Assembly: GCA_025361705.1 (NCBI GenBank)
Contig: JANYJW010000021.1
Location: forward strand, 1-64,000
Direction of reading: 5' to 3'
Length of the DNA: 64,000 nt
From: Gemmatimonas sp.
Lineage (GTDB): Bacteria; Gemmatimonadota; Gemmatimonadetes; Gemmatimonadales; Gemmatimonadaceae
The notes beneath the pieces are model-generated. The model had not been told where the DNA came from, ran no database searches, and worked only from the letters and a program-made list of their open reading frames with translations. Made by a program: the position numbers and the translations under genes. Position 1 is the stretch's first letter; the number at the start of each line of letters is the position of its first letter. This document shows positions 1 through 64,000 of the stretch, piece by piece.

Positions 1-1673
1 GTGCCCGCGCCGGTCACCGTGCCCTCGACCGTTGCGTCCTTGGCCAGCAGCGCCATGGGCCGCGCGAAGATGGTCGAGTCCTGCACCTTGAGCGTCGTGA
101 CGTGCCGCAGCTCGTCGAGCGTCCAGCCCGTGTCGTCGTACGGGTTGGGATCTTCGGGCTTGAACTTCTGCACCGCGAGCACCGTGCGCGGAAAGAGCGC
201 ATTGGGCTGGTCGAGCCGCACCACCCAGTCGCCGGCCTTCACCGTCACGGGCTTTCCGCCGTCTGCGTAGGTGAAGTCGGCGCTCGCCACGTGCACTTCT
301 GCTCCCTGCAACCGGAACAGATTCACCAGATCGGCCGCCTCGGCCGCGTGGCGCTGGCCGCGCGGGATCACGAACGCGTAGAGCGGGCCGCGCGTGCCGC
401 GGCGCACAGTGTTCTCGTTCTTGGTGATGTTGTTGGCGACAAATGTCTCGCGATGGTCGGCCACGTACTTGAGCGCGATGAGCAGCCCCGACTGCTGGTA
501 ATTCTGGTTGGAGCGAATGCACCACCGCACGCCGTTCACCGGCGGGCTCGAGCGATCCCACGTGCGCGACGTCGCCGTGGCCGGCAAGCTGACCTTCGCG
601 ATGCAATCCGCGCCGCTCGCCGTGTACGTCTCGTAAAAGCGCCCGGCCGCGTTGTGCAGGTTGGGAATCGCGTTCTGGTAGTTGGCCGCCCAGCCGTCGT
701 AGAAGCCGTGCGTCCACACCCCGGGCAACCCGCGCCGCGTGAGTTCCGTGATTTCCTGATAGGCCAGCGTGTGCCATTCGTCGATCGTCAGCGGGTCGAA
801 CTCGTCGTTGTACGGCCCGGTGCCGGTGGAGACGTACAGGAACGGCACCGATTCGTGCAGGTCGTGCGTGATGGTGGGACGCCAGTCGAGGAACGCCTTG
901 AGCCAGTTGCGCGTGAGCGCCAGCGACACCACCATGCCGTCGCGGTTGTTGTCGTGCGCCACGTACTTGCCCCAGTACGGCAGGCCGCCCGCCTGCTGTG
1001 GCGTGATCTTGAGCGCCTTCTGCTGATTGTACCAGTCCACCTGGTGATCGCGACCGTCGGCCTCGAACACCGGATTGATCATCACGATCACGTGCTTGCG
1101 GATCGCCCTGTAGTAGTCGCTCTCATCCACGGCGAGGCGATACAGCAGCTCCATCGTCATATCGGGGCTTCCCGACTCGGGCGAGTGGATGGACGCGGAG
1201 ATGTAGTAGATGGGCTTGGCATCGCGCACGAGCTGCGCGCGCTCCGCCGCCCCCACGCCGCGCGGGTCGGCCATCCGCCGCGTCATCTGCTTGTAGTCGT
1301 CGAGCCGCGTGATCGTCGCCTCGTCGGAGATCGCGGCCACGATCATCTCGCGCCCGAGCTCGGTGGTGCCCAGCGAAAAGACCCTGACCCGCGGCGACTT
1401 CTCGGCCACCGTGCGGAAATAGCGGTAGATCTCCTCCGTGCGCCCCAGCCGGCCAATCGTTCCCGGCACGTAGCCGAGGACCGCCAGGGGCGTCGGGACC
1501 GTCTTCGAGGCCGGCAGGTGATCCACCAGCTCGGTCGTGAATTTCCACGTCGGGTCGGTGGGCGTCAGTTCCTTGATCTTCGCGGTGTAGGCGGCGTCGA
1601 CGGGCTGTTGCGCGCCGGCGAGGACGGCAAACGCAGCAATGGCGACGAGCGCGGCGAAGGGGCGGCGTGGCAT
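1..1673 (-). CDS. M14-family zinc carboxypeptidase, secreted (3' end outside window)
   Basis: The frame is open from the ATG at 1673 to the window edge, so the C-terminus is missing. Residues 1-21 form a signal peptide (Arg-rich start, hydrophobic Ala/Val core, ending LAGAQQ), which implies export. The zinc-site motif HSPES gives His163 and Glu166, followed by NPVFEADGRD and NNRDG segments and a THDLHES stretch with a possible third zinc His near 270-273. This is the usual layout of M14 peptidases, which remove C-terminal residues from peptides. It is divergent from purE and shares a 133-bp gap with it. No operon partner is visible in the window. Family assignment is firm; substrate is unknown. 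Confidence 0.85.
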   Translation of the reverse strand, partial: MPRRPFAALVAIAAFAVLAGAQQPVDAAYTAKIKELTPTDPTWKFTTELVDHLPASKTVPTPLAVLGYVPGTIGRLGRTEEIYRYFRTVAEKSPRVRVFSLGTTELGREMIVAAISDEATITRLDDYKQMTRRMADPRGVGAAERAQLVRDAKPIYYISASIHSPESGSPDMTMELLYRLAVDESDYYRAIRKHVIVMINPVFEADGRDHQVDWYNQQKALKITPQQAGGLPYWGKYVAHDNNRDGMVVSLALTRNWLKAFLDWRPTITHDLHESVPFLYVSTGTGPYNDEFDPLTIDEWHTLAYQEITELTRRGLPGVWTHGFYDGWAANYQNAIPNLHNAAGRFYETYTASGADCIAKVSLPATATSRTWDRSSPPVNGVRWCIRSNQNYQQSGLLIALKYVADHRETFVANNITKNENTVRRGTRGPLYAFVIPRGQRHAAEAADLVNLFRLQGAEVHVASADFTYADGGKPVTVKAGDWVVRLDQPNALFPRTVLAVQKFKPEDPNPYDDTGWTLDELRHVTTLKVQDSTIFARPMALLAKDATVEGTVTGAG

Positions 1674-1806
1674 CGAAGGGAGGGCTGGAGACAGATCAAA
1701 GGTACGGCCTCCGAGTGGAACGTTCTACCATGGGCCGGCGTTCAGGAGGTCTGGGGTCCGGCATTCCTCATTCCGTTTTCCGGGCGTTCCTTTCATCTTT
1801 CAGGCC

Positions 1807-2295
1807 ATGACTACTACACCTCTGGTTGGCGTCATCATCGGCAGTGTCAGCGACCTCGAGAACATCGCCCCCGCCGTGGAAATGCTCGAGGAATTCGGTA
1901 TCCCGCACGAGAAGAACATCATCTCGGCTCACCGCACGCCCGATGAAATGGTCGCGTATGCCAAGAGCGCCGAGGCGCGCGGCTTGATGGTCATCATCGC
2001 CGCCGCCGGTGGCGCCGCGCACGTCCCGGGGATGGTCGCCGCCATGACGCTTGTGCCGGTGCTCGGCGTCCCGCTGCCGGCCACTGCCCTCAATGGCGTC
2101 GATGCGCTGCTCTCGATCGTCCAGATGCCGGCCGGCATCCCCGTGGGAACGCTCGCCATTGGCAAGTCGGGCGCCACCAATGCGGGCATCTTGGCCGCCG
2201 AGATCGTGGGGCTTGCATACCCCGAGGTGCGCGAGCGGATTCGCGCCTGGCGTGAGAAGCGCTCCGAGGCCGTGCGCCAAGCGAAGTTCCCATGA
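1807..2295 (+). CDS. purE: N5-carboxyaminoimidazole ribonucleotide mutase PurE (class I)
   Basis: Catalyses N5-CAIR to CAIR in de novo purine synthesis, using the product of the adjacent purK. The 162-residue length is normal for class I PurE. Visible family motifs are GSVSD at residues 12-16, SAHRTP at 40-45 (with the catalytic His42) and the Gly/Ala-rich AGGAAHVPGM near 63-72. A frame extension upstream to 1639 is rich in Arg and unlike the family, so the ATG at 1807 is preferred. No good Shine-Dalgarno sequence precedes it. The stop overlaps the purK start by 4 bp (ATGA), so the two are translationally coupled. Confidence 0.96.
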   Translation: MTTTPLVGVIIGSVSDLENIAPAVEMLEEFGIPHEKNIISAHRTPDEMVAYAKSAEARGLMVIIAAAGGAAHVPGMVAAMTLVPVLGVPLPATALNGVDALLSIVQMPAGIPVGTLAIGKSGATNAGILAAEIVGLAYPEVRERIRAWREKRSEAVRQAKFP

Positions 2296-3440
2296 CCGTC
2301 ATCCTCCCGGGGTCCGTCATCGGCTTCCTGGGAGGCGGGCAGTTGGCGCGCATGGCCGCCATGGCCGCACGTACGATCGGGTACGACGTGCACGTGTTCG
2401 ACCCCGAGGGGCGGTGCCCCGCCCGACCGCTGGCGTCGACGGTCATCTCCGCGCCGTGGGACGATGTCGACGCCGCCGCGCGCTTCGCCGAGGGCGTCGA
2501 CGTCATCACGATGGATGTCGAGCGAATTCCCGCGCCCACACTCGAGGCCGCCGAACGGCACGCCCCGCTGCGTCCGGCGCCGGCCGTGCTCTGGACCGTG
2601 GAGGATCGCGCGCGGCAAAAGGAGTGGCTGCGCGATCACGGCTTCCCGGTGGCCCCGTTTCGCGTGGTGCACGGCGCCGACGAGGCCACCGCCGCGGCAC
2701 ATGCGCTGGGGCCGTGCATCCTGAAGCCCGCCATCGGCGGCGTTGACGGCCACGGTCAGGCGCGCCTCGCGACCCCCGACATCGCTGCCCTGGCGTACTT
2801 GGGAATTGGCGCACCGGTCTGCGTCGCCGAGCGCTTTCTCTCACTGACGGCCGAGTTGAGCGTCCTCGTCGCGCGGTCGCCCACCGGCGAGATGCGTGCG
2901 TATCCCCCGTCGCGTAACTACCACACGCAAGGCGTGCTCACGTGGTCGGTGATTCCGGGCGGATTCGAAGAGGATGTCGTGCACCTCGCCACTGAGGTCG
3001 CCTGCGGCATCGCCGAGCAACTGGGCGTCGTCGGCCTCCTCGCGGTAGAGGTGTTCCTGCTCGACGACGGGTCACTCAGCGTCAACGAACTCGCCCCGCG
3101 CCCGCACAACACCTATCACCACTCCGAACGCGCGTGTATCACCAGCCAGTTCGAACAACTGATACGCGCCGTCTGCGGGCTTCCCCTCGGCGACACCGAC
3201 GTGGTGCGCCCTACCGCGACCTATCACTTGCTCGGTGAACTCTGGACTGGGGCGCGCGCACCTGACCTCGCCGGCGTCCTCGGCCTGCCCGGCCTGCGCG
3301 TGCACTTGTACGGTGAGCACGAGGCGCGGACGGGACGCCGTATGGGACACCTGTCGGCGTGCGGCGACAGCAGCGACGTGGCGCTCGAGCGTGTCGTCGA
3401 CGCGTACCGCCGGCTCTCCATCAGCATCGCGGGGCCGTAG
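2292..3440 (+). CDS. purK: N5-carboxyaminoimidazole ribonucleotide synthase PurK
   Basis: ATP-grasp enzyme that carboxylates AIR with bicarbonate and ATP to give N5-CAIR, the PurE substrate. The N-terminus carries the dinucleotide-like loop GFLGGGQLARM at residues 11-21. The central part contains the ATP-grasp lysine/glycine segment (ILKPAIGGVDGHGQ) and the late motif SVNELAPRPHNTYHH, typical of PurK and PurT relatives. The 382-residue length matches the family. It overlaps purE by 4 bp. The gene ends facing the DmpA-type peptidase, with only 27 bp between the two stop codons. Confidence 0.95.
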   Translation: MTVILPGSVIGFLGGGQLARMAAMAARTIGYDVHVFDPEGRCPARPLASTVISAPWDDVDAAARFAEGVDVITMDVERIPAPTLEAAERHAPLRPAPAVLWTVEDRARQKEWLRDHGFPVAPFRVVHGADEATAAAHALGPCILKPAIGGVDGHGQARLATPDIAALAYLGIGAPVCVAERFLSLTAELSVLVARSPTGEMRAYPPSRNYHTQGVLTWSVIPGGFEEDVVHLATEVACGIAEQLGVVGLLAVEVFLLDDGSLSVNELAPRPHNTYHHSERACITSQFEQLIRAVCGLPLGDTDVVRPTATYHLLGELWTGARAPDLAGVLGLPGLRVHLYGEHEARTGRRMGHLSACGDSSDVALERVVDAYRRLSISIAGP

Positions 3441-3467
3441 GCACCAGCCCGCGGCACGCCGCAGACG

Positions 3468-4595
3468 CTACCTGGGCGCGCGTCCGTAGCGGCGCAGCAC
3501 CTCGCGCACCCGGTCGAGCGGAATCGCGTCCACCGTGCGGCCATTCCCCGTCACCGGCGTTGCCTGGAACAGCGAGTTGTAGATGGCCTCCTCGGTGGCC
3601 TCCACGACGGCCTCGAACAGGCCCGACATCTCCTCGTTGGCGAGCTCGGTCGTCTGCAGCTTCGCGGCGTTAAACGCGCGACGCACCTCGCGCGCCGTCG
3701 AGAACGCAATCACGTAGTCGCCGCTCCCATTGGACGCCGACGAGCCCGTGCGCCCCAGCCCCATCATGGCACGCGACGCAACCCGCTTGAGATTTCGGTC
3801 GCTGATCGGCGCGTCGGTGGCCACCACGATCATGATCGACCCGTCGCCGCCGTCGTGTGACAGCGCGTCCTTGAACGCGTACTGCCCCAACTCTTGCCCC
3901 ACGGGCGCGCCCGCCACCTGCAGCACGCCCCCGAAGTTGCTCTGCACGAGCACCCCGAGCGTATACCCGCCCAGCGAGGCAGGCAGCACGCGCGACGACG
4001 TGCCGATGCCGCCCTTCCACCCGAAGGCCACCGTGCCGTGCCCTGCGCCCACGCTCCCCTCTGCCACCACGCCGCCCGCCGCCGACTCGAGCGCCTGACG
4101 CACATGCTCGGCCGTGATGGGGCGCGCGCGAATGTCATTGAGCCCGCCGTCGTTGGTCTCACCCACCACCGGATTGATGGACCGCACGCGTTCCATACCG
4201 GGCTTTGCAAGCATCCACTCCACCATCGCATCGGCCGCCTTCCACACGCACAGCGTGCAGGAGAGCAGGATGGGCGTCTCCAGTTCGCCGAGCTCGTTGG
4301 CCTGCGTCGAGCCAATGAGCTTGCCGAAGCCATTGCCCACCCAGATGGCGGCCGGCACGCGATCGAGATACGCGTTCCCCTCGTGCGGAATGATGGCCGT
4401 CACACCGGTGCGCACGCCGGCGCCTTCGGTCACGGTCACGTGCCCGACGCGCACGCCGGCCACGTCGGTGATGGCGTTGTTGGCCCCGGGCGCAAACACA
4501 CCGGGTGCCACCCCGAGGTCACGCGCGCGGGCCCGCTGGGCGGAAAGCGAAGTCGTCATGGCAGCCATGAGAAGGGCGAGGGCAATGGGACGCAT
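3468..4595 (-). CDS. P1/S58 family aminopeptidase (DmpA-like), secreted
   Basis: DmpA-type N-terminal nucleophile peptidase that releases N-terminal residues (D- or beta-amino acids in known members) after self-cleavage. The motif DGGDGSIMIVVATDAP places the expected Gly/Ser processing site at about residues 252/253. GGLNDIRA and the FGWKGGIGTSSR stretch upstream are also characteristic. Residues 1-20 form a signal peptide (ALALLMAAMTTSLSAQ), so export is likely. ATG at 4595 is preferred; a GTG three codons upstream (4604) is possible. Neither has a clear ribosome-binding site. The gene is divergent from holB, with a heptamer array in between. Confidence 0.88.
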   Translation of the reverse strand: MRPIALALLMAAMTTSLSAQRARARDLGVAPGVFAPGANNAITDVAGVRVGHVTVTEGAGVRTGVTAIIPHEGNAYLDRVPAAIWVGNGFGKLIGSTQANELGELETPILLSCTLCVWKAADAMVEWMLAKPGMERVRSINPVVGETNDGGLNDIRARPITAEHVRQALESAAGGVVAEGSVGAGHGTVAFGWKGGIGTSSRVLPASLGGYTLGVLVQSNFGGVLQVAGAPVGQELGQYAFKDALSHDGGDGSIMIVVATDAPISDRNLKRVASRAMMGLGRTGSSASNGSGDYVIAFSTAREVRRAFNAAKLQTTELANEEMSGLFEAVVEATEEAIYNSLFQATPVTGNGRTVDAIPLDRVREVLRRYGRAPR

Positions 4596-4722
4596 GGTGT
4601 GCACCGGGGTGAGAGCCGCGCGGGTACCGCGAAGAGCAAAGTGCTACTGCATACCACAACGGACACACGAAAGCTGGTGCAAGCCCCGCCAAGCGTCTAT
4701 CGTCAGAGGTCGACGGCGCACT

Positions 4723-4799
4723 CCGCCATCCGCCATCCGCCATCTGCCATCCGCCATCCGCCATCCGCCATCCGCCATCCGCCATCCGCCATCCGCCAT
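4723..4799. repeat. heptamer tandem array A (11 x CCGCCAT)
   Basis: Eleven consecutive 7-bp units CCGCCAT (the same cyclic unit as GCCATCC), one with a single substitution (CTGCCAT at 4744). The array fills the divergent gap between the S58 peptidase and holB and ends 8 bp before the holB ATG, so it occupies the place where a ribosome-binding site would be. Unlike the other copies in this window it is not next to a stop codon. Confidence 0.95.
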
Positions 4800-4807
4800 C
4801 CGTAAGC

Positions 4808-5866
4808 ATGCCCCTCCTCCCCCTCATCGGTCACCAAACGCTTCGCGACCGACTCGCCACACAGTGGCGTGCCGGCAAGCTGCCCGCGTCGATGCTCCTG
4901 CATGGCAGCGAAGGCGTCGGCAAGCAGCGGCTCGCGCTCTGGCTCGGACAGATGTTGCTCTGCACTGACGAGTCGGCGCCGTGCGGCATGTGCCAAGGAT
5001 GCCGGTACGCACTCGAAGGGCAGCACCCCGATCTCCACTGGATCTTTCCGCGGCCGCGCATCAAGGACGACCCAGGCCCCGACGAGGTGAAGGAGGACCT
5101 GCAGCAGGCCATCGCCGACCGCGTCAAGGAGCACGGCCTCTACATCCGTCCCAGCGGCAGCGAGGGCATTTTCGTCTATATCGGACGCCTGCTCGTGCAG
5201 CAGGCGTCGCTCTCGCCGGCGCTCGGCCGCCGCAAGGTCTTCGTCATCGGTGACGCCGAGCGCATGGTGCCGCAGGCCGCTAACCCCGAGGCGGCCAATG
5301 CGTTCCTCAAGCTCCTCGAAGAGCCGCCGGCCACCACCACCATCATCCTCACGTCGAGCGAACCGGCGGCGCTGCTCCCCACCATTCGCTCGCGCGTTGT
5401 CGCCTTCCGGGTGCCACGCCTCACCGACGCCGAATTGCGCCACTTCCTGGCGGAGCCGGCGGTGCGAGCGCGACTCGGCGCCGGAAGTTCGGACGACGAG
5501 CGCGTGTCGACGTGCGACGGCGCGCCCGGTCGCCTGCTGAGCCACGACGCGCAGTCCGCCACGTTTGCGCGGGCGCGGGCGTTCCTCGATGCGGCACAGG
5601 GCGACCGCGCGCGCTGGCTGCGCGCGGCCTTCGGGCAGGGCGGCAAGGGCGCGCGCGGCGCCTTTTCAGACGTGCTCGACGCCGTCAGTGTGCTGCTGCA
5701 CCAGCGCGCGCGCACCGCCGCCGAAGCCGGACACGACCAGGAAGCCGTGGCGGCGGCGCGTGGCATGCGCGCCGTCGAGGAGGCCAAGCGGGATGCCCAG
5801 CAGAATGTCTCGCCGCAACTGCTCAGTGCACGCCTCATGCGCGAACTCGCAGGGCACACGTCATGA
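4808..5866 (+). CDS. holB: DNA polymerase III delta' subunit
   Basis: Clamp-loader AAA+ subunit. Residues 33-40 (GSEGVGKQ) form a Walker A-like loop. Cys52, Cys59, Cys62 and Cys65 form the zinc module of the clamp-loader family. [11 protein letters not shown] at about 165-175 and the IRSRV sensor motif near 194-198 are typical of the delta'/gamma family. The length (352) is normal. The start codon is directly preceded by heptamer array A and shows no Shine-Dalgarno sequence, so its translation signal is unclear. The stop overlaps the moaC start (ATGA), a coupling not required by function. Confidence 0.93.
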
Positions 5867-6357
5867 GCGACCTCTCTCACGTTAATCGCGCCGGCGAGGC
5901 CTCCATGGTCGATGTCTCGGCCAAGCCCGCCACCGTGCGCGCCGCGCGCGCCGAGGGGCGCATTCGGATATCGGCGGACGCGCTCCAGGCCGTGCGCGAC
6001 AACACGCTCGCCAAGGGCGATGTGCTCGCCGTCGCGCGCATCGCCGGCATCCAGGCGGCCAAGCGGACGGCCGATCTCATTCCGCTGTGCCACCCGCTGC
6101 CGCTGAGCGACGTGCAGGTGCGCTTCACCATCGACGCCGCCTTGCCCGGCGTGCGCTGCGAGGCCGAGGCGCGCACCGTGGCCGCCACCGGCGTCGAAAT
6201 GGAAGCCATCACCGCCGTGGCCATCGCGCTCGTGACCATCTACGACATGGTGAAGAGCGTCGACAAGGGGATGCGCATTGAGGGCGTGCGCTTGCTCGAA
6301 AAGAGTGGCGGCAAGTCCGGGACGTGGCGCGCCGCGCCGGACGACACCGCCCCGTAG
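5863..6357 (+). CDS. moaC: Cyclic pyranopterin monophosphate synthase MoaC
   Basis: Second step of molybdenum-cofactor synthesis: converts the MoaA product (3',8-cyclo-7,8-dihydro-GTP) to cyclic pyranopterin monophosphate. Motifs are [10 protein letters not shown] at residues 73-82, [10 protein letters not shown] at 110-119 and YDMVK at 127-131, giving Asp128 and Lys131 at the positions known to be catalytic in the E. coli enzyme. The 164-residue length is typical. The ATG at 5863 overlaps the holB stop. No other moa or moe gene is present in the window, so the remaining pathway must be encoded elsewhere. Confidence 0.95.
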
Positions 6358-6360
6358 CGG

Positions 6361-6377
6361 GACGCCGGGCCGGCGTC
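6361..6377. terminator. palindromic hairpin between convergent moaC and transglycosylase genes
   Basis: GACGCCGG and CCGGCGTC form an 8-bp perfect stem around a single G. The right arm runs into the stop codon of the minus-strand gene. It is placed to stop transcription from both sides, but no T-run follows, so an intrinsic terminator is only inferred. Confidence 0.45.
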
Positions 6378-8079
6378 AGCGGTTCGCGGGACTCGGCGTC
6401 GCCTGGGCTGCTGGTCTCTTCTTCGCCGTCAGCTTGGCGCTCGACTTCGCGCTCGACTTGGCGCTCGACTTCGCGCTCGACTTCGCGCTCGACTTGGCGG
6501 TCGACTTCGCGCTCGACTTGACCCCTGCCTTCGCCGTCACCTTGCCCGCACCCGCGCTGCGCCCCGACACCACAATCGACTGCCCCGGCAGCACGCGGTC
6601 GGCCTTGAGTCCGTTGAGCTGCATCAGCGCCTTCACGCTCACACCGTATTTCTTGGCGATGCCGCCCAACGTTTCGCCGCTCACCACCGCGTGCCGGCGC
6701 ACGCCGCCCGAGGCGCGGCGCTTGGGGTAGCGTTCGACCGATGGATTGGGCACGTCGCGCGCCAGCGCCACCACATCACGCCGCGGCACGAGGATCACCT
6801 GCTCCGCGCGCAGATTGCCGCTCTTGAGCTTGGCAACCTTGGGGTTGTACCACCCCAGTTGCTTTGCCGTGATGCCGTGCACCTTGGCAATCGTCGCCAT
6901 CGATTGCCCCTTCTTGCTCTGCACGCGCGCCAGCGCGTGCCGCTCGTCGGGTTCGAGGGCGCTGAAGCGCTCATCGAAGTTCGCCGTACTCCCCACCGGC
7001 ACGCGCACCCAGCTCGACTCCGCGGGCGGCGTCATGCCGCGCAGGACGTGTGGATTCAGCTCCGACACCGCGGCCCCGTCGAGCGCGAGCGCGTTGGCCA
7101 CGGCCGCCAGCGGCGTCGCGCCCGGCACGCGCACCGAATCGAACGCGTACGGCGTGAGCGAATCCACATGCACGCCGTAGCGCGCAGGTTCTTCGCCCAC
7201 GAGTGCGGCGGCGATGATCTTGGGCACGTAGTCGCGCGTCTCCGGACGCAGGTAGCTCTTCTCGGCGAGCGCGAAGAAGCGGTCCTCGCCTTCAATGCCA
7301 TCCAGCGCCCCGGCATAACGCGCGAGTCCGCGCGACACCCGCCCCGAGCCCCCGTTATATGCCGCGGCCGCGAGGTACAGCGACCCGAATTCCTCGCGCA
7401 AACCCACCAGCAGGCGCGCGGCCGCCTCGGTGGACCGCACCGGATCGCGACGCTCGTCCACCCACCAGTCGACGCGCAGTCCCATGCCGCGTCCCGTGCC
7501 CGCCATGAACTGCCAGAAGCCGACCGCCGCCGCACGCGAATATGCATGTGGATTGAACCAGCTCTCCACCAACGCCAGGTACGTCAGGTTCTCCGGCAAC
7601 CCCGCGGCGTGCAGCCGTGTGCGAAGCATGGGGCCGTAGCGCGTCTGTCGTTGCAGGGCCAACTCAAAGACACCCTTGGCGCGCCCGCTGAAGATGCGCA
7701 CGTAGTCCAGGACGCGGGCGCGCGTCTCGTAGGAATGCACATCGATGTCCCACACCGGCGCGCCAGGCGCCGCCATGGTGTCGGTGGCAGGCGGTGGCGC
7801 GCCGTTGCCGAACACGCGCACCGTTTCGCGCGACACCTCGGCTGCCGACACGCTGTCCATGGCGACGGGGCGCCCGGTGTCGGCGCGGGCCGTCCCGCTG
7901 ACGGACGCGCGCGCAATGGGCATTGCGGGCCCGCCGAGGTGGTCGGCCGGAGCTGCCATCGGTGCCGCCCCAGGTGCCGCCCCAGGTGCCGCCGCCGGCC
8001 CCACCACAGGCGGCGCGGATGGCCGCAGGCACGCCGCGGTGAGGACCGTCAGAAGGGCAAATGGGCGGAAGGCGCGCAT
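6376..8079 (-). CDS. Membrane-bound lytic murein transglycosylase with two LysM domains (MltD-like)
   Basis: Cleaves peptidoglycan glycan strands. The N-terminus (LTVLTAAC) looks like a lipoprotein signal. An Ala/Pro-rich linker follows to about residue 110. The SLT catalytic domain has Glu172 in LVESWFNPHAYS, followed by GFWQFMAGTGRGMGL and YNGGSGRV. LysM-like modules lie at about 384-434 and 462-505. The C-terminus (520-549) is a low-complexity Ala-Lys-Ser tail encoded by 12-bp DNA repeats. Start at 8079: a TAGGTT hexamer lies exactly 6 nt upstream, suggesting a leaderless transcript. Divergent from the beta-lactamase-like gene, with 45 bp between starts. Confidence 0.92.
   Translation of the reverse strand: MRAFRPFALLTVLTAACLRPSAPPVVGPAAAPGAAPGAAPMAAPADHLGGPAMPIARASVSGTARADTGRPVAMDSVSAAEVSRETVRVFGNGAPPPATDTMAAPGAPVWDIDVHSYETRARVLDYVRIFSGRAKGVFELALQRQTRYGPMLRTRLHAAGLPENLTYLALVESWFNPHAYSRAAAVGFWQFMAGTGRGMGLRVDWWVDERRDPVRSTEAAARLLVGLREEFGSLYLAAAAYNGGSGRVSRGLARYAGALDGIEGEDRFFALAEKSYLRPETRDYVPKIIAAALVGEEPARYGVHVDSLTPYAFDSVRVPGATPLAAVANALALDGAAVSELNPHVLRGMTPPAESSWVRVPVGSTANFDERFSALEPDERHALARVQSKKGQSMATIAKVHGITAKQLGWYNPKVAKLKSGNLRAEQVILVPRRDVVALARDVPNPSVERYPKRRASGGVRRHAVVSGETLGGIAKKYGVSVKALMQLNGLKADRVLPGQSIVVSGRSAGAGKVTAKAGVKSSAKSTAKSSAKSSAKSSAKSSAKSSAKLTAKKRPAAQATPSPANR
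6433..6516. repeat. 12-bp tandem repeat encoding the AKSS tail
   Basis: Seven head-to-tail copies of CTTSGCGCTCGA (S = C or G; one copy has GGTCGA) lie inside the transglycosylase gene. Read on the minus strand they encode repeated Ala-Lys-Ser-Ser/Thr. The in-frame 12-bp period means copy number can change without a frameshift. Confidence 0.9.
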
Positions 8080-8085
8080 CCTTAC

Positions 8086-8118
8086 AACCTACCCGGCTGA
8101 GCGTCGGGCGCATATACT
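8086..8118. promoter_or_regulatory. two divergent -10-like hexamers, each 6 nt from a start codon
   Basis: On the plus strand TATACT (8113-8118) ends 6 nt before the beta-lactamase-like ATG at 8125. On the minus strand TAGGTT (8091-8086) ends 6 nt before the transglycosylase ATG at 8079. No convincing TTGACA-like -35 is visible for either. Both fit the leaderless pattern seen elsewhere in the window. Confidence 0.45.
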
Positions 8119-8124
8119 CGCGCC

Positions 8125-9042
8125 ATGCGCCGATTCGCTCGTCTTCTCGCCGCGTGCCTGCTCACCGCGTGCGCCCCCCGCCCTGGGCACCAAGCACTGC
8201 ATCCATCGCCGGTCGCCCTCAGCGCCCTGCGTGTCGCCATTGAACAGCGCATCGCCGGCGTCGCGGGCGCGCAGGCCGGCGTCTGGCTGCAGGATCTCGC
8301 CACGGGCGACACGCTGGCGCTCAACGCCACCACCGCATTTCACGCCGCGAGCACCATGAAGGTGCCGGTGATGATCGAGCTCTTTCGCCGTGCGGACGCG
8401 GGCACCCTGCGCCTCGACAGCGCCATCGTCGTGCGCAATACCTTTGCTTCAATTGTCGATGGATCGCCGTTCACCCTCGATGCGGGCGACGACTCCGATT
8501 CCTCGCTCTACGCCAGCGCCGGCAAGCGCGTGACCCTGCGCGAGCTCAACGAGCGCATGATCACGCGCTCCAGCAACCTCGCGACCAACGCCGTCATCGA
8601 ACTGCTCGATGCACGCCGCGTCGACGCCACGGCGCACGCGCTGGGCGCATCCACCATCCAGGTGCGGCGGGGCGTCGAAGACACCAAGGCCTTCAACGCC
8701 GGACTCAACAACACCACCTCGGCCCGCGACCTCGGCGTACTGATGGCCGCCCTCGCGCAGAACCGCGCGGCGTCCCCGGCGGCGTGCGAGGCCATGCGGC
8801 AGGTCCTGCGGCGGCAGGAGTTCAACGACGAAATCCCCGCCGGCCTCCCGCCCGGGACACCCGTGGCCCACAAGACCGGGTGGATCACCGCCACAACGCA
8901 CGACGCCGCCATCATCTATCCACCCGGCCGGGCGCCCTACGTGCTCGTCATCCTCACGCGCGCCATCGCCGACCGCGCCGTGGCCCAACGCCTGATGGCG
9001 GATATTTCACGCGATGCGTGGCACGCAATGACGACGCCATAG
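8125..9042 (+). CDS. Class A beta-lactamase-like serine hydrolase, lipoprotein
   Basis: Penicillin-recognising fold. STMK at residues 76-79 (nucleophile Ser76, Lys79), SSN at 149-151 in the position of the SDN motif, and KTG at 250-252. The omega-loop region reads RGVEDTKAFNAGLNN, with Glu185 as a candidate general base, which differs from the classical ExxLN layout. The N-terminus CLLTACAPR is a lipobox, so the protein is probably a periplasm-facing lipoprotein. Whether it hydrolyses beta-lactams or acts on cell-wall peptides cannot be told from sequence. It has no SD, and TATACT lies 6 nt before the start. It is next to a cell-wall transglycosylase. Confidence 0.85.
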   Translation: MRRFARLLAACLLTACAPRPGHQALHPSPVALSALRVAIEQRIAGVAGAQAGVWLQDLATGDTLALNATTAFHAASTMKVPVMIELFRRADAGTLRLDSAIVVRNTFASIVDGSPFTLDAGDDSDSSLYASAGKRVTLRELNERMITRSSNLATNAVIELLDARRVDATAHALGASTIQVRRGVEDTKAFNAGLNNTTSARDLGVLMAALAQNRAASPAACEAMRQVLRRQEFNDEIPAGLPPGTPVAHKTGWITATTHDAAIIYPPGRAPYVLVILTRAIADRAVAQRLMADISRDAWHAMTTP

Positions 9043-9056
9043 GCCCGCATGCTGAA

Positions 9057-9090
9057 AACGGACCCCGTGATTGTTCACCCGGTGTCCGTT
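9057..9090. terminator. hairpin downstream of the beta-lactamase-like gene
   Basis: AACGGAC (9057-9063) pairs with GTCCGTT (9084-9090), with further imperfect pairing of CCCGTG and CACCCGG inside. It lies between convergent genes and is followed directly by heptamer array B. No T-run; terminator function is inferred from position. Confidence 0.45.
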
Positions 9091-9132
9091 GCCATCTGCC
9101 ATCCGCCATCCGCCATCCGCCATCCGCTATCC
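9091..9132. repeat. heptamer tandem array B (6 units)
   Basis: Six units of GCCATCC (first with T at position 7, last GCTATCC). The last unit touches the stop codon (CTA, 9133-9135) of the minus-strand histidine kinase. On that gene's sense strand the array reads GGATGGC repeats directly after TAG. Confidence 0.93.
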
Positions 9133-10755
9133 CTACCGCGCCGCCGGCAGCGCCACAAAGAAGCACGTCCCCTCACCCACGCAGCTCTCCACCCAGATGC
9201 GCCCGCCGTGCGCCTCCACGATGCCGCGCGCAATCGACAGCCCAAGCCCGGAGCCGCTCTTGTTCGCCCCGCGCTTGCGCGTGTAGTACCGCTCGAAGAT
9301 GCGTGGAAGCTGTTCGGCCGGAATGCCACTCCCCGTGTCGCGCACCGTCAGCAGCACCTCGTCCCCGCGTGCCGTTCCCGCCACAGTCACCGACCCGCCG
9401 CGTTCGGTGTACTTGAGGCTGTTCCCCAGCAGGTTCGTGAGCACCTGAATGAGCCGCGCGGCGTCGCCATGCACGGCGGACACGCTGGCGTCCACCTCCG
9501 ACTGCAGCGTCACGCCGCGCTGGTTCGCCTGCGGCGCCACCATCGCCAGCGCCTGCTTGACGATGGGCGCCACCTGCTCGGTGCGCCGCTCCACCGACAG
9601 CTTGCCCACTTCGATGGTCGAGACGTCCAGCAGGTCCTGAATGAGCCGCGACATCCAGTCGGCCGAGTTGCCGATGGCCTGCACCAGGTGGCGCACTTCC
9701 TTGGCATCCGACGGCGGCGCCTCGAGCAACGCCGCGGCACACAAACGGATGGCCGCCAGCGGATTTCCCAGGTCGTGCGATACCACGCTTAGCACGTCTT
9801 CACGCGCCCGCGTGGCGCGCTGCGCCATGGTGTACAACCGCGCGTTGTCCAGCGCGTACGCGGCGCGCGTTCCCAGGGCCTGGGCCAACGCCACCTGCTC
9901 GGGGGCAAAGGGCGCGGCGCTCGTGCGAAAGAGCGTGAGCGCACCCAGCACGTGGTCGCGCGCGACGAGCGGCACAAAGAGCGCGGCACGCGCCTTCAGC
10001 GCCATCAGCCGCGCCAGCTCCGCCACCGTGTCGGTGTGCCCCTCGAGCCAGTCGTCAGTGATGGTCGGCACCACCTCCACGCGGCGGCCGCGCATGGCGT
10101 CAATGGCGCGCCACGGGCTGTCCCACGTCAGCGTCTCCTTGCCGATGGCGTCCAGGGCCGCATGCAGCGCCGCATCGTCGCTCCGGCTCACCTGGCGCTG
10201 CCACGAGCCATCCGGGCCCACCACGTCGACCACGCACCCTTCGGCGAGGAACGGCACCGGCACGTTGGCCAACGCCTGCAACGTGCGCCCCACGTCGAGC
10301 GACGTGCCCAGCAGTCCCCCGGCTTCGGCAAGGAACCGTTCGTTCCGCTCCCGCAGCGTGCGCGCTGTGATGTCGCGCAGCACCACGGTGTAGATGGACC
10401 CGTGGCGTGTCTCGAGCCGCGAAATGGACGCCTCGGCGGGGAACTCGGTGCCGTCCTTGCGCAGCCCTGAGATGTCGCGACGGTCGCCCATCCGGCGCGC
10501 GCGCTCTTCGCTGCCCCGGAACTGTTCCACCTGCGCGCTGTGACCGCCACGGTACCGGTCGGGCATCAGGTCGGCGAGCGGGCGCCCCACCATTTCCTCG
10601 GGCAGGTAGCCAAACACCTGCGACGCACCCTGGTTGAAATGCAGGATATGTTGCGACGAGGACACCACAATGATTGCGTCGACGGCGATGTCCAGAATAC
10701 TTGCGAACAACGCGTCGGGCGCGGCAATTGTGATGACAGCTTCCTCGTCGGACAA
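9133..10755 (-). CDS. Sensor histidine kinase with PAS and GAF domains
   Basis: Domain order: PAS (about residues 15-140, with FGYLPEEMVGRPLADLMPDR and a C-terminal VVLRDITART), GAF (about 150-305), HisKA with VVSHDLGNPLAA giving phospho-acceptor His327, and a HATPase_c with NLLGNSLKYTERGG, DTGSGIP and GSGLGLSIARGIVEAHGG. There are no transmembrane segments, so it senses a cytoplasmic signal. The frame is open to 10890, but the extra N-terminus is Pro/Arg-rich. The TTG at 10755 has GGAG five to six bases upstream and starts close to the PAS domain, so it is preferred. No partner regulator is adjacent; a universal stress protein is divergent. Confidence 0.87.
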   Translation of the reverse strand: MSDEEAVITIAAPDALFASILDIAVDAIIVVSSSQHILHFNQGASQVFGYLPEEMVGRPLADLMPDRYRGGHSAQVEQFRGSEERARRMGDRRDISGLRKDGTEFPAEASISRLETRHGSIYTVVLRDITARTLRERNERFLAEAGGLLGTSLDVGRTLQALANVPVPFLAEGCVVDVVGPDGSWQRQVSRSDDAALHAALDAIGKETLTWDSPWRAIDAMRGRRVEVVPTITDDWLEGHTDTVAELARLMALKARAALFVPLVARDHVLGALTLFRTSAAPFAPEQVALAQALGTRAAYALDNARLYTMAQRATRAREDVLSVVSHDLGNPLAAIRLCAAALLEAPPSDAKEVRHLVQAIGNSADWMSRLIQDLLDVSTIEVGKLSVERRTEQVAPIVKQALAMVAPQANQRGVTLQSEVDASVSAVHGDAARLIQVLTNLLGNSLKYTERGGSVTVAGTARGDEVLLTVRDTGSGIPAEQLPRIFERYYTRKRGANKSGSGLGLSIARGIVEAHGGRIWVESCVGEGTCFFVALPAAR

Positions 10756-10998
10756 GTCTGCTCCGCGGGGGCGGGTGGGGGGCGGGTGGAGGGGGCGGGC
10801 CAAGGGTACACGCAGCGGAGCGTGCTGACAATCAGCACCAACGCCTGTTCCCCTCTGAAAATGCACGGAGTTCGCCCCGGCGCAAGGCATTTTCGGATGT
10901 CGCGTAGGGGCAATTCCCCCACGATGCTTTGGAACCTTGCCCGACTGTCAGGACCTTTTCTGGGCCGTAGGCTCTAGTTGAGATCCTTGGGAGAGGCA

Positions 10999-11952
10999 AT
11001 GTCCGTGATCGCCGACACGCACGATGCAATGACCGACGCCGTGAGGCACCCAGAGCCGGAACACTTGCTCGACGGACACCTCCTGCTGGCCACCGACGGC
11101 ACCGCGAGCGCGGATGGCGCGGTGGCGCTTGTTGCAGAACTCCGACGCATCGGTACATGCCTGGTGGACGTGCTCGCCATCTTCGAGCCGTCGCCAATGC
11201 CCGTGCCCAGCGCCGATCCGTCGCTCGCGGCAATGACGGCGATGGCCGGCGATACAACGCTGCGCGACGAGTTCTTCGCCAGCGTCGACCGGCAGGTCAA
11301 CCGGTGCTTCGTCGGCCAGCCGCTGATGGTCGTCACGCGCAGCGAAGGATCGCCAGTGCGCGGCATCGTCGAATCGGCGGTGTCCATGGAGGCCGACCTC
11401 ATCCTCACCGGCTTGCGCGTGCATAGCCTGATGGACCGCCTGGTGGGTGACGAGACGGCGCTGCGGGTCACGCGGGCCACCGACCGTCCGGTCTTTGCCG
11501 TCGCGCCGGCGCTGACCTCCCGGCCTCGCCGCGCCGTTACGGGCATCGACTTCTCGCGCGCGTCCATGCGTGCGGCCGCCGCCGCGGCCGGGATGCTTGC
11601 CGACGGGGGCAGCCTCACGCTGCTCCACGCCCGGCCGCGGCTCGATCTCGTCGCCTCGGCCGACGACGGCATCGACATGCCGTACTCCCGTGGCGTCACG
11701 GCCGCGCTCGAGGGGCTGCGCGACGCCATCGCGGCCAACCACACCAACATCACCGTGGACATCGAACGGCGCGACGGCGAGGCCGCCGAGACCATCCTCA
11801 ACTACGCCATCGCCTCACAGGCCGATTTCGTGGCCGTGGGCCGGCACCGCCGCAACGCCATTGCGCATGCCGTGCTGGGGAGCGTGGCTACCACGCTGCT
11901 GCGCAAGGCGACGCTCTCGGTGTTGGTGCTTCCGCCTGCGGAAGCTGATTGA
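10999..11952 (+). CDS. Universal stress protein, two tandem Usp domains
   Basis: Two UspA-like alpha/beta domains, about residues 20-160 and 170-317. The second ends in AVGRHRRNAIAHAVLGSVATTLLR followed by LSVLVLPP, the typical Usp C-terminal strand. The ATG at 10999 is supported by GGAG five bases upstream (10990-10993). A TTG seven codons earlier is less likely. It is cytoplasmic with no signal peptide. Proteins of this family respond to stress or starvation, but the specific role here is unknown. It converges on the NarL-type regulator across a region with a strong hairpin. Confidence 0.88.
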   Translation: MSVIADTHDAMTDAVRHPEPEHLLDGHLLLATDGTASADGAVALVAELRRIGTCLVDVLAIFEPSPMPVPSADPSLAAMTAMAGDTTLRDEFFASVDRQVNRCFVGQPLMVVTRSEGSPVRGIVESAVSMEADLILTGLRVHSLMDRLVGDETALRVTRATDRPVFAVAPALTSRPRRAVTGIDFSRASMRAAAAAAGMLADGGSLTLLHARPRLDLVASADDGIDMPYSRGVTAALEGLRDAIAANHTNITVDIERRDGEAAETILNYAIASQADFVAVGRHRRNAIAHAVLGSVATTLLRKATLSVLVLPPAEAD

Positions 11953-11958
11953 GGATAT

Positions 11959-12101
11959 GGAATCCGGATTGCGATCCGTGATCACGATCGAGGATCTCGA
12001 CGAGCGATGAAGGGGCGCCCGTAAGAGCGCCCCTTCATCGTTCCTCGCAATATCGTCCATCGCAATCCGGAATCGTGATCACCAATCGCAATCCGGATTC
12101 C
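11959..12101. repeat. nested inverted repeats flanking a terminator hairpin
   Basis: GGAATCCGGATTGCGA at 11959-11974 is the exact reverse complement of 12086-12101. A further partial copy (CGCAATCCGGAATCGTGATCAC) begins at 12061, and GTGATCACGAT lies at 11978-11988. The arms enclose the hairpin at 12007-12038, in the gap between two convergent genes. Confidence 0.88.
12007..12038. terminator. strong bidirectional hairpin between uspA-like gene and response regulator
   Basis: ATGAAGGGGCGC (12007-12018) and GCGCCCCTTCAT (12027-12038) pair perfectly over 12 bp around an 8-nt loop. Convergent gene ends on both sides make transcription termination the likely role. Confidence 0.7.
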
Positions 12102-12111
12102 AGATCCCAGA

Positions 12112-12777
12112 TCACGCTTCCGGTGTCAGCAGCCCCAGCCGCAGCGCCAGCTGCACGTACTCGTGCCGGTGCGACAGCCCAAGCTTGTCCTGGATCCGCT
12201 GCTTGTAGGTATCCACCGTCTTGGGGCTGATGAACAGCTTCTCGCCGATTTCCGGCGCGCTGAACCCCTGCGCGGTGAGGCGCAGCACGTCGCGCTCACG
12301 CTCGGTGAGCTTCTCGAAGCGCGTGCGCTCCTCGTGCAGCGGATCCTTGCGCGTGTATCCCTTGGCCAGGATGCGCGCCGCGTCGGGCCGCACGTACACT
12401 TCGCCGCGCGCCACCGTCCGCACTGCGTCGAGCAGCTCGCGATCGGCCGCCGTCTTCAGCACGTAGCCCGCCGCGCCCGCCTCGAGCATCGGCACGAGGT
12501 AGTCCTCCTCGGCGTGCATCGTGAGCGTCAGCACGCGCGACGGCATGCCCTTGGCTACCAGCTGGCGGGTCACCGCCATGCCGTCCATGTCGCCCAGCGA
12601 AATGTCCATCACCATCACGTCGGGCTTCAGCCGCTCGGCCATGGCCAGTGCCTCGGCACCCGACCCCGCCTCGCCCACGACATGCACATCCTTGGCAGCG
12701 CCCAGCACTGCCTTGACGCCAGCGCGCACGACCGCATGGTCGTCCACCAGCAGAACGCGAATCAGGTCACCGGTCAT
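12112..12777 (-). CDS. NarL/FixJ-type response regulator
   Basis: Receiver domain with Asp12/Asp13 and phospho-acceptor Asp58 (VMVMDISLGDMDG), a Lys-containing GYVLKTA motif near 105-111, and a C-terminal LuxR helix-turn-helix (LTERERDVLRLTAQGFSAPEIGEKL, about 155-180). The length of 221 is standard. The ATG overlaps the stop of the upstream histidine kinase by 4 bp, so the two form a coupled two-component pair. The regulon is not evident from the context. Confidence 0.93.
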   Translation of the reverse strand: MTGDLIRVLLVDDHAVVRAGVKAVLGAAKDVHVVGEAGSGAEALAMAERLKPDVMVMDISLGDMDGMAVTRQLVAKGMPSRVLTLTMHAEEDYLVPMLEAGAAGYVLKTAADRELLDAVRTVARGEVYVRPDAARILAKGYTRKDPLHEERTRFEKLTERERDVLRLTAQGFSAPEIGEKLFISPKTVDTYKQRIQDKLGLSHRHEYVQLALRLGLLTPEA

Positions 12778-13865
12778 CGTCCGTCCTCGTCAACGAGAGC
12801 CACCGTGGCGACGACACGCGTGCCGTCTCCTGGCCTGCTCTCCAGTTCAAAAGTCCCATTGACCAACGCCACACGCTCGCGCATCGAGAACAACCCGAAG
12901 CCGCCGCGCTCGGCCTCCCCGACGTTCATGCCCTGCCCGTCGTCTCGCACGTCCAACCGTGCCTTGCCCTGCTCGGTGGTGAGGTGCAACTCCACCCGCG
13001 CCGGCGAGGCGTGACGGGCCGCATTGGCCACTGCCTCGCGCGCCACGTCGTAGAGCACGCTCGCCACATGTCGCGGAATGGCGGCGTCCGCGCCGGCCGT
13101 GTCGGCCGTCGTCGAGATGCCCCGCTCCGACGTCTTGCGCGCCAAATGCTGCAGGGCCGGCGCCAGCCCAAGATCGTCCAGCACGCGCGGGTGCAGCGTT
13201 TCGGAGAGCGAGCGCACCTGTTCCATCACATGCAGCGCCGTCTCCTGCATGCGCACCAGTTGCGCGCGCGCTTCCTCGTCCTTGGCGTCGCGCGCCATGG
13301 CCGCCAGTTCAAACGTGAGGCCCGCCAGCCACTGCGCGGACGACTCGTGCAACTCCCGGCCGACCCGCGCCCGCTCGCTGTCGCCCACCGTGATGGCGTG
13401 CAACGCCAACCGGCGCATGCGGGCGCGATCCGAATGCATGCCGTCGAGCAGCAGGTTGATCGCCGACCGCACCCTGCCCAGATCGGGATCCTCGGTGCCG
13501 GTCGGCCGCGCGCGCACCGACAGGTCACCCGCCCAGACGCGCTGGGCCGTGCGCTCCAACTCGCGCAACGGACGCAGCGCCACGGTCACCAGTGAAAAAT
13601 TGGCCACGATGGAGAAGACCACTGCCGACACGGCCACGGCCAGGCTCTGCATCGGCGTCTCGTTGGAGGTGCGCGCCAAGAACAGCGAAACCAGCGCGAT
13701 CACCGCCACCAGCAGGTTTGCCCCGAGGAGCTTTCCCGACAGCGGAACCCTGAAGAGACGGTCCTTCCAATCGGACGCCGGCCCCCCTACATGAACATGC
13801 GAACCCTTCCCCAGCATCGTCTGCGGGGGTACGGGCGTATCATGAAGCGCTTGGGTGGGCGGCAT
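12774..13865 (-). CDS. HisKA_3-type sensor histidine kinase (NarX/DesK class)
   Basis: Two transmembrane segments (about residues 46-64 and 75-97) with only a very short loop between them, then a HAMP-like linker (about 98-145), a dimerisation/phospho-acceptor helix with VGRELHESSAQWLAGL giving His173, and an ATPase domain (NAARHASPARVEL, DDGQGM, GGFGLFSMRERV). The short periplasmic part suggests sensing within the membrane or cytoplasm. The gene is first in the pair with the NarL-type regulator. A TTGAAG/TATTAA promoter candidate lies directly upstream. Confidence 0.92.
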   Translation of the reverse strand: MPPTQALHDTPVPPQTMLGKGSHVHVGGPASDWKDRLFRVPLSGKLLGANLLVAVIALVSLFLARTSNETPMQSLAVAVSAVVFSIVANFSLVTVALRPLRELERTAQRVWAGDLSVRARPTGTEDPDLGRVRSAINLLLDGMHSDRARMRRLALHAITVGDSERARVGRELHESSAQWLAGLTFELAAMARDAKDEEARAQLVRMQETALHVMEQVRSLSETLHPRVLDDLGLAPALQHLARKTSERGISTTADTAGADAAIPRHVASVLYDVAREAVANAARHASPARVELHLTTEQGKARLDVRDDGQGMNVGEAERGGFGLFSMRERVALVNGTFELESRPGDGTRVVATVALVDEDGR

Positions 13866-13869
13866 AGCG

Positions 13870-13898
13870 TTAATAGGTTATCGGGAAACGCCCTTCAA
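13870..13898 (-). promoter_or_regulatory. candidate sigma-70 promoter of the two-component pair
   Basis: On the minus strand TTGAAG (13898-13893), 17-bp spacer, TATTAA (13875-13870). The -10 ends 4 nt before the ATG at 13865, so the transcript would start at or just inside the start codon. A further inverted repeat (TCGG-TTTTCC / GGAAAA-CCGA, 13915-13941) lies just upstream and could bind a regulator. Confidence 0.45.
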
Positions 13899-14013
13899 GA
13901 GCCATAAGGGGCTGTCGGATTTTCCCTGAAGGAAAACCCGACCAGCTTTCCTATTTTACCCTACACGCCAGTTCAAACTGCCTGCCGCGATGGCCAGCAT
14001 GACCCTGCCCCGT

Positions 14014-14083
14014 GCCATCCGCCATCTGCCATCCGCCATCCGCCATCCGCCATCCGCCATCCGCCATCCGCCATCCGCCATCT
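14014..14083. repeat. heptamer tandem array C (10 units)
   Basis: Ten GCCATCC units, two with T at the last base. The array begins 9 nt beyond the 3' end of the minus-strand tRNA-Lys gene and reads GGATGGC on the tRNA sense strand. The rest of the gap 13866-14092 holds the promoter candidate and an inverted repeat described above, and no gene. Confidence 0.95.
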
Positions 14084-14092
14084 GTAGTTACA

Positions 14093-14165
14093 TGACCCGG
14101 GTGGGGATCGAACCCACGACCTGGCGGTTAAAAGCCGCATGCTCTACCGACTGAGCTACCGGGTC
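14093..14165 (-). tRNA. tRNA-Lys (anticodon TTT)
   Basis: On the minus strand a 73-nt cloverleaf: acceptor stem GACCCGG/CCGGGTC, D-arm TAGCTCAGTCGGTAGAGC, anticodon loop CTTTTAA with anticodon TTT, T-arm GTGGG-TTCGATC-CCCAC, discriminator A. CCA is not encoded. All stems pair without mismatches in the acceptor and T arms. Confidence 0.97.
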
Positions 14166-14258
14166 CCTGCGCGCTGAATTTCATACGGCGGATCGCCGCG
14201 CACAACACTTGGCGCACAGATCGGCCCAGATCAATCGCGCGCACACCCGGCATTTCGG

Positions 14259-14264
14259 TATCTT
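14259..14264 (+). promoter_or_regulatory. TATCTT hexamer 6 nt before the glycosyltransferase GTG
   Basis: TATCTT followed by GGGACC and then the GTG start at 14271. The same hexamer with the same spacing occurs before ffh and the M48 protease. No -35 or Shine-Dalgarno sequence is evident. Confidence 0.4.
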
Positions 14265-14270
14265 GGGACC

Positions 14271-15722
14271 GTGAACCGCCGCCTCGACCAATTGCGCCCC
14301 GTGCTGCCCGCGCTCGCCGTGGCGGCCTTCGGCATCGTGCGCCTGCCAGAACTGACGCGCAGCTCTCTCTGGTATGACGAGCTGTTTTCCGTCGGCGTCG
14401 CCGCGCTGCCCGCGGGCGAGTCGCTGCGGCGCATCATCGCCGACCACACCAATCCCCCGCTCTTCTACCTGCTGCTCAAGGGCTGGATGGCACTCGGCGG
14501 CGATGGCGACCGGTGGGTGCGCCTGCTGCCGTGCGTACTGGCGATGCTGCTCGGCGCCGCCCTGGTCTGGCTTGTACGCGAAGCGCGCGCAGGCGCCGCC
14601 GCCGGCACGCTGGCCGTCGCGCTCGCCGCGGCCAGTCCGCTGTCGGTGGACCTCGCCAATGAAGTGCGCGCCTATTCGCTGCTCGCCCTGCTCGCCTGCC
14701 TCTCGCTGGCGGGCACCCTGTTCGACCGACGCGTGCGCACGCGCGACTCGTTTGCGCTGCTGACGATCATCAACGTCGCGTTGGTGCACACGCACTATTT
14801 CGGGTGGCTCACCGTGGGCGCCGAGTTGGTGGTGGCCGCCTGCTGCTGGTCGCGCGACGACGCGTGGCGCATGGCACGCAGCGCCGCGTACGCGCTGCTC
14901 GCCTTTCTGCCATGGGCCGCGGCGGTCGCCGCGCACGCGGTCGGCACGACCGCACCCCTGCGCAATGTCGCCTGGATTGGCGCACCCGGCCTCGCGGCCC
15001 CACTCTGGTTCGTGCGCGACCTGACGGGGCGCAGCGGCAACGCAACGGCCGACGTGGTGTGGCTGGCCTTGGTGGGTGTTGCGCTCGTGGCGCTCGTCGT
15101 GACGCGGTGGAGGCGCAGCTTCGCCATGCCGCGTCCGGCAACGCCTGCCACTGCGGCCACTGCGGCCACGGACGCGGGCACGCTCATCTTGCTCGCCGCC
15201 ACGGGGCTCGGTGTGCCGGTAGTGGTTTGGGCGGTGTCGCAGTTCGGTGGCCCGAGCATCTGGGTGCAGCGGTATCTCGTGGGCGCCGCGGCCCCGCTCG
15301 CCCTGCTCACTGCCATCGCCATCGCCGCGCTCATTCCGCGCAAGAGTACGGCGGCGATCCTCGGCCTCGCGTGGGCCGCAATCGCCATGGGCAGCGTGCC
15401 CCAACGCGCGCCCACCAAATTCGACTGGCGCCGCTTTGCGCGCCGCATCGACCTGAGCGTCGGCAGTCCGCGCGACGTGTACGCCCTCGAGGCATTCACC
15501 GCCGCGCCGCTGGAGCACTACGCCCCGGTGGGCGTGCGCGTGCACGTCATCCGGGCGCTCGAGGAACTCCCGATCGGCGATGCCTGGCTCGTTTACCGAC
15601 GCGAGTCATTCGCCGCCGGCACGCCGGCCGAACCGCTGCGGGCGCTGGGAGTGACTGTGGTCACCGCGCTGTCGGCGGAGACAGCAGGGCAGCGGATCGT
15701 CGCGATGCGAACGAGACGGTAG
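14271..15722 (+). CDS. Polytopic membrane glycosyltransferase (GT39/GT83-like)
   Basis: About a dozen hydrophobic segments spread over 483 residues. The N-terminal LWYDELFSVGV (Asp36, Glu37) and DHTNPPLFYLLLKGW (His59) match the first-loop acidic and His/Pro motifs of the ArnT/PMT group, which transfer sugars from polyprenyl-phosphate donors in the periplasm. Acceptor and sugar are unknown; no lipid A or glycoprotein gene is adjacent. Start is GTG with TATCTT 6 nt upstream and no SD. It is divergent from tRNA-Lys and converges on a lipoprotein gene. Confidence 0.8.
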   Translation: MNRRLDQLRPVLPALAVAAFGIVRLPELTRSSLWYDELFSVGVAALPAGESLRRIIADHTNPPLFYLLLKGWMALGGDGDRWVRLLPCVLAMLLGAALVWLVREARAGAAAGTLAVALAAASPLSVDLANEVRAYSLLALLACLSLAGTLFDRRVRTRDSFALLTIINVALVHTHYFGWLTVGAELVVAACCWSRDDAWRMARSAAYALLAFLPWAAAVAAHAVGTTAPLRNVAWIGAPGLAAPLWFVRDLTGRSGNATADVVWLALVGVALVALVVTRWRRSFAMPRPATPATAATAATDAGTLILLAATGLGVPVVVWAVSQFGGPSIWVQRYLVGAAAPLALLTAIAIAALIPRKSTAAILGLAWAAIAMGSVPQRAPTKFDWRRFARRIDLSVGSPRDVYALEAFTAAPLEHYAPVGVRVHVIRALEELPIGDAWLVYRRESFAAGTPAEPLRALGVTVVTALSAETAGQRIVAMRTRR

Positions 15723-15777
15723 ACGAGGGACGGAAGACGTATTCGTTCATTCCCCGTCTCCCGTCTCCCGTCTCGTT
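15710..15777. repeat. second heptamer family (CCCGTCT x3) with inverted arm
   Basis: Three CCCGTCT units at 15753-15773 run into the stop codon (TCA, 15778-15780) of the minus-strand lipoprotein gene. CCGTCTCGTT (15768-15777) is the exact reverse complement of AACGAGACGG (15710-15719), which straddles the end of the glycosyltransferase gene. The pair can form a hairpin between convergent genes. Confidence 0.88.
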
Positions 15778-16299
15778 TCACGTCGGCCTGAACCGCAGCT
15801 GCACCACATACCGCCCCGGCGCCACCTTCGCGCCCGGCAGCAGCTTCCATGCCTGCGGCGCCTTCTCCACCAGGCACGCGTTCACCGCCGTGCCGGCCTT
15901 GGACGACCAATCGTCCGCGCCCACGCGCGCTGACCAGATCTTGCCGACGTCAACCACGACGACGAGCGCCACGGCGCCCACGAGCTTGGAGTCGGACTTC
16001 TGCCCGAACTCCTGGTAGCAGAACCGCGAGATGCCCTCTTCGCGCTGCACCGCTTCCATCAGCGCGTCGGGTGCGTCGGGGATGTTGGCAATGCGCAGGC
16101 GCGGCGCCTTGGGCGGCGCGACAAACAAGTCGTTCACCGCGGGCGGCAGCCCCGTCTTCACCGCGCCAAGGTCGACCTTGTGGGTGTCGGCCGGCGCGGA
16201 GAATGCGGCGATGGCCGCGTCGGTCGATCGACCCTTCGCATTGCCGCCGCACGCAGCGCCGACGAGGAGACCCGCGAGAAGGAAAGGGCGGAGGTTCAC
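15778..16299 (-). CDS. Lipoprotein with AgmX/TonB-like C-terminal region
   Basis: The start LLVGAACGG is a lipobox, giving a mature protein anchored by Cys17. The C-terminal 80 residues (FCYQEFGQKSDSKLVGAV, then WSARVGADDWSSKAGTAVNACL) align by eye with the C-terminal domain of the AgmX-like gene just upstream, sharing FCYQE and the ACL/ACI turn. It is thus probably a short paralogue, lacking the N-terminal membrane anchor and Pro-rich spacer. GTG start at 16299, 106 bp after the AgmX-like stop; the gap contains a 20-bp near-palindrome at 16355-16374. It is probably the last gene of the envelope cluster. Confidence 0.72.
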   Translation of the reverse strand: MNLRPFLLAGLLVGAACGGNAKGRSTDAAIAAFSAPADTHKVDLGAVKTGLPPAVNDLFVAPPKAPRLRIANIPDAPDALMEAVQREEGISRFCYQEFGQKSDSKLVGAVALVVVVDVGKIWSARVGADDWSSKAGTAVNACLVEKAPQAWKLLPGAKVAPGRYVVQLRFRPT

Positions 16300-16405
16300 A
16301 GTGCACCGTTGACCGTGGTCAGTTGTCCGCGACGAGCCCCGATCGCCGTCGCCGTCGAGAATCGCGATCCTCGATCGTACGCCACATCCACATCCTCAAT
16401 CCGCC

Positions 16406-17275
16406 CTATTTGTTGAACACAAACGAAAACCCGTATGTCTCATTCCCCGCCGCACTCGACCCGGGAAACGCCCAGCCGCGCATGCGCTGTAGAATGCACG
16501 CCTCGGCTTCGGCCGTGCCCGCCCCCGCCCACGTGCGCTCGGCCACCCGCGCCGACGCCACCGCACCGCCGGGCGCGAGCGACACTTCCACGCTGATCGA
16601 ACCGGCAAGACCTGGATTGAGCAGCAGCCCCTGCTCCTGATAACAGAACTGCAGCTGCGCCTGTCGCGATCGCACAAAGGTGCCCAATTGCGCCATATCG
16701 CGACTCGCCCGTTCGCCCGGACGAGCGACCACTTGTGGCGCCGCCACGCGAATGCTCGCGCGCACCACGCCGCCTTGGGCATTCACCTTGCCGATGCCCG
16801 ACGCCGCGGCCGCGGCCGCGGCATCGAAGCCCTGCCCCGGCGTGCGCGCGCCCGTGCCGCCTTGCCCGTATGCGATCACCGCCTTGCGTCCGCCCGAGCC
16901 GGCCTTGTCGCCCTTGGCCACCTCGACGCCGCGCAGGGCATTGGTGACGTCACCCACCAACGCGTTGGTGTTGCCGCCGCCAAAGGCGTCGCCAATCTCG
17001 GCTTCGTCCTTGGCCACGCGCTGCTTTTCCTTTTCGGCTGGCGTCGGTGGCGGCACGTTGACCACTGCGGCCGCCTGGGGCGGCGGCGCCTCGCGCTTGG
17101 GCGGAGGCGGCGGGTCGTCGAACTGCACTTCAATGGACGCCGCCTCTTCGGGGCGCAGCAAGGCGATGCTCGGCGGTGGCGCCGGCGTGAGGTACACCAG
17201 CGCCAGCCATCCCGCGCCGAGGCTCATCGACAGGAAGTGCGACACGGTGAGCGCGCGCGATTCCGACCCGATCAC
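16406..17275 (-). CDS. AgmX/PglI C-terminal-domain protein (TonB-like energy transducer)
   Basis: A single N-terminal transmembrane segment (about residues 12-30), a Pro/Lys-rich periplasmic spacer (DDPPPPPKREAPPPQ, about 50-75), a charged and Ala/Gly-rich middle, and a C-terminal TonB-like domain (LQFCYQEQGLLLNPGLAG to CILQRMRGWAFPG). This is the layout of proteins that carry ExbB/ExbD force across the periplasm. AgmX (GltJ) is known from Myxococcus gliding. The start overlaps the upstream ExbD stop, so it belongs to the motor operon. Confidence 0.82.
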   Translation of the reverse strand: MIGSESRALTVSHFLSMSLGAGWLALVYLTPAPPPSIALLRPEEAASIEVQFDDPPPPPKREAPPPQAAAVVNVPPPTPAEKEKQRVAKDEAEIGDAFGGGNTNALVGDVTNALRGVEVAKGDKAGSGGRKAVIAYGQGGTGARTPGQGFDAAAAAAASGIGKVNAQGGVVRASIRVAAPQVVARPGERASRDMAQLGTFVRSRQAQLQFCYQEQGLLLNPGLAGSISVEVSLAPGGAVASARVAERTWAGAGTAEAEACILQRMRGWAFPGSSAAGNETYGFSFVFNK

Positions 17276-17805
17276 GGCACCGTACCCGACACGCGCTGCA
17301 CTTGCAGCGACAAGTGCGTGAAGCCGGCGAGCCGCGCCGTCGCCATGAAGCGCGACAGCAGGTCGTACCGCATCGTGCGGTCTCCCTGAATGGCGAGCGC
17401 CACCTTGAGCTCGCCGTCGGGCCCGACGCCCTGTGCGCCGCGCAGCGAGTCGGCCAGCGACTTCATGGCGCGATACAACGTGGGCACCTTGAGCGGCTGC
17501 CGCGCATCGTTGCTCGGCTCCGCCGCCGCATCGACGGTGTTCATCACCGGGTGACTGGCCAGCGTCACCGTGGCGCCGACGCCGAGCGTCAGCTGCGAGA
17601 GCGCCGGCATGCCGACCGTCGTCTGCGGCAGCGTCACGCCGGGCACCACCGGTGCGAGCTCGCCGACGGTCGCCGTCGTGAGCGTGAAGAAGACGATGGA
17701 CACGAACGTGTCGACCAGCGGCACGAGGTTCAGCTGCGTCACGCGGAACTTGCTGAACTGCTGGGCGCGCCGCGCGGCGCGCAGGTCGCGCGTGCGGTTC
17801 TTCAT
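17272..17805 (-). CDS. exbD: ExbD/TolR-family biopolymer transport protein (second copy)
   Basis: One N-terminal transmembrane helix with LNLVPLVDTFVSIVFFTL at about residues 25-42; Asp32 is in the position of the proton-carrying Asp of the family. A periplasmic domain follows. It differs from the other ExbD by a longer insertion after the helix (LPQTTVGMPALSQLTL). It overlaps both neighbours by 4 bp, so translation is coupled through ExbD-ExbD-AgmX. It partners ExbB in a proton-driven stator. Confidence 0.87.
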   Translation of the reverse strand: MKNRTRDLRAARRAQQFSKFRVTQLNLVPLVDTFVSIVFFTLTTATVGELAPVVPGVTLPQTTVGMPALSQLTLGVGATVTLASHPVMNTVDAAAEPSNDARQPLKVPTLYRAMKSLADSLRGAQGVGPDGELKVALAIQGDRTMRYDLLSRFMATARLAGFTHLSLQVQRVSGTVP

Positions 17806-18347
17806 GGCGTCGTCACCGGGGTGGCGCGCGACTTGGTGCCCAGCGCGATGCCGCTGAAGCGCGCCTTCTTGAGCCGCTCGAGCACGCGCACGATGTCGTC
17901 GTACGACACGTCGTCCGACGGAATCACCACCACGTCGCGGTTCTGCGGATAGCGCGACCGGAGTTCCGTCATCAGGGCCTGCAGCGAATCGAGCGCGCGC
18001 CCGTTGAGGCTGTCGATGCGCGTGTGAAATCCGCCCTCGGCCGAGTGCTCAATTTCCAGATGGTCGTTGGCAACGCGCACGGCGAGCAGCAGGTTGAGCA
18101 CGTCCTTTTCGCTCTTGAGCTGCTTCACCTGATCGGGGCTCGTCACCACCACGGGCGGCAGCACCAGGTCAAAGCTGGTGAGCGCGGCGAGCGCGGTGCC
18201 CGTGTACGTGAGCAGCGAGAAGAAGACGATGGACGTGAGGATGTCGACGAGCGGCACCAGGTTCAGGTGCCCGCCCTCCGCGCCCCCCATGCCCGTGCCG
18301 CGTTCGGCCCGGCGCAGTCGGGTGCGATGGAAATAGCTCGACGCCAT
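17802..18347 (-). CDS. exbD: ExbD/TolR-family biopolymer transport protein (first copy)
   Basis: A transmembrane helix with HLNLVPLVDILTSIVFFSLL (about 27-46) contains the conserved Asp35. The periplasmic domain ends with VVIPSDDVSYDDIVRVLERL, the usual ExbD C-terminal helix. The 181-residue length is typical. It lies 21 bp after ExbB and overlaps the next ExbD. Two non-identical ExbD genes with one ExbB match the AglR-AglQ-AglS gene set rather than a standard single TonB system. Confidence 0.88.
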   Translation of the reverse strand: MASSYFHRTRLRRAERGTGMGGAEGGHLNLVPLVDILTSIVFFSLLTYTGTALAALTSFDLVLPPVVVTSPDQVKQLKSEKDVLNLLLAVRVANDHLEIEHSAEGGFHTRIDSLNGRALDSLQALMTELRSRYPQNRDVVVIPSDDVSYDDIVRVLERLKKARFSGIALGTKSRATPVTTP

Positions 18348-18368
18348 CCGCGGATCCGGCGCGCTCGC

Positions 18369-18995
18369 CTATTCGGCGCGTTTGGTGGTGAGCGCGTTGA
18401 TCAGGCGCACCGAAAACTCGTCGACGCGCTCAATCATCCCCTCGGCCTGGCTCGACAGCCAGGCGTGCGCCACAGACAGCGGGATCGCCGTGAGCAGGCC
18501 GAAGCCCGTCGCGTTCAACGCAATCGCGATGCCGCCGGCGAGCCGCCCTGAGCGTTCGGCGGCCGAGACCATGGCCACCGATGCGAACGCTTCGCGCAGG
18601 CCAAAGATGGTGCCCAGCAGTCCCAGCAACGTCGCCACGTTGGCGAGCATCGGGAGATAATGCAGTCGGCGCGTCAGCCCCGGGATGGCGGCAAGTCCGG
18701 CCGCATCGGCTACGTTCTGCAAGTCGGACTCCGTGCGGCTCTGCGACTTCAGCACGTACTCGCCGATGTGCGGAATGGCACCCGGCACGCCACCACATGC
18801 CTTGGCCGCGTCGGCCATCTTGCCGCTCTCCACCAGCGTGAGCACGCGTTCCACGAACTCGCGCGAGTTGCCCTTGCTCTTGAAGACGAGCACCCAGACG
18901 CGCTCGAAGAAGACGGCCAGACCAAGCACGGCCACCACGAGGATGGCGTGCATGATGGGTCCGCCGCTGCGGTAGTACTCGAGCAGAGTGTTCAT
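18369..18995 (-). CDS. exbB: MotA/TolQ/ExbB proton-channel protein
   Basis: Three transmembrane segments: about residues 15-33, 110-130 (LPMLANVATLLGLLGTIFGL) and 150-172 (LAGGIAIALNATGFGLLTAIP). These carry the family's GLLGT and AL-T-GL-AIP signatures. A cytoplasmic loop separates helices 1 and 2. With the two ExbD proteins it should form the inner-membrane motor that uses the proton gradient. Its start overlaps the upstream small secreted protein by 4 bp. Confidence 0.92.
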   Translation of the reverse strand: MNTLLEYYRSGGPIMHAILVVAVLGLAVFFERVWVLVFKSKGNSREFVERVLTLVESGKMADAAKACGGVPGAIPHIGEYVLKSQSRTESDLQNVADAAGLAAIPGLTRRLHYLPMLANVATLLGLLGTIFGLREAFASVAMVSAAERSGRLAGGIAIALNATGFGLLTAIPLSVAHAWLSSQAEGMIERVDEFSVRLINALTTKRAE

Positions 18996-19342
18996 GGCGT
19001 GCGTGTCCTCCGGTCAGGGGCCGCGGCGGCCCGCGCTTCGGCACTGGCCGGAGCGGGCACCACCACGCTGGCGCGTGCCGCGCCCGTGGTATCGGCAAGG
19101 GTGATCAGCGCCGGCACGAGCAGACGCCGCGTGTACTGCGGCACCTCGCGCGGGCGCACGGTGATGACTTCGGGAGCCGGCGCCTGCGCGCGAATCTCCA
19201 CCGTGCGTCGCGGTTTGGGCGCCGGCGTTGCGCCGGGCGCGCCAGCGGGGGCCGTCGGTTGCTGCGCACGCACCGCCGCCGGGACGCACGCCAAGAGGGC
19301 GAGCGCCAGCAAGAGGTGGACGTGCGAAGAGCGTCTTGTCAT
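18992..19342 (-). CDS. Small secreted Pro/Ala-rich protein of the motor operon, unknown
   Basis: Residues 1-26 form a signal peptide (LLLALALLACVPAAVRAQQ; the Cys could instead be a lipobox). The mature part is about 90 residues, rich in Ala, Pro and Arg, without a recognised domain. ATG at 19342 is chosen because the frame upstream of it is encoded by heptamer array D and has no coding character. It overlaps exbB by 4 bp, so it is translated with the motor. A stator-associated or spacer role is possible; function is unknown. Confidence 0.65.
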   Translation of the reverse strand: MTRRSSHVHLLLALALLACVPAAVRAQQPTAPAGAPGATPAPKPRRTVEIRAQAPAPEVITVRPREVPQYTRRLLVPALITLADTTGAARASVVVPAPASAEARAAAAPDRRTRTP

Positions 19343-19370
19343 CGGTAATTGTGAAATGTAGTCAACGCAG

Positions 19371-19403
19371 CCCATCCGCCATCCGCCATCCGCCATCCGC
19401 CAA
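19371..19403. repeat. heptamer tandem array D (about 4 units)
   Basis: Three full GCCATCC units at 19378-19398 with a partial unit on each side. It ends at the stop codon (CTA, 19404-19406) of the TPR gene. On the sense strand GGATGGC repeats follow TAG directly, in the gap between two genes of the same operon. Confidence 0.9.
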
Positions 19404-22400
19404 CTACCCTCGCGCCGGCACTCCCTTGCCCTCAAGCGCTTCCTTCGCGCGCTGCACCCACCCATTTGCAAACCCGCCCTTCTCCGCCTTGTCCACCAAC
19501 GCCTGCCACGTCGTGCGCGCCGCGTCGAAGTATTGCTGCGCCTGCTGTGCCGACCCCTTCTGCGCCGCCGTGCGCTGGCCTTCGTTCAGGTCGACCGGCA
19601 GTTGCACGTCGCGCAGGAAGATCCCGTAGTGCCACTGCGCGAGCCCGGTCTGAAACGACGCCGCGGCCAGCCACTCCGGCGCGCCCGTCGCAATGGCGCG
19701 CGCAAAGATCTGCCCGAGCTGGCGCAGCAGCTGCTGCTTGGGCACGGACGCCTTGTCCACCCCGGCACGCGTGAGGTCGGTGCGCGTGGCAATCACCAGC
19801 TTCATCGCCTCGTAGCGCGGCCACAGTGCCATGCCCTCGCGATACGCCGCCTCGGCCACGCGCGCCGCGCAGCGGTCGGCCAGCCCTGGCGCGGGCCGCA
19901 CGCAGAGGCGCGACAGTTCCGTGTTTGCCGTCGTCGAGTCGCCGGCAACCGCCAACTGGTCGAGCCGCAGGCGCTGCGCGTCGGGCACGCGTGGATCGCG
20001 CGGAAAACGCTGCACAAACGCAGCAAAGGTGCGCGCGGCGTTGGCCGCGTCCTTGGCATCGCCATACGTCACCGCCGCGTTGTACGCCGCGTCGGCCGCC
20101 CGACGATCCTGCGCGTAGGCCACGCTCATCTGCTCGTACGCAGCGGCCGCCTCGGCGCGGCGACCCAGCGAGTCGAGCAGCACCGCGGTGCGGACCATCG
20201 CGTCGGCGCGCCCCGGCCACGCCGTGTTGGCCGCCGTCAGCTCGCGCAGCGCCGCCACCGCGCCCGCTGCATCGCCAATGTCAGAGAGCAACCGCGCGCG
20301 CACGGTGCGATAGGTGAACGTGTGCTGGTACGCCGGATACTCCTTGGCCAGCTTCGCAATGATATCTGCGGCGCGGCGGCGCGCTGTCGTGGACGACGCG
20401 GTGTCACCGCGCGCGCGCGAAAGACTGTCGGCCGCGAGGTGCATCTCGATGGCATTGCGCATGGCGTCGCCGGCGCGCACGGGATCGCCGATGTCGGCGG
20501 CGAGCGGCAGGTACACCTCGTCGGCGGCTCGCGCGTGGGCGCCCGCCTTTACCAGCGAGTCGGCGACGCGCGCCGCCGCACCAATGCGCGCGCCGGCGAT
20601 GGAATCGACCAGCGCCTTGCGCCCCGTCGTCTGGGCCGCGCGCTGGGCCGTGCCCCATTCCTGCTGCGCCTGTGCATACTGCCCCAGCTTGAAGCGCGCG
20701 TCGCCCACCAGCTTGCGGGCGTCGGTCGCAAACGCGTCCGACGGCCAGCGCGCGGCAAACGCATCAAACGACTGCGCCATCACGTCCCATCGCCGCGCCT
20801 CCGACGCGCGGCGCCCCTTGGCGATCATCGCCGAGCGCGCGTCGGCTTCCGGCGCCTGCGCCGCAAAGCGATCGGCGGCGGCAAACAACGAGTCCTGCAC
20901 CGACCGCTCTCCCGGCGCGTGCGCAAAGGCCGAATCGAGGGCGATCATCGCATTGCGCCGCGCGGCGGCCGCCACCACCGTGTCCACTCGCACGCCGGCA
21001 CGCGCGTACTCTGCGCCGGCCTGTGCAAACTCGCCCGCGCCAAACAGCGCCTCGGCGTACAGCAGGTGCATGTGCGGCGCACTGTCGGCGCGCGCGAACT
21101 CGCGCTGGTACCGCGCGAGCAGTTCCGACGCGTTGGCGAACACCGGCCGCCCTCCCTTGGGCGCCTTGGCCAGTTCAAAGTGCGCCGCGTCACGCAGCAT
21201 CCGTTCGCGCACGATGGCCGCGGTGGCCGAGCGCGCCGCGTTGGCGCGCCCCCATGGCGACTGTGGGGCGTAGGCGTCCACGAGCTGCAGGCGCGCGCCC
21301 TGCGCGCGCTCCTGCTCGAGCATCCGGTTCTGGTACAAGTCCACCAGCTCGCCTTGCGCGTTCAACGCCGCCGTGTCGAGCGGCGCCTGATCCACCACGG
21401 CGCGGAAGGCGAGTGCCGCACTGGCAAACTCGCCCTGCTCGCGCAGCGCACGCGCCACGCGCCGCAGCACGAGCAGGCGCGTCTGCAAGTCGGGGAGCGA
21501 CGCCAGGTACGCAATGGCGTCGTTGGCGCCGCCAATCTGCGTCAGCGCTATGGCCATGTAGTCAATGGCCTCGTCGCGCAACGCAAGGCGCGACTGCCGG
21601 TCGCGCGCCAGATGATCGTAGTCGGCGACGAGGCGCGCGAACATGTCCACGGCGCGCCGGTACTCCTCCGAACTCTGCCGCTCGGCCTGCACATAGCTCG
21701 ACCAGCCCAGCTTGTAGAGCGCCAGGTAGTACACGTCGCCGTCGCGCGGCGAGAGCGCGATGGCTTTCTCGTAGGCCGCCGATGCCTGTGCCAGCTGCGC
21801 GCGCCGCGCATCGCCGGCGGTGCGAATGGCCATCTCGAATCGCGTCTCACCCTGCCGGTAATACGACTCGGCGCGATAGTGCGATTTCTCGTCGGCAATC
21901 ACGCGATCCCACGCGCGTGCCGCCTCGTCCCAGCGCTGGTCGGTGAAGCTCAGCGACCCCATCGTGTACGCGGCCGCGTCGGCTTCGGCGTCACCGGGAT
22001 ACCGCGTGAGGAACTCCTCGAGCCGCGCGATGGCCGCCGTGTAGTCGGGACGATCCGCACCGGTGCCCGCGCGCTGCGCCGCGGAATACTCCGCGTCCGA
22101 CTGGCGCGCGAGCAGTTCGGCTTCCTGCAACACCGCGCGAGGCCGCAGCGCACTCTGCGGGTACCGCGTGGCCGCCGCGTTCAGCGCGGACATCGCGTCG
22201 GCACGAACCGGGGCCGCACCGGTGTGGTCCATCGCCTCAAAGAAACGCGCCGTGGCCGCACCGAACTCCGCCCCCTCAAGATCGCGCGCCAACACCGTAC
22301 GCCATTGGCGCACACGCACCCGCAACTCCTCGGCGACGACCGCAGCGGCCAGGCCCGAGGTACTGTCGCGACCAGCCGCCAGCGCATCGCGCGCCGCCTG

Positions 22401-23945
22401 CAAGTCGCGTTCGCGCGCACTCCACTCGGCGGCCACCCGATCGCGGGCGGCAATGGCCGCATGGCGCGCGCTGTCCTGCTGCACCTGCTGCACGGCGATG
22501 GCCGCGCGAAGCGCCGACAGCCGCGCGTGCAGGCTGTCGCGCCGCATCAGCACCGGCTGCCGCACCAAGCCCGAATCGAGCACCGCATCGGCGGCGTCCG
22601 CGATGGTCTGATACGCCGCAGCGGTCGTCATCTCGTCACGCGCCACCTGCGCTGCCGCGGGCGTCATGCTGCGCGACGCCGACACCAGGCTGTCCACCCG
22701 ACGGCCATTCGCCCGCGCCAGACCACGCACGGCGCCGATCTTGCCCAGCAGCGTCGCGCGATACTGCCGCACCGTGCGCGCAATCGATGAGTCGCGCTGC
22801 ATCAGCGAGTCGGCGAGTACCCGGGCTCCCCGCTCCGACACCGCCAGCGAATCGCGCATTGCGGTGGCGTACTGCACTAGTTGCTCCGCAGCGGCGCGGC
22901 GCGTCGCCTGCGTCTGCCGCGCCTCGTCCAGCGCCTGCTGCGCACGCGCCACACGCGCGTCGGCCTCGCGCAGCTCCACGGCGAGCGCGCGCACCCGCAC
23001 CGTGCCCTCGGGCGTGAAGGGCAGCCGCAACGCCGCCCGCACGCCAGCCGGCGCCACCGCGCCACCAACCGCCCGCTCGGCCAGAGTCAGTTCGGCCGTG
23101 GTGCGCACATGAAGCGCCGGCGCGCCCGCCAGCACGCGCACCGTGTCGGGATACGCGACCAACAGCCGCCCAGTGGCCGCGGCATCGCCGTACAGCAGTT
23201 CAAACGCACGCGCCGCCACAATCGCGTGAGCGGGCGCCTGCACCGTGCTGTCGAATGGCGCCGCAACCGCCGCTACGGCGGCCCGCGTGCTGTCGAGCGC
23301 CGCGGCAAACCACACGCGCGCACTGTCGGCACGCCCCGCCTCGAGATGCGCCTGCGCCGCCATCAACTGCGCCTCGCTGCGCCGCAGCGGTGATGCCGCG
23401 CGCGTGGCCAGCGCACCGAACTGCACCGCCGCCTGCGCAAACTGCCCGGCACGGAAGGTGCGCCCCGCCTCCTCGCTCGACTGTTGCTCTCCCGGATCGC
23501 CCACAGGCGCCGCGCGCTCGGCGGCCATCTCGCCCTGCTCGGCGCGCAACCGCGCCAGCCGCTCGCGAATTGCATCGGCATCCTGGCCCGATGCCCCGGC
23601 ACGCAACGCACGCTCGGCCACGGTGGCAAAGGCGTCCGTCTGCCCAAGGCGCCCGTAGGCCAGTGCGAGCGGCGTGAGCACCGTGGCATCGTCGGTTCCC
23701 GCGCGCTCCATGAACGCGCGCGCGCGCTCGAGGTGCGTCACGGCCGACAGCACGCGCCCCGACGCAAGTTCCTGCAGCGCAATGCGCCGCTCCGCGTCCT
23801 GCGAGCGTGCCGCATCGGCGCGCGGCGCCACCTGCTGCGCCGCCAGTACGCCCGGGCGAGCCACCAGCGCTGCCAGAGCCACCAGCGCCACCAGCGCCAC
23901 CCGCGCCATCCGCACCATCCGCCAAGCCAACGAGCGCAGCGTCAC
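19404..23945 (-). CDS. Giant secreted TPR protein (about 1513 residues)
   Basis: The start is a signal peptide (RMARVALVALVALAALVARPGVLAAQQ, about 12-38), then almost the whole length is helical with repeated TPR-like Ala/Arg-rich pairs, for example ALAYGRLGQTDAFATVAERA, YKLGWSSYVQAERQ, YAEALFGAGEFAQAGAEYAR and AAYNAAVTYGDAKDAANAAR. A coiled region lies at about 330-420. It would act as a periplasmic scaffold. The GTG at 23945 is chosen because it follows the previous stop by 13 bp with a GAGGG motif; the longer frame to 24062 overlaps the upstream gene. GltD, GltE and GltI of Myxococcus are comparable large TPR proteins, but homology was not tested. Confidence 0.8.
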   Translation of the reverse strand: MTLRSLAWRMVRMARVALVALVALAALVARPGVLAAQQVAPRADAARSQDAERRIALQELASGRVLSAVTHLERARAFMERAGTDDATVLTPLALAYGRLGQTDAFATVAERALRAGASGQDADAIRERLARLRAEQGEMAAERAAPVGDPGEQQSSEEAGRTFRAGQFAQAAVQFGALATRAASPLRRSEAQLMAAQAHLEAGRADSARVWFAAALDSTRAAVAAVAAPFDSTVQAPAHAIVAARAFELLYGDAAATGRLLVAYPDTVRVLAGAPALHVRTTAELTLAERAVGGAVAPAGVRAALRLPFTPEGTVRVRALAVELREADARVARAQQALDEARQTQATRRAAAEQLVQYATAMRDSLAVSERGARVLADSLMQRDSSIARTVRQYRATLLGKIGAVRGLARANGRRVDSLVSASRSMTPAAAQVARDEMTTAAAYQTIADAADAVLDSGLVRQPVLMRRDSLHARLSALRAAIAVQQVQQDSARHAAIAARDRVAAEWSARERDLQAARDALAAGRDSTSGLAAAVVAEELRVRVRQWRTVLARDLEGAEFGAATARFFEAMDHTGAAPVRADAMSALNAAATRYPQSALRPRAVLQEAELLARQSDAEYSAAQRAGTGADRPDYTAAIARLEEFLTRYPGDAEADAAAYTMGSLSFTDQRWDEAARAWDRVIADEKSHYRAESYYRQGETRFEMAIRTAGDARRAQLAQASAAYEKAIALSPRDGDVYYLALYKLGWSSYVQAERQSSEEYRRAVDMFARLVADYDHLARDRQSRLALRDEAIDYMAIALTQIGGANDAIAYLASLPDLQTRLLVLRRVARALREQGEFASAALAFRAVVDQAPLDTAALNAQGELVDLYQNRMLEQERAQGARLQLVDAYAPQSPWGRANAARSATAAIVRERMLRDAAHFELAKAPKGGRPVFANASELLARYQREFARADSAPHMHLLYAEALFGAGEFAQAGAEYARAGVRVDTVVAAAARRNAMIALDSAFAHAPGERSVQDSLFAAADRFAAQAPEADARSAMIAKGRRASEARRWDVMAQSFDAFAARWPSDAFATDARKLVGDARFKLGQYAQAQQEWGTAQRAAQTTGRKALVDSIAGARIGAAARVADSLVKAGAHARAADEVYLPLAADIGDPVRAGDAMRNAIEMHLAADSLSRARGDTASSTTARRRAADIIAKLAKEYPAYQHTFTYRTVRARLLSDIGDAAGAVAALRELTAANTAWPGRADAMVRTAVLLDSLGRRAEAAAAYEQMSVAYAQDRRAADAAYNAAVTYGDAKDAANAARTFAAFVQRFPRDPRVPDAQRLRLDQLAVAGDSTTANTELSRLCVRPAPGLADRCAARVAEAAYREGMALWPRYEAMKLVIATRTDLTRAGVDKASVPKQQLLRQLGQIFARAIATGAPEWLAAASFQTGLAQWHYGIFLRDVQLPVDLNEGQRTAAQKGSAQQAQQYFDAARTTWQALVDKAEKGGFANGWVQRAKEALEGKGVPARG

Positions 23946-23958
23946 CGTGCCGTCGCCC

Positions 23959-24629
23959 TCACGGCCCGGGCGAGCTGCTGGTCCACGTCGTGGCCACCAG
24001 CACGCCGCCACGCAGCGTGAACTCCACGTACGTGATCGACTTGGGTGCGGCCGGCACCTCAATGGACACCCCGGTGCTCAGCCCCTTGCCTGCCACCTGA
24101 AGCACCACCTTATGCGCCGACGGCGGCACTTCGCCGCGATACAACTCCTCGGCGGCGCCCGCGGCAGCACCTTGGCCTGCTCAGCGCCAATCGTATGCGT
24201 GCCCGCCGCTGCGCCATCGAGCAGCATCACCGTGCTCATTTCGCCCGCGGGCACCTGATCCATGCGCAGCAGCACCACGAGCACGCTCGCCCCCGGCTGA
24301 CGCGCCGCGTCGTCGAGCAGGCGGATGCGGTCGCGTTGCACGAGCAGCCGCGCCTGCGCCGAGTCGAGCAGCAGCTCGAGGCGCTGCAGGGCGCCAATTT
24401 CGCCACCCATCGCCAGCATCGTCGCGCGCTGCGCAATCTCCGCCGCCAGCTCGCGCTCCAGCCGCGCCTCCAACTCCAACCGCTGCTTGCGCGTTACATC
24501 GAGCTGTTCCTGCAGCGACTTCAGCTGCTTGGCCGGGTCCACCGGTTTCTGCTGCGCGCGCACGCCCAGCGGCACCGCCAAGACAGCGGCACCAAGCGCC
24601 AAGATCGAAAGGAGACGTCTACCGTTCAC
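23959..24629 (-). CDS. Secreted coiled-coil protein, broken by an apparent frameshift
   Basis: The N-terminal frame has a signal peptide (LLSILALGAAVLAVPLGVRAQQ) and a coiled coil (KQLKSLQEQLDVTRKQRLEL onward, residues about 30-110), and continues to THTIGAEQAK. From about 24165 that frame turns into an Arg-rich tail ending at 24078. The next frame instead reads GAAEELYRGEVPPSAHKVV to ITYVEFTLRGGVLVATTW, a well-formed end with its stop at 23959. One missing base in the interval 24150-24176 would join them. Sequencing error, mutation or recoding cannot be distinguished. The GTG at 24629 is preferred; an in-frame ATG at 24668 lies inside heptamer array E. Confidence 0.68.
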
Positions 24630-24654
24630 CGTTGTCCGTGCTAAAGTCGTGGAT

Positions 24655-24705
24655 CCGCCATCCGCCATCCGCCATCCGACGTCAGATGGCAGAAGGCAGA
24701 TGGCC
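24655..24705. repeat. heptamer array E with inverted flank
   Basis: Three GCCATCC units (24657-24677) are followed by GACGTC and degenerate inverted units (AGATGGC, AGGCAGATGGCC). It ends 5 bp from the stop codon of the barrel gene at 24711. The sequence GACGTCGGATGGCGGATGG is shared with copy F at 38538-38556. Confidence 0.85.
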
Positions 24706-24710
24706 GAACC

Positions 24711-25814
24711 TCACAGCGGCGGCTTCCTCGCATTGAGCCGCTCCTGCAGCCGCTTCAACGCATCCTGCTCCTCTTTGAGCTTCTGCTCCAGCAATTCCCG
24801 CTGCGCGCGCCGGTCGGCCTCCGTGGCGCCTTCCACGCTGCGCAACTGCAGCTCGAAGGCCGACACGCGCGCCTCGCCCGCCCGTATCTCGCGCATCAAC
24901 TGGTCGCGCTCGCGCTCCATTTGCGCCACGCGCTCTTCCATCTTGTTGCCGCGAGCCAACGCCAGCACGTTGGTCTGCCAGCCAATGCTGAATGCCGCCT
25001 TGCGGTACGACCACGACGTCGCGCTGGGGCTTCCCGCGTCGGCCTCGAGCAGGTAGGCCGCCACACGCAGGCCGCGCACCTCATACACCGCGCCCACGTT
25101 GAAATCCCACCCGTTGTGCTCGGCCATCAGCGCCAGCGTTGAAAAGCGCGACGTCGCAAAATCCACCTTTGCCCCGCCAAAGAACCCGCCAGTCGCGTGC
25201 TTGGCGTACGCAGCCCCGGCAGACCCCTTGTCCGAGAACAGGCCGTTGCCGGCACCCAGGTTCAGCGTCACCTGCGTCGCACCGCGCGCGCCGGGCTCGC
25301 TCACCGGGCCCATCGCGAAGGTGCGCGTGGCCACCGCATACAGCGTCGGCGACGTGTTGAACCCCGCCGTCCCCGGCTCGGCCCAGCGCGTCAGACCGCT
25401 CTCGTTGCCCACGTTGCGCATGCCCACCGCCATGCTGGGCAGCCAATGCACCAACCCCGTGCGGAAGGCGCCATCCATCTGGTCCCACAGCAGCCCCTTG
25501 GCAAACAACCCGCCCTTGAGATCGCTGGTAAACACCGACGCGCCCACCTCGGCGCGCCCCCACAGCGACGCGCTCACCGAGAAGTTGTAGCTCTGGCCGC
25601 TCCCCTTGGGCCCCAGGCGTGCGGTCGAATCCAACTGCACACGCGTGGCGTGGAACGACAGGTCGCCGCCCAGCGGCGCCACCCACGCGGCCGGCGTGTC
25701 AATGAGGCCGCTGTCCCAGTAGAGCGTGGGCGTGAACGTGGCGCGCTGCGCGGCGGCCGGTGCGGCCAGCACACCCAGCACCAGCACGCCCAGCACTATA
25801 CGGCGGCTCATCAC
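24711..25814 (-). CDS. Outer-membrane beta-barrel protein with C-terminal coiled coil (copy 2)
   Basis: Signal peptide at residues 1-23 (VLVLGVLAAPAAAQ). A beta-rich barrel-like region runs to about 285, with alternating hydrophobic strands such as VGASVFTSDLKGGLFAKG and FNVGAVYEVRGLRVAAYLL. The last 80 residues are a coiled coil (MEERVAQMERERDQLMREIR to LKEEQDALKRLQERL). It is a paralogue of the upstream gene: both share a TPTL-W/F-GLI-PAAWV start, LPSMAVGMRNVG and HNGWDFN/ENDGWDWN. The two overlap by 4 bp. The helical tail could reach into the periplasm towards the TPR protein. Confidence 0.8.
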   Translation of the reverse strand: MMSRRIVLGVLVLGVLAAPAAAQRATFTPTLYWDSGLIDTPAAWVAPLGGDLSFHATRVQLDSTARLGPKGSGQSYNFSVSASLWGRAEVGASVFTSDLKGGLFAKGLLWDQMDGAFRTGLVHWLPSMAVGMRNVGNESGLTRWAEPGTAGFNTSPTLYAVATRTFAMGPVSEPGARGATQVTLNLGAGNGLFSDKGSAGAAYAKHATGGFFGGAKVDFATSRFSTLALMAEHNGWDFNVGAVYEVRGLRVAAYLLEADAGSPSATSWSYRKAAFSIGWQTNVLALARGNKMEERVAQMERERDQLMREIRAGEARVSAFELQLRSVEGATEADRRAQRELLEQKLKEEQDALKRLQERLNARKPPL

Positions 25815-26974
25815 AGGATCTCCGGTGGCTTGGTGCCTGGCTTCACCTTCTGCAGGCGATCGGCGGCGCGCCTGGCCGCTTCGCGCTCCTGCTCCAGCGC
25901 CTTTTCCAGCGCCGTGCGCTGGGCGGTCGACTCCGCATCGGCGCGCAGGCGGGCGCGGGCAATCTGCGCACTCAGCTCGCGCATCCGCTGGTCACGTTGC
26001 TGCACCTCCCGACGCAGGCGGCGCGCTTCCAGCTCCAGCTCCACCGCCTCGGCGCGCTGGCGCGAGCCGCGGATGATGTCCGGAATGGAGCCGTTGTAGC
26101 CGAGTATCAGGTTGGTCTTGGTCCAGTTGGCGAGCGGCTCGCTGGGCGGGATCCCCTTGGTCTCCTCGAGCTCGGTTGCCATCAGGCCAAAGGTCACGTG
26201 TCCCGCGGTAATGACGACGCCCGCATTCCAGTCCCAGCCATCGTTTTCCATCACCAGCGACATCTTGCTCGTCTTCGACAGCGGCATGGCCAGCCGCGCG
26301 CCCATGAACAGGCCGGGCGTGAGCGTGCCATTTTGATTGTACACCGAGTCCATGCCACCGCTGTTCTTGAACAGGCCCGTGCCGTAGCCCACCGTGACGC
26401 CGAGCGCTGCCTTGTCCCAGGTGAACTCGCGGGTGGCCACGCCGTAGAAGGACGGACTGCCGTTGATGATGCCCTTGGCCGCTCTCTGCGAGGCCGGCAG
26501 GGCATCCACGACGCGCCGCACGCCCGTGACATACCGATCCTGCCGCGCGCTGGCGCCGACGTTCCTGACACCCACCGCGAGGCTCGGGAGCCACTTCAGG
26601 TCAGGCTGCTGTCGGTAGATCAGCACCGAGGCGTGGGCGCCGACCTGCTGATTGTTGGTGCTGTAGATGGAGCCACCCAGCGAGACGCGCCCAAAGAGGT
26701 GCGCGTCGGCGGTCATCGTCAGGTCCCAGATGGAGCCATTGGGGCGTGGCGTGAGCGAGCCCTGATTGAAGCCGCGCGCCGAGGCCGCCACCCAGAGGTC
26801 ACCGTGCTCGGGGGAGACCCAGGCCACCGGGGCGTTGATGAGGCCCGTACCGAAGGTGAGCGTCGGCGTGTAGGCCGTGAGGGACGGCGGTGCGTCCTGG
26901 GCCCGTGTGACGGCAGCGGGCGAGAGCAGGAGGGCAAGCGCCAGCACGCGGCGCAGGCGGGGCGACAGGCGCAT
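25811..26974 (-). CDS. Outer-membrane beta-barrel protein with C-terminal coiled coil (copy 1)
   Basis: Signal peptide (RVLALALLLSPAAVTRAQ), a barrel-like region with LPSLAVGVRNVG, FTWDKAALGVTVGYGTGLF and MSLVMENDGWDWNAGVV, and a C-terminal coiled coil (AEAVELELEARRLRREVQQR onward). It is probably the first gene of the ten-gene envelope cluster. ATG at 26974 is preferred over an upstream start at 27025, since the signal peptide begins there; no SD is visible. The 27026-27211 gap upstream must hold the operon promoter, but no convincing -35/-10 pair was found. A 14-bp palindrome (GCCGACTAGTCGGC) is at 27195-27208. Confidence 0.8.
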   Translation of the reverse strand: MRLSPRLRRVLALALLLSPAAVTRAQDAPPSLTAYTPTLTFGTGLINAPVAWVSPEHGDLWVAASARGFNQGSLTPRPNGSIWDLTMTADAHLFGRVSLGGSIYSTNNQQVGAHASVLIYRQQPDLKWLPSLAVGVRNVGASARQDRYVTGVRRVVDALPASQRAAKGIINGSPSFYGVATREFTWDKAALGVTVGYGTGLFKNSGGMDSVYNQNGTLTPGLFMGARLAMPLSKTSKMSLVMENDGWDWNAGVVITAGHVTFGLMATELEETKGIPPSEPLANWTKTNLILGYNGSIPDIIRGSRQRAEAVELELEARRLRREVQQRDQRMRELSAQIARARLRADAESTAQRTALEKALEQEREAARRAADRLQKVKPGTKPPEIL

Positions 26975-27211
26975 TGAGGGAATGCTCGGAAATGGACAGG
27001 TGTGCGTGCCGCCGCCACACCGCACAGGCGTCGCCGCGGCCGCACGCCAAGGACTCCGAGCTAGAGACTATCCCGTTGTGGGATTAGTCACGAAGCCGAC
27101 CCCCTCCGAAAACACTGAGGCAACGCGTCTTCGATGGGAGGCCGGCTACGATACCCATTGCCATTACGGAATGCCGCACTTGGGCACGTGGGCCGCCGAC
27201 TAGTCGGCCGA

Positions 27212-27838
27212 CTATGGCCGCACCCAGCCACCCACCTGCAGTTCCGAAAGCACCTTCCCGGGCCGCAGCGGAGGTGCCGCACACGACGTGGTGTCCGCCA
27301 TCTCCAGGTCCCACTTGGGGTCGGCCGCGCTGGGCGCAACCGCCCAAATCGCGAGCGCATGAAGGCGAGGTAGTGTATCGACGCTCACACGCATGGCCCA
27401 GAGCATCAGGGTCTTCGCGTCACGCCGCAGCGAGATGGCGTCGGGAGGGGGGCTGGCCGCCATGCGCCAGACGCCATACACCCAGTGAACACCTGGACTC
27501 TCGGCGCCACGCGGGTCCCACATCGACTCGACGCCTTTTTCCCTCATCCGGCGGGAAAGGACGAACTGCATGGTGTCGGTCGAGACGATGCGGACGACAT
27601 TGCCCGCGCACGGCGCTTCGGCAACCGCACCAGTGGTGAGCGAATCCAGCTGCAGCACCGTGCGCGCTCGCACCCGCGTTGGCAGGAGATTGATCGCACT
27701 TGTCAGTTCGAACTGTGGATCTTTGCGCACTGCGTCGCGCGCCCGTTCGGGCTTGCCGATGCCGCACGCACACGCGCCGGCCAGCAGGATCGCCGCGAGA
27801 AACCTTGAACCATGCACTGCTCCTTCCTCCGTTGTCAT
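27212..27838 (-). CDS. Lipoprotein of unknown function
   Basis: The start carries the lipobox LLAGACACG, so the mature protein of about 185 residues is lipid-anchored. Four further cysteines and several Trp residues (VHWVYGVWRMAAS, ALAIWAVAPSAADPKWDLEM) suggest a folded extracytoplasmic domain. No family was recognised. ATG at 27838 is chosen; a longer frame to 27898 runs into the terminator stem of the upstream gene, and an internal GTG at about 27817 is also possible. It lies between two envelope loci and has its own transcription unit, because a strong hairpin precedes it. Confidence 0.65.
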   Translation of the reverse strand: MTTEEGAVHGSRFLAAILLAGACACGIGKPERARDAVRKDPQFELTSAINLLPTRVRARTVLQLDSLTTGAVAEAPCAGNVVRIVSTDTMQFVLSRRMREKGVESMWDPRGAESPGVHWVYGVWRMAASPPPDAISLRRDAKTLMLWAMRVSVDTLPRLHALAIWAVAPSAADPKWDLEMADTTSCAAPPLRPGKVLSELQVGGWVRP

Positions 27839-27852
27839 ACCTGAGAAAACGT

Positions 27853-27887
27853 GCTGGGGGAGGAAGCACCTCGCTTCCTCCCCCAGC
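27853..27887 (-). terminator. perfect 15-bp hairpin after the Ig-like protein gene
   Basis: GCTGGGGGAGGAAGC (27853-27867) and GCTTCCTCCCCCAGC (27873-27887) pair over 15 bp around a 5-nt loop. On the minus strand it is followed by ACGTTTTC, giving a short T-run. This is a convincing intrinsic terminator about 50 bp after the stop at 27938. Confidence 0.85.
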
Positions 27888-27937
27888 CAACCTGGCATGG
27901 CCTAGATCAGGCCATCCTCGTCATTCCACTGCAACAA

Positions 27938-30900
27938 CTACTTGGTGACCGTGATCGCAGAGACCGTCGACTTGACGGAGTTGACCGAAACCTTGGTCGA
28001 GCCATCAGCGATGATCGAGTAATCGCCAGCCGCGGCGAGCGTAGCCACGATGCCCTTGTTGGTCGCCGTCGAGCTGGTGCTGTAGCGGCCAACCGCGAAG
28101 TAGTTCACGGCACCCGGCGGTACAACACGGCCCTTGATCGGCGTCAGGATGCCGAACGTGGTGGCCGGAGCAAAAGTGTACGTGTAGACGTTCGTCGTCG
28201 TCGAGAGGTAGTACCCGGCGATCGTCGACGAATCCACGGACACCGTCGCCGTGTTGCTGCCATTGCCGACCTTCACGTCAGCCTGACCATCCGGCACGTA
28301 GAAGTTCACCGTGCTGAACGGCGTGACCGTCAGCTTGTTGACCGCGGCAATCGCCGCGTCGCAAGCCGCCACCGGAGCCGCGTTCACAAGACCGCAGGTA
28401 ACCGGCAGCGCGATCGAATCCTTGACCACAACCGTGGCCTTCAGCGTCACCATCGTCGGCGCGTTCACGCCAGCGCCAGTGTACGCCGTGACACCAGGAG
28501 CCGTCGTCACAAACGTGCAGTAACCCGAGTTGATGGCGGCAGAACCAATCGCGCCACAACGGTTGGCCGTACCGATGACACCACCAAACGTCGTCACCGG
28601 AACAAAGGCGTTCACCGAAGCGGCCGTCGCAGCCGCCACCGTAACGTTACCAGCGTAGTCAACCGACGTCAGCTGGATGCCGGCGGTCGGAATAATCGTC
28701 GCAGCAGCAGCAGCCAACGCGGCCGCAGACATGCCGCCCGAGAAGGCGGCGTCGCCCGGGATGATGCGGCCGTGCGTCGGGGTGCAACCCGAGTACGTCG
28801 CAGCATTCACGACAACCGGAGTCGGAGCGCCCGTGAACGTGCTGTGGACCGTGGTCACCGAGCACTTCTCGCTCACCACACCGTACAGCATCTTGCCGTA
28901 GTAGTAGCCCATATCCTGATCGTCCACGACCGTCACACCCATCACGGCCGCACGGCCGAGATCGCCGGTGATCGCGGGCGTCCCGACCGGGGCACCCGGC
29001 ACTGTCGCGTCAACAAGGAACGTGCGAGCCGCCAAGGCGACGGTGTTGCCAGCGTTGTCGTAGACGGTCGGCGTGACCGTGTAGTAACCGTTGGCGCCAA
29101 CGACGGCCGTCTCGTAGTAGTTAGCCTGGGTAACGTTGTTGGTGATGAAGCCATCAGTGCCGGTGCCATTGGTGCAAGGAACGGCACGACCATACCAGCA
29201 AGTCGAGACACCGTTTGCAACCTGCGTGATCGCCATGCGCACGCCCTTGATGCCAGACTTGCCGGTCGCAGCACCCGCAGCCGCGTCGGTCGCCAGGATG
29301 AAGAACTTGCCGCCGGTTGCAAAGAGGCTATCGGCGCCTTCGACCTTCAGGGCGGCAAGCACGGAAACCGCATCGTCGTCAATCGTGTAACGGGCCGCAT
29401 CCGGGATCGTGCGGTCAACGCCAATCACAACCGTGCTGCCGGTGCCCGTGAACGAGCAATCCGTCGGCGCGGCACTCACGTTGCCGAGCGCGTCATAGGC
29501 GCGGACCACCACGCACGAGGAGAAGCCGGCCGTCTCGGCCAGCGACGAAACGTTCGTCACGGGCGAGCTCGCCAGCGCCGTCGCGAGCGACGTGCCCACG
29601 AACGCCTTGTACGTCACAACCTGCGGATCCGTCGTCGCAACGCCGCTCGAAACGGCGGCGTCCACACCACGCGCGGTGATGAGGTTGCCGGCGAATGGCG
29701 CGGTCACGCTTTCCGTTGAGCCAACCACGCCCGTCAGGTTGACGGCGTCGTTGAACCAGCCAGCCGCACGGCGGCTGTACGTGCCCGAAATGCCAACGTC
29801 CTGCCGACCGATCGTCGGAGCCGTCGGGCCGAGGTTGTCATAGCGACGACGCTGGGCAACGATCGAGGCGTCAAACGCCAGCGCCGGGGCGGAGTTGCCA
29901 TCAGCCATGATGGCCGACACGAAGATCGGCTGCTCGCCATCGGTCGTGGCCGTCGCCGAGCAGTTGCCACCGTTCGCCGTGGAATAACCGGCGGTCGGCA
30001 CGCCATAGCGAACCTTGAACGGCGAGACGACCTTCGTCCACACCGAATCACCGCACACCGGGCGCATGGCGATCGAGGTGATCGCGCGGCCGGAGTACAA
30101 GACCGGGAGGATCGTCACGTCGAGCGAGTCCGAGATCTTCGACCAGAGGTAGCCGGTCACGGACGTCGCGGTGTTCGCCGACGTGAACGCAACGGTCGGT
30201 GTGACCTTGGCGGCCAGCACGTCCACATTGGCGAACGTCAGGCTCTGCGCGGCCGTGGCCGTCGCGGCCGCAGTCGTGGTGCCCACCGTGTAAAGCTGGG
30301 CCGAAATCGCCTTGGTTCCATTCGGGAACTTCGCCACGCCCGTCACGGCATCGTACGCGGCCGTGCTGACCGAGAAGACTACCTGCGGGAACGTCGACTG
30401 GGCCGCAACGGCCTGGTCAGCCGAGAAACGCAGCGCCGCAGCCTGGGCCGCGGAGTACATCTGCGAGTCCTGACGCACGGTGCCGACGAGCAGCACGATC
30501 TTGGAGATCGTCTGGTTGCCGGGGTTGACGTTCAGGGTGACGTCGATCTGGCCCGTCACGTTCGACACCGTCACCGGGGCGTTCAGGCCGCCCACCGTCG
30601 ACGTGATCGAGTTGATCGAGACCGTCGCCGGGATCAGCGCCGTCGCGGGCGTGACCACGATCGTGGCGCAACCCTTCTTGCCGGAATCAACCGTCGAGGT
30701 CGCGCATACGGCGACGCCCGGGGTGGCGGCAAGGGCGAGCACGACACCCGACGCGCTCACCGAGACCTTGGCCGCGTCCGAAGGCAGCCACGAAACCGTC
30801 GTCGCAACGCCGGCATCCGCGTTCACCGCGGCCGTCAGCGTGATCGACTGACCGATGTTGAGCGTCGCCGAAAGCGGCGCGACGGCAACAGAATTCACCT

Positions 30901-31015
30901 TTAGAACAGCTGCGGGCGTCGGTGCCGGCGTGTATTCCGTTACCGACACCTTGTCACCGCACGCTGCGAGCAACGCAGCGCCAACGACGAGAATCGTCTT
31001 ACGAGAGAAGTGCAT
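27938..31015 (-). CDS. Large surface lipoprotein with Ig-like (BIG2) domains
   Basis: The start MHFSRKTILVVGAALLAACGD has a clear lipobox, giving a mature protein of about 1000 residues. A BIG2-like Ig domain follows (VNSVAVAPLSATLNIGQSIT, VSWLPSDAAKVSV), then more beta-sandwich-like segments rich in Thr, Val, Ala and Asn (VTVSNVTGQIDVTLNVNPGN, LGNVSAAPTDCSFTGTGST). Paired cysteines occur in several modules. Such proteins act in adhesion or as surface layers. ATG at 31015 has a GGGGG run nearby. The codon choice looks less GC-biased than in neighbours, perhaps because of amino-acid content. It is followed by a strong terminator. Confidence 0.78.
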   Translation of the reverse strand: MHFSRKTILVVGAALLAACGDKVSVTEYTPAPTPAAVLKVNSVAVAPLSATLNIGQSITLTAAVNADAGVATTVSWLPSDAAKVSVSASGVVLALAATPGVAVCATSTVDSGKKGCATIVVTPATALIPATVSINSITSTVGGLNAPVTVSNVTGQIDVTLNVNPGNQTISKIVLLVGTVRQDSQMYSAAQAAALRFSADQAVAAQSTFPQVVFSVSTAAYDAVTGVAKFPNGTKAISAQLYTVGTTTAAATATAAQSLTFANVDVLAAKVTPTVAFTSANTATSVTGYLWSKISDSLDVTILPVLYSGRAITSIAMRPVCGDSVWTKVVSPFKVRYGVPTAGYSTANGGNCSATATTDGEQPIFVSAIMADGNSAPALAFDASIVAQRRRYDNLGPTAPTIGRQDVGISGTYSRRAAGWFNDAVNLTGVVGSTESVTAPFAGNLITARGVDAAVSSGVATTDPQVVTYKAFVGTSLATALASSPVTNVSSLAETAGFSSCVVVRAYDALGNVSAAPTDCSFTGTGSTVVIGVDRTIPDAARYTIDDDAVSVLAALKVEGADSLFATGGKFFILATDAAAGAATGKSGIKGVRMAITQVANGVSTCWYGRAVPCTNGTGTDGFITNNVTQANYYETAVVGANGYYTVTPTVYDNAGNTVALAARTFLVDATVPGAPVGTPAITGDLGRAAVMGVTVVDDQDMGYYYGKMLYGVVSEKCSVTTVHSTFTGAPTPVVVNAATYSGCTPTHGRIIPGDAAFSGGMSAAALAAAAATIIPTAGIQLTSVDYAGNVTVAAATAASVNAFVPVTTFGGVIGTANRCGAIGSAAINSGYCTFVTTAPGVTAYTGAGVNAPTMVTLKATVVVKDSIALPVTCGLVNAAPVAACDAAIAAVNKLTVTPFSTVNFYVPDGQADVKVGNGSNTATVSVDSSTIAGYYLSTTTNVYTYTFAPATTFGILTPIKGRVVPPGAVNYFAVGRYSTSSTATNKGIVATLAAAGDYSIIADGSTKVSVNSVKSTVSAITVTK

Positions 31016-31272
31016 GGAGCCCCCAGTGGAAGAAAGCACTACAGGATTACTGCGGAAATGAGTCCTCGCGCACCGGCAACGCCTCCATCCACGGAAAGAC
31101 GTCCTCGCAAGGGCAAAACACACTGCTGGCCAATCTCGTGGAATATGACGACCGTGCGGCCAAGCGGCAACCCCTCCGGGGTCGCCATTTGTCCGCGCAG
31201 CTGCCTCATTCCGTTTGCCCAGACCGGCCAGCCACTCTAATGAAGCCGAGTTGGTGATCCGATCCGGAAGCC

Positions 31273-31292
31273 AAAAACCTACGGCCTCCGTA
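31273..31292 (-). terminator. candidate terminator of the Fic gene
   Basis: On the minus strand TACGG-AGG-CCGTA followed by GGTTTTTGG, 17 nt past the stop at 31309. The stem is short (5 bp) but the T-run is in the right place. The remainder of 31016-31308 shows no gene and should contain the Ig-protein promoter. Confidence 0.4.
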
Positions 31293-31308
31293 ACCCCCCG
31301 TCAAGCAA

Positions 31309-32892
31309 TTACTTGGGGAGTTGTGCAACAGTTTGACGAACCTCGCATCGGGGGGTAACAGGAGGGGGTTCGGGCGGCATCCGGAGCTTCATGCTTCCCG
31401 CCCCGCCGCCGCCCTCGAAGGCATGGGCCGCCCGCAGCGCCGTTTCGGCCTCGACGTACGTCCCGAAGGGAATCCGCGCCGTGAATGCCTGCGCGTACTC
31501 CAGCACCTCAATGAGCGCGTCGGGATACTGCGTCCGCGAAAGCGCGCGGAGTCCGGTGAGGTACTCCTCGCGGTACACCGTGGGAATCAGCAGCCGCTGC
31601 TCGCCGCCCGCAGAGAGTTCGGCGTTCATCAGGGCGCGCGCCACGCGCCCATTGCCATCGGTAAACGGATGGACCTCCGCGATCACGAATTTCAGCAGGA
31701 CCGCGCGCGAGAACGCGTGATCAAGGCTCTGCGCGAGTTCGACCCCGTAACGCAGCGTGCCCGACACGAGCGCCGGTGCCACAAAGGGCGTGGCACCCGC
31801 GCGATTCGCGAGGCGCTTGAATTCGCCGGGAAGCGCAGCGGGGCGCAGCGCCATCAGGTCGGCATGTGCACGCCGCATCCGGTCGAGGTAGGCATCCACC
31901 GACTTGGTGTCAAGCACGCCGACGGCCATCCACAGCGGACTGCCCACGAGCCGGTATGTGCCGAGCACGTCGTGGGCATCCTGCGGCCGCTGGGCCGGGA
32001 TCTTTCCCTCAAAGACGATCTGCCGCGCCTCGTCTACCTCGAACTCCGTCCCCTCGATGAAATTTGAGAAGTACGCGTCGAAGAACGACAGCACCCGAAA
32101 TGCCTCCAGGGAACCGACGCGCTCGGGGCGCGACCCCACCGGCCGTTGGCGGAGCGCGGCGTGCAGCGTGTGGAACAGGGCGATGCGGCCAGGATCGTAC
32201 GGCTGACCCGACACGTGGGCGCGCGCCACACCCGTCGCGAGCGGCACGTTGCGCGTGCCCAGAAGCGTCCCGATGATACCGTCGAGAATGGCAAGGGCGT
32301 CGACGGCATCGAGCGCGGGTGCAATGGCGCGCGCCTGATCCCGAATGGCATTGAGCCGCTCCTCGCCCGCGAGTTGCAGTTCGCGACTCAGGTACTCCTC
32401 TGCCGTGGCGCGCGAGATGGCGCGTGACGTGTGCGCGCCACGCGTGCGGGTGAGCGTCAGCCCCTCGAGCAGGAGCCGCGGCCGCGAGGCGAGAAAGAGC
32501 GAGGCGATGTAGGACTGGTCGCCGTCGAGTGGACCGGGGCCGCGTACGACGCGAATCGTCAGGCCGGGAAGCGCGATGATGCGCACGGCCGGCGCCACCA
32601 CATATACGGTGCCATCATCCGCAGGCCGACCCTCAAAGGCGGTGCGGTAGCTCACCACCGCGCCGGGCACGCACAGGCCGACGAGGTGCCACAGATGACG
32701 GCGGACAACATCAGCCGGATTGGAACGCACATCAGTCGTGTACAGCCGCGGCCCGATCTTCCGCACGCGCCCCTGTGACGCCAGCGCGCTCACACGGTTG
32801 GTGATAGCGCTGGTGCTCAGGAAGACCTCGGGAAGATCGGCTACGGGATCTTTCGCGGCCGGACGGATATTGGCCTGATCTTTTCTCTCCAT
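31309..32892 (-). CDS. Fic-domain protein with AbiEi-like N-terminal winged helix
   Basis: The Fic domain has HPFTDGNGR (His408), the motif of AMP-transferring enzymes that modify target proteins. SNFIEG at 276-281 fits the (S/T)xxxE(G/N) inhibitory motif with Glu280, N-terminal to the Fic core as in class II Fic. The first 200 residues look like an AbiEi-type antitoxin: a winged helix (VSALASQGRVRKIGPRLYTT) and a following VVSYRTAFEGRP plus LFLASRPRLLLEGL segment. The protein is thus probably a self-regulated toxin or signalling enzyme. ATG at 32892 lies 7 nt after a TATCAT hexamer. No separate antitoxin gene is adjacent. Confidence 0.85.
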   Translation of the reverse strand: MERKDQANIRPAAKDPVADLPEVFLSTSAITNRVSALASQGRVRKIGPRLYTTDVRSNPADVVRRHLWHLVGLCVPGAVVSYRTAFEGRPADDGTVYVVAPAVRIIALPGLTIRVVRGPGPLDGDQSYIASLFLASRPRLLLEGLTLTRTRGAHTSRAISRATAEEYLSRELQLAGEERLNAIRDQARAIAPALDAVDALAILDGIIGTLLGTRNVPLATGVARAHVSGQPYDPGRIALFHTLHAALRQRPVGSRPERVGSLEAFRVLSFFDAYFSNFIEGTEFEVDEARQIVFEGKIPAQRPQDAHDVLGTYRLVGSPLWMAVGVLDTKSVDAYLDRMRRAHADLMALRPAALPGEFKRLANRAGATPFVAPALVSGTLRYGVELAQSLDHAFSRAVLLKFVIAEVHPFTDGNGRVARALMNAELSAGGEQRLLIPTVYREEYLTGLRALSRTQYPDALIEVLEYAQAFTARIPFGTYVEAETALRAAHAFEGGGGAGSMKLRMPPEPPPVTPRCEVRQTVAQLPK

Positions 32893-32899
32893 AGCACAA

Positions 32900-32928
32900 A
32901 TGATATGGATAAATGGCAGCGAGAGCAA
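32900..32928 (-). promoter_or_regulatory. candidate promoter of the Fic gene
   Basis: On the minus strand TTGCTC (32928-32923), 17-bp spacer, TATCAT (32905-32900). The -10 is 7 nt before the ATG, so the mRNA is probably leaderless. The stretch is locally AT-rich compared with its surroundings. Confidence 0.5.
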
Positions 32929-33003
32929 CTGAACAACGGAGAATTGGCCGCGAGATGGCAGATATCCACCCTCTCCCCTATTTCAACGCCCCGCACGCTG
33001 CAC

Positions 33004-33621
33004 TCAGACCCAATCCGCCCCCAAAACCCCCCGGCAGAACAGCGCCCGATGATGCGCCGTCATCCCCATCAGTCGCAGCCCCGCGATATGCGCCGGCGTC
33101 CCGTACCCGGCATTGGCGTCCCAGGCGTACCCAGGGTGCCGCACGGCCAGCGCCTTCATCAGCCGGTCGCGCGCCACCTTGGCCACAATGCTCGCACATG
33201 CAATTGAATAGATGCGCGAGTCGCCCCCGACAAATGCGCGGTGCGCCACCCCCAGCGTCTTGATGGGCTTGCCGTCCACCAGCACGGCATCGGGACGCTC
33301 GCTCAGCCGGCGCAGCGCCCGGCGCATGGCCAGCGACGTGGCCTGGTAGATGTTGAGCGCCGCGATCTCGCGCACGCTCGCCGCCCCCAGCGCCACGCTC
33401 ACCGCCTTCTCGATGATCTTGCGCGCCAGGCGCTCACGCTCGGCGGCCGAGAGCTTCTTGGAATCCTCCACCCCGGCGATGGCGCGCGCCGTGGGCGGCA
33501 TGATGACCGCACAAGCAAAGACGGGACCCGCAAGCGGGCCCCGTCCTACTTCATCTACACCGGCAATCAGCCTTGCGCCGTCGGCGCGCAGCGAGCGCTC
33601 CACCGCGCTCCAGCGCCCCAT
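33004..33621 (-). CDS. rnhB: Ribonuclease HII
   Basis: Removes ribonucleotides from RNA-DNA hybrids and single embedded ribonucleotides. GVDEVGRGPLAGPV at residues 21-34 gives Asp23 and Glu24. The third and fourth acidic residues are expected in AVLVDG (about 113) and in the IVAKVARD stretch. The 205-residue length is standard. It follows rplS by 6 bp, the common rplS-rnhB pairing. Confidence 0.96.
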   Translation of the reverse strand: MGRWSAVERSLRADGARLIAGVDEVGRGPLAGPVFACAVIMPPTARAIAGVEDSKKLSAAERERLARKIIEKAVSVALGAASVREIAALNIYQATSLAMRRALRRLSERPDAVLVDGKPIKTLGVAHRAFVGGDSRIYSIACASIVAKVARDRLMKALAVRHPGYAWDANAGYGTPAHIAGLRLMGMTAHHRALFCRGVLGADWV

Positions 33622-33627
33622 GCGGCG

Positions 33628-34008
33628 TTACGCCGGCTCGGTGGAGCCAGTGACCGGCACCGCCGCGCGCACCTTCTTTTCCTTGATGCGGGTGGCCTTG
33701 CCGGTGAGCTCGCGGAGATAGAACAGCTTGGCACGACGCACGCGACCGCGGCGGATCACGCTGATGCTCTCGAGCATCGGCGAATGCAGCGGGAAGATGC
33801 GCTCGACACCCACGCCGTTGCTGATCTTGCGCACGGTGAACGTGGCGCTGACGCCCTCGCCCTTGCGCGCAATCACCACACCCTCAAACGCCTGCACGCG
33901 CTCCTTTTCCCCTTCCTTTACCCGCACGTTCACCTTGACGGTGTCGCCGGCGCGGAACGGAGGAACTTTGCGCATCCACTCTTTTTCGGTTTCGCTGAAC
34001 GTATGCAT
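33628..34008 (-). CDS. rplS: 50S ribosomal protein L19
   Basis: Ribosomal protein at the 30S-50S interface. Family signatures include [51 protein letters not shown] and [19 protein letters not shown]. At 126 residues it is slightly long because of a short Ala/Val-rich tail. In many bacteria it follows trmD directly; here an ATPase gene is in between, and a good promoter lies before rplS, so rplS-rnhB can be expressed on its own. Confidence 0.97.
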
Positions 34009-34049
34009 AAGCTGATTCCAGACTATTAGGGGCGATTGTCGAGCCTGAG

Positions 34050-34078
34050 AAGTTATCCGGGTGAGGGGATAAGGTCAA
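34050..34078 (-). promoter_or_regulatory. sigma-70-like promoter of rplS-rnhB
   Basis: On the minus strand TTGACC (34078-34073), 17-bp spacer, TAACTT (34055-34050). It is placed about 42 nt before the rplS start and is the best -35/-10 match seen in the window. Confidence 0.6.
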
Positions 34079-34116
34079 GCGGTGCAATTGGTTGGGTGGG
34101 GGGGGCCATGGACCCG

Positions 34117-35343
34117 TCACTCATACTCGCTGGTCGGTGAGGCCAGGTGCGTGACGGGCAGTGGCAGGCCCATGTCCGGAACGGCGTGCTTGAGCACCCA
34201 TCCCCGGACAAATGGGTCGTCAAAGGTGTACCCCGACCCGTGCGCTGTCCTGATGACGACGCCGTCCGTCACAAGGCGCGCAACCGTCTTGCTGATGCTG
34301 CCCGACTGCTCCAGCGCGAATCGCCCGCGCGTCGCTGCGGTGGTGAGCCCCTGCGAGGACGCCGCCACCGCGCGCATCACCTTCTGCTGCACGCCGGACA
34401 GTTGCGCCCACCAGCGTTGCGTGCTGTCGGCCTCTTCGTCGATGATCTCCACATACGCCGCATCGACCGAGGTCACGTCCACGCGCGGATCCACGCCGGC
34501 CCGGTCCACGCACTTGCGCGCCAGGCGGATGATGTCGCGCGTTCGTGCGCCCACCAGCGTGACGCAGCGCGCCCCCGCCTCCTCAGGGGCGAGTCCCGAG
34601 GAGCGCATGCGCTCGTCGATCCATCCGGCCAGATGGCGCGCATCAATGGGCCCGAACGGGCAGCGCTCGAAGAGCTGGTAGAACGCCCGCCCCTTGGCCT
34701 GCATCGCCTCGAGGAGCGCCAGATGGGACCCGGCTACGACATAGCTCACGTGCGAGTGCTTCTGGATGACGCCCCGCAGATGCCACTCGGCGGTCTCGCC
34801 GAAGCGGCTGAGCTCCTGAAACTCGTCGAGGACCACGCCGAGGACGACCTGCTGCCTCGCCGCCAGCGCGTTGAGGCTGTCGAGGACGTGGCCGAGCGAG
34901 GCCTGCTGCACATCCATGCTTTCCTGCCGCAGTGCGACGCTGAAGCTCGGGACCGTGAGCCCCGTCAGCGGGTCGGGGGCAAGCGACAACTGCGTCTGCA
35001 GCCGCGCCACGAGGTCGCGCACCAGGGTGGTCCAGCGGCGGCCGGCGGCCTGCGTCGCGCCAGCCAGAAGCCGGTTGGACAGGTCGACCAGCGAGGTGGC
35101 GGTCGAGAAATCAGCGAGGAAGGCATGCCCCCCCTTCGCATTGATCGTCGCCACGGCCCGCTCGAGCACCGACGTCTTGCCGGTGCGGCGCACGCCCGCC
35201 ACGAGCAGCTTGCCACCGGGCTCCCGCAGCGTCCGGAGGCACCGCTTGAGTTCCCGCTCACGATCGGTGAAGAACTCGCCCGACACGGTCCCGCTGATGC
35301 GGAACGGATTGTCGGCGGCACGGGGCCGGGCACGGGGAACCAT
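34117..35343 (-). CDS. AAA-type ATPase with C-terminal winged helix (archaeal ATPase/MNS group)
   Basis: Walker A AGVRRTGKTSV at residues 49-59 (Lys56), Walker B VVLGVVLDEFQEL around 157-169, and an arginine-bearing VGARTRDIIRLAR segment. The last 110 residues look like a winged helix (LSGVQQKVMRAVAASSQGLT, VARLVTDGVVIR). This is the layout of STAND/MNS ATPases, whose roles are often unknown and sometimes linked to defence or mobile DNA. ATG at 35343 has GGAGG four bases upstream; the ATG at 35355 is less well placed. It splits the normally contiguous trmD-rplS gene order and is preceded by an AT-rich inverted-repeat element. Confidence 0.8.
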   Translation of the reverse strand: MVPRARPRAADNPFRISGTVSGEFFTDRERELKRCLRTLREPGGKLLVAGVRRTGKTSVLERAVATINAKGGHAFLADFSTATSLVDLSNRLLAGATQAAGRRWTTLVRDLVARLQTQLSLAPDPLTGLTVPSFSVALRQESMDVQQASLGHVLDSLNALAARQQVVLGVVLDEFQELSRFGETAEWHLRGVIQKHSHVSYVVAGSHLALLEAMQAKGRAFYQLFERCPFGPIDARHLAGWIDERMRSSGLAPEEAGARCVTLVGARTRDIIRLARKCVDRAGVDPRVDVTSVDAAYVEIIDEEADSTQRWWAQLSGVQQKVMRAVAASSQGLTTAATRGRFALEQSGSISKTVARLVTDGVVIRTAHGSGYTFDDPFVRGWVLKHAVPDMGLPLPVTHLASPTSEYE

Positions 35344-35359
35344 GGGGCCTCCCATTCGT

Positions 35360-35431
35360 TACTGTCAAAAACGCCACTATCTAAAGAGATAGTAAATCAG
35401 GGCACTTTGAATAGTGTACAATCTGACAGTA
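35360..35431. repeat. AT-rich element with inner hairpin and outer inverted repeats
   Basis: Outer arms TACTGTCA (35360-35367) and TGACAGTA (35424-35431) are exact reverse complements. Inside, ACTATCT-AAAG-AGATAGT (35376-35393) is a 7-bp hairpin. The composition is clearly AT-rich in a GC-rich genome. It lies upstream of the ATPase and downstream of trmD. It could be an operator, a promoter region or the remnant of an insertion. Confidence 0.75.
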
Positions 35432-35457
35432 TCACCGGCAAGCCCCGCCGCCCCAGC

Positions 35458-36120
35458 TCAGCCTCCGGCCCCATCGCGGTCCCGCGTCAGCCGCTCCCCC
35501 TCGGCCTTGCGCCACTTCTCGATCTCGGCATGGTGCCCCGACAGCAGCACGTCCGGCACCACATGCCCCCGGAACTCCGGCGGCCGAGTGTAGCTGTGCG
35601 CCGAGAGGCCGCGCCCGTAGAACGAGTCGCCGCGCGCGCTGTCGAGGTCGCTCATCGCCCCGGGGAGCAGCCGCACCACCGCGTCGACGATGCAGAGCGC
35701 GGCGGGCTCGCCGCCGGACAGCACGAAATCGCCGAGGGACAGTTCTTCGGTGGCGAGGTGATCGGCCACGCGCTGGTCGACGTCCTTGTAGTGGCCGCAG
35801 AGCAGCGTGAGCTCGCTGCCGGCCGCAAAACGCTCGGCGTCGGCGTGGGCAAACACCTTGCCGCGCGGCGAGAGCAGGACGATGGGCGCCGTGGCGCCCA
35901 GCGCCTCGACGCACTCGAAGAACGGGCCGGGCTTCATCACCATGCCGGCGCCGCCCCCATACGGATAGTCGTCCACCGTGCGGTGCCTGTCGTGCGTGTA
36001 GTCGCGCAGGTCGACCACGCGGTACGTCACGCTGCCCGCCTCGGCCGCCTTGGACGGAATGCTCAGCGCGAGCGGTCCGGCGAAGAACTCGGGGAAGATG
36101 GTGACGATGTTGATCTTCAC
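35458..36120 (-). CDS. trmD: tRNA (guanine-N1)-methyltransferase
   Basis: Methylates G37 of tRNAs next to the anticodon, preventing frameshifts. Visible signatures are INIVTIFPEFF at the start, DDYPYGGGAGMVM at about 52-64, LLCGHYKDVDQRV, and the knot region LSLGDFVLSGGEPAA. GTG at 36120 is chosen because it overlaps the rimM stop (GTGA) and starts exactly at the conserved N-terminus; the longer frame to 36333 is an antisense-like Arg-rich extension. At 220 residues it lacks much of the C-terminal extension of some family members. Confidence 0.95.
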   Translation of the reverse strand: MKINIVTIFPEFFAGPLALSIPSKAAEAGSVTYRVVDLRDYTHDRHRTVDDYPYGGGAGMVMKPGPFFECVEALGATAPIVLLSPRGKVFAHADAERFAAGSELTLLCGHYKDVDQRVADHLATEELSLGDFVLSGGEPAALCIVDAVVRLLPGAMSDLDSARGDSFYGRGLSAHSYTRPPEFRGHVVPDVLLSGHHAEIEKWRKAEGERLTRDRDGAGG

Positions 36121-36662
36121 TCGAGCAGCCCCGCGGGGGCGTCGAGCGTGATCAGGCGCGCATCGCGGTCGAACGCCATGACGAACGCGTCGTTGAACGG
36201 CACGTCGCGCGGGCCGCGCGGCGTGGCAATCTCGATGACGAGCCCCTGCGGCAGATCGTACCAGCCGCTGACCTCGCCCACCGCGCCGCCCTGCGGATCG
36301 ACGACGCGCATGCCGGGAAGTTCGTGCGCCCACAGCTCACCCTCGCCGGGCGGCTCGAGTTCGTCCATCGGCACGAGCAGCGTGCGCCCGCGCCAGCGCT
36401 CGGCTTCGGTGCGGTCGGTGAAGCCCTCGAACATCACGAGCAGTCCGTCCTGGAAGTCGCGCGCGGTGCGCACGATGAGCGCGCGCACGACGCCCGACGC
36501 GGGGTCGGGCATGAGGTCGCCCTCGGGGGTCCCGACGAATACACGCGCGCCGGGCGCGAAGATCGCGTCCGGCGCGTCGGTATGCAGTGCCACCACGAGT
36601 TCGCCCTTGATGCCGTGGGCGCGGCGAATGCGCCCCACGAGCGCAGTGGCGCCGGTGGTCAT
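36117..36662 (-). CDS. rimM: 16S rRNA processing protein RimM
   Basis: Assembly factor for the 30S head. The N-terminal RimM domain has LVGRIRRAHGIKGELVV, and the C-terminal PRC-barrel has GELWAHELPGMRVVD and GLVIEIATPRGPRDVPFNDAF. The 181-residue length is typical. It follows rpsP by 4 bp and overlaps trmD, consistent with the conserved rpsP-rimM-trmD operon. Confidence 0.95.
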   Translation of the reverse strand: MTTGATALVGRIRRAHGIKGELVVALHTDAPDAIFAPGARVFVGTPEGDLMPDPASGVVRALIVRTARDFQDGLLVMFEGFTDRTEAERWRGRTLLVPMDELEPPGEGELWAHELPGMRVVDPQGGAVGEVSGWYDLPQGLVIEIATPRGPRDVPFNDAFVMAFDRDARLITLDAPAGLLE

Positions 36663-36666
36663 GCGA

Positions 36667-37002
36667 CTACTCGCTGGTCTCCGCGCCGGGCGCGGCAGTC
36701 TCCGAGAGCGGTACGGCGGACGCCTTGAGCTTGACCGCGAGACGCGTCTCGTGGCGGGCCTTGAGCACGCCGGACTTGCGGAGCAGGGAGCGCACGGTGT
36801 CGGAGGGCTGGGCGCCGACGTCGAGCCAGTAGTTGGCGCGGTCGGCGTTAAGCGTCACCGCCTTGTCGCCCGTGCGGGGCGCGTACGTGCCGATGACTTC
36901 GATGAACTTGCCGTCACGCGGCGCGCGCGAGTCGGCGACGACGATGCGGTACGTGGGGGCCTTCTTGCGGCCCGCGCGGCGGAGACGAATTGCAACAGCC
37001 AT
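36667..37002 (-). CDS. rpsP: 30S ribosomal protein S16
   Basis: [20 protein letters not shown] at the N-terminus and the following [20 protein letters not shown] are diagnostic of S16. ATG at 37002 has GGAG eight bases upstream (TTCAGGAGTGCATTCG); longer in-frame starts add non-family sequence. The C-terminus has an extra tail of about 30 residues rich in Ala, Ser and Glu. The 160-bp gap to ffh (37003-37163) holds no gene. Confidence 0.97.
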
Positions 37003-37163
37003 CGAATGCACTCCTGAAAGGCGATGAGGCGCTGCCACCGGGCTCCTCGCGCGGCCGGAAATCCCGGCGCGCACCCAGGCCTCGGTCACGGTGACCGGGG
37101 TAGTGCAGCGAGCCTCGAAGGATAAGCGGACAGGGCTGCAACGACAAGGGAAGCCGAGGACCG

Positions 37164-38483
37164 CTACCTCATCCCGGGAAACTGCAGCCGGCCCCCGCCC
37201 TTCATCGATTTCATCATTTTCTGCATCCCGCGGAACTGCTCCAGCAGCTTGTTGACTTCGCTGATGGGGCGGCCGCAGCCTTTGGCGATGCGGGCGCGGC
37301 GGGAGCCATTAAGCAGGTCGGGCTTCTTGCGCTCCTCGACGGTCATCGAGAGCACGATGGCCTCGACGTGGCGCATGCGCTTGGGATCGGCGTTGGCCTG
37401 CTTGAGCATCTTGCTGTTGACGCCGGGGAGGAGCTTGAGGATGCCCTCCATGGGGCCGAGCTTCTGGATCTGCTTCATGGCGGCGAGGAAGTCGGTGAGA
37501 TCCATCCCTTCCTTGCGCACCTTCTTGTCGAGCCGCTTGGCCTCGTCGGCGTCGATGGCGCCCTGGGCCTTTTCGACGAGCGTGAGCACGTCGCCCTGCT
37601 GGAGGATGCGCCCGGCCATGCGGTCGGGGTGGAACTCCTCGAGCGCGTCGCTCTTTTCGCCGACGCCGATGTACTTGATGGGCTTCTTGGTGACGCCGTA
37701 GATGCTCAGCGCCGCGCCGCCGCGCGCATCGCCGTCCATCTTGGTGAGGATGACGCCGGTGACGCCGAGTGCGCTGTCGAAGCCCTGGGCGATCTTCACG
37801 GCATCCTGGCCGGTCATGCCATCGGCGACGAGGAGGATTTCGTCGGGGCGCACGGCCTCCTTGAGACGGCGCAGCTCATCCATCATCTGCTCGTCGATCT
37901 GCAGGCGGCCGGCGGTGTCGATGATGACCACGCGGTCGCGTTCGCGGCGCGAGACGTCGAGGCCGGCGCGCGCAATCTTGAGCACGTCCGTCGTCGAGCG
38001 ATCGGCGTAGACGGGGATGTCGAGGTCCTTGCCGAGGGTCTCGAGCTGATCGATGGCCGCGGGGCGGTAGACGTCCGCGGCGATCATGCGCACCTGGCGC
38101 CCTTCGCCCTTGAGTCGGCGCGCGAGCTTGGCGGCGGTGGTGGTCTTGCCGGAGCCCTGCAGGCCGACCATCAGCACCACCGTGGGCGGCACGGAGGAGA
38201 GCTTGAGCCCTTCCTTGCGCTCGCCGAGCATGGCGGTGAGTTCGTCGTAGACGATCTTGACGAGCTGCTGGGCGGGCGAGACGGTGCGGATCTGCGAGAC
38301 GCCGACGGCCTTCTTTTCGACGCGTTCGAGGAACTCGCGCGTCAGGGCGAAGTTGACGTCGGCTTCGAGGAGGACGCGGCGCACGTCGCGCAGTCCGTCC
38401 TTGATGTCGGCGTCGGAGAGCGTGCCACGGCCGCGGAGCTTGGCGAAGGTGGCTTCGAGTTTGTCGGAGAGTTCCTGGAACAT
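37164..38483 (-). CDS. ffh: Signal recognition particle protein Ffh
   Basis: GTPase that delivers membrane proteins to the translocon with 4.5S RNA and FtsY. N domain to about residue 95, G domain with GLQGSGKTT at 107-115, [16 protein letters not shown] and [15 protein letters not shown], then the M domain with [20 protein letters not shown] and a short Met-rich tail ([14 protein letters not shown]). The length of 439 is normal. It heads the ffh-rpsP-rimM-trmD group. A TATCTT hexamer is 6 nt before the ATG and there is no SD. Confidence 0.97.
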
Positions 38484-38489
38484 GCGCGG

Positions 38490-38495
38490 AAGATA
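38490..38495 (-). promoter_or_regulatory. TATCTT hexamer 6 nt before ffh start
   Basis: Minus-strand TATCTT, then CCGCGC, then ATG. Identical hexamer and spacing to the M48 protease and glycosyltransferase starts. Candidate -10 of a leaderless transcript; no clear -35. Confidence 0.45.
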
Positions 38496-38526
38496 AACGA
38501 TAGTCCGGTGGGGGACGATGGTGACG

Positions 38527-38556
38527 GCCGATGGCCGACGTCGGATGGCGGATGGG
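38527..38556. repeat. degenerate heptamer copy F
   Basis: GCCGATGGCCGAC followed by GTCGGATGGCGGATGGG contains about three GGATGGC-like units on the plus strand. It is located between the divergent ffh and lon starts. It shares GACGTCGGATGGCGGATGG with copy E. Confidence 0.7.
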
Positions 38557-38565
38557 CTTTCGCGG

Positions 38566-38585
38566 AATTGCGCAATTGCTACCTT
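38566..38585 (+). promoter_or_regulatory. palindrome and -10-like hexamer before lon
   Basis: AATTGCGCAATT (38566-38577) is a perfect 12-bp palindrome, a possible operator. TACCTT (38580-38585) follows and ends 6 nt before the lon GTG at 38592. The palindrome overlaps the expected spacer, so a bound protein would block the promoter. Confidence 0.4.
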
Positions 38586-38591
38586 GTAGTC

Positions 38592-41066
38592 GTGACCGCG
38601 CCCGGGCTGTCCTCACCCGCCGATCCTCTTCGCCTCGACCGACCGCTGCTCGTGCTGCGGTCGACGGCGGTCTTCCCGCGCGGCACGGTGGCCGTGCAGA
38701 TGGGCGCACCGGAGAACGTGGCGCTGCTCACGGCGCACCCGGAGAGCGACCTCGAGGTGATTGTGGCCGTCGCGCCGATGCGCGATACGTCGGGCGATTC
38801 GGCCGCGCAGGTGGGGCGCATTGGCGTGCTGGCGCGCGTCGTCACGCGCACGGCGGTGGCGGGCGACACGCTGCAGGTGACGCTCGAAGGGTCGGCTCGC
38901 GTGCGCATTGGCGCCGTCGAGCGTCGCCAGGCGGTGACGTACGCGAGCGCCACGCCGGTCACCGAGGAGCCGGGCGACGTGACTTCGCTGCGCGGGCTGC
39001 TGGTGCAGCTGGCTGACGCGGCCGACCGCCTGGTGGAGATGAGCGAGACGACGCCGCCGGAACTCTCGGCGCTGGTGCGGCTCAACGCGGGCTCGCCGGG
39101 CTACGCGGCCGACCTGGTGGCGGCGCGCGGCCCGTTCCGCGCCGCCGACAAGGACGAAGTGCTGCAGCGCCTCGACCTGAGCGACCGCGTGATGTACGTG
39201 CTGGCCCGCGTCGAAAAGGAGTTGACGCGCTCGACGGTGCTCGAGGACGTGCGGGCGCACACCGAAGCCAACATCGAGCGGCATCACCGCGAGTTCTACC
39301 TGCGCCAGCAGCTGCGCGCCATTCAGAGCGAACTGGGCGAGAGCGATCCGCAGGATGGTGAAGTGGCCGAGCTGCTGCGGCAGGTGGAGGCCGCGACGCT
39401 GCCGCCGACGGTCGCGACCGAGGCGCAGCGCGAAGTGGCGCGCCTGCGCGGCCTGTCGAGTGCGTCGAGCGAGTACCAGGTGCTGCGCAACTATCTGGAG
39501 TGGGTGCTCGCGCTGCCGTGGGGACGCACCGAGGGCGAGTCGACCATCGCCCTCGACACGGTGGAAGCCGCGCTCGACCTGCGGCACTGGGGCTTGAAGG
39601 AAGCCAAGGATCGCATCCTCGAGCACCTTGCGGTGCACAAGCTGCGCGGCGGCAATGCACCGGGGCCGATCCTCTGCTTCGTGGGCCCGCCGGGCACGGG
39701 CAAGACGTCGCTGGGCGAGGCGATCGCGGCGGCCATCGGACGCAAGTTCTATCGCATTTCGGTGGGCGGCGTGCGCGACGAAGCCGAGATTCGCGGCCAT
39801 CGCCGCACCTACGTGGGCTCGCTGCCTGGACTGTTGGTGCAGGCGCTGCGGCGCGTGGGCGTGAGCGACCCGGTGTTCCTCATCGACGAGATCGACAAGA
39901 TGGCGGCGGGTGGCCCGGGCGGTGATCCGGCGTCGGCGATGCTCGAAGTGCTCGACCCGTCGCAGAACGCGACCTTCGTGGATCACTTCCTCAACCTGCC
40001 CGTGGACTTGTCGTCGGTGCTGTTCATCGCGACGGCCAACAACCTGTTCGACATCCCGGCAGCGCTGCGCGACCGGCTCGAAGTGATCCGCATTGCGGGC
40101 TACACCATCGAGGAGAAGGTGGAGATCGCGTGGCGCTACCTGCTGCCGCGCCTGCTCGAAGAGCACGGCATCGCCGACGTGGATCTGCAGTTCACCGACG
40201 AGGCGCTGGGCTTCCTTGCCAGTCGCTACTCGCGTGAGGCGGGACTGCGCAACTTCGAGCGCAACCTCTCGGCACTCATGCGCAAGCGCGCACGGCGCAA
40301 GGCCAATGGTGAGGTGGGCGCGTGGGTGGTGGACCAGGCGCGCATCGAGGACGTGCTGGGCCCGCCGCGCTATGCGACCGAGGCCGCGGAGCAGGCGGCG
40401 GAGGTGGGCGCGGTGACGGGACTCGCATGGACCGCGTCGGGCGGCGAGCTGATGAGCATCGAAGCGCTGCTGATGTCCGGGAGCGGGCGCCTGCTGGTGA
40501 CCGGCCAACTGGGCGACGTCATGCGCGAGTCGGTGGACGCGGCCTGTTCGTATGTGCGGTCGCGGGCGCGCACGTTGCGCCTGGGCGACCCGGAGTTCAA
40601 GCACACCGACCTGCATATCCATTTCCCGGCGGCGTCGGTGCCCAAGGACGGGCCCAGCGCGGGCGTGGCGGTGACGCTGGCCATCGCGAGCGTGATGAGC
40701 CGGCGCGCGGTGCGGCGCGACATCGCCGTGACGGGTGAAGTGACGCTGCGCGGCCGAGTGCTGGAGATTGGCGGCGTCAAGGAAAAGGTGCTCGCCGCAT
40801 ACCGCAGCGGCCTCCGCGAAGTGATGCTCCCCGCCTCGAACGAAAAGGACCTGCGCGAGCTGCCCGATGAAGTGCGCGCGCAGGTGCGATTCACCTTTGT
40901 GCAGACGATGGACGAAGCCATCGAGCGCATGCTGCTCCCCGCGCCGCCGCTCGGCTTCGCCGACGACCTGCCGCTGTTCGACGGCGGGGCGCCAACGGCG
41001 GGCTCGCCGCTGGCGGATTTGCTGCCGCGCGTGGGCGAGCAGGCCGCCGCCAACCGTCCCCGCTGA
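38592..41066 (+). CDS. lon: ATP-dependent protease Lon (LonA)
   Basis: Degrades misfolded and regulatory proteins. The N-terminal substrate-binding domain spans about residues 15-200 (LLVLRSTAVFPRGTV; HHREFYLRQQLRAIQSELGE at about 228-247). The AAA+ module has GPPGTGKT at 365-372 and FLIDEIDKM. The protease domain has Ser689 in PKDGPSAGVAV and Lys732 in GGVKEKVLAA, at the 43-residue distance usual for LonA. The GTG at 38592 is used: the longer frame is antisense to ffh. An SD is lacking. The SET-domain gene follows 18 bp after the stop. Confidence 0.96.
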   Translation: MTAPGLSSPADPLRLDRPLLVLRSTAVFPRGTVAVQMGAPENVALLTAHPESDLEVIVAVAPMRDTSGDSAAQVGRIGVLARVVTRTAVAGDTLQVTLEGSARVRIGAVERRQAVTYASATPVTEEPGDVTSLRGLLVQLADAADRLVEMSETTPPELSALVRLNAGSPGYAADLVAARGPFRAADKDEVLQRLDLSDRVMYVLARVEKELTRSTVLEDVRAHTEANIERHHREFYLRQQLRAIQSELGESDPQDGEVAELLRQVEAATLPPTVATEAQREVARLRGLSSASSEYQVLRNYLEWVLALPWGRTEGESTIALDTVEAALDLRHWGLKEAKDRILEHLAVHKLRGGNAPGPILCFVGPPGTGKTSLGEAIAAAIGRKFYRISVGGVRDEAEIRGHRRTYVGSLPGLLVQALRRVGVSDPVFLIDEIDKMAAGGPGGDPASAMLEVLDPSQNATFVDHFLNLPVDLSSVLFIATANNLFDIPAALRDRLEVIRIAGYTIEEKVEIAWRYLLPRLLEEHGIADVDLQFTDEALGFLASRYSREAGLRNFERNLSALMRKRARRKANGEVGAWVVDQARIEDVLGPPRYATEAAEQAAEVGAVTGLAWTASGGELMSIEALLMSGSGRLLVTGQLGDVMRESVDAACSYVRSRARTLRLGDPEFKHTDLHIHFPAASVPKDGPSAGVAVTLAIASVMSRRAVRRDIAVTGEVTLRGRVLEIGGVKEKVLAAYRSGLREVMLPASNEKDLRELPDEVRAQVRFTFVQTMDEAIERMLLPAPPLGFADDLPLFDGGAPTAGSPLADLLPRVGEQAAANRPR

Positions 41067-41084
41067 CCACCCGCTGACCACCCG

Positions 41085-41639
41085 ATGGCCACCAGGCGAC
41101 AGAAGACGCGCATCTCCACGCTCCCGCTGGCAGCGAAGGCGCAGTACCACAAGCGCCGCTCGGCGCGGCACGGGCTCGGCGTCTTTGCGGTGCGCCCCAT
41201 TCGCGCCGGCACGCGGATCATCGAGTACACGGGCGAGCTGATTTCACACGACGAAGGGGAACGCCGCTATCCGACGCCGCCCGACGGGCACGAGGAAGCG
41301 GAGCACACGTACCTGCTGCAGCTCGACGACGACCGCGTGATTGACGCGAACATCGGAGGCAACGATGCGCGGTTCATCAATCACTCGTGCGCACCCAACG
41401 TGGAGCCGATGCCGGCCGGCGACCACATGTGGATTGTGAGCGTGCGCGACATTCGCGTGGGCGAGGAGCTGGCGTACGATTACGCGATCGAACTCGACGA
41501 ACCGCATACGCCGGCGCGGAAGCGGCGGTTTCCGTGTGCGTGCGGGGCGCGGGAGTGTCGCGGCTCGATTCTCAAGCCCAAGTACCAGCCGTACCACAGG
41601 CTGGTGAGGGCGGCGCGGAAGAGGTGGGAGATGGCGTGA
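41085..41639 (+). CDS. SET-domain protein methyltransferase
   Basis: SET core with SARHGLGVFAVRPI (about 26-39), RFINHSCAPNVEP (about 97-109) and GEELAYDYAI (about 127-136). A post-SET cysteine cluster follows (FPCACGARECRGSI). These are the S-adenosylmethionine and lysine-channel motifs of lysine methyltransferases, most familiar from eukaryotic histone modification. In bacteria such genes are scattered and targets are mostly unknown. It begins 18 bp after lon, so co-transcription is likely. The gene ends in a strong hairpin shared with the convergent lipoprotein gene. Confidence 0.88.
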   Translation: MATRRQKTRISTLPLAAKAQYHKRRSARHGLGVFAVRPIRAGTRIIEYTGELISHDEGERRYPTPPDGHEEAEHTYLLQLDDDRVIDANIGGNDARFINHSCAPNVEPMPAGDHMWIVSVRDIRVGEELAYDYAIELDEPHTPARKRRFPCACGARECRGSILKPKYQPYHRLVRAARKRWEMA

Positions 41640-41652
41640 TGGGGGGGAGTGC

Positions 41653-41689
41653 AGTGAGGCTCGGAAGCGAACCGCCTCCGAGCCTCACT
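41653..41689. terminator. 13-bp hairpin between convergent SET and DUF2135-like genes
   Basis: AGTGAGGCTCGGA (41653-41665) and TCCGAGCCTCACT (41677-41689) pair perfectly around an 11-nt loop. It lies 13 bp after the SET stop and 15 bp before the convergent stop, with TT or CT following. Probably a bidirectional terminator. Confidence 0.7.
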
Positions 41690-41704
41690 TCCACCAATGC
41701 CGCG

Positions 41705-42571
41705 TCAGTAGTTGAAGATCGCGATTGTCTTTCCCGCTCCCGCCGCGCCGCCTGTTCCCGTGCCCGTGACCGTGCCAGTGAAGATCTTGGGCGCCTGGCC
41801 GCGCACGTTGATGGTCACCGTGAAGTTGGTGGCCGCCGCGTTGCAGCTGGACCAGTTGTCGACGCGCAGGATGTACTCGCCGCGCGGCACGATGACGCCC
41901 TCGCCCCAGAAGATGTTCTCGGCGCGGGGTCCGTCGGAGCCGCAGGCGGCGTTGGAATCGAGGTCGAGCTGGCCGCCCGTGTTGGAGCGGCGCGCGCCGT
42001 AATAGATCTCCTTGCCCGACGGGTCGACGAGATGCAAGTCGATGTCGGCCGGCGAGTCCCAGGTCACGTTGGTTTGCAACTCGCCTGTGCCCACCCAAAT
42101 CACGCCAAGGTCGGACTGCTGGTACGGCCCGATGTTGCTGGCGCCGCCGGCGGCGAGCTGCAGCGTGAAGACCGTCTTGGGCATCTCCACCGAGACCACC
42201 AGCAGCACCGTAACGCTGGTCACCGGTGCGCCGAGGGTGAGTTCCCAGTGATCGGTGTTGCCGGGCACGCTGAACACCGCGCGGGTGAACGGCGTCGCGG
42301 ATGTCAGCACGGCCTGCAGGGTGCCGCCACGCAGCACCTGACTGGGCAGTACGGCGGTGATGGCTGCCCCGCTGCCGGGCGACGGGGCGACGCGCGGCAC
42401 CAGCACGGCCGTGTGCGCGCCATCGCGCGTCTGCACGAGGGCGATGTAGCGCTTCACCGACTCTTCGGGCGTCGCAGTCGCGCGCTTCCAGTCGATGCAC
42501 CCGAAGCTCGCCAACGCGAGCAGGGTGGCGGGCGCGAGCCGCGCGATCTGTCTCCAGGTGTTACCGGCCAT
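41705..42571 (-). CDS. Lipoprotein with DUF2135-like domain
   Basis: Lipobox ALASFGC near residue 25. A middle beta-rich region (PSQVLRGGTLQAVLTSATPF) precedes a C-terminal module with VTWDSPADIDLHLVDPSG, GGQLDLDSNAACGSDGP and ENIFWGEGVIVPRGEYILRV. This Trp-Asp-DxDLH pattern resembles DUF2135/YfaP-type domains, whose function is unknown. The start has GGAGG eight bases upstream. It follows the zinc-protease gene by 14 bp on the same strand, so they are probably co-expressed. Confidence 0.72.
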   Translation of the reverse strand: MAGNTWRQIARLAPATLLALASFGCIDWKRATATPEESVKRYIALVQTRDGAHTAVLVPRVAPSPGSGAAITAVLPSQVLRGGTLQAVLTSATPFTRAVFSVPGNTDHWELTLGAPVTSVTVLLVVSVEMPKTVFTLQLAAGGASNIGPYQQSDLGVIWVGTGELQTNVTWDSPADIDLHLVDPSGKEIYYGARRSNTGGQLDLDSNAACGSDGPRAENIFWGEGVIVPRGEYILRVDNWSSCNAAATNFTVTINVRGQAPKIFTGTVTGTGTGGAAGAGKTIAIFNY

Positions 42572-42585
42572 CGGTCATTCCTCCG

Positions 42586-43857
42586 CTACTTCTCCGTCAG
42601 CCGCACCTTGGCGGCATCGATCAAACGCGTGCCGCTTCCCGCCGGCACGTCGGTCCACACGATGGCGGGCCTGCCCTGCACCGTCACCGCTGCGATCTCC
42701 ACGATCCGTCCCTTCGCCTCGAACCGCTTGGTCTCCGCGGGTCCCGTGCCGGCCACGCCCATCCTGCGCTGTGCCGCGCGTTGCGCCGCGTCGCGGAACT
42801 CGCCCGCGTCCACCGGCGTGTCCCACACGCTCACCCACGCGATGCCCGGCCCACCCGCGAGGTTGGCGACGACGTACCGGTCGCCGCCCCATCCATCCGC
42901 CGACCGCGCCGAGGTTCCGAGGTCCTGCAGCGCCTGAAAGAGGAACAGGCGCGTCTCGAATTCGCCGAGGTTGTTTTCGTATACCTTGGTGCCCGTCAGC
43001 AGCGGCGGCAGTTCGACGCGCAGCGGCTTGTGGCCGGCGGCGAACTTCTCGAAGTGCATCACCTGTTCGGTGGACGCAGGCAACGGCTGCCATGGCAGGC
43101 CGCCCTTGCGCGCTTCCTTGAACCGGCGAATGAACTCAGCCCCGCTGAGGTACGGAAAGAGCAACGTCTCCTGCAACAGCATCGGCGCACTGGCAAAGAC
43201 CGGCATCGCCGTCTGGTTTTCGCGAATCAACTCGCGGACGCGGTCCCATCCCCCGGGCATCCGGACCGCCATGTCCCCGCCGAGCATCGACGACATCTGC
43301 TCGTACGTGGCTTGTCCTTCCAACACCGACTGCGCCGCCGTCTGCCGATCGTTGTCGTCCCGCTGCTTCTGGATCGAATCGAGCGGCAGGTACTGGTCTT
43401 GCAAGGCATGCACCAGCTCGTGCGCGAGCGTCACCTCGACCAGCGCGGCGCGGCCGGCCGACGTGTCGCTCACCACATACAGGACTTTCGTGCCCGGATC
43501 GTAGTAACCGATGACCTGCTCGCCGAGCAGGCGCAGCATGAACCGGCGGAGGTCCAGCGTGTCGGGCAGGAGCCCGAGCAGCTTGTAGGCGCGCGTGGCG
43601 CCGTCGAGTTCGAGCGGCGGGAGGTTGTCGTTGAATTCCTTCTCCAGGAATGCGCGCACCTCCTCGGTGCTGCGCTTTTCGACGACGGGCGGCCGCTTGA
43701 ACTTGAGACCCGTGGCCTTCTCGATCTGGGGCGTGTACTTGGCGACGAGGTCGCCGTACGGGCCGCTGGTCGCGGGGGTCTGCGCCTTGCGGCAGGCGGG
43801 CAGGGCAAGCAAGGCCGCCGTGCACACCAGGGCCGCGCGACGAGGGAAGGAACGCAT
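42586..43857 (-). CDS. Zinc metalloprotease-like lipoprotein (HExxH)
   Basis: The start is a lipobox (ALLALPACRK). TLAHELVHALQDQY gives His146, Glu147 and His150 of an HExxH zinc site, with ATYEQMSSMLGGDMAVRMP farther on. The remainder (VIGYYDPGTKVLYVVSD; LLLQETLLFPYLSGAEFI) resembles uncharacterised bacterial DUF proteins with this motif. ATG at 43857 is chosen because the longer frame to 44130 overlaps the prepilin peptidase on the same strand. It lies between prepilin peptidase and the DUF2135-like lipoprotein. Substrate unknown. Confidence 0.75.
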   Translation of the reverse strand: MRSFPRRAALVCTAALLALPACRKAQTPATSGPYGDLVAKYTPQIEKATGLKFKRPPVVEKRSTEEVRAFLEKEFNDNLPPLELDGATRAYKLLGLLPDTLDLRRFMLRLLGEQVIGYYDPGTKVLYVVSDTSAGRAALVEVTLAHELVHALQDQYLPLDSIQKQRDDNDRQTAAQSVLEGQATYEQMSSMLGGDMAVRMPGGWDRVRELIRENQTAMPVFASAPMLLQETLLFPYLSGAEFIRRFKEARKGGLPWQPLPASTEQVMHFEKFAAGHKPLRVELPPLLTGTKVYENNLGEFETRLFLFQALQDLGTSARSADGWGGDRYVVANLAGGPGIAWVSVWDTPVDAGEFRDAAQRAAQRRMGVAGTGPAETKRFEAKGRIVEIAAVTVQGRPAIVWTDVPAGSGTRLIDAAKVRLTEK

Positions 43858-43894
43858 GACGCCTCTGGGGATTGACGCGGCGAGAGGCCGCAAC

Positions 43895-44731
43895 TCAGCC
43901 GAACACCCGCCCGACATACCAGCCGAGCAGGGCATTTCCGAAAAGCAACGTGAGCACGGCGGCTGGCGCAAGGAAGACACCGAACGGCACGAGCGGTGCG
44001 ACGAATTCGGAGCCGGCGCGCCGGGCGCGCCACCAGCCAATGGGATAGACGACCAGCAGGAACGAGGCGGCCGCGAGCGCGGCGCCGACAAAGACGCAGA
44101 GCAGCACACGCACGGGCCCCACGGTGGCACCGACGAAGGCCATCAGCGTGGCATCGCCGTAGCCCATGGCTTCCTTCTTGAGCGCGAACTCCCCCAGCCA
44201 TCCAATGATGGTGATGGCGCCGGCGCCGGTGCAGGCGCCAAGCAGCGCGTCCCACGGTCCGGCAAACGGGAGCTGGTCGCCAAGCATGGCGCCAGCGAAC
44301 GCGCCGATGAGCGCGAGGGCCAGGCCGCTGACGGTGAAGCCGTCGGGAATCAGGTAGCTCTGCGCATCGGTGACGGCGACGCCGAGCAGGATGGTGGCGA
44401 CCAGTGCGAGCCGCACCGCGAGCACGGTGGGTCCGAGGAGCCAGAGCGCGCCAATCCAGAGCGCGGCCGTGGCGCCCTCGACCAGCGGATACTGCCAACT
44501 GATGGGCTGGCCGCAGCCTCGGCAGCGTCCGCGCAGCGCCAGCCAACTCACGACGGGAATGTTGTCGTACCAGGCAATGCCGCTGCCGCAGCCGGGGCAG
44601 CGCGAGCGCGGCTTGATGACCGACTCGTCCTTGGGCCACCGCGAAATGCAGACGTTGAGGAACGACCCGAAGATGGCGCCGAAGGCGCCAAAGACGGGGG
44701 CGTACGCGGGGAACCACGACGATGAGTTCAC
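43895..44731 (-). CDS. Prepilin peptidase / N-methyltransferase (PilD type)
   Basis: Inner-membrane enzyme that cleaves and methylates type IV pilin-like signal peptides. The N-terminal domain has GSFLNVCISRWP and the two zinc-binding CxxC pairs at Cys45/48 and Cys70/73. The aspartyl catalytic pair is Asp122 (VAVTDAQSY) and Asp193 in the GYGD motif. About seven membrane segments follow. GTG at 44731 is chosen; upstream the frame is antisense-like through the methyltransferase gene. No pilin gene is in the window, so substrates are encoded elsewhere. Confidence 0.93.
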   Translation of the reverse strand: MNSSSWFPAYAPVFGAFGAIFGSFLNVCISRWPKDESVIKPRSRCPGCGSGIAWYDNIPVVSWLALRGRCRGCGQPISWQYPLVEGATAALWIGALWLLGPTVLAVRLALVATILLGVAVTDAQSYLIPDGFTVSGLALALIGAFAGAMLGDQLPFAGPWDALLGACTGAGAITIIGWLGEFALKKEAMGYGDATLMAFVGATVGPVRVLLCVFVGAALAAASFLLVVYPIGWWRARRAGSEFVAPLVPFGVFLAPAAVLTLLFGNALLGWYVGRVFG

Positions 44732-44768
44732 GGGTGGTGCAGAGTGCAGGGTGCGGGGAGGACCTTGT

Positions 44769-45527
44769 TCATGGGCGGGTTGCGAAGAGTGTGATGCCGG
44801 CCGCGACCGCCACGTTGAGCGATTCCACGCCGGGCGCCATCGGCAACGAGACGACGGTCGAGCAGCGCGCACGCAACGCATCGGAAAGCCCGGCCCCTTC
44901 GTTGCCGACGGCAATGGCGAGACGCGCGGGCGCGACGACGTCGTCGACCGAGGTGCCGCCGGCCGCGGTGCCCCACAGCGCGATGCCGTGGCGGTCGAGA
45001 TACGCCAGCAACTCCTCGAGCGATGCCTCGATGACCGGAAAGCGGAACTGCGTGCCGGCCCCGCTGCGCACGACCTTGGCGTTCCACACGTCGACAGTAC
45101 CCGGCAGCGCCACGACCGCCGCAGCGCCCAGCGCGGCTGCGGTGCGCACGAGCACGCCCACGTTGCCGGGATCCTGGATGGCGTCGAGCACGAGCAGGCG
45201 CGCGGTGTCGCCAGGAGCGAGCGCGTCGAACGTGTGCCGCGGCTGGCGCGCGATGGCGAGCAGTCCCTGCGGATGCTCGGTATCGGCCGCCGATTCAAAC
45301 TCGGCGTCCGTCACCTCGGCCACAGGCACGCCGCGCGCGGCGAGGGCCTGCACCACCGCACCGGCACGCAGTTCGGCGGCGGCGCGCGCCGTGACGAGCG
45401 CCGCCTCGATGATCAGCGGTGAGCCCGCCAGTTCCTCGACGGTTCGCACGCCCTCGACGACGAACAGCCCGTTCCGCTCGCGCGCCTTGCGGCGCTTCAG
45501 GTCCCTTGCCACCGTGAGCCACTTCAC
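44769..45527 (-). CDS. SpoU-family (TrmH-like) RNA 2'-O-methyltransferase
   Basis: Knotted methyltransferase for rRNA or tRNA ribose. The three SPOUT motifs are visible: VLDAIQDPGNVGVLVRTAAA (about 114-133), AVGNEGAGLSDAL (about 197-209) and LPMAPGVESLNVAVAAGI (about 219-236). An N-terminal substrate-binding domain precedes them (DLKRRKARERNGLFVVEGVR). GTG start at 45527, only 15 bp from the divergent M48 start. The RNA target cannot be assigned (RlmB, TrmH or TsnR relatives are all possible). Confidence 0.9.
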   Translation of the reverse strand: MKWLTVARDLKRRKARERNGLFVVEGVRTVEELAGSPLIIEAALVTARAAAELRAGAVVQALAARGVPVAEVTDAEFESAADTEHPQGLLAIARQPRHTFDALAPGDTARLLVLDAIQDPGNVGVLVRTAAALGAAAVVALPGTVDVWNAKVVRSGAGTQFRFPVIEASLEELLAYLDRHGIALWGTAAGGTSVDDVVAPARLAIAVGNEGAGLSDALRARCSTVVSLPMAPGVESLNVAVAAGITLFATRP

Positions 45528-45530
45528 TGC

Positions 45531-45536
45531 TATCTT
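45531..45536 (+). promoter_or_regulatory. TATCTT hexamer 6 nt before the M48 protease start
   Basis: TATCTT, GTCTCC, then ATG at 45543. A weak TTGCCA lies 19 bp upstream (45506-45511), inside the divergent gene. The 15-bp gap between the two divergent start codons leaves no room for a leader with an SD. Confidence 0.45.
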
Positions 45537-45542
45537 GTCTCC

Positions 45543-46352
45543 ATGCGCATCAGTTTTCAGCCTGCGGCCCGCGCCGCCATGGCCCTGCCGATCCTGCTCG
45601 CGGCCGCCTGCGCGGTGTCGACACAGCAGGAAGTCGAGATCGGATCAAGTTACGCCACGCAGATCGCCAAGGACCTCCCGCTGGTGCAGGACGCGGAGGT
45701 CTCCCGGTACATCAAGGGCCTGGGCGATTCCCTGGCCCGCGTGGCCGACCAGCGAAATCTCGACTGGCACTTCGCCGTTGTCGATAGCCGCGAGGTGAAT
45801 GCCTTTGCGGTTCCGGGCGGCTACATCTACGTCAACCGCGGCCTCATCGAGCGCGCCGCCACGATGGCGCAGGTGGCGGGGGTGATTGGCCACGAGATCG
45901 GCCACGTGACGCGGCGCCACAGCATCAAGCAGATGCAGAAGGCGCAGGGAGCGAACATCGGCGCCACCCTGCTCTGCACGCTGACCTCGGCGTGCAACTC
46001 GGGGCTCGCCCAGTCGGGCATCAGCCTGGGCGCCAACCTCGCGTTCGCCAAATTCAGCCGCACCGATGAGGCCGAGGCCGACGAAGAGGGCGTGCGCTAT
46101 GTGATCAAGGCGGGCATCGATCCGCAGGGGATTCCCGAGATGTTCGGCATCCTCCTGAAGGAGCGAAAGGAGCAGCCGGCATCGCTGGACCGGTACTTCA
46201 TGTCGCATCCGCTGGAAGAGTCGCGCATTGCCGACACGCAGCGGATGATTGCCGTGTATCCGTCGGCACAGGTACGGGGACTGACGCGCGATACGCCGGG
46301 GTTTCAGGCGTTCAAGCGGCGGCTGATGGCACTGCCGGCGCCTGCGAAATAG
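45543..46352 (+). CDS. M48-family metallopeptidase, lipoprotein
   Basis: Lipobox ILLAAAC near residue 23, so the enzyme is probably periplasmic and lipid-anchored. VIGHEIGHVTRRH gives His117, Glu118, His121, and the third zinc ligand is Glu178 in the EAEADEEGV motif. This is the layout of BepA/LoiP-type envelope quality-control proteases. The TAG stop is followed immediately by heptamer array G. There is no SD; TATCTT lies 6 nt before the ATG. Confidence 0.92.
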   Translation: MRISFQPAARAAMALPILLAAACAVSTQQEVEIGSSYATQIAKDLPLVQDAEVSRYIKGLGDSLARVADQRNLDWHFAVVDSREVNAFAVPGGYIYVNRGLIERAATMAQVAGVIGHEIGHVTRRHSIKQMQKAQGANIGATLLCTLTSACNSGLAQSGISLGANLAFAKFSRTDEAEADEEGVRYVIKAGIDPQGIPEMFGILLKERKEQPASLDRYFMSHPLEESRIADTQRMIAVYPSAQVRGLTRDTPGFQAFKRRLMALPAPAK

Positions 46353-46431
46353 ATGGCGGATATCAGATGGCGGATGGCAGATGCGGCCACCCGTCTGCCA
46401 TCCGCCATCCGCCATCCGCCATCCGCCATCT
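46353..46431. repeat. heptamer array G, inverted, forming a hairpin between convergent genes
   Basis: The left part (46353-46386) has GGATGGC-type units on the plus strand. The right part (46397-46431) has five GCCATCC units. 46366-46381 and 46394-46409 pair as a perfect 16-bp stem with a 12-nt loop. The left edge touches the M48 stop and the right edge is 1 bp from the punA stop. It is likely to act as a bidirectional terminator. Confidence 0.92.
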
Positions 46432-46432
46432 C

Positions 46433-47272
46433 TTAAAGCGCCCGCACGAACTCCGTTACCAACTGGCAGAACTTCTCGCCTGCTGCTTCGGCGGCTTTCA
46501 TGACGTCCACGTGGCTCAGTTTCTCGGGTGAGAGGCCCGCCGCCGGATTGGAGATCAGCGACACCCCGGCGACCTCAAGGCCAAGCGCGTTGGCGAGGAT
46601 GACTTCGGTGACGGTGCTCATCCCGGTGGCGTCGGCGCCCAGGCGTTCGAGCATGCGCACTTCGGCGAGCGTCTCGTACGTGGGACCCAGCAGGCCCACG
46701 TAGACGCCGCGCTGCAGCGGGATGTTGAGACGCAGGCCGGCGGCGTAGAGCAGCGCCTTGAGGCGTGGCGCGTACGGCGCGCTCATGTCGGGAAACCGCT
46801 CGTCGGTCGATTCCACGGGCCCGGTGAGCGGATTCACCATGGTCAGGTTGATGTGGTCCTCGATGACCATCAGGTCGCCGGCGCTGAATGTGCGGCGAAT
46901 GCCGCCGGCAGCGTTGGAGACAAAGAGCGTCTTCGCGCCGAGCGCGTGGGCCACGCGCACGGGGAACGCGCTCACCTGCGGCGCATGACCCTCGTACATG
47001 TGAAAGCGGCCGGCCAGCGCGATGACTTCGCGCCCGCCGAGGGTGCCGGCAATCAACTGGCCCTTGTGGCCAATCACGTGGGTCGCGTGGAACCCGGGGA
47101 TGTCGGCGTACGAGATGGGCCGGGCATCCGTGATGACATCGGCGAGTCCGCCCAGTCCCGAGCCGAGGATGATGGCGCAGGCCGGCGCCTGCACGCCGAG
47201 TCGCGCACGCACCACGTCGGCGGCGAGCGCGGCGGCAGCGGCGCCGTGCGTGGCGGTGGATGGAGCGGTCAC
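46433..47272 (-). CDS. punA: Purine nucleoside phosphorylase
   Basis: Phosphorolysis of inosine/guanosine to free base and ribose-1-phosphate. Trimeric PNP signatures: IILGSGLGGLAD at about 33-44, GRFHMYEGH near 87-95, VSNAAGGI near 115-122, and GPTYET plus GADATGMSTVTEV around 193-225 (Asn usually found at the 6-oxopurine site falls in ISNPAAG). GTG at 47272 overlaps the add stop (GTGA). The longer frame to 48025 is antisense-like within add. It is last of the purine-salvage operon. Confidence 0.95.
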   Translation of the reverse strand: MTAPSTATHGAAAAALAADVVRARLGVQAPACAIILGSGLGGLADVITDARPISYADIPGFHATHVIGHKGQLIAGTLGGREVIALAGRFHMYEGHAPQVSAFPVRVAHALGAKTLFVSNAAGGIRRTFSAGDLMVIEDHINLTMVNPLTGPVESTDERFPDMSAPYAPRLKALLYAAGLRLNIPLQRGVYVGLLGPTYETLAEVRMLERLGADATGMSTVTEVILANALGLEVAGVSLISNPAAGLSPEKLSHVDVMKAAEAAGEKFCQLVTEFVRAL

Positions 47273-48315
47273 TTGCGGACCTCCAGGAGCAGGGCGGCGA
47301 TGTCGCGATCGACCGTGGCGAGCAGCGCGCGGCGTTCGTGTTCGTGCAGGAAGGCGCTGGTGAAACCGTTGCGCGCCACCTGGCAGAGCTCCTCGAACGT
47401 GAAGCCGAGGTGGCGCGCCGCCTTCTGGTATTCGTCGACGAGGGTGATGCCGCTCATCAACCGGTTGTCGGTGCTGAGCGCCACGTTGAGTCCGCGATCG
47501 AAATAGGTGCGGAACGGATGGACGTCGAGCGAGGTGGCGGCGCGCGTCTGCACGTTGCTGGTGAGGCAGCACTCGATGGTGATTTGGCGGTCGGCGATGT
47601 ACTGCGTGAGCGCTTCGTCTTCGATGAGTCGCGTGCCGTGCCCAATGCGGCAGGCGTTGCACAGGTGCACCGCCTCTCGCACCGAATCGGCGCCGGCGCC
47701 CTCGCCCGCGTGGCAGGTGCAGGGCAGGTCGTTCTGCAGCGCGTAGTCGAAGGCCTCCTTGTGGCGGCTGGCCGGGTTGCCGACCTCGCCGCCCGCGAGG
47801 TCGAAGCCCGCCACGCCGCGATCCTTGAAGGCGACGGCGAGCTTCGCGAGCTCGAGCGACACCTCGGGCGCCATGTTGCGAATGGCGCACACAATCACGC
47901 GGCCGACGATGCCGTACTCCTGGTGCGCGCGGGCGAGCCCGCGCAGGGGCGCTTCGACGGCTTCTTCGAGCGACAGGCCGCCGCGCACATTGAGCACCGG
48001 CGCGTAGCGCGTCTCGAGGTAGCATACGCCCTCGCGCGCGGCGTCCTCGGCCAGCTCGTAGGTAATGCGCTCGAGCGACTCTGCGGTCTGCATCACCGAC
48101 AGCGTCACCGAAAAGCGCTCGAGATAGTCCTCGAGGTTCTCGGCGTCATCCACCAGCATGTAGGACGCCAGCGCCTCCTCGTCGTCGGCCGGCATCGGCT
48201 TGTCGTACTCGGCGGCGAGCTCGAGCAGCGTGGCAGGGCGCACGCAGCCATCGAGATGGCAGTGCAGTTCGGTCTTGGGGAGTCGGCGCAGGAGATCAGA
48301 CGTGGCGACGGTCAC
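47269..48315 (-). CDS. add: Adenosine deaminase
   Basis: Converts adenosine to inosine. TELHCHLDG gives zinc ligands His18 and His20. CHAGEGAGADSVREA carries the zinc His and catalytic Glu region, RIGHGTRL is the next His motif, and ALSTDN holds the final Asp. The 348-residue length is normal. It starts with GTG overlapping the upstream 78-residue gene and ends overlapping punA, so nucleotidase, small protein, deaminase and phosphorylase are coupled in reaction order: AMP to adenosine to inosine to hypoxanthine. Confidence 0.96.
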   Translation of the reverse strand: MTVATSDLLRRLPKTELHCHLDGCVRPATLLELAAEYDKPMPADDEEALASYMLVDDAENLEDYLERFSVTLSVMQTAESLERITYELAEDAAREGVCYLETRYAPVLNVRGGLSLEEAVEAPLRGLARAHQEYGIVGRVIVCAIRNMAPEVSLELAKLAVAFKDRGVAGFDLAGGEVGNPASRHKEAFDYALQNDLPCTCHAGEGAGADSVREAVHLCNACRIGHGTRLIEDEALTQYIADRQITIECCLTSNVQTRAATSLDVHPFRTYFDRGLNVALSTDNRLMSGITLVDEYQKAARHLGFTFEELCQVARNGFTSAFLHEHERRALLATVDRDIAALLLEVRK

Positions 48316-48548
48316 TCGGCGACCCCTGCCCGTCCCGCGCGAGCGGAGACGAGACGGAAGATGGCGCCGCCGTGCACCGGCGATTCCGCCGCAGCGGGAA
48401 GGCCGCGGCTGTCGGTCAAGCCACGCCTGCCCGCAGCGAGCGCGTCACCCTCGGCGGGATCGAACGCGCGCACGGCGTCGAGCACGCTGGCGCCCTGCGG
48501 CACCTGCACGGCACGCGCGTTGACGAAGACGATGAGTGGCTCGGTCAT
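48312..48548 (-). CDS. 78-residue protein in the purine-salvage operon, possible beta-grasp fold
   Basis: Overlaps both neighbours by 4 bp (ATGA at the start, GTGA at the end), which argues that it is a real gene. The first 30 residues, MTEPLIVFVNARAVQVPQG and ASVLDAVRAFDP, resemble the first strands and helix of ThiS/MoaD-like beta-grasp proteins (VNG...VPxGxTV). The end, GGAIFRLVSARAGRAG, lacks a C-terminal Gly-Gly, so a sulfur-carrier role is unlikely. No family was identified. The position suggests an accessory role for the deaminase, or regulation. Confidence 0.6.
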   Translation of the reverse strand: MTEPLIVFVNARAVQVPQGASVLDAVRAFDPAEGDALAAGRRGLTDSRGLPAAAESPVHGGAIFRLVSARAGRAGVAE

Positions 48549-51500
48549 GGACGGGGATAGATGAGGCGGGGCGTCTCGTCGACCGTCACCACTCCGCCGG
48601 GCATCTTGCGCACCCAGGTGATGAGGGCATCGAGATCCTGCACGTTGATCGGCTCCACGACGCGCGCGGCGTCGCCTAGGCCAAGGCCGTCGCCACCGGT
48701 GAGCATGAAATCGCTGAGCACCATGCGGTATTCGCGGGCATCGTCGAGCGGCTGGCCGTTGGCCAGCCGGGCGTCGACGAGACGCTGGCCGGCCGGCCGC
48801 GCGTTGTCCCACGTGAGCGTGATGCCGCTCACGTGCACGCGCGGCGCGCGCTGACCGTCGTACAATTTCTCGAAGTAGGCGCGCAGCGCGTCGCCGCGCG
48901 CCGTGACGCGGTACAGCACGTTGCCGAACGGCGACACTTCGAACAGCGCGCCATACGTCACCGGCCCGGCGAGCAGGTCGGCGCGGATGCCGCCGTTGTT
49001 CATCACGGAAAAGTCGGCCTGCCCCGCGGAGCGCTGCGCGTCGGCAATCAGGCGGCCCAGGGCATACTCTTCGCCGCGGCGGAGCATCGGCGCCTTGAGG
49101 TCGCCGAACACCTGGTTCACCTTCGCTGCCACCCCCGCCGTGACGTCGCGCACCAGCGCGGCCACGTCGGCGTCCGCGGGGATGCTGTCGCTGTCGATGT
49201 TGCGCACCCATGCCCGCGCCTTGCCGACGACGGCGCCATCTGCGCTGAGCGGGAGGTCGACGACGGCGATGGCGCGGCCGCCCGAGCGCGCCTGCACAAT
49301 GGGAATGCCGTTGACCTCGGTGTTGAGCATCGAGTGGGTGTGCCCACTGATGATCGCATCAACTTTCTCGGTGATACCCTGCGCAAGGGTCATTACCTCT
49401 CCGGTGCATGTCTGCGCGGCACCGCGGCCGCTGCAGAAGGCGCCGTCGTGCGCGACGACAATCACCACCGTGGCGCCGTTCGCGCGCAATGCGCGGACGC
49501 GGGCGTTGACGACGGGCGCCGGCGACGCGAAGCGCAGGTCGGCGACATTGGAAGCCTTGGTGGTGCGTGGCGTGAGGGGCGACGCCACGCCGACGATGCC
49601 GATGCGCACGCCGCCGCGGACGACGATGGTGTCAGCGCGAATCCACGGAACGGCGCGGCCGTCGGCATACGTGACGTTGGCGCCGAGCACGGCTTGGTGC
49701 AGTTCGCGAATGCGTGCGCGCAGCGTGTCCTGGCCCCAGTCGAACTCGTGGTTGCCGAGCGCGCCGGCCGCGAAGCCAAGCAGGTTGTAGAGCTGCACCA
49801 CCGGCCGGCCGAACGCGAGGTTGGACGCCGGCGTGCCCTGGAACATGTCACCGCCATCGAGCAGCAGCGTCTCGCATGCATCGCCGCACTCGCGCTGTGC
49901 GCTGCGAATGGCGTGCGCCACCTGGGCGGCACCGCCGCGGTTGCCCTGCGTGCCGTCGGGGCGCGGTTCGAGCGCCCCGTGAAAATCATTGGTGCTGATG
50001 AGGCGCAGGGTCCGCGCACCAGGAGTGGCTGGCGCGGCGGCGGCGGCTGGCGCGGCTGCGGCGGCTGGCGCGGCTGCGGCTCCGCGGCGCCCCCCCTGCT
50101 GATGCACCGCGCGATACGCTGCTGCCGCATACGCCGCCGGCTCGATGCTCCAGTGGCGATCGGCAAACGGGGCAATCGGCAGCGTGCCTCGGCGCTCGAC
50201 TTCAGCCGTCAGCAGGTCGCGGATTTCCACCTGCGTGTCGCGCAGCACGCGTGCGCCCTTCAGCATGCCGTACCCGCCGCCGCCGCCGGCGCGGTAGTTG
50301 TTCACCGCGAGCGTGAATGAGTCGCTGGCGGCCACGTCGCGACCACGCACGCGCAGTCGCGTCACGCGGTCGCCCAACGGGCGCGACAGGTCCAGCGTGT
50401 ACTCCGCGCCACCGATGATGTCGAAGTTGTAGCCGGGGATTTCGGGGTCCGTGCTTACCGACGGCTCGGCGGCCGGCTGCACCACGAAGTAGCGCGCGCT
50501 CTGTTCGAGGTAGGCGCGCAATGACGCGCCGCCGATCTTCACCAGCTGCAGCGTGTTCTCGTACGGATAGAGCTGCGCCAGCTGCGCCGCGGTGATCTTG
50601 CCCGGGCCCAGGTTGGCGCCGAGGTCGAAGGCCGACGTCGAGGCGAGGTCGGCCCCGAAGGTGCGCCGTTCGACATCGAGCACAAAGTCGACGAGCGGCG
50701 TGTCGTGCGTGCGCGCGGAGTCGGACCGCCAGGTCACGGGCGTGGCGCCAATGGCGCGGGCGGCGTATGTGCGCGCCGCCTCGTGCGCGACGGCAACGGC
50801 CTGCACCACCGCCGGCGACTCGTCGTGGCCGCGGGCGCGCACCAGTTGGCCGTGCTTCTCGATGACGCTCCAGGCCGCACCGCGGTTCTGCAGGCGCACC
50901 GTCGCAACGGCCAGGCTGCCGGCCCACTGCCGCGGCTGCATGAGCATGACGCCGTTGATCGTGGTGTCCGCGACTTCGCGGTGCGAATGGCCGAAGATGA
51001 TGAGGTCGATGCCCGGCACCTGCCGCGCCACCGTGGCAGCGACGTTTTCGTCACCCAAGCCGGCGGCATCGAAGCTGCTCGCACCGCTGAGCCCCGTGTG
51101 GAGGACCGCGATGACCAGCTCCGCCCCTGCGGCCCGCGCGGAATCGACCGCGAGGCGCACCGCGGGAATGATGTCCGACGCCGTGAGCCGCCCTTGCAGA
51201 TTGGCGCGGTCCCAGACCATCGCCCCCGGGTTGGTGGCGCCGACAATGCCGACCTTCACGCCGGCGCGCTCGACCATCACGAATGCCGGGAAGGCGCGCG
51301 ATCCATCGGGACGACGGGCGTTGGCCGCGAGAAACGGGAAACGCGCCTGCGCCACGGCGCGCTCGAGCAGCGGCAGGCCGTAATTGAACTCGTGGTTCCC
51401 CACCGCCGTTGCGTCGTACTGCATGGCGTTCATCGCCGCGATGACGGGATGCGCCGCCCCCGGCGACCGCGACGCGACGTACGTCAGCGGGTTCCCCTGC

Positions 51501-51757
51501 AGCAGGTCGCCACCGTCGAGCAGGATCACGCGCCCGGGGTGGTCACGGCGCAGCGAATCGACGGCCGTGGCGAGGCGCGACAATCCGCGCGTGGACTCCG
51601 CGCTGTCGGCGGAGTAGTCCCAGGCGCGAACGCGCCCGTGCACGTCGGACGTCGCCGCAATGACGAGGTCGACGGGGATGCCCTGGGCGCGCGAGGCGGC
51701 CGGGGAGAAGACGATTGCGGCGCTCGCGAGGAGCGCCGCGCGGGTCAGTGGCAACAT
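48545..51757 (-). CDS. Secreted fusion of two 5'-nucleotidase modules
   Basis: Signal peptide (AALLASAAIVFSPAASRAQ). Module 1 (about 28-545): calcineurin-like motifs TSDVHGRV, DGGDLLQGNP, VGNHEFNYG, GHSHREV, then a 5_nucleotid_C domain ending near NNYRAGGGGGYGM. An Ala/Pro linker (about 560-580) joins to module 2 (to 1070): STNDFHGALEP, DGGDMFQGTP, LGNHEFDWG, SGHTHSML and NNGGIRADLL. Each module alone would be a normal secreted nucleotidase or 2',3'-cyclic phosphodiesterase. It probably releases nucleosides and phosphate outside the inner membrane. First gene of the salvage operon; TAGTTT lies 6 nt before the ATG. Confidence 0.9.
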   Translation of the reverse strand: MLPLTRAALLASAAIVFSPAASRAQGIPVDLVIAATSDVHGRVRAWDYSADSAESTRGLSRLATAVDSLRRDHPGRVILLDGGDLLQGNPLTYVASRSPGAAHPVIAAMNAMQYDATAVGNHEFNYGLPLLERAVAQARFPFLAANARRPDGSRAFPAFVMVERAGVKVGIVGATNPGAMVWDRANLQGRLTASDIIPAVRLAVDSARAAGAELVIAVLHTGLSGASSFDAAGLGDENVAATVARQVPGIDLIIFGHSHREVADTTINGVMLMQPRQWAGSLAVATVRLQNRGAAWSVIEKHGQLVRARGHDESPAVVQAVAVAHEAARTYAARAIGATPVTWRSDSARTHDTPLVDFVLDVERRTFGADLASTSAFDLGANLGPGKITAAQLAQLYPYENTLQLVKIGGASLRAYLEQSARYFVVQPAAEPSVSTDPEIPGYNFDIIGGAEYTLDLSRPLGDRVTRLRVRGRDVAASDSFTLAVNNYRAGGGGGYGMLKGARVLRDTQVEIRDLLTAEVERRGTLPIAPFADRHWSIEPAAYAAAAYRAVHQQGGRRGAAAAPAAAAAPAAAAAPATPGARTLRLISTNDFHGALEPRPDGTQGNRGGAAQVAHAIRSAQRECGDACETLLLDGGDMFQGTPASNLAFGRPVVQLYNLLGFAAGALGNHEFDWGQDTLRARIRELHQAVLGANVTYADGRAVPWIRADTIVVRGGVRIGIVGVASPLTPRTTKASNVADLRFASPAPVVNARVRALRANGATVVIVVAHDGAFCSGRGAAQTCTGEVMTLAQGITEKVDAIISGHTHSMLNTEVNGIPIVQARSGGRAIAVVDLPLSADGAVVGKARAWVRNIDSDSIPADADVAALVRDVTAGVAAKVNQVFGDLKAPMLRRGEEYALGRLIADAQRSAGQADFSVMNNGGIRADLLAGPVTYGALFEVSPFGNVLYRVTARGDALRAYFEKLYDGQRAPRVHVSGITLTWDNARPAGQRLVDARLANGQPLDDAREYRMVLSDFMLTGGDGLGLGDAARVVEPINVQDLDALITWVRKMPGGVVTVDETPRLIYPRP

Positions 51758-51763
51758 GGGACA

Positions 51764-51769
51764 AAACTA
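51764..51769 (-). promoter_or_regulatory. TAGTTT hexamer 6 nt before the nucleotidase start
   Basis: Minus-strand TAGTTT, TGTCCC, then ATG at 51757. Candidate -10 of a leaderless purine-salvage transcript. Confidence 0.4.
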
Positions 51770-51858
51770 CAGGGAGGGCGGCCCCGATGGGAGGAGGGCA
51801 CGGCCGCGGTTGACGGCGCGCAACCCGCTGGCGCAACCTTAGCCAGCCCACGCCCACC

Positions 51859-51887
51859 GATACAATTCCGTGACACCTTTGGCACTT
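51859..51887. promoter_or_regulatory. weak Pho-box-like repeat upstream of udk-phoB-phoR
   Basis: GATACAA, GTGACAC and GGCACTT at 51859, 51870 and 51881 are spaced 11 bp apart. GTGACAC is identical to the last unit of the pstC Pho box. The outer units are poor matches, so this is a tentative site for autoregulation of phoBR. Confidence 0.35.
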
Positions 51888-51943
51888 ACGATTGCGCCCT
51901 CGATCGGGCATCGTGCATTCGTTGCGCCGGCACCTTTGAAACC

Positions 51944-52570
51944 ATGAAGCCTCTCATCATCGGCATTGCCGGCGGCACCGGCTCGGGCAAGTCCACGGTG
52001 GCTCGGCGCATCGCCGAAGCCCTCACGCCCGCATCGGTCGCGTTCCTCGACATGGATGCGTACTACCGGAACTTCGTGCACCTCACGCTCGATGAGCGGA
52101 AGCAGGTGAACTGGGATCACCCCGACGCGTTCGATCTCGACTTGCTGGTCACGCACCTCGACCAGCTCGCGCGGCGGCAGGCCATCGAGAAGCCGGTGTA
52201 CGACTTCGTGGCGCATTTGCGGGCCGAGGAAAGCGTACCGGTGGCGGCGGCGGACGTCATCGTCATCGACGGGATCCTGCTGTTCGTCGACGACCGCGTG
52301 CGCGAGCGCTGCGACGTGAAGGTGTTCGTCGACACGGACGCCGACGAACGGCTGGTGCGCCGCATCCGGCGCGACACCAAGGTGCGGGGGCGGCCGCTGG
52401 AGGGAATTCTCGACCAGTACCTCACCACCGTGCAACCCATGCACCTGCAGTTCGTCGAACCGAGCAAGCGCTACGCTGACCTCATCATCCCGCGCGGCGG
52501 CCACAACACGGTGGCCATCGACCTGATCATCGCCACCATCCTGCGCCGCTTGCAGGGACAGCCGACGTGA
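51944..52570 (+). CDS. udk: Uridine kinase
   Basis: Phosphorylates uridine and cytidine in pyrimidine salvage. Walker A GIAGGTGSGKSTVA at residues 7-20, LDMDAYYRNFVHLT with the conserved acidic base, DHPDAFDLDLLV, and FVDTDADERLVRRIRRD followed by RGRP. The 208-residue length is typical. ATG at 51944 starts directly before the P-loop; no SD is visible. The stop overlaps the phoB start (GTGA), an unusual partnership with the phosphate two-component system. Confidence 0.95.
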   Translation: MKPLIIGIAGGTGSGKSTVARRIAEALTPASVAFLDMDAYYRNFVHLTLDERKQVNWDHPDAFDLDLLVTHLDQLARRQAIEKPVYDFVAHLRAEESVPVAAADVIVIDGILLFVDDRVRERCDVKVFVDTDADERLVRRIRRDTKVRGRPLEGILDQYLTTVQPMHLQFVEPSKRYADLIIPRGGHNTVAIDLIIATILRRLQGQPT

Positions 52571-53274
52571 ACGAACCCACCCCTCGCGAACGCATTCTCG
52601 TCGTCGACGACGAACCCGACATCGTCGCCCTCGTCGTCTACCACCTCGCCAAGGAGGGGTACCGCGTGTCGTCGGCTGCCAGCGGCACCGAGGCGCTCGC
52701 CACCGCGCGCCGCGAACGCCCGTCGCTGGTGGTGCTCGACCTCATGCTCCCGGGCCTCTCGGGTTTCGAGGTGCTCGAGCAAATGCGCGCCGACGAGTCC
52801 ACGGCGGGCATCGCCGTGCTGATGTTGACCGCGCGCAGGGAGGAAGCCGACCGCATCAAGGGCCTCACGCTCGGCGCGGACGACTACCTCGCCAAACCGT
52901 TCAGCCCGCAGGAACTCGTGCTGCGCGTGCGCGCCATCCTGCGGCGCAGCGCCGCGGTGCCGTCCACCGGCGACCTGCTCACCATCGGCGCACTGTCCAT
53001 TGACCGCGCCGCGCACACCGTCACCGTGCGCGGCAACGAAGTGGAACTGACGCCAACCGAGTACAAGCTGCTGCTGCTGCTCGCTGAGCGGCGCGGCCGC
53101 GTGCAGGGGCGCGCGCAGCTGCTCGAGAGCGTGTGGGAGGCCGCGCCCGACATCCAGACGCGCACCGTGGACATGCACGTGCAGCGGCTCCGCGCAAAAC
53201 TCGACGTTGCCGGCGATCTGATTGAAACGGTGCGCGGCTTCGGCTATCGCCTGCACGCGCCGCGCGAGACATGA
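52567..53274 (+). CDS. phoB: Phosphate-regulon response regulator PhoB (OmpR family)
   Basis: Receiver domain with Asp14/Asp15, phospho-acceptor Asp58 (LVVLDLMLPG) and Lys in YLAKPFSP. The C-terminal OmpR-type winged helix includes LTPTEYKLLLLLAERRG and RTVDMHVQRLRAKL. It overlaps udk and phoR by 4 bp each. PhoB identity rests on the neighbouring phoR, pst and phoU genes and on the Pho boxes found upstream of pstS and pstC. Confidence 0.93.
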   Translation: MNEPTPRERILVVDDEPDIVALVVYHLAKEGYRVSSAASGTEALATARRERPSLVVLDLMLPGLSGFEVLEQMRADESTAGIAVLMLTARREEADRIKGLTLGADDYLAKPFSPQELVLRVRAILRRSAAVPSTGDLLTIGALSIDRAAHTVTVRGNEVELTPTEYKLLLLLAERRGRVQGRAQLLESVWEAAPDIQTRTVDMHVQRLRAKLDVAGDLIETVRGFGYRLHAPRET

Positions 53275-54986
53275 AGCTCGCTCACCGCCTGCTGCTCGGC
53301 GCCCTTGGCGTGGTCGGCGTAATGGTCGTCCTGATCATCGTCCAGGTTGACCGCAAGCTTGCCCAACGCCTCACCGAAGAAACCACGTCGCGCCTGACCA
53401 CCGAAGCGCGGCTCGTGGCATTGCAGGCGACGTCGGTCGCCGATGCCGACGCGCTCGCCAACCGGCTTGGCAAGGCCACGGGCCATCGCATCACGCTGGT
53501 CGACTCGTCGGGACGCGTCATTGGCGACTCGGAGTTCGATCGCCCCGAGCTGGACCAGCTGGAGAACCACGCCACGCGCCCCGAGATCATGGCGGCGCGC
53601 GTCAGCGGCGTCGGCTCGTCGCAGCGGCACAGCGCCTCGGCGGGCAACGAGGAGATCTACGTCGCCGTGCGCGCGCCGGTCGGCTACGCGCGCGTGTCGC
53701 TGGCGACGACATCGCTCAATGCCATCGTGAGCGCGGCGCGGCGGGATGTGGCACTGGCCGGACTGGCCGCGCTGCTCGTCGCCATTGTGCTCTCGTGGGT
53801 CTTTGCCCGCAGCGTGTCGCAGCCGGTGGTGGAACTCAGTGCGGTCGCACGCGCGCTCGCCGCTGGCGACTTCAGCCGGCGCCCGGCCCGGGCCGCGCCG
53901 GGCGAGGTGGGCGATCTGGCGGTGGCCGTCGGCCGTCTGGCAGAGCAGCTGAGCGCACGCGTCGACGCACTGCGCGCCGAAGAGACGCTCGTGCGCGAGT
54001 TGGCCGAGTCGCTCAACGAAGGGATGCTCGCGCTCGACGCGCATCAGCAGGTGGTGCGCCTCAACGAGACCGCGCGGGCGCTGCTCGGCCTCCGCGCGCC
54101 GCTTCCGTTCGGCGCCGAGATGCTGCCGCGCGACCGCAGCTTCCGCGACGCCATGGCGGCCGCGCTGGCGGGCGAGACGGTGCGTGACGTGGAGGTGACC
54201 ATTGCCGGGCGCATCCTGAACATCACGGCACGCGGGCTTGATCACGGCGGCGCGGTACTGGCCCTGCTCGACCTCACGCGCCTGCGGCGGCTCGAGACGG
54301 TGCGCCGCGACTTTGTGGCGAACGTGTCGCACGAGCTCAAGACACCACTCACCGTGGTGCGCGGCTTCGCCGAGACGCTGGCCGACGACGACCCGCCGGC
54401 GGAGACTCGCAAGCAGTTTGCACAGAGCATCGCCACCCACACGCGGCGCATGCAGCGCCTGGTGGACGACCTGCTCGACCTGTCGCGCATCGAGTCGGGC
54501 GGGTGGGTGCCCGACCCGCAGCCGGTCGACATCGCAGCGGCCATGGCCGACGATGTGAGCGCCGCGCGTGCCACGGCCGACGGCAAGGGCATTCAGCTGG
54601 ACGTGTCGCTCGACGAAGCAGCACGCGAGATCTTCGCCGATCCGGTGGCGCTGCGTCAGGTCGTGAACAACCTCGTGGAAAACGCATTGCGGCACACCAC
54701 GGCGGGTAGCGTGACATTGCGCGCCGTGCGTGATCGCGACGGCGTGACGGTGAGTGTGCGCGACACCGGGTGCGGCATCACCACGGAGCACCTGCCGCGC
54801 ATCTTCGAGAGATTCTATCGGGTGGATCCGGCGCGCTCGCGCGAGCAGGGCGGCACGGGTCTTGGCCTGTCGATCGTGAAACACCTCGTGGACGCGCACG
54901 GCGGACGCGTGCGCGCCGAGAGCGTGCCGGGCACGGGGACGACGGTGAGTTGCTGGTTTCCCGACCGGATCGTGGCTGGCGGCTGA
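53271..54986 (+). CDS. phoR: Phosphate-regulon sensor kinase PhoR
   Basis: Two transmembrane segments (about 6-24 and 158-182) enclose a periplasmic domain of about 130 residues, longer than in E. coli PhoR. A HAMP domain, a PAS-like part (LAESLNEGMLALDAHQQVV, about 245-340), HisKA with FVANVSHELKTPL (His354) and HATPase_c (NNLVENALRHT, DTGCGI, GTGLGLSIVKHLVDAHGG) follow. The extracytoplasmic loop resembles Gram-positive PhoR more than the short enterobacterial form. Coupled to phoB by overlap. Confidence 0.92.
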   Translation: MKLAHRLLLGALGVVGVMVVLIIVQVDRKLAQRLTEETTSRLTTEARLVALQATSVADADALANRLGKATGHRITLVDSSGRVIGDSEFDRPELDQLENHATRPEIMAARVSGVGSSQRHSASAGNEEIYVAVRAPVGYARVSLATTSLNAIVSAARRDVALAGLAALLVAIVLSWVFARSVSQPVVELSAVARALAAGDFSRRPARAAPGEVGDLAVAVGRLAEQLSARVDALRAEETLVRELAESLNEGMLALDAHQQVVRLNETARALLGLRAPLPFGAEMLPRDRSFRDAMAAALAGETVRDVEVTIAGRILNITARGLDHGGAVLALLDLTRLRRLETVRRDFVANVSHELKTPLTVVRGFAETLADDDPPAETRKQFAQSIATHTRRMQRLVDDLLDLSRIESGGWVPDPQPVDIAAAMADDVSAARATADGKGIQLDVSLDEAAREIFADPVALRQVVNNLVENALRHTTAGSVTLRAVRDRDGVTVSVRDTGCGITTEHLPRIFERFYRVDPARSREQGGTGLGLSIVKHLVDAHGGRVRAESVPGTGTTVSCWFPDRIVAGG

Positions 54987-55012
54987 GACAATTTGGCCGG
55001 CGGCCATCGGCC

Positions 55013-55041
55013 GTGGCACGACCGTTACACGACGGTGATGG
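55013..55041. promoter_or_regulatory. Pho box upstream of pstS
   Basis: GTGGCAC (55013), GTTACAC (55024) and GTGATGG (55035) recur every 11 bp with 4-bp spacers. On the reverse strand GTGTAAC and GTGCCAC resemble the PhoB half-site CTGTCAT. GTTACAC is shared exactly with the pstC box. It lies about 90 bp before the pstS start. Confidence 0.6.
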
Positions 55042-55131
55042 TGGCGCAATGGTCAGCGGGCATCGTCCCTGTGTCGGATGGTCATACGACGTGGCCTCGA
55101 CATCGTGACGACACCCCTCCCGGAGCAGCTC

Positions 55132-56163
55132 GTGCGTCTTCGCACTCTCGCCGCAGTCCTCGGTTTCTCGGCCCTCGGCACGGCCGCCAACGCCCAGTCG
55201 GTGGACCTCACCGGCGCCGGCGCGACGTTTCCGTATCCCATCTACAGCAAGTGGTTCTCCGACTACGCGACGACGGCCGGCGTGCGGATCAACTATCAGT
55301 CCATCGGGTCGGGCGGTGGCATTCGCCAGCTCTCCGAGCAGACCGTCGACTTCGGCGCGTCGGACGCGCCGATGAGCGACGCCGAGCTGGCCAAGGCGAA
55401 GGGCGGCAAGGTGCTGCACTTCCCGACGGTGCTCGGTGCCGTGGTGGTGACGTACAACCTGGCCGAGGCCACCAAGGCGCTGCGGCTCTCCGGCGCGGTA
55501 CTGGGTGACATCTTCCTCGGCAAGATCACGAAGTGGAACGACTCGCGCATCGCCGCGCTCAACGTCGGGGTGGCGCTACCGGCCAAGGACATTCTCGTCG
55601 TCCATCGTTCCGATGGCAGCGGCACGAGCTTCATCTTCACCGACTACCTGACGGCGGCGAGCACGGCGTGGGCGGCCGGTCCGGGCAAGGGAAAGGAAGT
55701 CCAGTGGCCGGTGGGACTGGGCGGCAAGGGCAACGAGGGTGTCGCCGGACAGGTACGGCAGATTGCCGGTTCGATTGGGTATGTGGAGCTCGCCTACGCG
55801 CGGCAGAACAAGCTCGCGTACGCCGAGCTCCAGAACGCCAGCGGTGCGTTTGTGGCACCGACCATCGAGGCGATCACCGAAGCGGCGGCCGCGGCGGCCA
55901 AGACGCTCGAAAAGGACACCGACTACCGCGTGTCGATCGTGAACGCGCCCGGCAAGAAGGCGTATCCCATCTCCTCCTTCACCTGGCTGCTCGTCTATGA
56001 GAAGATGAGCGACCCGGCCAAGGCGAAGAAGATCGCCGACTTCCTGAAGTACGCGCTGAGCGAAGGGCAGAGGTCGGCACCGGCGCTCGATTACGCTCCG
56101 CTGCCGTCGAGCGTCGCCAAGCAGTTGCAGAAGCGTGTAGCCGCGCTGGCGAGCGGTCGATAA
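55132..56163 (+). CDS. pstS: Phosphate-binding protein PstS
   Basis: Periplasmic high-affinity phosphate receptor for the Pst ABC transporter. Signal peptide (LAAVLGFSALGTAANAQS), then the diagnostic LTGAGATFPYPIYSKWF, YQSIGSGGGIRQL, DFGASDAPM and VVHRSDGSGTSFIFTDYL phosphate-contact loops. GTG at 55132 has GGAG six bases upstream. The longer frame from 55078 would place the signal peptide internally. It is followed by a strong hairpin, which could keep pstS expression above that of the downstream genes. Confidence 0.96.
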   Translation: MRLRTLAAVLGFSALGTAANAQSVDLTGAGATFPYPIYSKWFSDYATTAGVRINYQSIGSGGGIRQLSEQTVDFGASDAPMSDAELAKAKGGKVLHFPTVLGAVVVTYNLAEATKALRLSGAVLGDIFLGKITKWNDSRIAALNVGVALPAKDILVVHRSDGSGTSFIFTDYLTAASTAWAAGPGKGKEVQWPVGLGGKGNEGVAGQVRQIAGSIGYVELAYARQNKLAYAELQNASGAFVAPTIEAITEAAAAAAKTLEKDTDYRVSIVNAPGKKAYPISSFTWLLVYEKMSDPAKAKKIADFLKYALSEGQRSAPALDYAPLPSSVAKQLQKRVAALASGR

Positions 56164-56187
56164 TCTCGATCAGTTATCATGCGCCTC

Positions 56188-56221
56188 CGTCGGGGGGCCG
56201 CGATGCTGCGGCACCCCGACG
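56188..56221 (+). terminator. hairpin downstream of pstS
   Basis: CGTCGGGG pairs with CCCCGACG (8 bp), and inside it GCCGC pairs with GCGGC around GATGCT. No T-run follows. It may attenuate read-through into the porin gene or stabilise pstS mRNA. Confidence 0.55.
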
Positions 56222-56249
56222 TACACATGACCAACCATCCCACTCCCCC

Positions 56250-57377
56250 ATGTTCAATACATCCATCATGCGTCGCCTGGCCGTCCTCGCCGGCATCGTC
56301 CTTCCCGCGACGCTCTCGGCGCAGGCTGCCGCCGCGCCCAAGCTCGATGTCTCGGGCCTCATCTTCGGCGCCTTCAGCTATCGCACCAACGCGGGCGCGC
56401 AGAACACCAACAAGTTCGATCTTGAGCGCGTCTATTTGAACTTCCGGACGCCGGTCGCCGACCGACTCAGCATTCGCGTCACCACCGACATTGCGCCGCA
56501 GGCCGCGGGCACCGGGTACACGCTGCGCGCCAAGTACGCCTTCCTGCAGTACGACCGCCCGGCCAACGCCGCCGGATGGAGCAGCCTCGTCCGTGCGGGC
56601 GCCCTGCAGACCGTGACCATCGAGCACCACGAGTCGTTCTGGCCGCGCTGGATGGGCACGAGCACCACCGAGCGCTTCGGCTATTTCTCCTCGGCGGACG
56701 TCGGCGTCGCCGCCCAGCTCAACTTCCCCGACAAGAAGGGCGAACTGTATACCGTGATCACCAACGGCAACGGGTACGCCAATCCCGAGTCGGACCGCTT
56801 CAAGAGCTACGCGGCGCGCCTCACACTGACGCCGCTCGCCGCCGGCAAGCACGGCGTGTGGACCACGTTCACCGTGTCGCCGTGGTTCGACCTGAACACG
56901 AGTGCCAGCAAGTTCGTCGCCGGCGGCACGGGGCAACTCGGCGCGGTGGGCGAAGGCCTGACCAAGAACCGCTACGGCGTGTGGGTTGGCATCAAGGACC
57001 CGCGCCTCGTGCTCGCGGCGAACGTCTCGCAGCGCATTGACGGCGTGGAGAGCGGCCTCAACACGGCCGCCGCGCCGCGCAGCGTCACCGACGTGACGGG
57101 CCGTCTCGTTTCGTTCCTTACGGTCATTCGCCCCTTCCAACTGGCCGACGCCAAGTCCAAGTCGCCGCTCAGCCTGATGGCGCGGTACGACGCGGTGAAG
57201 CCCAACACGGCACTGTCGCAATCGAATCACCTGTTCGAAGGATCCGTGATCCTCGACGTGGCTGGCAGCAAGCGGGCGCAGGTAGCGCTTGACTTCCAGG
57301 AGACGCTGGGCGACGTGCCAGCGGCAACCATCGCCCCCGACAAGCGCCTTCAGGTGCGGCTGACGACGTCGTTCTAG
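56250..57377 (+). CDS. Phosphate-selective porin-like outer-membrane protein (OprP/OprO-like)
   Basis: Signal peptide (RRLAVLAGIVLPATLSAQA). The rest is a beta-barrel pattern with alternating strands: FDLERVYLNFRTPVADRLSI, AKYAFLQYDRPANAAGWSS, ERFGYFSSADVGVAAQLNF, and a terminal RLQVRLTTSF ending in Phe as required for barrel insertion. Arg/Lys-rich strands would suit phosphate. The Pst context supports that role. Start is ATG 56250 or ATG 56268; neither has a clear SD. Confidence 0.8.
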   Translation: MFNTSIMRRLAVLAGIVLPATLSAQAAAAPKLDVSGLIFGAFSYRTNAGAQNTNKFDLERVYLNFRTPVADRLSIRVTTDIAPQAAGTGYTLRAKYAFLQYDRPANAAGWSSLVRAGALQTVTIEHHESFWPRWMGTSTTERFGYFSSADVGVAAQLNFPDKKGELYTVITNGNGYANPESDRFKSYAARLTLTPLAAGKHGVWTTFTVSPWFDLNTSASKFVAGGTGQLGAVGEGLTKNRYGVWVGIKDPRLVLAANVSQRIDGVESGLNTAAAPRSVTDVTGRLVSFLTVIRPFQLADAKSKSPLSLMARYDAVKPNTALSQSNHLFEGSVILDVAGSKRAQVALDFQETLGDVPAATIAPDKRLQVRLTTSF

Positions 57378-57395
57378 GTCACCATGGCGCGGGTC

Positions 57396-57435
57396 GTGAC
57401 AGATCCGTTACACGGCGCGCACAGAAGGGTGACAC
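57396..57435. promoter_or_regulatory. four-unit Pho box upstream of pstC
   Basis: GTGACAG (57396), GTTACAC (57407), CGCACAG (57418) and GTGACAC (57429) repeat exactly every 11 bp with 4-bp spacers. Reversed they read GTGTCAC, CTGTGCG, GTGTAAC, CTGTCAC, close to the PhoB half-site CTGTCAT. It is the clearest regulatory site in the window, 67 bp before the pstC start. Confidence 0.75.
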
Positions 57436-57501
57436 GGCCAAGGGATGTTTGATCGAGGGCGGCGGATTCTTCCGTCGCCCTCGACTCCCTTTGGAGCCTG
57501 A

Positions 57502-58440
57502 TTGCCCTCGACTTCGCTGCACGGCGCCTCCGCTGGCGACCGCATCTACAGGTTCGCAACGACTGCCTTTGCGCTGAGCATTCCGCTGCTGCTCGTGCTC
57601 CTGGGCGTCGAGGTGGCGGTCGCCGCGTGGCCGGCATTGAAGGCCTTCAAATTCTCCTTCCTGACGTCGAGCGACTGGGACGCGGTGAACGGCGTCTTCG
57701 GAGCCGCGCCGGCGATCTACGGCACTATCGTCTCCTCGGCGCTCGCGCTCGTCATTGCCACGCCGCTCGCCATCGGCGTGGCCATCTTCCTTTCCGAGTT
57801 CGCCCCCGCCTGGCTTCGGCAGCCGGTGGCGTTCTTCGTCGACCTGCTCGCGGCCATCCCAAGCGTCGTCTACGGCCTCTGGGGGATCTTCGTGCTGGTG
57901 CCGCTGCTGCGCGAGCACGTGATGCCCTTTCTCGCCGACCGGCTGCATCTGGGGAACACGCCCTTCTTCTCGGGCCCGGCGTATGGCCCGTCGATGCTCG
58001 CCGCCGGACTGATCCTCGCCATCATGGTGCTGCCGTACATCAGCTCCGTCACGCGCGAGGTGCTGATGGCGGTGCCGCGCGCGCAGCGCGAGGCGGCACT
58101 GGCACTCGGCGCCACGCGCTGGGAGATGATCCGCGGCGCCGTGCTGCCGTATGCCAGCTCGGGCATCATGGGTGGCGTCATCCTTGGCCTCGGCCGCGCA
58201 CTGGGCGAGACGATGGCGGTGACGATGGTCATCGGCAACCGCCATGAGATCTCGGCGTCGCTCTTCGCGCCGGGCTACACCATGGCGTCGCTCATCGCCA
58301 ACGAGTTTTCCGAGGCGACCAACGACATGCATCTCTCCGCGTTGATGGGCGTGGGCGCGGTGCTCCTCGCCATCACGCTCGTGGTCAACATCATCGCGCG
58401 CTGGCTCGTGTGGCGCGTGCAGCGGCAGGCGCGCGCATGA
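57502..58440 (+). CDS. pstC: Phosphate ABC transporter permease PstC
   Basis: Six hydrophobic segments and the cytoplasmic loop EAALALGATRWEMIRGAVLP with the permease EAA motif. The SVVYGLWGIFVLVPLL segment is typical of PstC. TTG at 57502 is supported by GGAG five bases upstream. It overlaps pstA by 4 bp. With PstA it forms the inner-membrane channel fed by PstS. Confidence 0.95.
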   Translation: MPSTSLHGASAGDRIYRFATTAFALSIPLLLVLLGVEVAVAAWPALKAFKFSFLTSSDWDAVNGVFGAAPAIYGTIVSSALALVIATPLAIGVAIFLSEFAPAWLRQPVAFFVDLLAAIPSVVYGLWGIFVLVPLLREHVMPFLADRLHLGNTPFFSGPAYGPSMLAAGLILAIMVLPYISSVTREVLMAVPRAQREAALALGATRWEMIRGAVLPYASSGIMGGVILGLGRALGETMAVTMVIGNRHEISASLFAPGYTMASLIANEFSEATNDMHLSALMGVGAVLLAITLVVNIIARWLVWRVQRQARA

Positions 58441-58484
58441 ACACGCGCATGAGCGCGCGCATGAGCACGCGCATGAGCACGCGC
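58437..58484 (+). repeat. 12-bp tandem repeat carrying four in-frame ATG codons
   Basis: Four units of ATGAGCACGCGC with two substitutions (ATGAACACGCGC and ATGAGCGCGCGC first) at the 5' end of pstA. Unit number changes would keep the frame and add or remove start codons. Confidence 0.9.
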
Positions 58485-59339
58485 GCACCCCGCCGGTCCG
58501 TGCGCGCGCGGCGCGCGCGCAGCGCGGTCATGATCACCCTGACCGTCGTGGCGGCCTTGCTTGCCACGCTGCCGCTGATCTTCATCCTCGCGCTGCTGCT
58601 CACGCAGGGCGCATCGTCGCTCAACTGGGCTTTCTTCACCGCCATGCCAAGGCCGGTGGGCGAGTCGGGCGGCGGCATGGCGAATGCGCTGGCCGGCACG
58701 GTGATGCTCATCACCATCGCCTCGGCCCTCGGACTCCCCGTCGGCATCGGCGCCGGCATGTACCTCGCCGAGCATCGCGGCGGACGCCTGGCGTCGGTGG
58801 TGCGCTTCCTGTCAGACGTGCTCAACGGCCTGCCATCGATTGTCGTCGGCATCTTCGCCTGGCAGTTCCTCGTGCGTCCGGTGCACCGATTCTCGGCGCT
58901 TGCCGGCGGCATCGCGCTGGCGGTGATGATGATCCCGCTCGTCACGCGCACCACCGAGGAGATGATCCGACTGGTGCCCGATGCGCTGCGTGAGGCCGCC
59001 CTCGCACTCGGCTATCCGCGCTGGCGCACGTCGCTGACGGTGGTGCTGCGCACCGCGCTGCCGGGCATCGTGACCGGCGCACTCGTCGCCGTGGCGCGCA
59101 TCGCTGGCGAGACGGCGCCCCTGCTCTTCACGGCCTTCGGCAACCAGTTCTGGTCGACGTCGCTCACGCAGCCCATCAGCGCCCTTCCCCTGCAGATCTT
59201 CTCGTATGCCATCAGCCCCTACGATGAATGGCACGCGCTCGCCTGGGCCGGCGCGCTCGTCCTCCTCGCCCTCGTGCTCGTCATCAGCCTCGTCGCCAAG
59301 TTCGCCACGCGCTCCCGGTTCGGCAGTGCCAACGACTGA
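58437..59339 (+). CDS. pstA: Phosphate ABC transporter permease PstA
   Basis: Six membrane segments with [19 protein letters not shown] (EAA loop) and [19 protein letters not shown], both characteristic. The first ATG overlaps the pstC stop. The N-terminus is a repeat: four 12-bp units each begin with ATG in frame (Met1, 5, 9, 13), followed by an Arg-rich stretch ([14 protein letters not shown]). Any of these ATGs could be used. Confidence 0.94.
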
Positions 59340-60159
59340 GCCGCGCACCCTGACGACGGTCGCCGCGCCCACCGTGGCCAACGGCGCCGCCGACGCACAG
59401 CCGCTGGTGTCGGTGCGCGCACTCGACGCCTATTTCGGCGCGACCCGTGCCGTGCGTGACGTGAGCGTCGATTTCGTCGAGGGCCAGGTGACGGCCATCA
59501 TCGGCCCGTCGGGTTGCGGCAAGAGCACGCTGCTGCGCTGCCTCAACCGCATGCACGAGACCATTGCCGGCGCGCGCACCGAGGGCGAGGTGCTGCTCGA
59601 CGGCAAGGACATCTACGCGCGCGGCGTGAATCCCATCGCGGTGCGTCGGCGCATTGGCATGGTCTTCCAGCGTCCGACACCGTTTCCCACGATGTCCATT
59701 CGCGACAATGTGGTCGCGGGCTTTCGCGCGGCGGGGCACACGGCCCCCTCGCGCGCCGAACAGGACCAGATCGCCGAGTGGGCGCTGCGGCGCTCCGCCC
59801 TGTGGGACGAGGTCAAGGACCGCCTGCGCGAGAGCGCCATGGCGCTGTCCGGCGGCCAGCAGCAGCGGCTGTGCATTGCGCGCGCGCTGGCCACCCGCCC
59901 GCGGGTGCTGCTGCTCGACGAGCCCACGGCGTCGCTCGACCCCCTGAGCACGCAGAAGGTGGAGGAGCTGGTGTATGAGCTGCGCGGCGACGTGACGGTG
60001 GTGATCGTCACGCACAACATGCAGCAGGCGGCGCGCGTCTCCGACCGCACGGCGTTCATGCTGCTGGGCGAGCTGGTGGAGGTGGCGCCCACGACGCGCA
60101 TGTTCACGTCGCCGGCCGACGCGCGCACCGAGGCCTACATCACCGGGCGGTTCGGATGA
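59326..60159 (+). CDS. pstB: Phosphate ABC transporter ATPase PstB, copy 1
   Basis: Energises phosphate import. Walker [22 protein letters not shown]-loop [14 protein letters not shown], signature [16 protein letters not shown], Walker [16 protein letters not shown] and switch [15 protein letters not shown] at 59326 overlaps pstA by 14 bp and gives a short non-conserved N-terminal tail. The end, [12 protein letters not shown], is the standard PstB C-terminus. A second, diverged pstB follows directly. Confidence 0.94.
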
Positions 60160-60923
60160 CCACAACCCATACCGGTGCCGTGGCCGTCGAGCACTACTCG
60201 TTCTGGTACGGTCCCAAGCAGGCGCTGTTCGACATCACGCTCGACCTCGCCCCGCAGACAATCACGGCGCTCATCGGACCGTCGGGATGCGGCAAGAGCA
60301 CGTTCCTGCGCAGCATCAACCGCATGCACGACCTCCTGCCGGGCACGCGCAGCACGGGACGTATCCTGCTCGACGGCGATGACGTGCTCGCACCGTCGCT
60401 CGACGTGGTGCACCTGCGCCAGCGCGTGGGGATGGTGTTCCAGCGCTCGAATCCGTTTCCCAAGTCGATCTACGACAACGTGGCGTACGGCCCGCGGCTC
60501 AACCGCAGTCCATCGCGCACCGAGACCGACGAAGTCGTCGAGCAGGCGCTGCGCCGCGCTGCCCTCTGGGACGAGGTGAAGGACCGCCTGCGCGAGAGCG
60601 CCATGGGCCTGTCGGGCGGGCAGCAGCAGCGATTGTGCATTGCCCGCGCGCTCGCCAACGAACCCGACGTGCTGTTGCTCGACGAACCGTGTTCGGCGCT
60701 CGACCCCATCGCCACGCAGCACATCGAGGAGCTCCTCTGGGAGCTCAAGAAGGACCTCACCATCGTCATCGTCACGCACAACCTGCAGCAGGCGGGGCGC
60801 GTGTCGGACCATACGGCGTTCTTCTACCTGGGCCAGCTCGTCGAGCACGGCCCCACCGAGCAGCTCTTCACCGCACCTCGCGAAGAGCGCACCGAAGCGT
60901 ACATCACCGGGAGATTCGGATGA
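60156..60923 (+). CDS. pstB: Phosphate ABC transporter ATPase PstB, copy 2
   Basis: The same fold and motifs as copy 1: [39 protein letters not shown] (the more canonical PstB Q-loop), [47 protein letters not shown]. The CSALDP form is the usual one, whereas copy 1 has TASLDP. Both appear intact. It overlaps copy 1 and phoU by 4 bp, so both ATPases are made from the same message. Confidence 0.94.
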
Positions 60924-61600
60924 CCGACGGTTTTCGCCACTTTCACGACCAGCTGGGCACGCTCAAGCAGCGCCTGCTCGCGATGTCCGCGCGCGCCGAG
61001 GAGCTGGTGGAGCTCGCCGTCGATGCGCTGCTCACGAGCGACGTGGGCAAGGCGCAGGCGGTCATCGAGGCCGACCGTGACATCGACCGGATGGAACTCG
61101 AGGTCGAGCAGCTGGCGGTGGAACTGCTCGCGCTCCAGCAGCCGATGGCGCGCGACCTGCGCTTCCTCATCGCCGCCATCAAGGTGACGAGCGACTTGGA
61201 GCGCGTGGGCGACCACGCCGTGAACATCGCGCAGAGTTCACTGCGCCTGCACGCGCTGTCCACGCGCGTCACGCCGGAGCCGTCGATGGCGGAGATGGCG
61301 CGGCGCGCCCGCGCGATGCTCGCCGACGCGCTCGACGCCTTCGTGCGCGCCGATGGCGCGCTGGGGCGCGACGTCTGCGGCCGCGACGATGCCGTGGACG
61401 CCATGCACGACTCGCTCTTCCGCGTGCTGCTGACGCACATGATGGCTGACCCGCGCACCATCAACCCGGGTCTGGAGCTGCTGCTCGTGAGCCGGAATCT
61501 CGAGCGCGTGGCCGACCTCGCGACGAACATCGGGGAAGACGCCGTCTTCCTCGCCGAGGGCAAACAGATCAAGCACCACGCCGAAGACGGCACGCCCTGA
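60920..61600 (+). CDS. phoU: PhoU, phosphate-signalling regulator
   Basis: Two three-helix PhoU repeats with E/DxxxD metal-binding motifs: [42 protein letters not shown] in the first half and [20 protein letters not shown] in the second. It connects Pst to PhoR to repress the regulon when phosphate is plentiful. 226 residues; ATG at 60920 overlaps pstB2. Confidence 0.95.
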
Positions 61601-61661
61601 GGTTTCCCCGGCGCCCGGCGCGCGTTAGCGTTGTGACATCCCCGCGCGCCGAGCTCCCCGC

Positions 61662-63284
61662 ATGACGACGCCATCGCTGCGCCTGCACCCTGCTCCCTCC
61701 CGCGTTCCCCGCGAGGAGGGCACGCAACGCATCGCGGCCATCGACATTGGGTCCAACTCCATCCGGCAGATCGTGGCCGATGTGACGTCGGCCGGCGTCA
61801 TTCGCGTGATCGATGAAATGAAGGCCGCCCCGCGCCTGCAGTCGGGACTCGCCGAGACGGGCCTGCTGGGCGAGGAACCGATGCGCCTGGCGGTCGAGGC
61901 GCTGGGCCGCATGGCGTTGCTGGCGCGGCAACTCGGCTGCAAGCGCATCGAGGCCGTGGCAACATCCGCCGTACGCGCCGCAGGCAACGGCCCTGCTTTT
62001 CTCAAGCAGGTGCGTGAGACCGCCGGCCTGCGCGTGCGCCTGCTCGACGGCGAAGAGGAGGCGCGGCTCGCATTCCGCAGTGCGCTGGCGCATTTCGACC
62101 TTGGGCGCGGCCGCGCCATCGTGATGGACATCGGCGGCGGGTCGCTGGAACTCGCGCTCGCCGCCGAGGGCATCGTCGAGCGCTATGTCTCGCTGCCGTT
62201 CGGCGCCGTCCGTCTCACCGAGGAGTTCCTGCGCGACCGGCCGGCCGCGAAGGGCGTCAAGAAGCTGCGCAAGTCCATTCGCGACGACGTCCGGCGCACC
62301 ATTCCGGTGCGCGACTGGCGGGGTGCGGAGGTCATCGGTTCGGGCGGGACGTTCACGAACCTCGCGGGCATGGTGCTGGCGCGGCAGGGCATTCGCGTCG
62401 CGCACAGCGTGCACGGCACGCGCATGCCGTGGCACGAGATTGAGCACCTGCTCGAGACACTGCAGGAACTGACCCCGACGGAACGCCTCGCCGTACCCGG
62501 GCTCAACGCCGCGCGCGCCGACATCATCGTCGCCGGCCTCGCGGTCGCCGCCGAGGTCTGCGAGCGCATCGAACCGCGCGGCTTCGTCGCGTCGACCTAC
62601 GGCATTCGCGAGGGCCTCCTGCTCGAAACGGCGCGCATCGCGCCGGTGGTCAGCGATCCGGGCGAGGCGCGAGAGCGGTCGGTCCGTGAGTTCGCCGAGC
62701 GCTGCCACTTCGAGGAACCACACGCCCGACAGGTGCAGCGCTTGGCGCTTCAGCTTTTCGATTCCGTGGGCGCGCGCCTCGGCTGCACCGCCGCCGACCG
62801 ACCGGTGCTCAGCGACGCGGCGCTGCTGCACGACGTGGGCTACCACATCAATTACCAGAAGCACCACAAGCACTCGTTCCACCTCATCCAGCACGCCGAC
62901 TTTCTGGGCATGACGCCGGACGAGCAGACCGTCGTGGCGCACGTCGCGCGGTATCATCGCGGCTCGGCTCCCGACCGCGTGAAGCACGGCGAGTACGGCG
63001 CGCTGGAACGCACCACCAGGGCGCGCATCCAACGTCTCGCCGGCATCCTGCGTGTGGCCGACGGGTTTGATCGCGGGCACGCGGCGGCCGTCGAACGCAT
63101 TCGCGTGCGCTGGATGCGCCGCGCACTGCGCATCACGGCGCATCCCAGCGCCACCGCGCCGTCGATGCGTCTCGAGCTATGGGGCGCCAGCCGCAAGAAG
63201 GCACTGCTGGAGGAAGTGGCGGGCGCGCCGGTGGAAATCGTGGCGCCTGATGGGTCGGTGGTCGAGGACGGCGACGGCGCGTAA
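61662..63284 (+). CDS. Ppx/GppA phosphatase with C-terminal HD domain
   Basis: Exopolyphosphatase or pppGpp phosphatase. The actin-like ATPase fold has AAIDIGSNSIRQIVADV (about 25-41), VATSAVRAAGNG, MDIGGGSLELALA and IGSGGTFTNLA. The C-terminal region has the HD-like LLHDVGYHINYQKHHKHS and later VAHVARYHRG. The 540-residue length is that of the two-domain Ppx/GppA type. A hairpin (GGCGCGCG/CGCGCGCC, 61617-61650) lies before it, so it may be separately controlled. Polyphosphate breakdown would fit its location after phoU. Confidence 0.9.
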   Translation: MTTPSLRLHPAPSRVPREEGTQRIAAIDIGSNSIRQIVADVTSAGVIRVIDEMKAAPRLQSGLAETGLLGEEPMRLAVEALGRMALLARQLGCKRIEAVATSAVRAAGNGPAFLKQVRETAGLRVRLLDGEEEARLAFRSALAHFDLGRGRAIVMDIGGGSLELALAAEGIVERYVSLPFGAVRLTEEFLRDRPAAKGVKKLRKSIRDDVRRTIPVRDWRGAEVIGSGGTFTNLAGMVLARQGIRVAHSVHGTRMPWHEIEHLLETLQELTPTERLAVPGLNAARADIIVAGLAVAAEVCERIEPRGFVASTYGIREGLLLETARIAPVVSDPGEARERSVREFAERCHFEEPHARQVQRLALQLFDSVGARLGCTAADRPVLSDAALLHDVGYHINYQKHHKHSFHLIQHADFLGMTPDEQTVVAHVARYHRGSAPDRVKHGEYGALERTTRARIQRLAGILRVADGFDRGHAAAVERIRVRWMRRALRITAHPSATAPSMRLELWGASRKKALLEEVAGAPVEIVAPDGSVVEDGDGA

Positions 63285-63300
63285 TCGGCCGTCCAGCGCA

Positions 63301-63846
63301 TCAGTACCGAATGACGCTCGCGATGCTCAGCACGGTCAGCAGGGCGATGGCCTGCCCGGCCAGCATGTCGCCGGGGTAGTGAACGCCGAGGCGCACGCGC
63401 GACAGACCGATGATCGCCGCCAACGCAATGAGCGGCACGGCGAACGCCGGCATCGCCATGGCATAGGACGCTGCCACGGCCATTGCCGCGCTCGAATGGC
63501 CCGAGGGAAACGAGAACTCATCGGGCACGCGGGCCAGCGACCGCCCGTCCAGCGCCGACGCGGGGCGCTCGCGCACTGCGCGGCGCTTGACCAGTTGCAC
63601 GACGAGGTGCGACACCAGCAGGGAGCCCGCGGCGAGCACCGCGCCGTGCCGCACCAGGCCGCGCCCCACGGCGAACGGCACCAGCACGCAGGCGATGGTG
63701 CTCGTCGCGCCGCCCAAGTGCGTCACGCCTAGCCACGCGCGCCACCGCAGGGAGCGGGACGCGGGGTTCAGGGCAAGGCGGCTGAACAGCGCGCGGTCGT
63801 GCGTGTCGAGCCGCACCAGAAACCAGTCTCTCATCGCGCGAAGCAT
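63301..63846 (-). CDS. PAP2-family membrane phosphatase
   Basis: Hydrophobic protein with the three PAP2 phosphatase motifs: KRRAVRERP (KX6RP), FPSGHSS (PSGH) and SRVRLGVHYPGD (SRX5HXXXD). Such enzymes dephosphorylate undecaprenyl diphosphate or lipid phosphates at the periplasmic face. ATG at 63846 is chosen; the frame continues to 63960 but the added residues are not convincing, and 63834 is a further option. It converges on the ppx/GppA gene. The final 154 bases of the window (63847-64000) contain TATCTT at 63933-63938 on the plus strand and end in ATG, but no gene can be assigned. Confidence 0.85.
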   Translation of the reverse strand: MLRAMRDWFLVRLDTHDRALFSRLALNPASRSLRWRAWLGVTHLGGATSTIACVLVPFAVGRGLVRHGAVLAAGSLLVSHLVVQLVKRRAVRERPASALDGRSLARVPDEFSFPSGHSSAAMAVAASYAMAMPAFAVPLIALAAIIGLSRVRLGVHYPGDMLAGQAIALLTVLSIASVIRY

Positions 63847-64000
63847 TCGGCTGGTAATGTCGCGGCATGCGGCCAGGTTCGCAACGACGGCAACGACGGC
63901 ACCACCATGCACGGCCCGCCACCGTGCGGTATCTTTCGAGGGCCGCGACGACGTCGCCATGCGATGGAGACCGCGACCAGGCCCTCTTCAATCCACCATG

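Follow-up and report, generated by a model that had tools for sequence, protein, structure and literature searches.

A conserved operon for a putative trans-envelope motor in Gemmatimonadaceae

Few energised links between the inner and the outer membrane are understood. In Myxococcus, the G1/G2/M1 plan combines AglR with AglQ and AglS, and includes GltG, which has a TonB-type tail; the TPR proteins are GltC, D, E and I, the outer-membrane proteins are GltA, B and H, and GltF is a protein of 89 residues (PMC3169522). TonBC-type tails, together with proposed TonB-box contacts for GltF and GltA/B, have been described (PMC3169522, PMC9389320, PMC5349195). A paper of 2011 already reported a core composed of aglRQS and gltCDEG in Gamma- and Betaproteobacteria, Geobacter and Fibrobacter, and argues that this core is insufficient for motility (PMC3169522). 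In Vibrio TonB2 operons, the genes for ExbB, ExbD and TonB are accompanied by those for a TPR protein and a periplasmic leucine-zipper protein, neither of which is dispensable for uptake (PMC6957404), and PVC operons have the arrangement TPR-TolQ-TolR-TolR, with vWA transducers (PMC12204202).

The locus described here is a real, conserved and lineage-restricted trans-envelope motor operon. It joins a familiar motor to unfamiliar outer-membrane parts in a phylum whose machines of this kind have received little study, and offers an independent test of which parts of Agl/Glt and Tol are essential. We think it likely that the locus is a dedicated PMF-driven machine for trans-envelope force transduction, of the Tol/Ton/Agl class and restricted to Gemmatimonadaceae, which are bacteria of soil and water.

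Gene content and gene order

The source genome is a 2.97 Mb draft, and the locus lies on its contig C39 (by window we mean the whole stretch of this contig that was analysed, 64,000 nucleotides). Its ten genes are all on the minus strand, and are read from 26974 to 15778 in the order barrel1, barrel2, coiled-coil protein, TPR protein, small secreted protein, ExbB, ExbD1, ExbD2, transducer and lipoprotein (Table 1). Several adjoining genes overlap by 4 bp, which suggests that the locus is read as one transcript. The sequence-only reading had listed these ten parts, on one strand and over the same span, and domain and HMM matches, with AF2 for the barrels, bear out its list, including the single ExbB, the two distinct ExbD proteins and a lipoprotein that shares the C-terminal domain of the transducer. 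Three details have to be corrected: a frameshift interrupts the coiled-coil gene in this assembly, the start of the TPR gene is most likely ~23945 rather than 24062, and the coiled-coil protein has an added beta-sandwich.

Table 1. Genes of the locus in the order in which they are read
Feature	Coordinates	Strand	Basis
Barrel1: outer-membrane beta-barrel, C-terminal periplasmic helical hairpin	25811..26974	-	AF2 of 33-row alignment
Barrel2: paralogue of barrel1 (~30% identical), 4-bp overlap with barrel1	24711..25814	-	
Periplasmic coiled-coil protein, transthyretin-like beta-sandwich	23959..24668	-	Orthologue comparison, AF2, fold search
Large periplasmic TPR protein, ~1513 aa	19404..23945	-	NCBIfam TIGR02795 E 5.5e-21, 4 stretches
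Small secreted protein, TonB-box-like motif	18992..19342	-	23-sequence alignment
ExbB/TolQ-type proton channel subunit	18369..18995	-	PF01618 E 5e-20; TIGR02796 E 1.7e-17
ExbD1: ExbD/TolR-type subunit 1, TM aspartate in LVPLVD	17802..18347	-	PF02472 E 1.7e-11
ExbD2: ExbD/TolR-type subunit 2, TM aspartate in LVPLVD	17272..17805	-	PF02472 E 5.4e-11
TonB-like force transducer, 289 aa	16406..17275	-	NF033768 55.6 bits vs cut-off 40
Lipoprotein with AgmX-type C-terminal domain	15778..16299	-	Family HMM cross-matches; NF033768 alone E 0.055

Gene order, which the earlier reading had proposed to compare among relatives, is kept for nine genes (barrel1 to transducer) in 15 complete loci from several Gemmatimonadaceae genera, and in 8 more loci as far as their contigs extend. 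Chance assembly of the genes is ruled out by the order being kept across the complete loci. The parts are also co-inherited: pairwise distances of ExbB, the TPR protein, the transducer, the coiled coil and the barrels correlate with r 0.90-0.98, and those of ExbD1 correlate with the other parts with r 0.70-0.90 (both computed without a housekeeping-gene baseline), and such strongly correlated divergence is as for parts inherited together. Upstream of the operon (27938-31123, minus strand) is a predicted 1061-aa lipoprotein with no Pfam match. Its candidacy as an adhesin or machine part is unsupported; among the loci compared, only two genomes, both from the same genus, have a relative of it.

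TolQ is the nearest model for the ExbB of the locus, and the nearest solved structure is also TolQ. The transmembrane threonines of ExbB, in the motifs GLLGT and ALNATGFGL, are conserved in alignments of full-locus orthologues, as is the LVPLVD aspartate in both ExbD proteins; together with the PF01618 and PF02472 matches, these channel threonines and the TM aspartate place the proteins in the TolQ/ExbB-TolR/ExbD superfamily. The absence of a TM3 glutamate was dropped as an oddity of this ExbB, since other ExbB proteins of the phylum also lack it.

The transducer consists of one TM helix, a Pro- and Gly-rich arm and an AgmX/PglI C-terminal domain, whose two Cys residues are conserved in orthologue alignments. 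The site of the TonB/TolA TM-helix His is not conserved, and is occupied by H, Y, W, N or Q, which speaks against the machine that we favour. No match was found to the transducer in a plasmid collection, nor to its alignment in the PDB. The transducer belongs to the AgmX/PglI C-terminal domain family (NF033768); the lipoprotein lies under the cut-off of this model, and its shared domain is weak when searched alone but clear by family HMM cross-matches. The lipobox is plainest in one orthologue (VLAAC, at locus L020). Membership of the lipoprotein in the operon is less certain, because in several genera TPM and nucleotidyltransferase-like genes part it from the transducer. At eight loci (L056, L059, L060, L061, L062, L064, L021 and L082), these two genes lie between transducer and lipoprotein, and lemA comes next. 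Close to the locus, the opposite strand encodes further lipoproteins with a related AgmX-type domain (L053:18183-18689, L057:15260-15949 and L068:15319-15834).

The coiled-coil ORF (24078-24668) shifts frame near 24165 (24160-24170), and the true C-terminus is in the other frame, ending at ~23959; in relatives, the gene is one intact frame of ~230-255 aa. The shift is either a sequencing error or a real lesion. A long helix and a transthyretin-like beta-sandwich are predicted in an AF2 model of the L020 orthologue and by fold search. The TPR protein has repeats of the YbgF/BamD (YfiO) type, and in many relatives and genera it is encoded by two adjacent genes.

Distribution and loss

This type of ExbB is found in 26 of 395 Gemmatimonadota genomes, all within Gemmatimonadaceae. 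The matches are strong in 22, and the other four genomes, all from genus g32, have solo copies that match less well (of these, three were examined). Beyond the 26 genomes, matches fall to E ~1e-30. These second-tier proteins, from other families, were considered as distant members and rejected, as all five examined are without other locus parts; some come from small exbB-exbD operons that have housekeeping genes as neighbours. Among 84,980 species genomes, a scan that requires close sequence patterns, so that distant forms would escape it, found 19 loci, all in Gemmatimonadetes/Gemmatimonadaceae/Gemmatimonas and all MAGs. By these scans, which find close forms, the locus is restricted to Gemmatimonadaceae.

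Within the source's own genus the locus is patchy, and is missing from some near-complete genomes. In many genera, genes for TPM, a nucleotidyltransferase-like protein, a lipoprotein and LemA adjoin the operon. In genus g32 (L078, L079 and L080), a solo ExbB with eroded TM threonine motifs is found at the lemA/metG/dnaE site, a pattern that suggests loss at an ancestral site and not a recent gain. Erosion of the channel motifs in the solo ExbB is expected if ion conduction matters only with the remaining parts.

Outer-membrane parts and proposed mechanism

Barrel1 has an N-terminus that reads as signal-peptide-like, and its orthologues are 34-82% identical. In the AF2 barrel model, 12 strands are accompanied by a C-terminal helical hairpin of ~80 residues (pLDDT 78.8, pTM 0.70). 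The barrels form a Gemmatimonadota family, with relatives (family f5) in which a domain that reads as OmpA-like follows the barrel, and these domains support an origin of the barrels as anchors from the outer membrane to the cell wall. The f5 relatives (L089-L097) occur as 1-3 per genome, sometimes in neighbouring pairs, and some are fused instead to an undescribed C-terminal domain (PPPPDTV...ICLSTGQN). Genus g39 (G250, L081) keeps the motor, TPR, coiled-coil, transducer and lipoprotein genes, with no recognisable barrel and with a divergent coiled-coil protein; the barrels may thus be replaceable.

A fold search with the barrel ranks FapF, the functional-amyloid secretion barrel, first, though the match is weak (TM-scores 0.32-0.49, 12-16% identity). 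Both have a 12-stranded outer-membrane barrel and a periplasmic coiled coil; unlike FapF, the locus barrels have the coiled coil at the C-terminus, and no other fap-like gene was recognised at the locus. As FapF is an exporter, this match would suit energised transport of the TonB2/TtpC kind, in which the transducer would open the two barrels for nutrient or polymer passage across the outer membrane, and so would the Vibrio TonB2 operons, where ExbB/ExbD/TonB are paired with leucine-zipper and TPR proteins (PMC6957404). However, the locus has neither a TonB-dependent receptor plug nor a second TolQ-like protein corresponding to TtpC, only 1 among 18 orthologues of the coiled-coil protein is matched by DUF3450, without significance (E 0.077), and relatives of the barrels have OmpA-like anchoring domains. 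We regard energised transport as somewhat unlikely.

The small secreted protein is variable save for one motif of ~23 residues, P[AT]P[EQ]V[IV]T[VI]RPR...P, which holds all 10 of the columns that are conserved at at least 95% in the 23-sequence alignment. The conserved segment, such as APEVITVRPREVP or TPQVVTVRPREVP, is present in all 23 orthologues. TonB boxes read like DTITVTA, and the segment appears TonB-box-like in sequence; a docking role is a candidate, and we treat it as a lead. As this is the single conserved motif of the protein, its contact with the transducer is directly testable.

Past the domain assignments, we infer each step of the mechanism of the dedicated force-transducing machine; its proton flow, force transduction and outer-membrane contact are read from the protein families. 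ExbB would be a pentameric channel, and the two ExbD proteins its central helix pair, probably a mixed one. By analogy with Tol, Ton and Agl, ions passing through ExbB/ExbD would set the TonB-like transducer in motion, and its AgmX-type C-terminal domain would span the periplasm and dock on partners on the outer-membrane side. Among possible partners, the best candidates are the lipoprotein, which has the matching domain, and the small secreted protein, which has the TonB-box-like segment. Force may reach the paired barrels and their helical tails through a periplasmic scaffold made up of the TPR and coiled-coil/beta-sandwich proteins, and the motor probably exerts a pull or a push on the outer membrane. 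The barrels could serve as anchors alone or as channels too, and the candidate outputs are gliding (which is unproven), handling of outer membrane or polymer, and export.

Comparison with known systems

A complete Tol-Pal system (TolQ, TolR, TolA/TonB, TolB and Pal) is encoded elsewhere in the genome, on contig C45, and a Ton set (ExbB, ExbD and TonB) on contig C28. These rule out the locus as the genome's plain Tol or Ton system, and make it a third, added and dedicated motor. Of the results that the sequence-only reading had itself set against its proposal, neither a plain TonB/Tol system nor genes scattered in relatives was found, and a lack of relation of barrel and TPR proteins to Glt families was found in part. 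The locus resembles Tol-Pal (TolQRA-TolB-Pal-CpoB) in its TolQ-type channel, TolR-type subunits, TolA/TonB-type transducer, CpoB-like TPR protein and lipoprotein. Unlike Tol-Pal, it has two TolR proteins, and is without TolB or Pal: neither PD40 nor OmpA turned up when its genes were searched for Pfam domains. A second system of the plain Tol-Pal type, holding the outer membrane attached (e.g., at division), would agree with the closeness of ExbB to TolQ, the CpoB/YbgF-like repeats, the OmpA-like relatives of the barrels and the encoded lipoprotein, but the missing TolB and Pal and the complete system on the other contig argue against it, and we consider it unlikely. Because the dedicated machine that we favour would include, as a special case, an output in transport or in outer-membrane tethering, our confidence in these two alternatives overlaps with our confidence in that machine.

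Vibrio TonB2 (TtpB, TtpC, TtpD) is similar in that its ExbB, ExbD and TonB are encoded with a TPR protein and a coiled-coil protein of the periplasm. Unlike TonB2, the locus encodes a single PF01618 protein and no TtpC, has no TonB-dependent receptor and no significant DUF3450 (TtpB), and adds a second ExbD, the barrels and the lipoprotein. The PVC operons share with it a TPR gene, one TolQ, two different TolR and a membrane-anchored transducer in one operon (PMC12204202). Unlike the PVC operons, the locus has a transducer tail of the AgmX/TonB type rather than vWA, and contains barrels, a coiled-coil protein and a small secreted protein. Since PVC operons, too, have TolQ and two TolR next to a TPR gene (PMC12204202), this combination alone is no pointer to Agl.

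The likeness to Myxococcus AglRQS-Glt (and Nfs) comprises one TolQ-like and two TolR-like proteins, a transducer with an AgmX/PglI tail, exported TPR proteins, outer-membrane barrels and a small secreted protein (GltF, 89 aa). In Myxococcus, contact between AglR and GltG has been shown by bacterial two-hybrid. The parallel in parts drawn by the earlier reading is real, and closer than claimed, in that GltF is also small and secreted and has proposed contacts of the TonB-box type. Unlike Agl/Glt, the locus is one operon, with two paralogous 12-strand, helical-tailed barrels, its transducer has neither an FHA domain nor a GltJ-type N-terminus, and it is not tied to the presence of MglA. The GltG model (NF033760), which covers an FHA domain, a TM helix and an AgmX/TonBC tail, matches the transducer only over model positions 480-646 (56.7 bits vs a cut-off of 650), i.e., in the tail and not in the N-terminal domain. 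The GltJ (AgmX) model NF033761 has no match at the locus, and two weak matches on other contigs of the genome; the GltE model NF033758 has no match at the locus at E 0.1 or better. The myxobacterial model TIGR04565 (OMP_myx_plus), to which we take the Glt barrels to be assigned, matches none of the 33 barrel sequences, and has one weak match elsewhere in the genome, outside the locus. GltA, B, C, D, H, I and K are likened to locus proteins by TPR and barrel character only. A relation to Glt families held for the GltG tail and failed for the GltE, GltJ and OMP_myx_plus models, and for barrels, coiled-coil and TPR proteins none was detectable among the families tested. The placement outside Myxococcota stands for this locus in Gemmatimonadaceae, but is not new for such systems, given the core reported in 2011 (PMC3169522).

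MglA-like GTPases are found in 24 of 24 Gemmatimonadaceae genomes tested, with the locus present or absent, and most genomes have one copy with ~75% and a second with ~60% identity to the Myxococcus sequence (both values approximate). MglA is therefore uninformative as a gliding marker for the locus. A true Agl/Glt homologue, descended from the aglRQS-gltCDEG core and moving outer-membrane adhesion complexes along the cell in surface gliding, would account for the shared parts, from the motor and the AgmX/GltG tail to the GltF-like small protein, and for the ~75% identical GTPases in the same genomes. We judge it improbable in view of the unmatched GltJ, GltE and outer-membrane models, the match to GltG in the tail only, the occurrence of MglA regardless of the locus, the patchiness within one genus, and the argument that the core alone is insufficient for motility.

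We propose tentatively, as a possibility rather than an expectation, that the dedicated machine is a new PMF-driven class that arose independently in Gemmatimonadaceae, in which a two-ExbD TolQR motor and an AgmX-type transducer, gripping the TonB-box-like segment of the small protein (soluble and periplasmic in this reading), would work a pair of OmpA-like-anchor barrels; the Agl/Glt plan would then have been reached by convergence, with unrelated outer-membrane parts. For the families compared, homology to Agl/Glt appears to reach no further than the AgmX tail and the motor superfamily. The locus would work like the Agl/Glt, PVC and TonB2 systems, and we do not assign it to any of them. A likeness to Agl/Glt or Tol in how it works is well supported; identity with Agl/Glt is not.

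Follow-up and report, generated by a model that had tools for sequence, protein, structure and literature searches.

Archaeal Orc1/Cdc6 proteins combine an AAA+ ATPase with a winged helix, and origin repeats lie beside their genes. MarR-type repressors such as HosA and AdcR act at short palindromic operators and repress their own genes. A link between an ATPase of the archaeal SSO1545 kind and promoter binding comes from IniR of mycobacteria, in which an SSO1545-like ATPase domain is reported to be fused to a DNA-binding domain, so that such an ATPase can serve as a promoter-binding regulator (PMC5760070). A second study includes 19 COG1373 genes, from a group of predicted AAA+ ATPases, among those transferred in gut bacteria (PMC10782964). 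The annotation of such genes is only "ATP-binding protein". Here we analyze one of them in Gemmatimonas sp. (contig JANYJW010000021.1, positions 1 to 64,000; this whole stretch of 64,000 nucleotides is referred to as the window), together with its relatives and the DNA in front of them.

Results

An ATPase gene separates trmD from rplS

On the minus strand of the window the genes run rpsP, rimM, trmD, ATPase, rplS, rnhB and Fic, which confirms the original prediction of an AAA ATPase gene between trmD (ending at 35458) and rplS (33628-34008). The gene spans 1.2 kb, and the features of the locus are as follows.

34117-35343, stop codon included, minus strand: gene for an AAA+ ATPase with a predicted C-terminal MarR-like winged helix (open frame; Pfam AAA_16 and ATPase_2 below cut-off; family profile matches 2fna, 2qen and MarR-type proteins)
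35348-35353, minus strand: GGGAGG, likely ribosome-binding site, read from the sequence
34096-35457, minus strand: maximal extent of the insert, relative to the empty junction of L081
34051-34078, minus strand: rplS promoter-like motif TTGACC-N16-ATAACT, seen by eye and found too in congeners without the ATPase

The frame is open from an ATG at 35355 to the stop codon at 34117-34119; the ATG at 35343, with GGGAGG in front, looks the likelier start, and this GGGAGG is probably the gene's own ribosome-binding site, as had been proposed. The AT-rich element described upstream is also present (35356-35440, by eye), against a GC content of about 0.65-0.71 in surrounding 500-base segments. In size the insert barely exceeds the gene and this upstream array, and neither target duplication nor terminal repeat was seen by eye at its edges when compared with the empty L081 junction.

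It had further been proposed that the rplS promoter restores independent expression behind the inserted gene. A strict promoter scan did not list the motif at 34051-34078. rplS was found in nine of the ten other genomes of the genus, and in all nine CTTGAC can be seen by eye at a matching position in front of it; a second element reads ATAGCTT in six and is a variant in three (L085, L087, L088). Because a similar motif precedes rplS in all nine congeners, ATPase-less ones included, the insert did not create it; the putative promoter is older than the insert, and the proposed restoration was not borne out.

The conserved trmD-rplS order assumed in the original prediction held in part. The two genes are adjacent in five of the nine congeners (L081, L082, L085, L088, L089), or five of the eight with a readable junction, but in three (L090, L091, L092) another gene breaks the order; in L093 the junction reaches the contig end. 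At none of the eight readable junctions did the ATPase query find a match. The intervening gene of L090 (5633-6808) encodes a subtilisin-like protease of 391 aa with GTSMATPH, which we take to be a subtilisin motif; L091 and L092 have a gene with a similar end at the same place, and GTSMATPH is also visible at a gene end in L084 and L086. From this subtilisin-like gene and the similar gene ends elsewhere, the junction is judged to have taken in unrelated genes more than once. Long repeat-rich stretches were seen by eye in the trmD-rplS spacers of L085, L088 and L089. After rnhB, a Fic-domain gene (31309-32928) had no match in the 10 other genomes of the genus and may be another recent gain; a relative, 46% identical, lies in the flank of the ATPase homologue L069.

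The ATPase is patchily distributed and gained in this lineage

At E ≤ 1e-10, homologues occur in 45 of 395 genomes of the phylum (own genome counted), nearly always as one copy, and the window ATPase itself occurs only once in its own genome at E ≤ 0.001. Nine congeners were part of the phylum search: eight lack a homologue, and G031 has one (L068), on another contig and with 31% identity to the window ATPase. In a tree of 80 rows (L065, L074 and L076 left out) L036 and L037, from the same taxonomic family, form a group with the window gene (100/99), far from L068, so the only other copy in the genus belongs to a different lineage. Genes trmD, rplS, rimM, rpsP and rnhB were found in the fetched flanks, some of them short, of none of the 48 other homologue loci. 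Together with the eight ATPase-free congener junctions, the patchy occurrence agrees with the proposed acquisition by transfer, with the gain at this site in this lineage. The foreign composition that a codon-use check might have revealed did not appear: the gene has a GC3 of 0.875, and 43 long ORFs from the window, uncurated, have a median of 0.852. Against transfer the original prediction had set the case of an ATPase at the same place throughout the phylum with native composition; the composition is indeed native, but the location is not shared. Such composition is compatible with an old event or with transfer among related hosts.

Nine plasmid records and one phage record carry a homologue, all below 60% identity, and two scans of viral contigs gave no relative of the ATPase. 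One member, L182, lies on a Bacteroides plasmid; it is preceded by TAAT-type repeats and has a gene for a site-specific integrase as its neighbor. A fixed partner gene was considered and rejected: neighbor ORFs within 5 kb of the homologues form five clusters of at least three loci, the largest with 11 loci at scattered places, two merely reflecting the orthologous loci L040-L042 and two others with three loci each, and no neighbor keeps a constant place.

The protein combines an SSO1545-like core with a predicted winged helix

The STAND/MNS-like identity given in the original prediction is well supported at the level of the family. A profile of 44 members matches SSO1545 (2fna) at E 5.5e-16, whereas the window protein alone reaches E 0.013, and it matches the Pyrococcus abyssi Walker-type ATPase (2qen) at E 5e-14 with the match extending into the C-terminal part. 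Against Pfam ATPase_2 the window protein scores 24 bits, under the gathering cut-off of 33.2; a match at E ≤ 0.01 is present in 41 of the 44 members. All 44 aligned sequences keep Walker A with RR-GK, Walker B DE and a C-terminal P and W (R52, G55, K56, D173 and E174 of the Walker motifs are invariant), and an NPF near the start is almost as general.

The 44-member profile also matches the MarR-type winged helices of 2d1h, HosA (E 0.008) and AdcR (E 0.0093). MarR_2 is found in 12 of the 44 members, the window protein not among them. A poor structure model of the window protein (mean pLDDT 58.3, built from five sequences) has helices and two short strands at 317-386 at low confidence, and Foldseek on this model (TM ~0.3) puts archaeal Orc1/Cdc6 near the top after 2qen, which we take as a hint only. 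By these profile matches, the window protein is predicted to end in a MarR-like winged helix.

The AT-rich element of the window fits a repeat array

The AT-rich element fits a type of operator-like repeat array that is seen again in front of other family genes, a feature that the original prediction had missed. The candidate boxes are listed with their positions relative to the gene and their agreement with GATA-N-TATC.

35358-35366, minus strand, -23: GACAGTAAC, 6 of 8
35373-35381, minus strand, -38: GATAGTGGC, 6 of 8
35388-35396, minus strand, -53: TTTACTATC, 6 of 8
35425-35433, minus strand, -90, off the 15-bp register: GATACTGTC, 7 of 8
35376-35393, no strand assigned: palindrome ACTATCT-N4-AGATAGT, with no second exact copy in the genome

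The palindrome has one further genomic site, with two mismatches. In blind tests the window promoter reached only 12 of 16 in the array statistic, and its inverted repeat had p 0.067. When the half-site GATA of the sister gene L037 is used, the promoter shows three boxes in strict 15-bp register, at -53, -38 and -23. GATA ranks first of 256 half-sites for this promoter, with GTTA close (18 vs 17), and its score was reached by none of 5000 shuffles, in a test that was not wholly blind, the window repeats having been noticed beforehand. The window array is thus a weak example, convincing only with the half-site of its sister.

Repeat arrays recur in promoters of the family

The architecture that recurs across the family is a series of 9-bp palindromes (4-N-4), set at intervals of 15 or 14 bp within the promoter of the gene itself. 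We modeled it as two 9-bp boxes, each 4-N-4, with four like half-sites and a score out of 16, a statistic chosen after inspecting the first 48 promoters, so that the two later Bacteroidales sets serve as later tests; start codons were chosen by script. The first set held 44 promoters of the window's phylum (window included) and four of Bacteroidales. Inverted repeats in these 48 are stronger (mean 8.0) than those of 552 upstream control regions (5.9), and exact direct repeats of at least 6 peak at 15-bp spacing (15 loci vs 2.2 expected). A score of at least 14 was reached at spacing 15 by 21 of 48, against 1.9 from 250 sampled controls, and at spacing 14 by 7, against 1.7.

Homologues were present in 69 of 247 genomes of a Bacteroidales-order sample. 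Among 36 Bacteroidales promoters, including two duplicates below threshold (L100 and L104, copies of L033 and L035), 16 passed at spacing 15 (1.45 expected), 7 at spacing 14 (0.97) and 11 at spacing 30 (0.72), the last corresponding to a third box. In 40 further Bacteroidales promoters, 17 passed at spacing 14 against 3.6 from shuffles, and 13 at spacing 15 against 2.55. There was an excess too at spacing 12 (36-promoter set) and 18 (both Bacteroidales sets), which may come from overlapping half-sites.

With all promoters combined, 46 of 122 have a strong array, scoring at least 15 at spacing 14 or 15 (1.27 from shuffles), and 26 reach 16 (none in shuffles), counts that overstate independence in that kin genes of the ATTA, GTAT and CTTA groups repeat the same array. 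A score of at least 15 is seen in 0 of 117 downstream flanks and in 6 of 1141 and 2 of 149 control upstream regions; at score 14 the downstream flanks lie somewhat above expectation (14 of 117 vs 5.73), and 47 of the 122 family promoters stay below 14. Rows dropped were L074, with its upstream region cut, and L097, L098 and L114, copies of L032 and L034; L100 and L104 were dropped from the 122-promoter count, the half-site comparisons and the TAnnTTTG analyses described below. Examples of arrays, with the spacer in bp between boxes, are:

L040: CTTACTAAG-6-CTTAGTAAG
L055: GCTAGTAGC-6-GCTACTAGC
L056: TCGGTCCGA-6-TCGGACCGA
L070: GCATCATGC-5-GCATTATGC

Repeats also precede the Vibrio copies, left out of these counts, and in one case they have a 14-bp spacing and score 14. 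In L181 (2320-2450) a distant Vibrio relative lies just after nrdA-nrdB, with TAGTGTCTAACTT repeated at 14 bp in front, a hint that the arrays reach a third phylum. An open-access literature search gave nothing on such arrays among the matches listed, a weak sign that they are new.

Half-sites differ between lineages and arrays are nearly private

Half-sites vary between lineages and close kin tend to share them; in a comparison that covered only 46 of 83 loci (score at least 14), half-sites were similar in 77% of pairs more than 60% identical in the AAA part and in 1% of pairs at 30-40%. There are 27 distinct first half-sites among 46 strong arrays. Over the 46 compared loci, half-site similarity correlates no more closely with the winged helix (Mantel r 0.344, partial r 0.14) than with the AAA part (0.339 and 0.13). 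Avoidance between co-resident copies gave no sign either, as 1 of 31 within-genome pairs shares a half-site and 23 of 710 between genomes.

Full arrays are almost confined, within the genomes searched, to the position before their own gene. The exact ATTA array is found at one place in each of five genomes, 50-62 bp before the matched frame, and the CTTA type at one place in each of four carriers and in neither of two non-carriers. With one mismatch allowed, the GTAT type stands before the gene in three of four genomes (none in G621), with one additional near-match in G567. The short CGGWCCG pair is also seen at other places, and its counts of 0, 4, 3, 3 and 2 are close to the 1, 4, 2, 2 and 2 of a reversed-pattern control.

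We then place the arrays relative to TAnnTTTG, which we take to be the Bacteroidetes -7 consensus. This motif occurs in 60 of 78 Bacteroidales family promoters; control upstream regions have it in 27 of 222 cases and shuffles in 11%, a control that supports the promoter reading of the arrays. It is near all 28 strong Bacteroidales arrays. Ten of these are centered 23-28 bp before it and six lie 14-17 bp after it; the other 12 are outside the two commonest positions, some of them 40-65 bp upstream, a position open to an activator as well. Most of the positions around TAnnTTTG would suit a repressor.

Discussion

We consider it probable that the window carries a self-contained, horizontally spread ATPase of the SSO1545/MNS type that uses a private operator to repress its own promoter. 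The C-terminal MarR-like winged helix would bind the 9-bp palindromes (4-N-4, at 15- or 14-bp spacing) whose private array lies at the gene's own promoter, and the bound ATPase would repress its own gene; nucleotide or a ligand would release it. Gene and operator would move together into intergenic sites, here that between trmD and rplS. The insertion, the family-wide architecture, the near-privacy of the arrays, their promoter position in Bacteroidales and the predicted winged helix are read from the sequences themselves, and from them we infer the rest: the ATPase as the binder, repression as the effect of binding, and release by nucleotide or a ligand. Our best guess for its cellular role is a sensor switch.

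That the private operator merely keeps quiet a solitary defense gene, whose ATPase senses an invader and harms the cell, seems to us doubtful, if worth keeping in mind. Patchy occurrence, a single copy in most carriers and the lack of a fixed partner would suit such a gene, as would weak PADLOC matches in members (mad8 in 8 of 44, PDC-S01 models in at most 7, PDC-S27 in at most 4) and the nearby Fic gene, found in none of 10 congeners. However, the window protein has no PADLOC match at 1e-3 (its matches are weak: mad8 E 0.0038, PDC-S01 E 0.0085), its PHROG match is weak (E 0.00097) and to a family of unknown function, and no toxic or nuclease domain is among the Pfam families listed for the 44 members. 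With no neighbor gene at a fixed place either, the link to defense or mobile genes made in the original prediction is not supported on the defense side. Should the array instead serve as a site of transposition or as its target, with the ATPase in a helper role, the unconserved locations and an insert little bigger than gene plus array would follow from a minimal transposable unit; strong arrays, however, are one-sided (46 of 122 upstream vs 0 of 117 downstream), which makes transposition via the array unlikely, no terminal repeats or target duplication were seen at the window junction, and no transposase family is among those listed for members. We regard this as quite improbable.

The combination of AAA+, winged helix and adjacent repeats also recalls an initiator-like module such as Orc1/Cdc6 or an integrated iteron replicon, and the Foldseek result from the poor model points the same way, but Cdc6/Orc1 is absent from the 23 Pfam families listed for the 44 members, the arrays are located at promoters, and plasmid or phage matches are few; we give this very little weight. 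It would be just as surprising if the arrays were leader RNA structures, for instance attenuators, rather than DNA operators. Some do give long perfect hairpins, such as the 20-bp arms in L056, but most strong Bacteroidales arrays lie upstream of or over TAnnTTTG and so would escape transcription, and direct repeats of self-palindromic boxes are common.

For the autorepressor that we favor, a wider reading can be put forward tentatively. The solitary AAA+ ATPases might form a large family, spread over at least two phyla, of wandering self-silencing genes with private operators read by their own winged helices, their specificities diversifying like phage immunity groups and their helix-to-half-site code readable. 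Putative pairs of recognition helix and half-site include GTPRNVSKNK with GTAT, SSANVSIVK with ATTA, and KSTVSSAL with TCGG or CCGG. The arrays supply each ATPase with a testable DNA target and suggest that the family consists of self-regulating DNA-binding proteins. Natural pairs of winged helix and operator would be a data set for a recognition code and for building orthogonal repressors, and the reason for the spread of solitary ATPases becomes accessible to experiment.

Among known systems, the MarR-type repressors HosA and AdcR resemble the family in the winged helix that its profile matches (E 0.008 and 0.0093), but they are without an ATPase part, and we know of no MarR-type repressor with a modular 4-N-4 array at 14- or 15-bp spacing. 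Orc1/Cdc6 proteins share with it AAA+, a winged helix and gene-adjacent repeats, along with the Foldseek match of the poor model, but their family is not one of those listed for the 44 members. IniR differs in its 818 aa, its MalT-like middle domain and its regulation of another operon, as reported (PMC5760070). No report of private operator arrays was found for SSO1545 or 2qen, the arrays described here being known from bacterial members, and the window protein stays under the Pfam ATPase_2 cut-off; nonetheless, these archaeal ATPases of the ATPase_2/MNS kind have their AAA+ core in common with the family.
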